This document shows positions 1-32,848 of a stretch of 32,848 bases of DNA, piece by piece. Source of the stretch: Acidobacteriota bacterium (GTDB lineage: Bacteria; Acidobacteriota; Vicinamibacteria; Vicinamibacterales; 2-12-FULL-66-21); the NCBI GenBank assembly GCA_003222675.1, contig QHWT01000088.1:1-32848 (forward strand), written 5' to 3'. The notes beneath the pieces are model-generated. The model was given only the letters and a program-made list of their open reading frames with translations, did no database searches and was not told the DNA's origin. Every line of letters starts with the position of its first letter. Within the stretch, counting starts at the first letter, position 1. The position numbers and the translations under genes were made by a program.

Positions 1-1119
1 CAGCGGCGAGCTCGAGATGCCCCACATCGGCACCTTGACGTGGACGTCGGACGCGGCGTTGCGCGACCACACGACGGCGCCGTTGCCGGCATCAAGCACG
101 TTCAGGATTCCAGTCGCGCCAAGCGTATAGACGCGACCGTTGCTGAGCGTCGGCGTGCCGCGCGGACCGGCGCCGGCGTTCGATTCCCAGAACCGTGTCG
201 CGTCGCGATGCCGCCACACCGGCTCGCCGGTGCTCAGCCTGTAACAGGAGACGACCTCGTCGCCGCCTCGTTGCTCCTGCGTGTAAATGAGGTTGCCGCT
301 GACCGCGAAGGATGACCAGCCCGGTCCGATCGGCCGGCGCCAGATCTGCACCGGCGGCGACTGCGACCAGTCCGTCGCGATCTGCACGCCGTGAATCACG
401 TCGTCGCGATCGGGTCCGCGAAAGCCAGGCCACTCCGCGCGTCTCGCCGGTGCTGCGGGAGGCGCCGGTTCGATTCTGGCCGCCGCTGGAGCCGCTGGCT
501 CTTTCGCCGCCTTGTCCTCGGGACTCGCGACGATCGCTGGCTTGGACGTTTCCGCCGCCACCGGCGCGGGCGCGAGCGACTTGGGCTCGTCGGCCTGGGC
601 AAGGAGCCGCTGCTCTGGAGTGGGTGTCCACCGCAAGTGGAGATCCGATCTCCCATCGGCGTTCATGCCACCAGTCCGTACGAGCATCCACGGCAGGCAT
701 CCGAGCAGTATGGCGACGACCGCGGCTAGGCCGCGAGCTCCCGGTGCGAGACGACGGCTGACCGCCGCCCACGCGACGAGCGCGACACTGAGGGTTGGGA
801 TCGCGAGGACGTAGCTCAAGTTGCCCATCGCGCCACCGGCAATCGACGCGTGGACGATGTACTTTTCCGCGAACGCCGCGGCGATTATCAGGGCGAGCGC
901 GCCCACGCGTTCGTACCAGCGCGCCCGGCTGAACAACACCCACCACAGGATGACAATCAGCGCGCAGATGGCAGCCCCGATCATCCCGAGACCCGCGTAT
1001 CGCGGGGCGACGATGGGAACGACATAGCCCACCAGCACGAGCAGCACCGCGGCGGCGACGCCGGGCCAAAGCCGGATCGGTTTGCGAGAAGTCACTTCGT
1101 TGGTCTGCGTAGAAGTCAT
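1..1119 (-). CDS. Membrane-anchored PQQ-type beta-propeller protein (3' end off the window)
   Basis: Reading the minus strand from the ATG at 1119 gives 373 open codons to the window edge with no stop. The first ~150 residues hold about four hydrophobic segments (e.g. VAAAVLLVLVGYVVPIV and GMIGAAICALIVILWWVLF). A Pro/Ala/Lys-rich linker (~residues 165-225) follows, then a PQQ_2-type propeller beginning at WPGFRGPDRDDV, with blade-like strings such as GEPVWRHRD and GAVVWSRNA. Soluble relatives are BamB-like or alcohol-dehydrogenase-like quinoprotein propellers; a sensory or scaffold role is as likely as catalysis, since the catalytic part is not visible. It starts 8 bases after the permease stop, so it is probably the third gene of the padR operon. 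Other long frames here, including one at 92-1069, are shadows. Confidence 0.8.
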   Translation of the reverse strand, partial: MTSTQTNEVTSRKPIRLWPGVAAAVLLVLVGYVVPIVAPRYAGLGMIGAAICALIVILWWVLFSRARWYERVGALALIIAAAFAEKYIVHASIAGGAMGNLSYVLAIPTLSVALVAWAAVSRRLAPGARGLAAVVAILLGCLPWMLVRTGGMNADGRSDLHLRWTPTPEQRLLAQADEPKSLAPAPVAAETSKPAIVASPEDKAAKEPAAPAAARIEPAPPAAPARRAEWPGFRGPDRDDVIHGVQIATDWSQSPPVQIWRRPIGPGWSSFAVSGNLIYTQEQRGGDEVVSCYRLSTGEPVWRHRDATRFWESNAGAGPRGTPTLSNGRVYTLGATGILNVLDAGNGAVVWSRNAASDVHVKVPMWGISSSPL

Positions 1120-1127
1120 ATGGATCC

Positions 1128-3767
1128 CTATTCCGATCGGAGCGCCTGGAGTACGTCGACGCGCGACGCGCGCGCGGCCGGCATCAGCGACGCCAAAGCC
1201 GCGGCGCCGATGAGCACGACGGCTGCGCCCAGCACGGGCAGCATCCCCGGCATCTGCATGGTTGCGAAGAATCTGGCCGCCACGCGCGCGAGCACGTAGC
1301 CGCCCGCGGCGCCGGCCGCGATCCCGATCGCGGCAATCAGTACGCCCTCCGAGAGCACACCGGTCAGCAGATGTCGCGGCGAGGACCCGACCGCCAGGCG
1401 CACACCGAACTCGCGCGTGCGCGCGCTCACCGAAAACGCGAGCACGCCCGCCACGCCGACGACCGCGATCAACAGCGCGATGCCGGCGAATCCGGAGAAC
1501 ACAAACGCGTTCAGCCGGTCGGGCGACAGCACCTGCGCGCGCACGTCCTCGAGCGTCGCGGCGCGCTCCACGGGTTGATCCGCCGAGATCTCGCGGATCA
1601 CGCGCCTCACCGTCGGCACCAGCGCGTACGGATCTCCTGATGCGCTGCGCACGAATAGCCGGCCCCCGACGCCTATCTGCCGGACGGGGTGATAGATCGT
1701 CAGCGCCGGCCCGCGCACGACGTGCTCGTCGTCTGCGTCCCGGACGATCCCTACGATGCGGCGCCGCAGCGGCGGGTTGCCGAAATACGGATCGGTCCAC
1801 CACATCTTCCGGTTCAGCGCCTGGCCGTTCGGGAACAGCCGTTGCGCGACGCTCTGGCTGACGATCACCACGGGTTCGCTGCCACGGCGGTCCTCGTCGG
1901 TGAAGTCGCGGCCTGCGAGCATCGGGATGCCGAGCACGTCGAAGAAGCGAGGCGCGACAATCCGAAACCGCGCGCGCGGATCCTCTTCGCCGTTCACGGC
2001 CTTGTAGCCCTCGACGGCGAACGATACGGCAGGCCCGAAGAGGCCGGCATCGCGCCAGGGCACGAAGCTCCCCACCGCAACGCCGTCCACGCCGGGCAAC
2101 TGAGTGATGCGTCGCGTCGCTTCCTGATAGAACTTGAGCGTCGCATCGCCGAAGCCGGCGCCGGTCGCGGAGGTCGGGATGTCGAAGGCCAGCACTTGCC
2201 GCATATCGTAGCCCGTGCTCGCTGTCTGCAGGGCGACGAGCGTGGCGAGGAGCATGCCCGCGCCGGCGAGCAGCACGAACGAGAATGCAATCTGGATCGT
2301 CGCGAACACGCGCAGCCGGCGGTTGGTGCCCGGCGTGATCCGGAGGCTGCCGCTCGTCAGGCCGAGGCCGGCAGGGGCGTGCGGCGACGGCAGGCGCGGA
2401 ATGTATGCGAGCAACACCGCCGCGGCCATCGCCAGGCCGGCACCCACCCAGAGCACGCTTGGATCGACGGTGACCTCGAGCGCGCGGACGGAGAAGCGGG
2501 CGGCATAGCGCGCCACGGCGCCGACAAACGGCCGCGCCAGCAGTACGCCCAGCACGGCGCCGGCGCTGCAGAGCACGAGACTTTCGGCCAGCAGCGTGCG
2601 CCGAAGCGCGCCGGGACCGGCGCCAAGCGCGGCCCGGACGGCCAGCTCGCCTTCGCGGCGCACCGAGCGGGCCAGGATCAGGTTAGCGACATTCGAGCAC
2701 GCAATAACGAATACCACCGCTGCTGCCGCGAGCAGTACGAGCAGGATCGTCCGCGCGGGCGCCGCGATCTGATCGCGGAGCTTCTTGACCCGCAGCTGGA
2801 CGTCGCCGTTCGCCGAGTACGCCTCGGGGTGCTCGCGCATGATGGCGGCGTGCACTGCGGTCAGCTCGGCGCGTGCCGCGGCGAGGGAGACGCCGGGCGC
2901 GAGACGGCCGAAGAGCTCCGTCATGCGGTGCGTGCGGCTGGTGACCATCGTCGCCCCGAGGTGATGCGGGCTGGTCACTACGTTCGCGATGATCTCGGTG
3001 TCGGCCGGGTACGGCACCGATGGCTCGAGGACGCCGACGACCATTGCGGTGCGCGGACCGAGGCGGATCGTTTTGCCGATCACGCTCGGGTCGCTGTTCA
3101 GCGAGGTCGTCCAGAACCTGTACGTGAGGACCGCCGCGCCCGCCGCCTTGGGACCATCGTCGTGCGCGTTCAGTAGACGGCCGAGTACAGGACGAAGGCC
3201 CATCACGTGGAAGAACGATCCGCCGACGACGCCCGCCTTCACCATGCGCGGCTCGCCGCCGAGGCCAATCAGCGTGAAGTCAACTGTGGAGAAATCACCG
3301 AAACTGCTGATGGTGGTGACGCGTGACTTGAGGTCGTTGATTTCAGGGACCGAGAACGTCGTGTTCTCCGCGCCGATGCCGGGCGCGCTCTGGCGGATGT
3401 AGATCAAACGATCTTCGTCGTGATTCACCAGGGGACGGAGGAGCACGCCACGGACGACACTGAAGATCGCGGCATTGGCGCCGATGCCGAGCGCGAGCGT
3501 CACCACCACGGTGGCGGCCAGACCCCTGGCGCGCAGGAGCGAGCGGAGGCCGACTCGCATGTCCTGCCCGAGGGCCGCGACCGCGTCAAACCAGCGGCTG
3601 TACCAGACGCGCCGCATCGAGTCGCGGATGGCCGGAACGTAACCGAATTCTCTCAGCGCGGCAAGGCGAGCCGCTTCCGGATCGTCTCCGCGCTCGATCC
3701 GTTCTTTCACGCTGAGGGCCAGGTGGCCGCGGATTTCGTCGTCGAGTTCGCGATCGTCAGGCCGCAC
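1128..3767 (-). CDS. ADOP family MacB/FtsX-like ABC transporter permease
   Basis: The protein is 879 residues from a GTG at 3767. This start is preferred because GAGGAAA lies about 9 bases upstream and the GTG falls just after the padR stop; an in-frame extension to 3944 would run inside padR. Domain order: an N-terminal cytoplasmic prefix (~1-70, RELDDEIRGHLAL), TM1 (~88-108, LGIGANAAIFSVVRGVLLRPL), a MacB-type periplasmic domain, an FtsX core (~370-450, IACSNVANLILARS), a second periplasmic domain, and a second FtsX core (~760-870, RTREFGVRLAVGSS). This duplicated plan is the ADOP family of Acidobacteria. Relatives act with MacB-like ATPases in efflux or mechanotransmission; no ATPase gene is in this window, as is usual for these orphan permeases. 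The substrate is unknown. Confidence 0.93.
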   Translation of the reverse strand: MRPDDRELDDEIRGHLALSVKERIERGDDPEAARLAALREFGYVPAIRDSMRRVWYSRWFDAVAALGQDMRVGLRSLLRARGLAATVVVTLALGIGANAAIFSVVRGVLLRPLVNHDEDRLIYIRQSAPGIGAENTTFSVPEINDLKSRVTTISSFGDFSTVDFTLIGLGGEPRMVKAGVVGGSFFHVMGLRPVLGRLLNAHDDGPKAAGAAVLTYRFWTTSLNSDPSVIGKTIRLGPRTAMVVGVLEPSVPYPADTEIIANVVTSPHHLGATMVTSRTHRMTELFGRLAPGVSLAAARAELTAVHAAIMREHPEAYSANGDVQLRVKKLRDQIAAPARTILLVLLAAAAVVFVIACSNVANLILARSVRREGELAVRAALGAGPGALRRTLLAESLVLCSAGAVLGVLLARPFVGAVARYAARFSVRALEVTVDPSVLWVGAGLAMAAAVLLAYIPRLPSPHAPAGLGLTSGSLRITPGTNRRLRVFATIQIAFSFVLLAGAGMLLATLVALQTASTGYDMRQVLAFDIPTSATGAGFGDATLKFYQEATRRITQLPGVDGVAVGSFVPWRDAGLFGPAVSFAVEGYKAVNGEEDPRARFRIVAPRFFDVLGIPMLAGRDFTDEDRRGSEPVVIVSQSVAQRLFPNGQALNRKMWWTDPYFGNPPLRRRIVGIVRDADDEHVVRGPALTIYHPVRQIGVGGRLFVRSASGDPYALVPTVRRVIREISADQPVERAATLEDVRAQVLSPDRLNAFVFSGFAGIALLIAVVGVAGVLAFSVSARTREFGVRLAVGSSPRHLLTGVLSEGVLIAAIGIAAGAAGGYVLARVAARFFATMQMPGMLPVLGAAVVLIGAAALASLMPAARASRVDVLQALRSE

Positions 3768-3769
3768 GA

Positions 3770-4138
3770 TTAGTCTTTCCTCGCCGGGCCCGCTGGCGCC
3801 GGGTTCATGATGCGACCGATTGCGTTCACCAGCTGCGACCACCGATCCCGCTCGCGTGACAGTTGAGCCTTCCCCGCGGCGGTCAGCCGGTAGTACTTCG
3901 CCCGCTGGTTGGCCTCGCTCACGCCCCACTCGGACGTCAGCCATCCGCGCTTCTCGAGGCGGTGCAACGCGGGATAGAGGGAGCCGGTTTCGACCTTCAG
4001 AAGATCATCGGACTGCGCGCGGATCGCCTGGCCAATGCCATGGCCGTGCTGGGCGCCCCATTGGAGAGTCCGAAGAATGAGCATGTCGAGGGTGCCCTGG
4101 AGGATCTCCAGCCGCCGATCGTCGGGCGTCTTGGCCAT
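3770..4138 (-). CDS. PadR family transcriptional regulator
   Basis: This 122-residue protein has the PadR winged-helix layout: a first helix with LEILQGTLDMLILRTL (~residues 10-25), a recognition region ending LKVETGSLYPALHRLEKRGW (~47-66), and the wing YYRLTAAGKAQL (~82-93). A short C-terminal dimerisation helix follows. Length and motifs fit the ADOP-associated PadR subgroup. It is the first gene of the operon; its stop is 2 bases before the permease start, so the two are likely co-translated. Two inverted repeats lie within 40 bases upstream of its ATG, suggesting autoregulation. Family members usually repress and release DNA on binding a small ligand; the ligand cannot be guessed here. 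Confidence 0.95.
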   Translation of the reverse strand: MAKTPDDRRLEILQGTLDMLILRTLQWGAQHGHGIGQAIRAQSDDLLKVETGSLYPALHRLEKRGWLTSEWGVSEANQRAKYYRLTAAGKAQLSRERDRWSQLVNAIGRIMNPAPAGPARKD

Positions 4139-4141
4139 AGT

Positions 4142-4177
4142 CGTAGACGGTCTACGGCCTTAGACGTAGGACGTCTA
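4142..4177 (-). promoter_or_regulatory. Probable PadR operator: two inverted repeats upstream of padR
   Basis: Two perfect inverted repeats stand side by side, 3-39 bases upstream of the padR ATG. The first (4142-4156) is CGTAGAC-G-GTCTACG, 7-base arms with one spacer base. The second (4161-4177) is TAGACGT-AGG-ACGTCTA, 7-base arms with three spacer bases. Both contain the same GTAGAC/GTCTAC half-site. PadR dimers bind such dyads and commonly repress their own operon, so this is the likely operator. That the padR product binds here is inferred. Confidence 0.65.
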
Positions 4178-4223
4178 CGGCTTGTTCCGGCGCCACGTGG
4201 CGACTGAAGGAGTGAAGAATGAG

Positions 4224-4248
4224 CTGGCTGGCCGGGACGATTTCCGCA
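4224..4248 (+). repeat. Copy A of a possible dispersed intergenic motif
   Basis: CTGGCTG, 7 variable bases and CGATTTCCGCA occur here, between padR and vapC. Similar strings occur at 12946-12974 and 32525-32549. Copies A and C match at 22 of 25 positions; copy B has a 4-base longer middle. No function is known and chance similarity is not excluded. Confidence 0.3.
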
Positions 4249-4282
4249 ACGGGTTCGTCGCGACCGTCGCCCACAGGCCGAT

Positions 4283-4400
4283 TTACGACTGACCGCCGAG
4301 ACGAGCTTCGGCGATCGTGGGTTGAAACAATTCGACCGGAGTTCCGGATGGGTCATCGACGATGATCTTAACGGACTTGTACGGTGGCCACTGGACATCT
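4283..4400 (-). pseudogene. C-terminal remnant of a VOC (glyoxalase/bleomycin resistance) family gene
   Basis: One minus-strand frame, ending at a TAA at 4283-4285, reads WPPYKSVKIIVDDPSG then TPVELFQPTIAEARLGGQS. DPSGxPVELFQP is the typical last-strand signature of VOC-fold proteins, with the Glu serving as a metal ligand. Only about 35-40 codons remain, and there is no start or N-terminal half: upstream the frame runs straight into the 3' end of vapC. The rest was probably lost by deletion or when the vapBC pair arrived. Identification rests on this one motif. Confidence 0.55.
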
Positions 4401-4415
4401 CCTACAGATGCGCGA

Positions 4416-4847
4416 TCAGGAGCGGCGGGGAAGCCACTGCACTTCGAGATCTTGCTTTCCTTCGAGCGGCTTTATCTCCGGATCGCCGGTGAGAAGCGTC
4501 GAACGGAACTCGAGTGCCGTGGCCACAGCAAAGGCATCGGCGTATGCGATCGCATGGTTTGCCTTCAACTCGGCAGCACGTCGAACTCTCCGCCGCGTCG
4601 CATCCTTCACTGAAACGGGAAGCGTACCGCGCACCGCCATCCGCCACAGCGACTCCGCGGCCTCGCGCCGCTCGACTCGAACCAGACGGGAGTACGCTTC
4701 ACCCAGATCGATGATGGACGTGACGCATTCGGCGCGACCGCCTTCAGCTTCATCGAGCCAGCGCTGAACGGCCGCTGCGCCCGGTTCGTCCTGCAGCCAC
4801 GCCAGCCATGCAAATGCATCAAGACAGATCCTAGCGCTTCGCCTCAC
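4416..4847 (-). CDS. vapC: VapC-like PIN-domain toxin
   Basis: This PIN-domain ribonuclease of about 143 residues is probably the toxin of a type II pair; VapC toxins cleave tRNA or rRNA. The first acidic residue is in ICLDAFAWLAWL, Glu follows in the helix SIIDLGEAYSRL, and the third acidic site is in AIAYADAFAVATAL with the closing strand STLLTGDPEIKPLE. The GTG at 4847 is preferred: it overlaps the antitoxin TGA as GTGA, the usual coupling; a TTG at 4862 would add five residues. All active-site acids are present, so the toxin looks intact. The neighbouring antitoxin gene may be frameshifted (see that entry). Confidence 0.88.
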   Translation of the reverse strand: MRRSARICLDAFAWLAWLQDEPGAAAVQRWLDEAEGGRAECVTSIIDLGEAYSRLVRVERREAAESLWRMAVRGTLPVSVKDATRRRVRRAAELKANHAIAYADAFAVATALEFRSTLLTGDPEIKPLEGKQDLEVQWLPRRS

Positions 4848-5026
4848 GCCGGTGCTCCGCAAGATGCTGCTTCAGCCGAAGTCCCTCCTCGCGTTATGGG
4901 CGACAGAACCAAGCCCGCGTCGGTGTCCTCCACCTGAAGGCGCATGCCAGCCGTCAGTCGGTGCTTGTCTCGGAGATGGCGCGGTATGACGACCTGACCT
5001 TTGGAAGAGACCGTCGTCGTCGGCAT
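4844..5026 (-). CDS. vapB: AbrB/MazE-type (SpoVT-AbrB) antitoxin, C-terminus possibly frameshifted
   Basis: The 60-residue frame opens with the swapped-hairpin signature TTTVSSKGQVVIPRHLRDKH followed by LTAGMRLQVEDTDAGLVLSPI, a SpoVT-AbrB DNA-binding domain. It should repress its own operon and bind the PIN toxin through its C-terminal tail. The tail is odd: the annotated frame ends RGGTSAEAASCGAPA with A/T-ending codons. One base over, the same DNA reads EEGLRLKQHLAEHRREAKR and stops at 4831-4833, with G/C-ending codons and a charged helix expected of an antitoxin tail. A one-base insertion near 4890-4895 would explain this. However, the existing stop forms a neat GTGA overlap with vapC, so both readings remain possible. 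Confidence 0.8.
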   Translation of the reverse strand: MPTTTVSSKGQVVIPRHLRDKHRLTAGMRLQVEDTDAGLVLSPITRGGTSAEAASCGAPA

Positions 5027-5033
5027 TCAGTCA

Positions 5034-5053
5034 TCTTACCACGTCAGGTAAGA
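5034..5053 (-). promoter_or_regulatory. Inverted repeat upstream of vapB, probable operator
   Basis: TCTTACC and GGTAAGA form a perfect 7-base dyad separated by 6 bases, ending 8 bases upstream of the antitoxin ATG at 5026. Toxin-antitoxin operons are normally repressed by the antitoxin or the complex at such a site. No clear promoter hexamers can be assigned around it. Confidence 0.5.
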
Positions 5054-5415
5054 CAAGGCCGGACCGAGAGCGCGGCCGCGATCAGCCGACGAGTGCCCGA
5101 ATTTCACCGACTTCTTTCGCCCTGCACCGCGTACCTGCAGTAGCGTCGCGATGTCGGCGCTGACCACGCGCTCGACGGACCCAAGATGGTTCAAGAGCCG
5201 TGACGAATTCGCGTCGTGTCGCCCCATCGCGACCGCCCGCCGACGTATTTCAAACAGATAGTCCCCCGACCCAAAAGGCGAGCCGGCTTTGACTTCACGT
5301 CGCTCAAATACGCCTGCAGAATGTCGTCCGTGTCCGCTGTCGACACGATCCGCCGCAAACGTACGACGGTTGTTCCACCGATCGAACTCAACACAAAGTC
5401 GCCAGTGGAGGGCAT
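5036..5415 (-). pseudogene. Unrecognised small gene, apparently frameshifted
   Basis: Two minus-strand frames join into one plausible protein of about 126 residues. The first (ATG at 5415) reads STGDFVLSSIGGTTVVRLRR and reaches DDILQAYLSDVK. From about 5290 the codon pattern continues one frame over as AGSPFGSGDYLFEIRRRA, then GRHDANSSRLLNHLGSVERV and LLQVRGAG, stopping at 5036. Both parts are rich in G/C-ending codons. The family is not recognised; LLQVRGAGRKK loosely resembles a helix-hairpin-helix. The reading is tentative: it may be a decayed gene, two unrelated frames, or a sequencing indel. Nothing else is visible from 5416 to 5590. Confidence 0.3.
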
Positions 5416-5590
5416 CGACACCGATGTGGTGATGTCGTCGGCGTCATGGCACGTGTCAATGAGCTGCGATACGCACAATGAAATCGCGATACTCGGGCCT
5501 CGGGTTGAACGGAGGCAGTTCAACGATCGCGTTTCAGCCGCGGCGGCTCACGATCTTACCGCGACGTGTGTCCATCCCATTGGGACGGAA

Positions 5591-5614
5591 ACGGCCGGCG
5601 CTGCCGCCGGCCGT
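5591..5614 (-). terminator. Strong hairpin after the phosphoesterase gene
   Basis: Fifteen bases past the phosphoesterase stop, ACGGCCGGCG, a 4-base loop and CGCCGGCCGT form a perfect 10-bp stem. On the minus strand it is followed by TTTCC, so the T-run is short. A rho-independent or stem-protecting terminator is likely. Confidence 0.65.
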
Positions 5615-5628
5615 TCGTTGGTTATTCA

Positions 5629-7341
5629 CTAGTCGGGATCCTCGTCGAACGGGCTCTTCGCGTCGTACACGGTGGAGAGGTCCCGTACGGCGGCATCACG
5701 CGACGTCAAGGGCGCGAGCCCGAACCGCCGCTCGATCGTGGCGAGGATCGACGTCGTGTCGGAGGGCGCGTGATCGACTACGAAGTCGCCGCGTAGGAAC
5801 GGCGAGATCACCAGCAGCGGCAGGCGCGTTCCAGGGCCCCAGATGTCGTGCACGCCCGGCGTGCCGCCCTGTCCCGGAGGCGTGGCATGGTCCCACTGTC
5901 CGCCGAATTCATCGTAGGTCACGATGACGAGCGTGTCCTTCGCGCAGCGGCTGTTCGTGAGCGCCTCCAGCAGGTCAACGAGGTGATCGCTGCCGACGCT
6001 TTCGCTGGCATATCCGGGATGCTCGTTCTCCACGCCGACTGGCTTCACGAAGCTCACGGGCTTCAGCTTGCACACGTCGGTAGACGAATTGGCGAGCTCG
6101 AGGAACTCTTCTTCGTCGCGGAGGTGCGCCGTGCGCGCGGCGGTGCCCGGCGCGTACGCCGCGTAGTAGTTGAACGGCTGATGGTGGAACTGAAACAGCT
6201 TGTCTGGGCAGTTCGGCCATGTGGCGTTCGTGAACGCATTCGGGTCCGAGCAGGTTGGTCCCGCGCCGTTCGTCCAGCCGCGAGCGTTGACGTTGCCGTT
6301 CGCATTGGACCAGCCGCCGGAGTACCACGCCCAGTCCACGCCAGCGCCGCTCAGACGGTCGCCTATCGTCGGCGCCGTCTGGAGCGGCAGTCGCCGCGCC
6401 AGCGCCGTGCCCGGCGAGAATGGCTGGCTGATCGGCTGGATCGTATTGATCGCATAGTCCCCGCAGACGACGCCCGCCGGCGTGGGGCCGCGGCCCGGCG
6501 CCGGCTTACAGGATGCGGTGAGCTGGAGGTCTTTCACAGCCGTCCCCGATGCTGATGCATAGAGCGGGTAACTCACCGGCATGCCGGTCGCATCCACAAC
6601 CGAATGCAGATCGTTGCCGGAGCCGTCGTTCACGGCGTCAGGCCAGACGGGCGTCGCCGCGGCAATCAGCCACTGGTGATTGAGGAACGAGCCGCCGAAC
6701 GCCGACTGGAAGAACGCGTCGCCGATCGCGTAGTGAGGATGGCCGTCCGCGTGCAGGAACTGGTAAATGGGCAGGTCGCTCGTGCGGTAGACGCCCATCG
6801 TGAGGCCGATCGAGTCACTGCCGGTCACGTAGCGGTTCTGGCGACCGTTGTTCAGTTGGTACTGCTCCTGGTAGTACCGGTGGACGAGATCTTTCGTGCA
6901 GCCGCCGCGCGCGCCGTTCGGCAGTCCGTTCGGGCACGTCGCTGCGGTCGCCGGAATGTAATCGTCGATCGTGAACGGCTCGTTGAAGAAGCGGCTGACG
7001 AAGGGCGACGCGGTCGTCGTGTCGCTGCAGGTGGCCAGCAGTGGCGGCGATGTCAGGTTCACGTCGTTCTGCTTCAGGCAGGTGAACGGCACGCCGGCCT
7101 GGTTCACCTGAGTCTTCCGCTGCGGCGTCGCGGAGGTGAGCCCGTTCACGCCTTCCCACGATCCGTACAGGTTGTCGAAGCTGTGGTTCTCTTCGTAGAT
7201 CACCACGATATGCTGAATGCGTGCGAGGCGATCCGAGTCGGAACCGCGCGACGCGGGGTCGCTCGACGCGGAGCCGCGCACGACCGGAACGGACATGACG
7301 ATCGCAAAACTCAATAACGAAACGCAAAGACGCCGTAGCAT
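5629..7341 (-). CDS. Secreted phosphoesterase (AcpA / phospholipase C family)
   Basis: The protein is 570 residues from the ATG at 7341, chosen because AAGGG lies 6-10 bases upstream; a GTG at 7356 would add five residues without a better site. A signal peptide (MLRRLCVSLLSFAIVMSVPV) is followed by IQHIVVIYEENHSFDNLYG, where Glu/Asn are metal-site residues of the PF04185 phosphoesterase family. Later motifs are DGHPHYAIGD, YASESVGSDHLVDLLEAL and, near the end, TLVIVTYDEFGGQWDHATPP, carrying Asp, Glu and His metal ligands. The family includes phospholipases C and acid phosphatases; length and the Cys-rich middle resemble the AcpA-like branch. It should act outside the inner membrane, releasing phosphate or lipid head groups. 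It stands alone, with palindromes upstream and a hairpin downstream. Confidence 0.9.
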   Translation of the reverse strand: MLRRLCVSLLSFAIVMSVPVVRGSASSDPASRGSDSDRLARIQHIVVIYEENHSFDNLYGSWEGVNGLTSATPQRKTQVNQAGVPFTCLKQNDVNLTSPPLLATCSDTTTASPFVSRFFNEPFTIDDYIPATAATCPNGLPNGARGGCTKDLVHRYYQEQYQLNNGRQNRYVTGSDSIGLTMGVYRTSDLPIYQFLHADGHPHYAIGDAFFQSAFGGSFLNHQWLIAAATPVWPDAVNDGSGNDLHSVVDATGMPVSYPLYASASGTAVKDLQLTASCKPAPGRGPTPAGVVCGDYAINTIQPISQPFSPGTALARRLPLQTAPTIGDRLSGAGVDWAWYSGGWSNANGNVNARGWTNGAGPTCSDPNAFTNATWPNCPDKLFQFHHQPFNYYAAYAPGTAARTAHLRDEEEFLELANSSTDVCKLKPVSFVKPVGVENEHPGYASESVGSDHLVDLLEALTNSRCAKDTLVIVTYDEFGGQWDHATPPGQGGTPGVHDIWGPGTRLPLLVISPFLRGDFVVDHAPSDTTSILATIERRFGLAPLTSRDAAVRDLSTVYDAKSPFDEDPD

Positions 7342-7388
7342 GAGGTTCCCTTTCACTCAATCGTTTGGATAGACGGACACACGCCTGG

Positions 7389-7439
7389 CGCTTAAAGCGG
7401 CCTCGATGTGCCCGACTGCAGTTGGACTTTCTGAGAAAG
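7389..7439 (-). promoter_or_regulatory. Two short palindromes upstream of the phosphoesterase gene
   Basis: CGCTT-A-AAGCG (7389-7399) and CTTTCT-G-AGAAAG (7427-7439) lie 48 and 86 bases upstream of the ATG at 7341. They could be regulator sites. Neither matches a binding motif I know. Between them and the HTH gene at 7573 nothing else is apparent. Confidence 0.25.
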
Positions 7440-7572
7440 ACCTATAGGACCGCGCCACGATGGCGGGTCACGGAGGTAAACAACACGGTACAGTGCGCGC
7501 CGCGAAACGGAAAGTGACTGAGGTCCTCGTCAATAACAACTTGTTCATCGCGTCCTCGACCATTTCGTCTGC

Positions 7573-7788
7573 TCACCTGGAGCGCAGGTCGTGGCGCACA
7601 GCCAACAGCGCGAGCTCGAGCCGGTTGCGAACGTGACACTTCAGGTAGACCATCGAGAGAACGTTCTTGACCGTCTGGACCGACAGCCCGAGCGCGCTTG
7701 CGATCTCGCGATTGGTCTGTCCGGCGAGGACGCCGCGAACGACGTCGCGTTCGCGTGGTGTCAGATCGAAGCGCGGGGTTTTGGCCAT
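7573..7788 (-). CDS. Stand-alone LuxR/GerE-type helix-turn-helix protein
   Basis: This 71-residue protein is almost entirely a LuxR-type (GerE) DNA-binding domain. It opens with DLTPRERDVVRGVLAGQTNR, the recognition helix is in LGLSVQTVKNVLSMVYLK, and it ends with the helix RNRLELALLAV. There is no receiver, PAS or autoinducer domain, and an in-frame TAG upstream limits extension. GerE of Bacillus has the same size and plan, so a solo regulator is credible; a fragment of a larger regulator is the alternative. No good Shine-Dalgarno precedes the ATG. It is transcribed away from the FHA-AAA+ gene across a 296-base gap holding a 21-bp palindrome. Confidence 0.8.
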   Translation of the reverse strand: MAKTPRFDLTPRERDVVRGVLAGQTNREIASALGLSVQTVKNVLSMVYLKCHVRNRLELALLAVRHDLRSR

Positions 7789-7919
7789 CAGGACATCTGC
7801 TCGCTGTCGCGGCTAGCGCTGAGCAAGCGGCGGTCCTGACGCTCGGCAAGCGGGAATGTGCCGAAAGGCGCGTGATTTCGCCTCGAACGGCGCGAGCGTG
7901 CGCGTGATGTCTATCCCTT

Positions 7920-7940
7920 CCGGATAGGATTCCTATCCGG
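7920..7940. promoter_or_regulatory. 21-bp perfect palindrome between divergent regulators
   Basis: CCGGATAGGA, a single T and TCCTATCCGG form 10-base arms without a mismatch. A partial further half-site, CTATCC, lies just to the left at 7911-7916. The palindrome sits 132 bases from the HTH-gene start and 145 from the FHA-gene start. LuxR-type dimers bind dyads of about 20 bp, so the adjacent solo HTH protein is a natural candidate ligand; this is inference. The remaining sequence from 7789 to 8084 shows no gene and no -24/-12 promoter that I can see. Confidence 0.6.
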
Positions 7941-8084
7941 TGTGGATGCCAGCAGCGGCGTCCGCTGAGCTGTCGTCTTCCGCATTGACCTTGCCGTCGC
8001 GCCTCAAATCGGCAAGAATTTTCGAGGATACGCTGCCTCTCGCGGGTCACCGAGATTCACCTGGCGAGCTGGTCACGGGCTCGC

Positions 8085-9953
8085 ATGACTTCAGGCGAAA
8101 CACACCCGGCAGAAGGACCTCGTCTCATCGCGATCGCCGGACCGCTGTGCGGCGAGGTGACGCGCTTGAATGGTGCCGAGCTCACCATCGGCCGCGATCC
8201 CTCCAACGTGATGTGCCTGGCAGACCTGTTGCTGTCACGCCGTCACTGCGTGATCACGATCACGCCTGTCCCGCGCGTCCGCGACGTCGGGAGCTCGAAC
8301 GGCACGTTCGTCAACGGCATGCAGATCACCGATCACCCGTTGTCCGACGGTGATCGGCTGCAGGTCGGCGAGTCCGTGTTCGTGTTTGTCGCCAAGGCGC
8401 TCAGGCGTGGCGACATGCCCGTCACGCTCACGCGCGAAGAGCCGGGACCATCGACTACGAAGCTTCGTCTCGACGACGCGCGTTATCTGCAGTGCGAGCT
8501 CACCGGTGTGCCGCAGGTCACCGGACGTACGGAACAGGCGCTGCAGGCGCTTCTCAAGATTAGCGCCGCGCTGAATGCCGCGGGTGCGGAAGAAGAAATC
8601 CAGCGGCTGCTCGTCGATCTGCTCGCCGAAGCGATCCCGGCGGAGCAGATAGCGATCCTCGCCGCCGGCGGTGGTGAATCACCGATCGTGGTGCAGGCGC
8701 ACCCGTCGGGGGGCTCGGCGCAGATCGAGATGAGCGGCACCGTGCTACGGCAGGTCGTCGACGAGCGGGTCGGCGTGCTCACACGCGAGGCGCCAGCCAC
8801 GCTGTGCGTGCCGATCGCCCGACGCAACCGCGTGCTGGGCATCATCTATCTCGCATCGCGTCAGCCGGACGCGTTCGACGACGAGCACCTGGAGCTGGTC
8901 GCCGGCATCGCGGGAGTGGCAGCGACGGCACTTGAAAACGCGCGTCGCGTCGCGTGGCTCGAGAGCGAGACCGAGCGGCTGCACTCCGCGCTCGTCGTCG
9001 AACACACCCTCGTAGGACGAAGCCAGAAGATGGCGAAGATCTACGAGCTGGTTGGGAAGGTCGCGCGCGCCGACGTAACGGTGCTCATCACCGGCGAGAC
9101 GGGCACCGGCAAGGAGCTCATCGCGCGCGCGATTCACGTGAACAGTGGCCGTGCGAAGCGTCCGTTCGTCGCGATCAACTGCGCTGCGTTGACCGAAACG
9201 CTGCTCGAGTCGGAGTTGTTCGGTCACGAGCGAGGCGCATTCACGAACGCCGTGGCCCTCAAGAAAGGCAAGCTTGAAGTCGCGAACGGCGGCACGGTGT
9301 TTCTCGACGAGGTAGGCGAGCTCGCGCCGTCGCTGCAAAGCAAGCTGCTGCGCGTCCTCCAGGAGCACGAGTTCGAGCGTGTCGGTGGTACCCGCACGAT
9401 TCCGATCGACGTGCGCATCGTCTCCGCCACCAATTGTGTGCTGCCGGAGGAGGTGGCCGCGCGCAGGTTCCGCGAGGACCTCTACCATCGGCTCAACGTC
9501 GTCGCCATTCACACGCCGCCGTTGCGCGAGCGCCGGGACGACATCCCGCTGCTGGCAAACCATTTCGCATTGCGGTTCGCGCCGAAGGCGAATCGACACC
9601 TGCTCGGTATCTCAGACCGAGCGATGCGATACCTGGTGCAGTACGACTGGCCGGGGAACGTGCGCGAGCTTCAGAACGCTATCGAGCGCGCCGTCGTGCT
9701 CGGCTCGTCCGACGAGATCGTGCCCGAGGACCTGCCGGAATCGCTGCTCGAAACGCCGCCGGCGCCAGCGGGCGGCGCGTCGACCCTGCACGACGCCGTG
9801 CGCGAGACGAAGGTCTGCGCGATTCGCGACGCCTTCCGGCAGGCTCGCCGCAGCTATACGGACGCCGCGCGCCTGCTCGGCGTCCATCCGAATTACCTTC
9901 ATCGATTGATCAAGAACCTCGGGCTGAAGGCATCGCTCGAAAACGAGTCGTGA
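8085..9953 (+). CDS. FHA-GAF-AAA+ sigma54-type transcriptional activator
   Basis: The 622-residue protein has four parts. The N-terminal FHA domain (~12-103) shows GRDPSN (36-41), SRRH (51-54) and SSNGTFVNG (70-78), the phosphothreonine-binding loops. A GAF domain follows (~155-290). The AAA+ domain (~310-540) has Walker A GETGTGKE (337-344), Walker B with DE at 408-409, and WPGNVRELQ (522-530). A Fis-type HTH closes it (~575-612). The sigma54-contact loop reads GAFTNA (384-389) instead of GAFTGA, so sigma54 contact may be altered. It probably senses a phosphothreonine protein plus a GAF ligand and activates transcription. Its TGA overlaps the kinase ATG, which makes that kinase the obvious phosphorylation partner (inference). 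Confidence 0.93.
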
Positions 9954-12631
9954 TGGCACTGGCGCCGGGTGCGCGGCTCGGCCCCTATACGGTTCGTGCC
10001 CTTGTTGGAAGCGGCGGCATGGGCGAGGTCTACTGTGCGCACGACCCGCGGCTCGGACGCGATGTCGCGCTGAAGGTGATTGGATCGGCCCTGGGCACGG
10101 ATACGGAGATGCGGCGGCGCTTCGATGAAGAAGCGCGGCTTGCGGCGAGCCTCGATCATCCGCGCATCTGCGCCGTCTACGACATCGGCCACGACGCCGA
10201 CGTGGATTACCTCGTGATGGAGTTCCTCGAGGGAGAGACGCTGGCCACGCGGCTGGTCCGCGGGCCCATCCCGATGCCCGATCTGGTCGGCTACGCGATC
10301 GAGATCGCGTCAGCGCTCGCATATGCCCACGCGCGGCATGTGGTGCACCGCGACATCAAGCCCGGAAACATCTTTCTCACCGCGAGGGGTGTCAAGGTCG
10401 TGGACTTCGGCCTCGCCAAGCTTCGTCAGCTCGAACAGAGGCCCTCTCAGGACGTCGCCCGTCTGAACACGCGGAAGCTGCCTGCTATCGAGCGAGGCAT
10501 TGTTCATGGCACTCCGGAATACATGCCTCCGGAACGGCTCGAGGGGCAGGAGGAGGACCATCGTGGCGACATCTTCGCGTTCGGCGTCGTTCTCTACGAG
10601 ATGGCGACGGCACGACGCGCGTTCGAGGGGTCCACACCGGCCGCGCTGATCAGCGCGATCCTTTCGGCGGAGCCGGCGCCGATGGTCGGCCACGGCATCG
10701 CCACTTCGGACGTCGAATGGCTGGTGTGCCGGTGCCTGAAGAAGAATCCCGACGCACGATGGCAATCAATGAGCGACGTCGAAGGCGTTCTGAAATGGAT
10801 TGCATCTTCCGCGCGACCGCGAGGTAAAGCAGGCGCGCCGCGCCGACATTTGCACGCCGTACGGTATTTCACCGCGGCGGCTGGTACCGCGGCACTTGTG
10901 CTCGCGCTGGTGTCGTTCCTGCCTCCACGCGCACGCGGGGGATCGGGTGAACAGGCGCGTGTCGTTGCCGTGACCGTACCGCCACCCGGAGACGGCCGCT
11001 TCACGCTGACCGACGCCTCGTCGAGGAGCGCCCAGCTCGCGGTTTCGCCGGACGGGCGCATGCTGGCGTTCGTCGCGAGCGGCGCCGATCGCGTGTCGCA
11101 GATCTGGATTCGGCAGATGGACTCGGCCGTTCCTCGTCCCCTGAGCGGTACGGCGAACGCGACCTATCCGTTCTGGGCGCCGAACAGCCGCTCGCTCGGC
11201 TTCTTCGCGGACCGGCAGCTCCGGCGCATCGATCTCGACGGAGGGCCGGCGCGCGTTCTGGCGGACGCGCCGAATGGCCGCGGCGGAACCTGGAATGGCG
11301 ACAATGTCATCCTGTTCGCGCCGCTCTCGGCTGGTACCATCTCCCGAGTCAACGCGGATGGCACTGGGGTCGCTGAGCAGACGTCGCTTGCATCGGGCGA
11401 CGTCTCACATCGCTGGCCGCAGTTCCTGGCGGACGGGCGTCATTTCCTGTATTTCGTGAGGAATCCGCAGCAGGGCACCGATGGCGTCTACCTCGCGCAC
11501 CTCGACACTCGCGGCGCGACGCTGCTGGTCACATCGAGTTTCACGGGCATCTACGCGGCGCCCGATCGCGTGTTGTACGTAGCGGACGGCACGTTGATGG
11601 CCCGAACGCTCGATCTCGCGCACGGCCGTCTCACTGGCGAGCCCGTGCCCGTCGTTACGGACGTCGGTGGCTCGAGCAATTTCTACGGCGCGTTTTCGGC
11701 GTCGGCCAACGGCGTGCTGGCGTACGCGCGGAACGCGTCCGCTGCGGAGCTCGCATGGGTCGATCGTGAAGGCCGAACGCTGGGGATCGCGGCGGGCCGC
11801 GCCGGATACGTCGACTTCCAGCTCTCGCGGAACGGCCGCTTCCTCGCGATGGGACAGGTGGAACCGCACACCGACCACCCTGATATTCACGTGCTCGATC
11901 TGGAACGCGGCAACATCAGCCGCATCACGTCGACCCGCGAAACGGACGCCTCGCCGGTATGGTCGCCCGACGCGACGCGCCTCGTGTTTCGCTCCAATCG
12001 CGCGCGCGTGCACGATCTCTATGTTGTTGCTCCGAATTTGTCCGGCACCGACCAGCTGTTGCTGAGGACGGACGCGGCAAAGTATCCGACCGACTGGACC
12101 GCCGACGGACGGCTCGTCGTCTACCACACTGATACGCAGCCGATGAACTGGGACATCTGGGCCGCCCCAGTCGACCGGCATGGCGAGCCGATTCCGCTGG
12201 TGCACACGCGCGACGACGAAGTGCAGGGGCGCGTGTCACGCGACGGAAGATGGCTCGCATATACGTGGTTCACGTCAGCCGACAAGCCGGAGGTCTACGC
12301 GACGGCGCTCGGCGGCGACGGGGCGCGCGTGGAAATCTCCGTCAACGGCGGGTCGGACCCGCATTGGAGCGCCGACGGTCGGGAGCTGTTCTACATCGCG
12401 CCAGACGGCATGCTTGTGTCCGTCGCGGTGCACGCGACGGGAGAGCTGAATCCGGGGAAGCCCACGCCGCTATTCCGGATCCCGGGCATGCGCGTGGCAC
12501 CGCCGTACGCGAGCCGCTACGACGTCGATCCCACAGGGCAGCGGTTTCTCGTCCTCATGCCGCTGGACGATCCGCAGACGCTGCCGCTGAACGTGCTGGT
12601 GAACTGGAGCCCGCAGTCGACGTCACGTTGA
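9953..12631 (+). CDS. Ser/Thr protein kinase with C-terminal TolB-like (PD40) propeller
   Basis: The protein is 892 residues. The ATG at 9953 overlaps the activator's TGA (TGATG); the frame is open upstream to 9434, but that part is a shadow. The kinase domain (~11-283) has the Gly loop GSGGMGEVY (19-27), catalytic Lys41 in [13 protein letters not shown] (132-139), DFG (151-153) and [12 protein letters not shown] (185-196), so it looks active. One TM helix lies at ~305-325 ([16 protein letters not shown]). The outer part is a six-bladed TolB/PD40-type propeller with repeats such as [27 protein letters not shown] and [14 protein letters not shown]. This is a Pkn-type receptor kinase: propeller outside, kinase inside. 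The likely substrate is the cotranslated FHA activator; the external signal is unknown. Confidence 0.94.
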
Positions 12632-12632
12632 C

Positions 12633-12990
12633 CCGCCATCCTTCCTCTCTGCCGACGCATCCACGGGCGTCGATGCTTGCGTCGATGCTTGCGCGGACGT
12701 CGCGAATCCCTCGAGTCTCTCGTCGAAATCCCAGTGGCGTGAAACGTGCTGTGTATGTGACCTCGCGTTTGATGTCAGGATTACTTCCGCGCTGCTGGAC
12801 TCCGCCACAGGGCTCGTTACCGTGCAAGGGACCATCTCGTGTTCCAGCCCGCAGAGGGGGTATGTTGTCGGACAGGTTATCCAGAAGTGCGGCAGTGGCG
12901 AGGTGGGTGCGTTTTTTGGCGTCGAAGTCCAAATCGAAGGAGTTGCTGGCTGGGTGTCAGGCCCGATTTCCGCAACTGCTGACTGCGGCA
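12633..12990 (+). other. Open secreted-protein-like segment without a convincing start
   Basis: In this 369-base gap one plus frame is open throughout and protein-like from about 12735. It reads CCVCDLAFDVRITSALLDSA, then LVTVQGTISCSSPQRGYVVG, then GAFFGVEVQIEGVAGW. Alternating hydrophobic beta-strand patterns and paired Cys resemble small extracellular beta-sandwich proteins. The only in-frame start codon is a GTG at 12822, mid-strand; the frame then runs on into the antisense of the S1 gene. It is best read as a gene remnant, or as a chance frame. A 12-base tandem duplication (GTCGATGCTTGC, 12669-12692) lies within. No terminator for the kinase is visible. Confidence 0.3.
12946..12974 (+). 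repeat. Copy B of a possible dispersed intergenic motif
   Basis: CTGGCTGG and CGATTTCCGCAAC frame a longer centre here. The last 13 bases match copy A (4224-4248) exactly. In this copy the motif falls inside the open segment described at 12633-12990. Confidence 0.25.
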
Positions 12991-13000
12991 TGAAACGTCC

Positions 13001-14434
13001 TCAACGCCGCTTGAGGGCGTTACGCAGGTTGTCGGCCAGCGATCCCAGCGACGCCGTAGGCTTAGCATCCGGCCTCGCAGCGTACTCGCGAAGTTCCGCC
13101 CGCTCCCGCTGCTCCGCCACCGCCTTCTTGCTGAGGCGAATCCGGCGGCCCGCCGGATCGACCTCGAGCACCACGACCTCCACCTCGCTGCCGATCGGGA
13201 ATGCCTTCAACATGTCCGTATCGCGGTCCAGGCCCGTTTCGGCGAACGGCATCAAACCCGTGCGCCCCGGCGACAGGAACACGAGCACGCCGAACTTCTC
13301 GTGACGCTCCACCTTACCGGTCACGATCGCGCCGGGTACGATCGCGCCCCGCGGTGACATCGCTCCCGCGGCCCGCGAAGACCCTTCGTCGACGAGCGCG
13401 ATGCCGATGCGTTTCTGCGCAGTGTCGATGCTCAGGATCTCGAACGCCCCGGTCAAGCCCACCGCCACGGACTTCGCCCACCCTCCGGTGCGGCCGGTCG
13501 GGGCAAACGTGGACGCGTGCGCCAACCCTTCGATGCCCGGATCCAGCTCCACGAAAGCGCCGAAGTCCGCCACGCGCGTGACGCGGCCCGGGCGCACCTC
13601 GCCCACCTCGTAGGTGGTGGCCACCGTGGTCCACGGATCATCCAGGAGCTGCTTCAGCCCGAGCGAGATCTTCTGCGCGGCCTCGTCCACACGCAGCACC
13701 TTCACGGTGATCTCGTCACCGGGTGCGACGATCTCATTGGGATTGGTGACGGGCGACCAGCTCATTTCGGACACATGGAGCAGGCCCTGGATGCCGCCGC
13801 CAAGGTCCACGAAGGCGCCGAACGCCGGCACCGATGCGACCCGTCCGGTGAGCACCGCGCCGGGCACGATCGACTTGCGCACGTCCGCGGCGCTGGCGCG
13901 CTGCTGCTCCTCGAGGTGCTTGCGCCGGGAGACCACGACGTTCTTCCCGCCGTCCGTGTACTCGATGATGCGGAACGCGTAGACCTGTCCCACATGCACC
14001 GCCGGGTCCGCGGTGCGGACCATGTCGATCTGCGAGAGCGGACAGAACGCGCGCTCGCGGGCGATGCGCACCTCGTAACCACCCTTCACGACGTTCTGCA
14101 CCTTGCCTTCCACGGCGATCCCGGCCTGGAAAGCGTCCTCGAGCTCCCGCTGCGTGGCGGCGTTGCGCACGCCCCTGCGCGAGAGCACGATGCCGCCGCT
14201 GGTGGAGACGACCATCGCCTGGATGCGATCGCCGACCGACACCTCGACGTCGCCGCCGGCGTCCCTCAATTCGGCGAGGTCGATCTCGGCCTCAGCTTTG
14301 CCGCCCACGTTGACGAAGGCCACCTCCGGGCCGAACCCGACGATGGTGCCCTCGATGGTCTGGCCCCGATCGAACCGGCGCGCCTTGACGGACGCCTCGA
14401 ACATCGCGGCGAAATCCTCTTCTTGGTCGCTCAC
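13001..14434 (-). CDS. RNA-binding protein with five S1 domains (ribosomal protein S1-like)
   Basis: The protein is 477 residues from a GTG at 14434, with AGGAG seven bases upstream. Five S1 OB-folds can be read: ~22-87 (IEGTIVGFGPEVAFVNVGG), ~105-172 (VEGKVQNVVKGGYEVRI), ~193-262 (LTGRVASVPAFGAFVDLGG), ~279-348 (RPGRVTRVADFGAFVELDPG) and ~370-437 (VTGKVERHEKFGVLVFLSPG). The C-terminal tail is basic (SLADNLRNALKRR). Repeats 3-5 are the most canonical; 1-2 match the ribosome-docking repeats of S1. E. coli S1 has six domains and about 557 residues, so this may be a shorter S1 or a second S1-like translation factor. It starts 22 bases after the M20 peptidase stop, suggesting one transcript. Confidence 0.92.
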   Translation of the reverse strand: MSDQEEDFAAMFEASVKARRFDRGQTIEGTIVGFGPEVAFVNVGGKAEAEIDLAELRDAGGDVEVSVGDRIQAMVVSTSGGIVLSRRGVRNAATQRELEDAFQAGIAVEGKVQNVVKGGYEVRIARERAFCPLSQIDMVRTADPAVHVGQVYAFRIIEYTDGGKNVVVSRRKHLEEQQRASAADVRKSIVPGAVLTGRVASVPAFGAFVDLGGGIQGLLHVSEMSWSPVTNPNEIVAPGDEITVKVLRVDEAAQKISLGLKQLLDDPWTTVATTYEVGEVRPGRVTRVADFGAFVELDPGIEGLAHASTFAPTGRTGGWAKSVAVGLTGAFEILSIDTAQKRIGIALVDEGSSRAAGAMSPRGAIVPGAIVTGKVERHEKFGVLVFLSPGRTGLMPFAETGLDRDTDMLKAFPIGSEVEVVVLEVDPAGRRIRLSKKAVAEQRERAELREYAARPDAKPTASLGSLADNLRNALKRR

Positions 14435-14456
14435 TGTCTACTCCTGAAACTGTGCT

Positions 14457-15872
14457 TCATCCCGAGTGGCCGGATGTCAGACGCTTCACCAGCTCGTACA
14501 GGAACGTCTGCCCTTCATAGAACGACTGCACCTTCAGGCGCTCGTCGCGCCCGTGAAATCGGATGTCGTCGCGATCGTAGAAGAAGCCCTGCACGCCGTA
14601 GGTCGGGATGCCGGCAGCACGAAGGTACAAACCATCGGTTGCGCCCATGACCATCATGGGCACGGTCGGCACGCCGGGCCAGAGCGTATTCGTGAGCGTG
14701 CTGACCGCGCTCATCAGATCCTGGCGCACGGGAGACGGCGGTCCGGTTGACACGTCGCCAGTAATCGTCACGCTCACCTGCTCGTCGGCGATCACCTGCT
14801 TCAGCGTGGCCGTGACGTACTCCGGCTTCTCCTCGGGCAGCACGCGGCAGTTCACGTTCGCCGCCGCGAGTTGTGGCAGCGCGTTTTTCGCGTGTCCGCC
14901 TTCGAGCTGCGTGGCCACGCACGTCGTGCGGAGGGTGGCGTTCCACGCGGGTGTGACGCGCGCGACGCGTTCCATCGCGTCCCGCGCGCCGTCGGCGGCT
15001 CGGGCCATGTCTTGCCGGATGGACGGGTCTTCGATCTTCGCCAGCGCCCGGAAGTACGCCTGCGTCACCTCGTTGGTCCTGAGCGGAAACGCGAATTTCG
15101 ACAGCCGGTCGAGCGCGCCAGCCAGGTGATAGATCGCGTTGTCCGGGACCGGCAGCGAGCTGTGGCCGCCCTTGTTCGTCACCTCCAGCCGGTAGTTGAT
15201 GACGTATTTCTCGCTCAGCTGCACGTCATTCGAGATCCGTCTGCCGGCGACCGACTCGCCCCATCCCCCCTCGTTCAGGCAGAACTCCGCGTCGATCAGG
15301 TCGCGCTTGTTCTTCAGCAGCCAGGCGACGCCGTTGTACGGGCCGCCGCCCTCTTCGTCGGCCGTGAGCGCGACGATGATGTCGCGGTCCGGCTTGAAGC
15401 CTTCACGCTTGTAGCGAATCAGGTTCGCGATCCATACCGCGGCCTGGGCTTTGTCGTCGCCGGTGCCGCGACCGTAGAAATATCCGTCGCGCTCGGTGAG
15501 CGTGAACGGATCCATGCTCCAGTCTTCGCGCCTGGCTTCCACTACGTCGCTGTGCGCGAGCAGCAACAGCGGACGCCGCTGGCCGGTGCCCCGGTAGCGA
15601 GCGACGAGGTTGCCCTTCGTGGGAATCGCGCCGCCGACGAAGACGTCGGTATCTGGGAAGCCAGCCGCCTTGAGCCGGCGCGCCGCGGCTTCCGCCACGG
15701 GAGTGGTCGCCCCCGTCGTGTAGCCGGACTTGATCTCGACCATCTCCTTGTAGATCTCGCGCGCGAGTTGCCGCTCCGCTTCCGGGGGCATCGCGGGGTC
15801 GCCCTGGCCGACGAGCACGGTACCGAACAGCAACAGCCGCCCGACTGCGACGCAGAATCCCGATCTCGGCAT
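14457..15872 (-). CDS. Exported M20-family metallopeptidase
   Basis: The 471-residue protein has AAGGAG six bases before its ATG. A weak signal sequence (FCVAVGRLLLFGTVLVGQG) is followed by the M20 catalytic domain. The dinuclear zinc site shows LLLLAHSDVV (His107), GTGDDK (Asp139/140, bridging), the catalytic pair ADEEGG (Glu173/174) and EGGWGE (Glu201); the last ligand is the His in DIRFHGRDERL near the end. A lid/dimerisation domain lies at ~225-350 and includes NKGGHSSLP. It is therefore a probable periplasmic aminopeptidase or carboxypeptidase of the M20/M25/M40 group; specificity is not evident. Remnant codons of another gene sit directly upstream. Confidence 0.92.
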   Translation of the reverse strand: MPRSGFCVAVGRLLLFGTVLVGQGDPAMPPEAERQLAREIYKEMVEIKSGYTTGATTPVAEAAARRLKAAGFPDTDVFVGGAIPTKGNLVARYRGTGQRRPLLLLAHSDVVEARREDWSMDPFTLTERDGYFYGRGTGDDKAQAAVWIANLIRYKREGFKPDRDIIVALTADEEGGGPYNGVAWLLKNKRDLIDAEFCLNEGGWGESVAGRRISNDVQLSEKYVINYRLEVTNKGGHSSLPVPDNAIYHLAGALDRLSKFAFPLRTNEVTQAYFRALAKIEDPSIRQDMARAADGARDAMERVARVTPAWNATLRTTCVATQLEGGHAKNALPQLAAANVNCRVLPEEKPEYVTATLKQVIADEQVSVTITGDVSTGPPSPVRQDLMSAVSTLTNTLWPGVPTVPMMVMGATDGLYLRAAGIPTYGVQGFFYDRDDIRFHGRDERLKVQSFYEGQTFLYELVKRLTSGHSG

Positions 15873-15905
15873 CAGAGCTCCTTCGATTTGTCAGACAGAC
15901 GACGT

Positions 15906-16010
15906 TTACTTCTTCACCAGCCGGGCCAGCTCGGGGAACCAGTACTTTACAGTAACGCTCGCGGACGGACGCGCGGGATCGGGGATGGAATGTCGTTCTA
16001 TCGCCACTAT
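15906..16010 (-). pseudogene. C-terminal tail of a lost gene upstream of the M20 peptidase
   Basis: A minus-strand frame ending in TAA at 15906-15908 reads IPDPARPSASVTVK and then YWFPELARLVKK before the stop. It has G/C-ending codons and a helical, natural-looking C-terminus. It is open for only about 35 codons below an in-frame TGA and has no start. The end is just 33 bases from the M20 start, the spacing expected for a former upstream operon partner. The family cannot be named from so little. Confidence 0.35.
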
Positions 16011-16060
16011 TCATCGACGTTCGCGTGATAGGATGCTCCGCCTTCACCGAGGACTTCATC

Positions 16061-17338
16061 ATGCCAACAGGCGACGGCATCGCTGCCGTGCAGCCCGCCG
16101 TCGACGTCCGCACCGTCACTGGGCGCTGGGGTCTCGTCGCACTGCTCCTGAGCGGGATGACGTTCTGCTATGCGCAGCGCGGCACCCTCTCGGTCGCCGC
16201 TCCGTTCATGATTCGAGACCTTGCCATCAATACCGAAACGATGGGTCTCATGTTGTCGGCCTTTTCGTGGTGCTACTGCTTCATGCAGGTGCCCTCGGGC
16301 TGGATTGTGGATCGCTTCGGCGTCCGTCGCGCCTACGCCTGTGGCTTCGCGCTGTGGTCGATTGCCTGTGCGCTGACCGGCACGTTTCGAGACATCGCCG
16401 CAATCATGTTCTTCCGGGTCACGATGGGCGTAGGCCAGTCGGTCGCGTTTCCGGCGAGCGCGCGCACCGTTGCCAACTGGTTCCTCGACACACAGCGTGG
16501 GCTCGTGAACTCCAGCTATCTTATCGGCGTCCGGCTTGGACAGGCGCTGGTGAATGCCGCGGGCGTTGGACTGATTGCGCTCTATGGCTGGCGAATGTTC
16601 TTCCTCGTCTGTGGCCTCGCGCCACTGCTATGGATTGTGCCATGGATGATGGTGCTGCGCCGTTGGGAAACACCAGGAGCGAACGCCGCCGTGCCGGCGG
16701 TCTCGAACCACTTTTCGTTTGCCTCGAGCTTCGGTCTGCTTCGCCGGCCGACGGTCCTGGGAACGTTCCTCGGCTTCTTTGCGTTCGACTACGTCTGGTT
16801 CGTGTTCGTCTATTGGCTACCCGGCTATCTCCGGCTGGAGCGTCACTTCACGCCCGCGCAAATGGCATTTCATGCGTCGGTGCCGTTTCTCGTGATGTCT
16901 ATCGTGATCGTGCTGTCCGGCGCCGCCACCGATCGCCTCATTGCCGGCGGCTTTCGTGAGTTGCGCGTGCGCAAGACGTTCATTGCGATCGGCTTCGCGA
17001 TTGCGCTCGCCATCGTGCCCGCCGGACTGGTCCACGACAACGCCACGGCAGTATGGTTGTTGCTGACCTCTCTCTGTGGTCTCGGTCTCGCCGCACCCAA
17101 TACCTGGAGCATCACGCAGGCGTGCTGCACCAAGCGTCTGGTGGGCACTGTATCGGGCATTCAGAACTTTGGCGGGAATGTGGCCGGCATCATCGCACCG
17201 TGGCTGACCGGTGCCATCGCGCACCGGACCGGCTCGTTTGCTTCCGCCTTTGTCGTGTGCGGATTCATCCTCATCGCCGGCGCGCTCGCCTACTGGTTGC
17301 TGATGAACGACAGTGTCAGTCTGCCCGAAGAAGCCTGA
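16061..17338 (+). CDS. MFS transporter, anion:cation symporter type
   Basis: This 425-residue transporter uses the ATG at 16061, which has GAGGA eight bases upstream; a GTG at 16025 would add twelve residues. About twelve hydrophobic helices are readable. The hallmark between TM2 and TM3 is GWIVDRFGVRRAYA, and TM4-5 carry FRVTMGVGQSVAFPASARTV, typical of the ACS family that moves hexuronates, galactarate, tartrate, phthalate and similar acids with H+ or Na+. The central loop is short, and the C-terminal half contains NTWSITQACC and GTVSGIQNFGGNVAGI, a conserved ACS segment. The stop overlaps the next gene's start, so transporter and LarA-like protein are made together, pointing to an organic (hydroxy) acid substrate. 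Confidence 0.92.
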   Translation: MPTGDGIAAVQPAVDVRTVTGRWGLVALLLSGMTFCYAQRGTLSVAAPFMIRDLAINTETMGLMLSAFSWCYCFMQVPSGWIVDRFGVRRAYACGFALWSIACALTGTFRDIAAIMFFRVTMGVGQSVAFPASARTVANWFLDTQRGLVNSSYLIGVRLGQALVNAAGVGLIALYGWRMFFLVCGLAPLLWIVPWMMVLRRWETPGANAAVPAVSNHFSFASSFGLLRRPTVLGTFLGFFAFDYVWFVFVYWLPGYLRLERHFTPAQMAFHASVPFLVMSIVIVLSGAATDRLIAGGFRELRVRKTFIAIGFAIALAIVPAGLVHDNATAVWLLLTSLCGLGLAAPNTWSITQACCTKRLVGTVSGIQNFGGNVAGIIAPWLTGAIAHRTGSFASAFVVCGFILIAGALAYWLLMNDSVSLPEEA

Positions 17339-18642
17339 TGCTTCCATCCCGCCTGCTCATCGTTCGCCAGAATTTCCCGGACCTCCGCATTGGCGATGTC
17401 CGGATAGAGGCGCGCCACCAGCTCGATCGCAGCGACTTCGCGGCGCGGCTTCGGCCCGGCGCTCGCGTCGCCATCGGCGTTGGAAGCCGCGGCATCGCCA
17501 ATATCTCGACCATCGTCCACAGCGTCGTGCAGTACTGGCGCGCTCACGCGATGTCGCCATTTGTTTTTCCCGCGATGGGAAGTCATGGTGCTGCGACTCC
17601 GGAGGGACAAACGGAAGTCCTCGCTCATTTTGGGATTACCGAAGAGTCCATGGGCTGCCCCGTCGTCAGTCGCGCCGACGTCGTATCGCTTGGCACGACC
17701 GACGATGGGGTCGAGGTCTTCATGGATGCGGAAGCGCATGCGGCCGACGCCGTGATGATCGTGGCGCGCGTGAAGTGGCATACGACGTTCACCGGCCGAA
17801 TCGAAAGCGGCCTCATGAAGATGATGGCCATCGGCCTGGGGAAGTTTGCGGGCGCGCAGAAGTACCACACGCACGCTCAGCGGTTCGGCCTCGAGCACAT
17901 CATCCGCACGGTGGGCCGCCGCGTGCTGCAATCGGGAAAGATGATTGGCGGCCTGGCCATCCTCGAAGATGCGCACCACAACACCGCAAGGCTCGAGGCT
18001 GTTCCGGCCGACTGCATGGAACAGCGTGATGAAGAGAACCTCGCACTCGCGAAGTCATGGATGCCCAGGCTGCCATGCGATGTCGACGTCCTCATCGTCG
18101 ACGAGATGGGCAAGAACATCAGCGGCACGGGCATGGACGCAAAAGTCGTCAATCGGGGCCCCCACTGCGAATACAACCCATGGCCCGGATTGCCGCTCAT
18201 CGGGCGGATCTTCGTCCGCGACCTCGCTGTCGAGACCTATGGCAACGCGATGGGAATCGGGATGGCGGACGTCACAACCGACCGGCTCGTGCGTCAGATC
18301 GATTGGCAGCCGACACGAGTCAACGCGCTGAGTTCGGGCATACCGTCGCGCATTCGCGTTCCCGCGCATTTTGCCAGCGATCGCGAGTGCCTGCACTGGG
18401 TTGCGGCAACGGCAGGGAAAGTGGATCCCGCGGCCGTGACGTTCGGCTGGATTCGCAACACGCTCGAACTCGATCGATTGGCGATCAGTCCCAACCTGCG
18501 CGCGCCGAGCGATGGGCCGCTGCAGGTCGAAATCGAGGGCGAGATCGACGTGCAGTGGGATGCATCAGCGAATCTCGTCAGTCCCTTTCGTTCGAATGAT
18601 GGTCGCGGGCTCATTTCTTACGCATCCAGACGCCCCACGTGA
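17338..18642 (+). CDS. LarA-like (DUF2088, nickel-pincer racemase fold) protein
   Basis: The protein is 434 residues; its ATG overlaps the MFS stop by one base. It belongs to the lactate-racemase N-domain family: VFPAMGSHGAATPEGQ (~77-91), LAHFGITEESMGCPV, ARVKWHTTFTGRIESG (~143-158), then LMKMMAIGLGKFAGAQ with Lys161/169 and His177/179. Classical LarA has SGGRK carrying the Ni-pincer cofactor; here that region is replaced, so this is the divergent branch often called 'lactate racemase domain-containing'. A racemase or epimerase for the imported hydroxy acid is plausible but inferred; no larB, larC or larE is in the window. The C-terminus overlaps the DinB gene by 32 bases tail to tail, and its last ~17 residues look like a run-on. 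Confidence 0.85.
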   Translation: MLPSRLLIVRQNFPDLRIGDVRIEARHQLDRSDFAARLRPGARVAIGVGSRGIANISTIVHSVVQYWRAHAMSPFVFPAMGSHGAATPEGQTEVLAHFGITEESMGCPVVSRADVVSLGTTDDGVEVFMDAEAHAADAVMIVARVKWHTTFTGRIESGLMKMMAIGLGKFAGAQKYHTHAQRFGLEHIIRTVGRRVLQSGKMIGGLAILEDAHHNTARLEAVPADCMEQRDEENLALAKSWMPRLPCDVDVLIVDEMGKNISGTGMDAKVVNRGPHCEYNPWPGLPLIGRIFVRDLAVETYGNAMGIGMADVTTDRLVRQIDWQPTRVNALSSGIPSRIRVPAHFASDRECLHWVAATAGKVDPAAVTFGWIRNTLELDRLAISPNLRAPSDGPLQVEIEGEIDVQWDASANLVSPFRSNDGRGLISYASRRPT

Positions 18643-19174
18643 GCGGCCCGGCCTCCTCATCGGTCATCGGGCGGCCCGCCACCTTGAGGGCCAGCTTCAT
18701 CTGACCGTGATGGTAGCCCTCGTGCCAGAGCATGTGCTGAAGCAGCAGGATCGGGTGATCGTAGTGAAGGTCCATGTGCCGACCTGCCTCCACTCTGCTC
18801 TTTACCGCATCGCGGACCGCCTTCGCGCTGTCGTTCAGCATCTGCGCGATGCGACCAGGGTCACGCTCGACCACCCACTCTTCCTTGGGCAGGTCTCTGG
18901 CGAACTCGGGGGCATCCTCGAAGACGAACACAAGTCGTACGAAGTGGATGTGTGTGAACAGCTCCGCGATGCATGGGCTGCCTTTGATCGCCCTGGCCTC
19001 CAGGCCGCCCTTCGGGAGGGCGCGGAGCAGGTTGAGGAGGATGGTGTTGTTCCGGTCCCAGGAGTCCAGCAGAACGTCGAGCAGGCCTTGGTCTGGTCCA
19101 TCCGACACATCCACACCCCGTTTGTTGATGCGACGTTGTGACGAATTTCGTACAGTTACTTCTTGGTTAGCCAT
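18611..19174 (-). CDS. DinB-like metal-binding protein
   Basis: A four-helix DinB/YfiT-type protein. The first helix is QGLLDVLLDSWDRNNTILLN; the metal His residues are in AELFTHIHFVRLVF and MLWHEGYHHGQMKLAL. Relatives are thiol-S-transferase-like or unassigned DNA-damage-inducible proteins. The start is uncertain: the ATG at 19174 begins inside the 3' end of the DUF2182 gene and gives 187 residues with a low-quality N-terminus. The GTG at 19114 begins just before the conserved helix and may be the original start. The end overlaps the LarA-like gene on the other strand. Both edges of this gene therefore look disturbed by deletions. Confidence 0.82.
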   Translation of the reverse strand: MANQEVTVRNSSQRRINKRGVDVSDGPDQGLLDVLLDSWDRNNTILLNLLRALPKGGLEARAIKGSPCIAELFTHIHFVRLVFVFEDAPEFARDLPKEEWVVERDPGRIAQMLNDSAKAVRDAVKSRVEAGRHMDLHYDHPILLLQHMLWHEGYHHGQMKLALKVAGRPMTDEEAGPLTWGVWMRKK

Positions 19175-19626
19175 ACCACACTGACGGCAATCGGTACGGC
19201 GCGCGCCACCGCCGGCTGCCGCATCCCGATCGCCGCAAGCGCGACGCCCGGCGGAAAGGCCGCCGTTCCGAACACGGTCCAGACGAAGAAGTAACCCACG
19301 CCCACCAGCGCCGTCAGCCGACCGAGGCGCGTCTCGCCTGTCGTGCCAACGGCCTGTCGGTAACGCCACAGCATTGGAACCAAGGACGGCAGCATCATCG
19401 CCACCATCATCACGACCCACATGCCAAGGAACGACGCCACGGCGCCGGGCCACGTCTGTCCGGGCATCCGCATCCACACCATCGACATCGTCCAGCCGCC
19501 GGGCATCGACATCTCGCTCATCGCCGACATGGACGCGCACCAGACGATCGTCAGCGCTGCGCTGGCGGCGAAGAGCAGCACTGAGACGCCGTAGAAGGCT
19601 TGATGGGAAGCTCGCTCGGAAGCCAT
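19156..19626 (-). CDS. DUF2182 membrane protein, truncated at the C-terminus
   Basis: The 156-residue protein has GGAGA nine bases before its ATG. It shows the DUF2182 core MPGQTWPGAVASFLGMWVVM, then MVAMMLPSLVPMLWRYR, plus three or four TM helices, ending at VARAVPIAVSVVWLTKK. Full-length family members are roughly 250 residues and continue after this point with further helices and a Cys-containing segment (LKxxCL). That half is missing, and the frame stops inside the DinB start region. It lies 48 bases after the DUF899 gene, the two often being neighbours. Function is unknown; the family is described only as predicted metal-binding membrane proteins. It is probably non-functional or partly functional. 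Confidence 0.8.
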   Translation of the reverse strand: MASERASHQAFYGVSVLLFAASAALTIVWCASMSAMSEMSMPGGWTMSMVWMRMPGQTWPGAVASFLGMWVVMMVAMMLPSLVPMLWRYRQAVGTTGETRLGRLTALVGVGYFFVWTVFGTAAFPPGVALAAIGMRQPAVARAVPIAVSVVWLTKK

Positions 19627-19674
19627 GAGTGTGATCTCCGGTCCCGCAGTTGCGCCGCGACCACCGGATTTCGC

Positions 19675-20460
19675 TCAGCGCCTGTCGTACTCGTCGTGGC
19701 GGCGCCACCAGACGCCCGTCTCGTTGCGCCCCTTGGGTGCGCGGTCGAGCCACTGGTACATGCCCCAGAGGCCGTCCAGTCCGCGGGCATAGGTGGAATA
19801 GGTGTGGTAGACGACGCCGTCCTCGAGCACGAACGCGCTCATGCCCGGCCTCTCGCGCGTGTACGTGGCCGCATCAGTTCCGGTCATGGCCGCGTTGTCG
19901 GCGACAGGCGTCCCCGACATGCGGCTCGCAATCCCCTCGTCGCCGCGTAACTGCCACGCCGCCTCACGCTGGTAGTTGTATTCGATACTGCCCTCGCGCT
20001 GTTGCTCGTCGGTGAACGAGACGTTGAAGTCGGGGTTGAAGTCGCTGCCGAACGATGACGCCCAGGGAAACGTCCACTCCATACGCCGCTTGTACGCCTG
20101 CAGCTTCGCAAGCGGAGCTCGCGACACCGCGCAGAGCGTGACGTCGTGGTTGGCCAGGTGGACGACGAAGCCGTTGAACCCGTCGGCGATATTCGAGCAG
20201 GTTGCACATCCGGCGGCGTAGTCAGGTCCGAACATGAAGTGGTAGACGAGGAGCTGCGCGCGCCCTTTGAAGAGGTCCGTCAGCGAAGCGCTCCCCTCGT
20301 CGGTCTCGAATCGATACTCCTTGTCAACGAGGACCCACGGCAGCTCCTGCCTCCGCCGCGCCAGCTCGTCGCCGCGCCGCGTGAGCTCCTTCTCCGCGTC
20401 GAGCAGCTCGAGCCGCGCTGCGAGCCACTCTTTACGTGTGCCCGTCATGTGCTTCGTCAT
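19675..20460 (-). CDS. DUF899 family thioredoxin-like protein
   Basis: The protein is 261 residues from the ATG at 20460, with GGAGA 8-9 bases upstream; a further ATG at 20493 lacks a site. It matches DUF899 across its length: the N-terminal helix EWLAARLELLDAEKELTRR, LPWVLVDKEYRFET, the thioredoxin-like active region YHFMFGPDYAAGCATCS with its Cys pair, TLCAVSRAPLAKLQAYKRRM, FNPDFNVSF, and the C-terminal VYHTYSTYARGLDGLWGMYQ and LDRAPKGRNE. These cytoplasmic proteins look like peroxiredoxin/thioredoxin relatives with unproven chemistry. It leads a minus-strand cluster with DUF2182 and DinB-like genes. Confidence 0.93.
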   Translation of the reverse strand: MTKHMTGTRKEWLAARLELLDAEKELTRRGDELARRRQELPWVLVDKEYRFETDEGSASLTDLFKGRAQLLVYHFMFGPDYAAGCATCSNIADGFNGFVVHLANHDVTLCAVSRAPLAKLQAYKRRMEWTFPWASSFGSDFNPDFNVSFTDEQQREGSIEYNYQREAAWQLRGDEGIASRMSGTPVADNAAMTGTDAATYTRERPGMSAFVLEDGVVYHTYSTYARGLDGLWGMYQWLDRAPKGRNETGVWWRRHDEYDRR

Positions 20461-20482
20461 CGCTGTTCTCTCCGTCGTTCGG

Positions 20483-20818
20483 GTGTCCTTCATCGTTTGT
20501 TCCCTTCCGTCCCCACATCCGGTCGACGTCGTTTTTCGATACGACCTGGTGGTCGTTGGTCATGAGAGCCGCGCACGCGAGGTCGTCGTGCTGGCTCGGC
20601 CCGCTGAAGTTGACGGGGAGCATGCGGCCGTGCTCGCCTTTCTCGCCGACGGTGAATCGTGGTCGAGCTCGGCCTTTGCGCTTGCGCTTGGAACGAGCCA
20701 GCGCACTGTGCAGCGGGCGCTCGACTCGCTTGCGGCCGCACGCAAGGTGCAGTCGTTCGGTCGCGGGCGAGCTCGTCGCTGGATGACCCCGCCCGTGCCG
20801 GGATTCACGACGACCTCG
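20483..20818 (+). pseudogene. C-terminal part of a helix-turn-helix regulator
   Basis: From a possible GTG at 20483 the plus frame reads VDVVFRYDLVVVGHESRARE, then an HTH: FALALGTSQRTVQRALDSLA followed by RKVQSFGRGRARRWMTPPVPGF. The HTH and the basic RGRARRW wing are convincing, but the domain expected before them is missing and the natural end (after PPVPGFTT) is replaced. At about 20815 the frame enters another gene's tail. I read it as the remains of a regulator of which about 110 codons are left. It diverges from DUF899, 22 bases apart. Confidence 0.5.
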
Positions 20819-21005
20819 AACGGGAGAGGTCCTGGAGAGGCTCGAGATGCCGCCCGGAGTGGGTGTGTCGGGGCTCGAGTCCGACGGCGGCGATCAGTTC
20901 TTCTGCGCGGGAGGAAGGACCGGGAAGGTGCGGACCGTCCGCCGGCGCAAACGACCCTCCGCGACGGGCAGCGGCTCCGAGATCCCCGCCGACTCCACGA
21001 GATAG
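20812..21005 (+). pseudogene. C-terminal tail of a beta-propeller (streptogramin lyase/NHL-like) protein
   Basis: A second plus frame reads RTGEVLERLEMPPGVGVSGL, then ESDGGDQFFCAGG, KVRTVRRRKR and a TAG at 21003-21005. TGEVLERLEMP is a propeller-blade phrase and GLESDGGDQFFC a familiar closing blade of secreted YncE/Vgb-like propellers. The rest of the gene (~250 codons) is absent. The HTH remnant sits directly upstream in a different frame, so one deletion probably removed the end of the regulator and most of the propeller gene. Confidence 0.45.
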
Positions 21006-21016
21006 ACGAACTCGAT

Positions 21017-21256
21017 TCAGGCGCTGTCCTCTATCGCGCACTGCAGATTCCGATTCACTGATGAAGTGAGCGGATCACTTGAGGCCCTGTTTTTCTCCGG
21101 CGATTCACCGAGCGCTCGATCGATCTGCGGAACGACCTCGTCGTACACCCGCAGCAGTACGGGTTCCCACAGCGTGATATCGCCGTAGTACTGCGTGAAT
21201 GCGTCGAAGTTCTCTGGCATCGACTTCATGTCAACCGTTTGTACGATTCCCTTCAT
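21017..21256 (-). CDS. Small hypothetical protein (uncertain)
   Basis: A 79-codon minus-strand frame reads MPENFDAFTQYYGDITLWEP then VLLRVYDEVVPQIDRALGES. The first 50 residues look protein-like with mixed aromatic and acidic residues; the last 25 do not. No family is recognised. ATG choices are 21256 or, nine codons in, the methionine before KSMPEN. It lies between two remnants and may itself be the head of a truncated gene. Confidence 0.35.
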   Translation of the reverse strand: MKGIVQTVDMKSMPENFDAFTQYYGDITLWEPVLLRVYDEVVPQIDRALGESPEKNRASSDPLTSSVNRNLQCAIEDSA

Positions 21257-21269
21257 TCTCTATCGAAGG

Positions 21270-21460
21270 CGGCCAGGCGCCCGCCAGCCATTTCCTGGCG
21301 ACCCGATTCGGACGTTCGGCGCCATTCATCTCGCATCGGTGCTGGTCGCTCGATCAGCCGTTGCCGACTCGAACTGCTTAGTTTGGACGATCGCATCCGT
21401 AAAGCCGCTAAACGACTTGGCGTTCGGGTCCGTCCGGAATCCGAACGGCGTCTTCAGTAG
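21270..21460 (+). pseudogene. Frameshifted C-terminus of a PIN-domain (VapC-like) toxin
   Basis: Two plus frames join into one PIN-domain ending. The first gives PGDPIRTFGAIHLASVLVAR and SAVAD; the second, from about 21366, gives LELLSLDDRIRKAAKRLGVR then VRPE and stops at 21458-21460. In VapC proteins the AIHLAS helix carries the third active-site acid position and is followed exactly by a strand ending in LDDR and a helix KAAxxLG. The N-terminal half and an antitoxin are missing. This is a second VapC trace, unrelated in sequence to the intact one at 4416-4847. From 21461 to 21642 nothing else is apparent. Confidence 0.5.
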
Positions 21461-21642
21461 ATCTTGCATCGTCCGAGCAGCCGCCCAGGCTCAGTCAGCT
21501 GGCAGTTGCCTCCGCGCCACCGCCGCTATGAGGTCTGCTGCGGGCCAATCTGCCGAACACGAAGACGCGCGCGAAAACATCCCCCTGGTGAACCGGGACT
21601 GCGCCATAATTCGGCGTTGGTCTGCACGTCAGGAGGTGTCCA

Positions 21643-24600
21643 GTGAGCGCGCACCATTCGCTCGTCGGCCTTCTCCGCTTCGTTCCCCTCGTGGTTTTGA
21701 TCTGCCTCATGCCCGATCGTGCCGCTGCGCAGAATGTCGGTGGCAGCATTCAAGGCACAATCACTGATTCGAGTCGTGCGCCGGTCGCTGGCGTGACCGT
21801 TCTCATCCGGAACGTCCGCACGGGCGCAATCCGCGAGATGGTTACCGACAGCGTCGGCACCTACCGCACGCCGGTGCTCCCGCCGGGGGAGTACGAAGTC
21901 AGAGCGTCATTGCGAGGGTTCCAGACGGTCGACCGCCGCTGCATCGTGCTCTCGATCGGGCAGGACGCGATCGTCGACCTGACCCTCGCGCTTGGCAGGC
22001 TCGAGCAGGAAGTTGTCGTCGTCGCCAGCGCGCCGCAGGTGAACCTCGCATCGGGTGACGTCAGCGGGCTGGTCAGCGAGCAGGAGATCCGGATGCTCCC
22101 GCTCAACGGCCGATCGTTCCAGCAGCTCGCTCTGCTGCAACCCGGCGTGCAGGCTGCGCTCGCGGCCGGCAGCGACGTGGTCGGCGGCCGGACGCCGAAG
22201 ATATCGATCAACGGTGCGCGTCCGGAGCAGAACAATTTTCTGCTCGATGGCACTGATATCAACAACGTGTACAACAAGACGCCAGGATCCGCCGCGGGTG
22301 TGCTGCTCGGCGTCGACGCCGTTCTCGAGTTTCAGGTCCTCACGAACGCGTACTCGGCGGAGTTCGGTCGATCGGCCGGCGGGGTGATCAATGCGGTGAC
22401 CCGGTCGGGCACGAATGACCTTCACGGATCAGTCTTCGAATTCCACCGGAACTCCGCGCTTGACGCGCGAAATTTCTTCGATCCTGTCGGCGCGAAGCCG
22501 GATTTCACGCGACATCAATTCGGTGCGGTCGCCGGTGGGCCAGTGCGGCGCGATCGCACGTTCTTCTTCGGTGTGTACGAGGCGTTGATCGAGCGTCTGG
22601 GCATCACCGGCGTGACCGCCGTGCCGGACGACAACGCGCGGCTCGGGATCCTGCCGACCGGCACGGTGACCCTTCATCAGGCGATTCCGACTTATCTGAA
22701 CGTGCTCTTTCCTCGAGCAAACGGCACATCGCTTGGCGGTGGCGCTGCCGAGTACCTGTTCTCAGGGACACAACCAACTGACGAGCACTTCTATCAGGGA
22801 CGTCTCGATCATCGTCTCTCCCCGACTGACAGCCTGTTCGTGCGCTACACCTACGATCGCGCCGCAGTGGATCGAATTCCGCCCGACAAGCCACCGATCT
22901 CCATCATCGTGGAACGCACGCGGAACACGTATGTCACTGCCGAGCACCAGCACACGTTCTCGCCGACGACGCTGAACGTGCTGCGAGCTGGTCTCAACCG
23001 CTCGGTGTCGCTGGCGGATAATCGGCGCACCATCGACATCCCGCCGGCCCTCTCCTGGATTCCAGGCGAGCAGTTCGGCTATCTGACAATCCGCGGGATG
23101 GTGACCGAAATGGCCGGGGACTTCCGCCTGCCGCGCGACGATCGGCTGAACAACTGGCAGCTTGCGAACACGCTCGTCCTGACCCGCGGCCGCCAGGCGC
23201 TGAAGCTGGGAGTTCAGGCGCAGTACCTGCAATTCGATCAGCACACGACGAGCCAGGTCGGCGGCATCGTCAATTTCGCGAACCTGCAGAACTTTCTCCA
23301 GGGGCGCGCGATCAGCGTTGATTTTGCGGTGCCTGGCAAGATCGATCCCGATCGCCGCTATCGACAATCACTCTTCGGCATGTTCGCGCAGGATGACATT
23401 CGTCTGTCGTCGAGGCTGTCCGCCAATCTTGGCGTTCGCTACGAGCTCGTGACGGTGCCAACCGAAGCGGACGGTAAGATTTCGAATCTTCGCCACGTAA
23501 CCGACGCCGCGCTCACCGTGGGCGGCCGCTGGCACAGCAATCCCTCCTTGCGAAATGTCGCGCCACGGCTCGGGATCGCGTGGGACCCGTTCGGCAACGG
23601 CAAAACGTCGGTCCGTAGTGGCTTTGGCATTTTTCACGACGAGGTGCTGCCGAAGTACTATTTCTTCTCCGGCAGCCTCAACCCGCCGTTCACGACCCGC
23701 ACGTCGATCCAGAACCCGCCCTTGCCGAACGTCGTGGCGAACTTCGATCCGGACGCGCCGATCCTCGCGCAGCTGCAGACCGTCAATTACGATCTGCAGA
23801 CGCCGTACATCGTGCAGTACAACGCGAGCGTGCAGCGCGCTGTGGCTGACGACGTCGATGTGATGGTGGGATACGTCGGATCACGCGGTCGCAATCTGTT
23901 TCGGCTGGGGGACGCCAATCTCGCGCCCGAGGAGATCGTCAACGGCGCAAAGGTCTACCATCCGGAACGCGGCCGTCGCAACCCGAACTTCCAGGGTATC
24001 TGGCAGCGTGTCACCGACGCGACGTCCCGGTACAACTCCCTGCAGCTCGGGGTTCACAAGCGGCTGTCGCATGGATGGCGCGCGCAGCTCGCCTACACGC
24101 TGTCGAAGTCAATCGACGACGCGAGCGGGATCAATTCACAGGATTTCAGCAGCGTCGTCCAGTACGGGCTCGACTGGTACGATCCAGAGTACGACCGCGG
24201 GTTATCGGCGTTCGACGCGCGTCACAATCTGACGTTCAACGGCACCTGGGAGATGCCGTTCTTCCGCAACCGACCCGGGCTGGTACGCGCGGCGTTCGGC
24301 GGATGGTCGCTCAACAACATCACGACCGTACGATCGGGACATCCCTTCACCGTGCAGCTTGGCTTCAATCGATCCGGCAATCTGAACACGACCAGCTTCT
24401 CGATGCACGAGCGGCCCGACGTGGTGGCGGGCTGCGATCCCGTTCTCGGCGGGCCGAGCCGCTACTGGGATATCAACTGCTTCTCGCTGCCGCCGACGAA
24501 CCAGCGGGGCAACGCGCCGCGCAATTCGGTCATCGGCCCCGGTCTGATCTCCGTCGATGTCGCGCTTGTCAAAGCGTTCGCGTTCGGCGGCTGGCGTCTC

Positions 24601-24783
24601 GAGTTCAGGGCCGAGTGCTTCAACCTGCCGAACCATGCGAACTTCGCGGTGCCGTCGGGTCGCACCGCATTCACCGGCGCAGCGGCCGACGGCTCGCCGA
24701 TCATCGCGCCAACATGGGGCCGAATCACGTCGACCGCCACAACATCACGGCAGATTCAACTCGGAATAAAGGCGACATTCTAG
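21643..24783 (+). CDS. TonB-dependent receptor with carboxypeptidase-regulatory domain (OAR-like)
   Basis: The 1046-residue protein starts at a GTG with a perfect AGGAGGT five bases upstream. A signal peptide (LVVLICLMPDRAAAQ) is followed by a CarboxypepD_reg-like domain (~30-115, GSIQGTITDSSRAPVAGVTV). The plug domain (~130-260) includes LPLNGRSFQQLALLQPGV, NNFLLDGTDINNVYN and AEFGRSAGGVINAVTRSG. A long 22-strand-type barrel ends with PTWGRITSTATTSRQIQLGI-KATF; the terminal Phe suits Bam recognition. This is the Oar-like architecture common in Acidobacteria. It should import a large substrate across the outer membrane with TonB energy; no substrate-specific motif is seen. An enolase-superfamily gene follows 151 bases on, so the two may share a catabolic role. 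Confidence 0.94.
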   Translation: MSAHHSLVGLLRFVPLVVLICLMPDRAAAQNVGGSIQGTITDSSRAPVAGVTVLIRNVRTGAIREMVTDSVGTYRTPVLPPGEYEVRASLRGFQTVDRRCIVLSIGQDAIVDLTLALGRLEQEVVVVASAPQVNLASGDVSGLVSEQEIRMLPLNGRSFQQLALLQPGVQAALAAGSDVVGGRTPKISINGARPEQNNFLLDGTDINNVYNKTPGSAAGVLLGVDAVLEFQVLTNAYSAEFGRSAGGVINAVTRSGTNDLHGSVFEFHRNSALDARNFFDPVGAKPDFTRHQFGAVAGGPVRRDRTFFFGVYEALIERLGITGVTAVPDDNARLGILPTGTVTLHQAIPTYLNVLFPRANGTSLGGGAAEYLFSGTQPTDEHFYQGRLDHRLSPTDSLFVRYTYDRAAVDRIPPDKPPISIIVERTRNTYVTAEHQHTFSPTTLNVLRAGLNRSVSLADNRRTIDIPPALSWIPGEQFGYLTIRGMVTEMAGDFRLPRDDRLNNWQLANTLVLTRGRQALKLGVQAQYLQFDQHTTSQVGGIVNFANLQNFLQGRAISVDFAVPGKIDPDRRYRQSLFGMFAQDDIRLSSRLSANLGVRYELVTVPTEADGKISNLRHVTDAALTVGGRWHSNPSLRNVAPRLGIAWDPFGNGKTSVRSGFGIFHDEVLPKYYFFSGSLNPPFTTRTSIQNPPLPNVVANFDPDAPILAQLQTVNYDLQTPYIVQYNASVQRAVADDVDVMVGYVGSRGRNLFRLGDANLAPEEIVNGAKVYHPERGRRNPNFQGIWQRVTDATSRYNSLQLGVHKRLSHGWRAQLAYTLSKSIDDASGINSQDFSSVVQYGLDWYDPEYDRGLSAFDARHNLTFNGTWEMPFFRNRPGLVRAAFGGWSLNNITTVRSGHPFTVQLGFNRSGNLNTTSFSMHERPDVVAGCDPVLGGPSRYWDINCFSLPPTNQRGNAPRNSVIGPGLISVDVALVKAFAFGGWRLEFRAECFNLPNHANFAVPSGRTAFTGAAADGSPIIAPTWGRITSTATTSRQIQLGIKATF

Positions 24784-24900
24784 TCCGGGGGGGCTTCGCC
24801 CCGCCGGACCCCCTACACGCTCGCTCGCGGGGGCCCCAGGCCCCGCTCCGCTCGCGTGGCTCACTCGCTTTCGCTCGTTCGCGTTTCTCTTCAGATTAGG
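24784..24900 (+). terminator. TTCG-loop hairpin and GC-rich low-complexity spacer
   Basis: Directly after the receptor stop, TCCGG...GGGGC-TTC-GCCCC...CCGGA (24784-24808) forms a very stable hairpin with bulges and no T-run. It is followed to about 24890 by runs of GCTCGC/GGGGCCCC low-complexity sequence. Termination or mRNA-end protection is likely, but without a U-tract intrinsic termination is unproven. Confidence 0.45.
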
Positions 24901-24934
24901 ATTCGGGACACGAGTTTCTTGGGGAGAGCAGATT

Positions 24935-26203
24935 ATGCGGGCGAGCCGACGGCGGTTCATTGCGAGCGCACTCAGTGCCGGAACGGTGGGGCTGACCTCT
25001 GCATACGGAGCGGCCGCGAGGCGGCAAGCGAGAGACGGGCCCACACCGGAGCCTGTCGACGTTCACGATCTGGACCGCGCGGCCGCGGCGCCGGTGCTCA
25101 AGCGTGACGCGTTCCGTTCTCCCGTGATCATCGACTCGCTCCGGCTTCTCAAGAAGCGGAGCGAGTACTTCGTCCACGTGCGTTCGAAAGATGGCGCGGA
25201 GGGTGTATCCGTGATCAACCCTCCACGAGGCGAGTACCTGGACAAAATCGCGAAACAGCTTGTCCTGCCGTTTTTCGTGGGCAAGGATGCGCGAGAGCTC
25301 GAGAACCTGTTGTGGGAGCTTTACCGCTGGAACGACAACTACAAGCTTCAGGGGCTGGCGTTGTGGTCCCCGCAGGCGTGGGCGGAATTCGCGATACTCG
25401 ACATGCTGGGGCGAATCGCGCAAAAACCCATGGGAGCGCTCCTGGGAGACGTCGTCCGCAAGGAGGTCGCGTGTTATGTCGCCAGCGGCCGGCGCGATAC
25501 CACACCGGAAGCGGAGGTCGAGTATCTGCGAAAGCTGCTCGAGGAATCCGGCGCGCGGGCGGTGAAGTTCCGGGTCGGCGGCCGTATGAGCCGCAATGCT
25601 GACGCGAGCCCGGGACGCACCGAGACGCTGATCCCGCTTGCGCGCAAAACGCTGGGCGATGCCATCGATATTCACGCTGACGCGAACAGCTCGTACGATC
25701 CGCCGCAGGCCATCCGCGTCGGTCGGCTGCTCGAAGACATCAACGCCGTGTACTTCGAGGAACCGTGCCCGTTCGATCATCTCGAAGAGACGAAAGTTGT
25801 GACGGATGCGCTCACGATCCCGGTTGCAGGTGGCGAGCAGGAGTACAGCGACTGGCGCTTCCGATGGACAATCGCCAACCGCGGCGTCGATATCGTCCAG
25901 CCGGACCTCTTTTATTACGGCGGCATGATCCGGTCGATCCGCGTTGCGCGCATGGCCGCGGCCGCGAAGATGCCGACCACCGTACATATCTCAGGCGGGT
26001 TCGGGTTCGTCTACATGCTTCACTTCGCGTCATGCGTGCCTGACATTGGGCGCTATCAGGAATACAAGCTTGGCCTCGGTGAATACGGCACGTGGATCGA
26101 TCCGCCGATCAGTGTAAAGGATGGCAAGATGACGGTGCCCGGCGGACCAGGCGTCGGGATCAAGGATCTGAAGGGCCTGTTCAGCGGCGCCGTGGAGGTG
26201 TAA
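24935..26203 (+). CDS. Tat-exported enolase-superfamily (mandelate racemase/muconate lactonizing) protein
   Basis: The protein has 422 residues, with GGGGAG nine bases before the ATG. It begins with a twin-arginine signal, SRRRFIASALSAGTVGLTSA. The enolase-superfamily barrel then shows a KFR motif (Lys211-x-Arg213), metal ligands in HADANSSY (Asp249), VYFEEPC (Glu275) and AGGEQEY (Glu301), and VHISGGFG (His351) as probable general base. KxR rather than KxK, with a C-terminal His, resembles acid-sugar dehydratases. Most relatives are cytoplasmic, so a Tat-exported one is notable: the barrel would fold with its Mg2+ before export. It follows a TonB receptor and is convergent with the TPR gene, two bases between stops. 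Dehydration of a sugar acid in the periplasm is a reasonable guess. Confidence 0.9.
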   Translation: MRASRRRFIASALSAGTVGLTSAYGAAARRQARDGPTPEPVDVHDLDRAAAAPVLKRDAFRSPVIIDSLRLLKKRSEYFVHVRSKDGAEGVSVINPPRGEYLDKIAKQLVLPFFVGKDARELENLLWELYRWNDNYKLQGLALWSPQAWAEFAILDMLGRIAQKPMGALLGDVVRKEVACYVASGRRDTTPEAEVEYLRKLLEESGARAVKFRVGGRMSRNADASPGRTETLIPLARKTLGDAIDIHADANSSYDPPQAIRVGRLLEDINAVYFEEPCPFDHLEETKVVTDALTIPVAGGEQEYSDWRFRWTIANRGVDIVQPDLFYYGGMIRSIRVARMAAAAKMPTTVHISGGFGFVYMLHFASCVPDIGRYQEYKLGLGEYGTWIDPPISVKDGKMTVPGGPGVGIKDLKGLFSGAVEV

Positions 26204-26205
26204 GC

Positions 26206-27096
26206 CTACCGTCTGACAGCCGGCGCGCGCGCCCGCGCCTCCTGAAACGCTTTCAGTTCGCGCTCTGCATCGGCCGCGCGTCCGAGCCGGCGGTACGCCT
26301 GCGCCAGCACATATCGCGGTTCCGGATATGAAGGATCGAGCGCCACGGCGCGCTCCAGCCACTTCAGGCTGATGTCCAACCGCTCCATCTTCACGAGCGC
26401 CTTCCCGGTCAGAAACAGGTTGCGCGCATCGTCCGGATTCCGCTCGGCCGCCTCCGCAGCGAGATCGAATGCCTTCTGGTATTCCCCGAGCTTGAGCATC
26501 AGATCGGCCAGGTTCGCATAGACCACATCGTACTGCGAGTGACTCCTCTGCGCGAGCTCGATCGCTTTGAGGTAATAGCGAACCGCCTGCGGCACGTCGC
26601 CGAGCGCCTCTGACGCGAGCCCGAGGTTGTCGTAGGCCTTGTGCGAGCGCGGGTTCAGCGCGAGGGCACGCTGGAACTGCGCGGCGGCATCACCGTAGCG
26701 CCGCTGCTGGTAGTACATGCGACCGCGGTCGTACACGATCTCGTCGTCGGTGGGCGCGAGCGCGGCGGCGGCTGCCAGGGCGCGCTCCGCGTCGGCGTCG
26801 CGTCCTGCCAGATATAGTGCGCGCGCCTGTACCTTCAGCGCGTCGACGTTGTGTCCGTTCAGGGCCAGCAGGCGGTCGAGCGTGTCGAGCGCCGCCGGCA
26901 CCTGCTGCGCGAGGAGCTGCGCCTGCGCGAGCGCAAGGAGCAGCGGTCCGGTTGCGCCGCAGCGCGCAGCCGCAGCCTCGAACGCGGACGTGGCATCCGC
27001 GTAGCCGCGGCGATCGTAGGCGTCACGGCCATGCTTCACGAGATCCTGGCACTCCTGACCCGATGTCAGGAGCGCCAGGAGCAGAAAGACAGTCAC
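26206..27096 (-). CDS. Secreted TPR-repeat protein
   Basis: The 296-residue protein uses the GTG at 27096, seven bases after the receptor stop; longer in-frame extensions lie inside the receptor gene. No Shine-Dalgarno is visible, which suits translational coupling. A short signal sequence (TVFLLLALLTSGQEC) precedes about seven tetratricopeptide repeats, e.g. KHGRDAYDRRGYADATSAFE, VYDRGRMYYQQRRYGDAAAQ, KAYDNLGLASEALGDVPQAV and PRYVLAQAYRRLGRAADAER. TPR proteins of this type are periplasmic scaffolds. Sitting immediately after a TonB receptor gene, it may dock with it, though no direct evidence is in the sequence. Confidence 0.87.
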   Translation of the reverse strand: MTVFLLLALLTSGQECQDLVKHGRDAYDRRGYADATSAFEAAAARCGATGPLLLALAQAQLLAQQVPAALDTLDRLLALNGHNVDALKVQARALYLAGRDADAERALAAAAALAPTDDEIVYDRGRMYYQQRRYGDAAAQFQRALALNPRSHKAYDNLGLASEALGDVPQAVRYYLKAIELAQRSHSQYDVVYANLADLMLKLGEYQKAFDLAAEAAERNPDDARNLFLTGKALVKMERLDISLKWLERAVALDPSYPEPRYVLAQAYRRLGRAADAERELKAFQEARARAPAVRR

Positions 27097-27103
27097 GGGA
27101 CGA

Positions 27104-29417
27104 TCAGAACGTAACGCGTGTCGAGAACTGGAACCGCCGCGGCCCGTGGCGCACGCCGAAGATGCGCCCGAAGTTCGGGTTGGCCAGGTCGGTGATCGGA
27201 TTCCCGAGCCCGGAACGGTTGAATACGTTGATGACATCGACACGCGCATCGACGCCGCGAGTCCCGAACGACACGCGCTTCATGATCCCGACGTCTTCGC
27301 GGAAGAATCCCGGGCTCAGCGCATCCGTGAGCACGCGCGGCGCCGTGCCGATTCGTTGAGGCACGCCGCGTGGCGAAAGCGGCTGTGTCGCGAATGCCTC
27401 GCGGTTCAGATATACGGTGCCATTCGCGACGTCCGCCGACCCGCCGCGATAAACGACTTGATCGACCCCAGAGACGATATCCGGCCTGACCGGATAGCCG
27501 GCGCCATTGATCCGGCTGTCGAACACGCGCAGCGTGTCGCCCGATCGGTAATTGTGAATGGCGCTCATCGCCCAGCCGCCGGCGATCTTTCCCAGCAGGC
27601 CGCCGACGTGCAGCGGTTTGTCGGGGCCGATCGGCAGCTCGTAGATCCAGGTCAGCTTGAAGACGTGCGGTACGTGGAACTCCGCCGGCGCCCAGTCCAG
27701 CCCTGATCCGTCCTGCGCCAGGCCGTCGTCGGTCGTGCCGGTCTCCCTGTTGGCGGCATCACGGGCGTTGGACCAGGTGTACGCCGCGAGAACAGCCAGC
27801 CCGCCCGAGAACTGACGCTCGAGAGTTGTCTGTAACGAATCGTACCGCGACTTGCCGATGGCGTTCGTGTGCAGTGTCACCGACGTGTATTGTGGAAACG
27901 GCCTCAGCGCGTCGAGCACGGGCCCCGTGAATCCCGGGTATGGAACGGCAACGCCGATGTCAGGCCGCAGATCGACCCGCTCGAACACCAGGTCCCCGAG
28001 GCGCATGATCTCGCTGAACGGCGCCCGATTGATCTGCCTGTCGAACGGCAGGCGCGTGCCATAGTTCCCGATGTAACTCACGCTGGCCGTGAAGTTGGAG
28101 GGAAGCTGGTACTGCATCGTCGCGTGGTAGTTCTGGACCACCTCGCGTCTGGACATGTCGCCGGTAATCACGCTCGTGCCCTGGCGATTCGCCAGTGCGG
28201 GATTCCGGTTCGGCAGCGTGCCCTGGAAGTCCGGGAACCGCTCGCTCAGGTACATCACCGGATCCTGCGAAAACTGCGTCGGCTGCGTCGACTGATTCAC
28301 GGCGATCGACCCGTTGTAGCCGAACGTCGACACACCGCCGCCGAATATCATGACAGGCGGCGTGTTGCTGATGCTGTAGCCGGCGCTAAGCGCGATCTTC
28401 TGCGACAGTGCATATGCGAACCCGACGCGCGGCTGCACCTGCTTGTAATAAGGATCAAAGAACGTTTTTCTTCCCTGCTCGTCGGCGAACACGAGCGCGC
28501 CAGGACGTCCGCCGGCGCCAGGGTTCGGCTTCGTCGGATCCATGGTCGTCATGAAGCCCTTCGTCTCGTACTGCGGCTGAATGAACTCCCAGCGCAGGCC
28601 GAGGTTCAGCGTCAGCTGCGGCGTCAGCTTCCAGTCATCCTGGACGAACAACGAGTAGTCGCGGGATTTGTACTGCGGATTGATGCGCACGACCTCGCGC
28701 GACCAGCTTTGCAGCGCGCCGGTCAGGAAACTGGCATAGGCGTGCCCCGTCTGGAGATCGAAGCCAGGCAGGCTCGTCTGCTGCTGATTGAAGTTGTACC
28801 GGCCGGTGTCGTCGAGCGTGTTGGAGCGCGTGAAATAGAACCGACCCTCGAATCCGGTCTTCACGTTGTGCCGGCCACGGATGATCGTCAGATCGTCCTG
28901 CAGGACGTGGCTGCCTTCGTACGAACCAGAGCGTGCGAGCGTGCCGAACTGGCCGATGCCGCCGAAGACGGGCTGTCCGGTGAAGAACAGCACCGGAAAC
29001 AGCGACTCTGGCACGTTGTTCAAACCGATTTTCGACGGCCATCCGGCGTTGGCGTGGACGGCGAAATTCAGGTTGCCGAACTCGTTGTAGCCGTACGCCA
29101 CGCGGTGCAGCAGGTTCTGTCGGACCACCCACTGTTCCGATGCGCGAGCCATCCAGCTTGGCGTTCGCTGCAGCTGAAAGTGGTTCGTCGGCTGGCCCGG
29201 GGGCGTGCCCCACCGCCCGTTGACGGAGTTGTTGCGGCGGCGCCACTCGCGTCCAAGATAGAACGCCAGCTTGTGGTTCGTGGTCAGAACTTGATCCACC
29301 TTGAACGCCAGCGTCTTCTGATTGAACAACGGGCAGCACGCGTCGAGCGTGCGCATGTTGTTGAGCAGCCTGTCGAGATCGGGCGCATCCCAGAGACCCT
29401 GATCGATCGTACTGATT
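27104..29417 (-). pseudogene. TonB-dependent receptor, C-terminal (barrel) part after a frameshift
   Basis: This frame carries the continuation of the receptor beginning at 30560. From just past the break it reads ISTIDQGLWDAPDLDRLLNN, then NQKTLAFKVDQVLTTNHKLA and a full barrel. Conserved stretches include RHNVKTGFEGRFYFTRSN, PQLTLNLGLRWEFIQPQYET and PADVVNVFNR-type RVDVINVFNRSGLGNP, ending RRFQFSTRVTF with the terminal Phe. Translated alone from an internal ATG (29356) it would lack signal peptide and plug, so it could not reach the outer membrane. The TPR gene follows after seven bases. Either the gene is broken or the read has a small indel; coding quality is intact throughout. Confidence 0.85.
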
Positions 29418-30560
29418 GTTGGGGAACGGGTCGCGTACTGCCTGGCCGTTCACGACCCGCGTTGTACGAGGATCGTAAATCTGTCCGTACCGAACGGGCC
29501 GTCCGAGCGCGTCGGCGCCGACGATGGTTCCCGATCGCGGATCGCCGGTGTAGGCGGGATCGAACAGCCGCGAGAAATCGCCGTTCAAGTAGTCGCGCGT
29601 TGGCACCGAGCGGAAGTTCGATGAGGTGAAGTTCTGTTCGTCGGTTCCTTCGAACGTGGCAAAGAAGAAGCTGCGGTTGCGGCCGTTGTAAACGCCGGGC
29701 ACGACGAGGGGACCGCCAGCGGCCACCGCACCGTTTTTCAGTTCGCGGTCTGGCTTGGGCCGGCCGAGCGCCTTGTTCGTGAAGGAATTCGCGTCGAGGC
29801 GGGCATTCTGGAAGTAGTACGCCCCGGACCCTCTCAAGTCGTTGGTCCCTGATTTGAGCGCGAAACTTGCCACAGCCGTCTGGCCGCCGCCGTACTCGGC
29901 GCTGATTGTGCCGGTCTGCAGCTTGAACTCCTGCACCATTTCGGTCGGCGGCGACATCTCGTTGTTGCTGCCTCCCTGCAGGTTGCGGCCGAGCGGCATT
30001 CCTTCGATGAGAATCTCATGCGAGTAGTTTCGCCCGCCGTTTATCGAGCCCTGGAACGTGTCGCCGACAGCGCCGGGCAGGCTGGAAAAGATGAAGGCCT
30101 GAATCTGCCGCTGGCCGTCACCGACCGGAACAGGCCAGGTTTCGAAGTCCTTGTTCGAGACATAGTGTCCGATCTCGGAAGTGCTCGTTTCGATCGCAGG
30201 CGCGTGAATGCTGACTTGCTCCGCGATCGCCTCCAGCTCGAGTTTGATGTTGATCGTGAGCGTCTGCCCGACGCGCAGCGTGACGGGTTCAGTCGTCGCC
30301 GGGCGAAACCCGGCGGCGGTGACCCGAATGGTGTACACGCCGGGCGCGAGATACGGGAGGACGTAGACCCCCGCATCCGTCGTTGCGGTCTTCGACGTAA
30401 TCTGGGTTTCGACCGCCGTGGCCACGACCGTCGCGCCAACGACGATCGCGCTGGTACTATCCGTCACGGTGCCATTGAGCTGGGAGCGCGCGCCCTGCGC
30501 GCGGGACGTGGCGGGGAACGCGAAAGCTGCCAATAGGACGAACACGAGCAGGCGCTGCAT
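29413..30560 (-). pseudogene. TonB-dependent receptor, N-terminal part before a frameshift
   Basis: The ATG at 30560 has AGGAGG five bases upstream. A signal peptide (LLVFVLLAAFAFPATSRAQG) and a CarboxypepD_reg domain (QLNGTVTDSTSAIVVGATVV, ~27-115) come first. The plug region follows, with HEILIEGMPLGRNLQGGSNN, AEYGGGQTAVASFALKSGTN and NGRNRSFFFATFEG. At about residue 380 the frame reaches RDPFPNNQ and then degenerates into YDRSGSLGCARSRQ, running out of frame to 28635. One frame over, the receptor continues (see 27104-29417). Net change is +1 or -2 (for example loss of 5) bases near 29413-29421. Together the halves make about 1150 residues, normal for Oar-like receptors, and paralogous to the receptor at 21643. 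Confidence 0.85.
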
Positions 30561-31161
30561 AGAACCTCCTCCCGAATGTTCGACCGGGGGACACCAGTCT
30601 CATCGCAGAGAACAGGTGTGGACCGAGAAGCGAACTAATCGCTGAGTTCGCGTTGGCGGATGAAGGAAGCAGAGTCGCCTTTGGGTTGACCCTTACCTGA
30701 TCCTTCCAAATGCCGCCAGCCGCCTCCGCTCGCGTGCATGTGCCGTGCCTCATACGATGTTGTGTCTGCCGAGGCGGACGGTCGTCCATCCGCCGTGTCC
30801 AGCGCCGGCAGATGCGTCAGGCTAAACGGCACCTGTTTCCAGCCCGACATCTACAGACATCCGATCGTCCTTTTCACATCATCTGTTGCGTCGACTGACG
30901 CCTTTCCTGCGGCGATGGTAATTACGCCCGCCTCCCGATCTGATCACGGGCCGGCTTCGTCCTGCAGGGCGACTGGAAGCCGTGATTGGAGGGATTCGCG
31001 CCGAGTCGCAAAGCGCCCTGCGCGGCGAGACTCCGATGGAAGCGCTGCGGCCAGACGTTGGCCGTCGGAGTAGAATCGCGCGCATCATGCTGCCCACGAG
31101 GAGCCGCTAGTCCGGCCCATGGTCAGATCGCGCACGGAACCATCATTCCCCGGTGCCGGCT
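30561..31161. other. Spacer between the TonB receptor and the dipeptidase, no confident gene
   Basis: About 600 bases separate the two divergent genes. A plus frame around 30940-31110 (ITGRLRPAGRLEAVIGGIRA ... RIARIMLPTRSR, stop at 31108-31110) has G/C-ending codons but no start and no family that I recognise. Other frames look random. Promoters for both genes must lie here, but I cannot pick credible -35/-10 pairs. Confidence 0.4.
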
Positions 31162-32367
31162 ATGATGCGTAGTGCCTTCGTCGAGTCCGTGGTGGTGTCG
31201 GTCACCTTCTCCCTGTGCTGGGCGATGGTCGGCCGCGGCGCGCCGGCCGTGGAGGGACAGGACTTTGTCGAGCGCGCACGTCGCATCCACGCCGAGACGA
31301 TCGGCGTCGACAGTCACATCGATACACTTCAGCGGGTGCTGAACGGCAAGGAGAACATTTCCCGGCGGACCGGTAGGGGGCATGTCGATCTGCCCAGGCT
31401 TCGGGATGCGGGAATGCGCGCGCCCTTCTTCGCACTCTACGTCCCGACGTACTACAAGGGCTCGGAAGCCGTGCGGCGCACGCTCCAGCTCCGCGATGCG
31501 ATGCAGTCACTTCTTGACGCGCATCCGGATCAGATCGAGCTCGCCCTGAGCGCGTCGGATGTCGAGCGCATCGCGAAAACCGGCAAGATTGCAGCTGTAC
31601 TCACGATCGAGAGCGGCCACGCAATCGCCGACAACCTCGCAGTACTGCGGATGTATCACCTTCTGGGCGTCCGCTCCATGACCCTCACCCACTTCCGCAA
31701 CACCAACTGGGCCGATTCATCCACGGACAAACCCGAGCACAACGGCTTGACCGATTTCGGACGCGAGGTGGTGCGGGAAATGAACCGCATCGGGATGATT
31801 GTCGACATCTCGCATGTCTCCGACAAGACCTTCTACGACACGCTCGCGGTCACCAGCAAACCGGTCATTGCGTCGCATTCCAGCTGCCGGGCGCTGACAG
31901 ACGTGCCGCGCAACATGACGGACGACATGATCAAGGCTCTGGGCAAGAACGGCGGCGTCATCGGAATCAACTTCGGAGCGGGCTTCCTCAGCCAGAAGGA
32001 GGTCGAAGCGGCACGCCGGAACTTTGCGGCGCGCGCGGCAGTCGATCCCGGCTTGACCGGCCGCGCGCTGGACGAGTTCGCGACGAAGGACTATCTTGAC
32101 ACGTATTCGATGATGAAGCCGAACCTGGCGACAATCCGGGACGCGGTGGCTCACATCGATCACGTTGTGAAGCTCGTCGGAGTCGATCATGTGGGCATCG
32201 GCAGCGATTGGGACGGGATCAGCAGCGTACCGGCAGGGCTGGAAGACGTTTCTCAGATGCCTCTCCTTACCGCCGCGTTGCTCGAGCGAGGCTACAGCGA
32301 GCAAGACGCGAAGAAGATTCTGACCGGCAACTTCCTCCGCGTGATGCGCCAAGTGATCGGACGCTGA
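31162..32367 (+). CDS. Exported membrane dipeptidase (peptidase M19)
   Basis: The protein is about 401 residues from the ATG at 31162; a GTG at 31153 or ATG at 31165 are equally possible, since no good ribosome site is seen. A signal peptide (VVVSVTFSLCWAMVGRGAPA) precedes the M19 (renal dipeptidase) barrel. Zinc-site residues are visible: DSHIDTL (His52, Asp54), LTIESGH (bridging Glu150), DISHVS (His218), ASHSSCRAL (His239) and GIGSDWDG (Asp). The mammalian-type motif DxHND is here DSHID. It hydrolyses dipeptides, including those with a D-residue at the C-terminal side; in this setting it probably finishes peptide digestion in the periplasm. Confidence 0.93.
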   Translation: MMRSAFVESVVVSVTFSLCWAMVGRGAPAVEGQDFVERARRIHAETIGVDSHIDTLQRVLNGKENISRRTGRGHVDLPRLRDAGMRAPFFALYVPTYYKGSEAVRRTLQLRDAMQSLLDAHPDQIELALSASDVERIAKTGKIAAVLTIESGHAIADNLAVLRMYHLLGVRSMTLTHFRNTNWADSSTDKPEHNGLTDFGREVVREMNRIGMIVDISHVSDKTFYDTLAVTSKPVIASHSSCRALTDVPRNMTDDMIKALGKNGGVIGINFGAGFLSQKEVEAARRNFAARAAVDPGLTGRALDEFATKDYLDTYSMMKPNLATIRDAVAHIDHVVKLVGVDHVGIGSDWDGISSVPAGLEDVSQMPLLTAALLERGYSEQDAKKILTGNFLRVMRQVIGR

Positions 32368-32380
32368 AAGAACCGATCGT

Positions 32381-32400
32381 GCCGCGAAGAAGTACGCGGC
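32381..32400 (+). terminator. Weak hairpin after the dipeptidase gene
   Basis: GCCGCG, an 8-base loop and CGCGGC form a 6-bp stem 14 bases after the dipeptidase stop. No T-run follows. It may stop or protect the transcript; evidence is slight. Confidence 0.25.
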
Positions 32401-32498
32401 TACTGCGCCGTGCGAGTGAGCCTTACCTTGGCGCGCCGGTGAATCGCTTGTCTGAGGGAGAGCTCGCAGGAGCCAGACTCGGCTTGCCTCTAGTCGAA

Positions 32499-32549
32499 GC
32501 TCACCGCAGGCGAGCGAAGGCCGGCTGGCTGTGCGAGACGATTTCCGCA
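32499..32549 (+). repeat. Copy C of a possible dispersed motif, with a small hairpin
   Basis: GCTCACC-GCA-GGCGAGC (32499-32515, one G:T-type mismatch) makes a hairpin, and CTGGCTG...CGATTTCCGCA (32525-32549) matches copy A at 22 of 25 bases. It lies between the dipeptidase and the ester-cyclase-like gene, where there is no coding frame of quality. Confidence 0.3.
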
Positions 32550-32639
32550 CCTGGCGAGCGGCTGCACGACCAGCGGCAGTATTGAAGCTCGTGCACCGAT
32601 AGCAATTCCACCCACCCTGATCACCGTACCGGAGGCAAC

Positions 32640-32848
32640 ATGAAAGCGAGAATCGGAGCATTTGCAGTTGTCGCGGGCGCGGCGTTAGTCCTCTGGGCGA
32701 ACCAACCCTCGACGGCCTCGACCCAATCGGCGCCGCAGGCGGCCCGGCCCGCGCCAGGGACGGATCCAGTCGCGCGGAATCTCGCGACGTTTGACGATTT
32801 GGACTTCAACGTGTTCAGCAATCAGAAGTGGGACGAGCTCAAAAAGAG
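32640..32848 (+). CDS. Secreted ester-cyclase/SnoaL-like protein (5' part only)
   Basis: An ATG at 32640 with GGAGG five bases upstream opens 69 codons to the window edge. A signal peptide (RIGAFAVVAGAALVLWANQ) and a Pro/Ala/Ser-rich spacer are followed by ARNLATFDDLDFNVFSNQKW and DELKK. That phrase matches the opening helix of a group of exported ester-cyclase (SnoaL-like, NTF2-fold) proteins I recall from Acidobacteria. The catalytic pocket is outside the window, so the assignment rests on this short stretch. Confidence 0.6.
   Translation, partial: MKARIGAFAVVAGAALVLWANQPSTASTQSAPQAARPAPGTDPVARNLATFDDLDFNVFSNQKWDELKK

Follow-up and report, generated by a model that had tools for sequence, protein, structure and literature searches.

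The perfect palindrome at positions 7920–7940 of the window, by which we mean the whole 32,848-nucleotide stretch of Acidobacteriota DNA analysed here, is a real and conserved regulatory site. Comparison of sites and proteins across the phylum suggests that it is very probably the core of an upstream activating sequence (enhancer) bound by the FHA-GAF-AAA+ sigma-54 activator encoded at 8085–9953. The palindrome belongs to an array of alternating CTATCC and GGATAG half-sites, and this array was assigned to the activator because it tracks the recognition helix of the activator and because no good homologue of the divergent LuxR-type protein was found in 19 array loci of other genomes. The features concerned are as follows.

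7573–7788, minus strand: gene for a 71-residue GerE/LuxR-type HTH protein, a possible target gene (Pfam, homology search)
7823–7837, minus strand: weak −24/−12 candidate AGGACCGCCGCTTGC, directed toward the LuxR-type gene (p 0.22, no better than chance)
7911–7916, plus strand: half-site CTATCC, left of the palindrome (sequence, conserved arrangement)
7920–7940, no strand: core of the array, a perfect palindrome (sequence)
7922–7927, plus strand: half-site GGATAG (sequence, conserved arrangement)
7933–7938, plus strand: half-site CTATCC (sequence, conserved arrangement)
7944–7949, plus strand: weak fourth half-site GGATGC, in phase, with 4 of 6 letters (sequence, position by analogy with four-half-site arrays)
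8085–9953, plus strand: gene for the FHA-GAF-AAA+ sigma-54 activator, 622 residues, the proposed binder of the array (Pfam, orthologues, HTH analyses)
9234–9251, plus strand: codons of GAFTNA, the sigma-54-contacting loop (sequence comparison of 24 proteins)
9885–9908, plus strand: codons of HPNYLHRL, the predicted recognition helix of the Fis-type HTH (sequence, model)
9953–12631, plus strand: gene for a Ser/Thr kinase with PD40 repeats (Pfam)

The palindrome, CCGGATAGGA-T-TCCTATCCGG, spans 21 bp with ten-base arms around one base and is present exactly as given in the original prediction, as are the extra CTATCC just to its left and its place between the LuxR-type and FHA-AAA+ genes. Such a dyad had also been held to be very unlikely by chance. 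This is so for the 296-bp intergenic stretch taken alone, where 12 of 5000 dinucleotide shuffles held a perfect dyad (arms of at least 10, spacer 0–1), but not for the whole window, where 93 of 400 shuffles did; with spacers of up to 3 allowed, a dyad was present in 21 of 60 shuffled windows. The palindrome is therefore notable by its place and not against the size of the window, and the significance of the site comes from its extension into the array and from its conservation. In the window the array reads CTATCC-N5-GGATAG-N5-CTATCC followed by the degenerate fourth half-site and, because all of the spacers are 5, the half-sites begin every 11 bp. The genome-wide scan for such dyads that had been proposed returned a single exact copy of the palindrome in the 7.16-Mb assembly, the one in the window, while near-matches with up to two mismatches, by which a regulon in the window genome might be recognized, were no more frequent than for a reversed control (88 versus 84). 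Three places in this genome differ from the dyad by one mismatch; by sequence none is part of an array, and two of them sit 3 kb apart on one contig.

Eleven loci from other Acidobacteriota (L039–L049), found among the best 80 matches, matched the activator over nearly its whole length at 44–59 % identity, and alternating half-sites recurred upstream of several of these orthologues. For 20 orthologues, some of them added to this first set, the array was scored in the 350 bp preceding the gene, and at least 15 of the 18 letters of the three-half-site array were taken as positive; L040 and L203, on contigs without upstream DNA, were omitted from the count. It was found that the array was kept before 12 of the 14 orthologues with the helix HPNYLHRL, none of 200 shuffles being as good in each case, and before none of the six with other helices. 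The expectation that the dyad would be conserved upstream of orthologous genes is thus borne out for the activator gene. These 12 positives represent about five lineages and are therefore not independent. The two HPNYLHRL orthologues lacking the array, L046 and L047, are short forms whose alignment does not include the GAF region. Among 66 other sigma-54 activators, which include one (L050) that the activator also matched, at 36 % along most of its length, and from which three of an initial 69 loci were left out for too little upstream DNA, the array was absent in every case and none scored above 12 of 18 letters.

The spacers of the arrays outside the window are mostly 4-5-4, compared with 5-5-5 in the window. 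The orthologue of the same genus, in the congener G001, starts at the start of its contig, so that there is no upstream DNA to compare. Upstream repeats of other types were read by eye in two loci with other helices: TTATC/GATAA repeats before the L044 gene (helix HASNLHRL) and GGATAC-type repeats at L219, on contig C63 of G001, where a second FHA activator with an adjoining kinase has the helix NPTYLHRL.

Profile and structural comparisons both liken the activator's C-terminal domain to a Fis-type HTH. A family profile of the C-terminus, which takes in part of the AAA+ lid besides this domain, matched structures of ZraR, NifA and the NtrC family. The model of the domain (mean pLDDT 75) begins with a long helix and continues into an HTH, on which the DNA-binding domains of NtrC4 and NtrC1 superpose at about 1 Å over 42–48 residues with Foldseek E-values above 0.001. 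The Pfam Fis-family HTH_8 was above cut-off in three of five relatives tested and below it in the window protein. The AAA+ domain matched PF00158 with an E-value of 1.1e-69 and has both Walker A and Walker B, and RpoN is encoded in all seven genomes checked, including that of the window. We infer that the HTH of the activator binds the array in the following way. Dimers of the Fis-type HTH would read the CTATCC/GGATAG half-sites, which recur every 10–11 bp along one helix face, and adjacent dimers may seed the AAA+ ring. The ring would then loop to sigma-54 polymerase at a −24/−12 promoter roughly 90–150 bp away, in most relatives probably that of the divergent gene. The FHA domain may be controlled by the Ser/Thr kinase, and the activator may also regulate its own gene.

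Candidate sigma-54 promoters were evaluated by comparing the best −24/−12 match at 60–200 bp from each of 17 arrays with matches at random positions of that locus, using the general −24/−12 consensus with weights that we set ourselves. Three loci (L197, L201 and L202) duplicate others (L039, L041 and L042), and one of each pair was used. A match with p ≤ 0.05 was found for 12 of the 17 arrays, several of which belong to mutually close relatives, and in 11 of these 12 it lay at 129–147 bp. The match was not significant for the remaining five, namely the window (0.22), L198 (0.18), L217 (0.57), L200 (0.06) and L237 (0.61). In the window an equal-scoring match also occurs on the plus strand at 8070, which would start inside the activator gene. 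In five genomes that belong to one family (G256, G178, G330, G214 and G077; loci L193–L197), the frames just after the sigma-54 promoter are mutually homologous, and a divergent target gene is therefore likely there. For the window, the divergent LuxR-type gene would by our guess be the likeliest target, read from the weak sigma-54 promoter candidate. On the divergent side of another orthologue (L045:4919-5329, minus strand), at least three short frames end near-identically in MKIKT[NS]TKAGSAVWGG and are perhaps repeated small peptide genes.

The sigma-54-contacting loop was compared in 24 proteins, a set that includes two more distant paralogues. The window activator and that of the congener G001 have GAFTNA, the other 22 have GAFTGA or GSFTGA, and all 24 have kept their Walker motifs intact. 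The same change in NorR, G266N, is described as giving a fully constitutive activator, free of GAF repression, whose ATPase activity is lower but which still forms open complexes (PMC2941729). NorR G266N resembles the window activator as a GAF-regulated type of activator with a GAFTNA loop (PMC2941729) but differs in that GAFTNA is natural in the window activator, where it is known from sequence. Other variants at this position, such as GAFTDA and GAFTHA, are listed for activators of Desulfovibrio that are believed to remain active (PMC4641369). GAFTNA could also mean impaired contact with sigma-54. The comparison therefore suggests for the window genus either a GAF-independent activator or a drifting circuit, and the latter would fit because the window is without a strong sigma-54 promoter.

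These observations bear on the alternative that survives best, according to which the activator binds the array but in the window genus no longer acts through sigma-54, being a plain repressor or autoregulator or part of a decaying circuit. The restriction of GAFTNA to two of 24 proteins, the p of 0.22 for the window promoter and the presence of one site in the genome are consistent with such a loss. However, open complexes still form in NorR with this substitution (PMC2941729), and the window activator has intact Walker motifs, its array is perfectly preserved and RpoN is encoded in the genome, so that this alternative is considered unlikely, though still to be reckoned with.

To place the site in the wider phylum, 396 genomes were scanned. 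The bare 17-bp dyad was present in 31 of them, against 24 with a reversed control, and says little alone because it barely exceeds that control; 9 of its 32 sites, including that of the window, are located in front of the activator gene. A scan with four half-sites (CTATCC-N4-GGATAG-N5-CTATCC-N4-GGATAG, at most three mismatches) gave 16 sites in 12 genomes, and the reversed control was present in none of the 396. Nine of the 16 precede the activator gene, and for two (in G306 and G310) no explanation was found. The window array, with outer spacers of 5 instead of 4, is not caught by this pattern. In G118 there are five arrays; that on contig C72 precedes the activator orthologue of this genome, and the following four are elsewhere.

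Contig C60: before a gene for a 1594-residue protein with DUF5650 repeats and a PKD-like domain
Contig C81: before a gene for an 817-residue protein with PD40 repeats
Contig C171: flanked by two genes, one with a pro-kumamolisin activation domain and the other with only a sub-threshold DUF4394 match
Contig C42: upstream of a gene that matched no Pfam family

Three of these four arrays have a −24/−12 match with a score of at least 24 (p 0.003 for C60, 0.06 for C81 and 0.003 for C171), and the array on C42 has none of that score. Judged from N-termini and domains rather than from a computed prediction, the targets of these arrays are exported-looking. Within the ten genomes of its family, G118 is the only one with arrays. 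The genome G412 has one array, with a −24/−12 match 129 bp away (p 0.004).

In another reading, an unlinked regulator would bind the array and the activator gene would be just one of its targets. The array of the f33 genomes is placed only 35–56 bp ahead of the start of the activator match, a position suited to controlling that gene, and the binding of the array by the activator is itself drawn from sequence comparison. Against this, array and helix go together, half-sites look different by eye where the helix is different, and most arrays pair with sigma-54 promoters, which makes an unlinked regulator improbable.

The original prediction had read the palindrome as a dimer site of the LuxR-type protein. 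The part of this reading that stands is a regulatory dyad for a dimeric regulator, conserved before the orthologues of one gene; binding by the LuxR-type protein is not supported. In its stronger form, the dyad would be an operator through which the 71-residue protein regulates both itself and the FHA activator, as suggested by its place between the two genes and by a size that suits an HTH dimer. The site shares with LuxR-type operators the short palindrome near a GerE-domain gene, but the array is conserved without the LuxR-type gene. A search with the LuxR-type protein of 19 loci from other genomes that carry the array, each 3 to 14 kb long and 16 of them distinct, with both members of duplicate pairs included, gave just three weak fragments, the best with an E-value of 0.004. 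Some LuxR-type HTH was detected at E ≤ 1e-6 in 33 of 60 genomes (59 relatives and the window's own), and no clear orthologue was found in the 59 relatives, the best match outside the window genome being 59 % over 63 residues in a 229-residue frame. The LuxR-type operator was rejected on this ground, since the array is kept in loci without a good LuxR-type homologue, and we regard it as highly improbable. The window genome itself encodes a paralogue of the 71-residue protein (G000:C6:8032-8220, plus strand; 60 % over 63 residues, in a 161-residue frame).

A chance palindrome, for which the equally good dyads in shuffled windows might speak, or a transcription terminator has a negligible probability, as the extended array is conserved and a scan of 7750–8120 found no terminator-like site. 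A scan of the same stretch for sigma-70 promoters found nothing either.

The start of the kinase gene overlaps the stop of the activator gene by one base (TGATG), and in the congener G001 a kinase likewise follows both the activator and the second FHA activator. Kinase-like matches occur elsewhere in the locus in L048 and L049, and no kinase match at E ≤ 1e-10 was found in the other loci of activator orthologues searched, within their limited length. FHA-domain sigma-54 activators linked to Ser/Thr kinases are known from Myxococcus. The window activator resembles these in combining FHA, AAA+ and a putative Fis-type HTH and in the kinase adjoining it in the window and the congener; it differs in also having a GAF domain and in that distant orthologues have no adjacent kinase.

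The array can likewise be set against the upstream activating sequences of the NtrC, NifA and NorR type, using the generally known details of NtrC and NifA sites. These too are short inverted-repeat sites for Fis-type HTHs in multiple copies, at a distance of about 90–150 bp from a −24/−12 promoter. For NorR, three enhancer sites are described in the divergent norR-norVW intergenic region (PMC2941729), which is similar to the several half-sites in a divergent intergenic region here. The differences are the CTATCC/GGATAG sequence and the up to four alternating half-sites 10–11 bp apart. In a literature search covering titles and the openings of abstracts, no description was found of the CTATCC/GGATAG motif or of an FHA activator of Acidobacteriota.

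As a tentative and rather doubtful wider reading, these elements could form an undescribed, phylum-deep circuit of the Acidobacteriota, in which a Ser/Thr kinase would act on an FHA-GAF sigma-54 activator and this on genes for large exported-looking proteins, with half-sites that change with the helix and with GAFTNA naturally fixed in the window genus. The helix and half-site pairs in this reading are HPNYLHRL with CTATCC, HASNLHRL with TTATC/GATAA and NPTYLHRL with GGATAC-type repeats, the last two by eye. If it is correct, the circuit of the window genus would no longer wait for a GAF signal. Apart from this wider reading, the site connects an activator with an FHA domain to genes whose large products look exported, and it offers a testable regulator, site and promoter set for a phylum known largely from metagenome assemblies. 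The GAFTNA loop shows in nature a substitution familiar from mutagenesis of NorR. Orthologues with differing helices and half-sites could also help in reading the DNA code of Fis-type HTHs.

At the DNA level, similarity within the family beyond the window was limited to 33–41-base matches inside the FHA coding part, and the phosphoesterase gene adjoining in the window was present in one of 12 family genomes, the window's own. A perfect inverted repeat with 11-bp arms (AACGGCCGGCG...CGCCGGCCGTT) lies at 5590–5615, just past the end of this phosphoesterase gene. Elsewhere in the window, a PIN-domain gene (4416–4862, minus strand) overlaps a MazE-type antitoxin gene (4844–5026, minus strand), and the two are likely a toxin–antitoxin pair.
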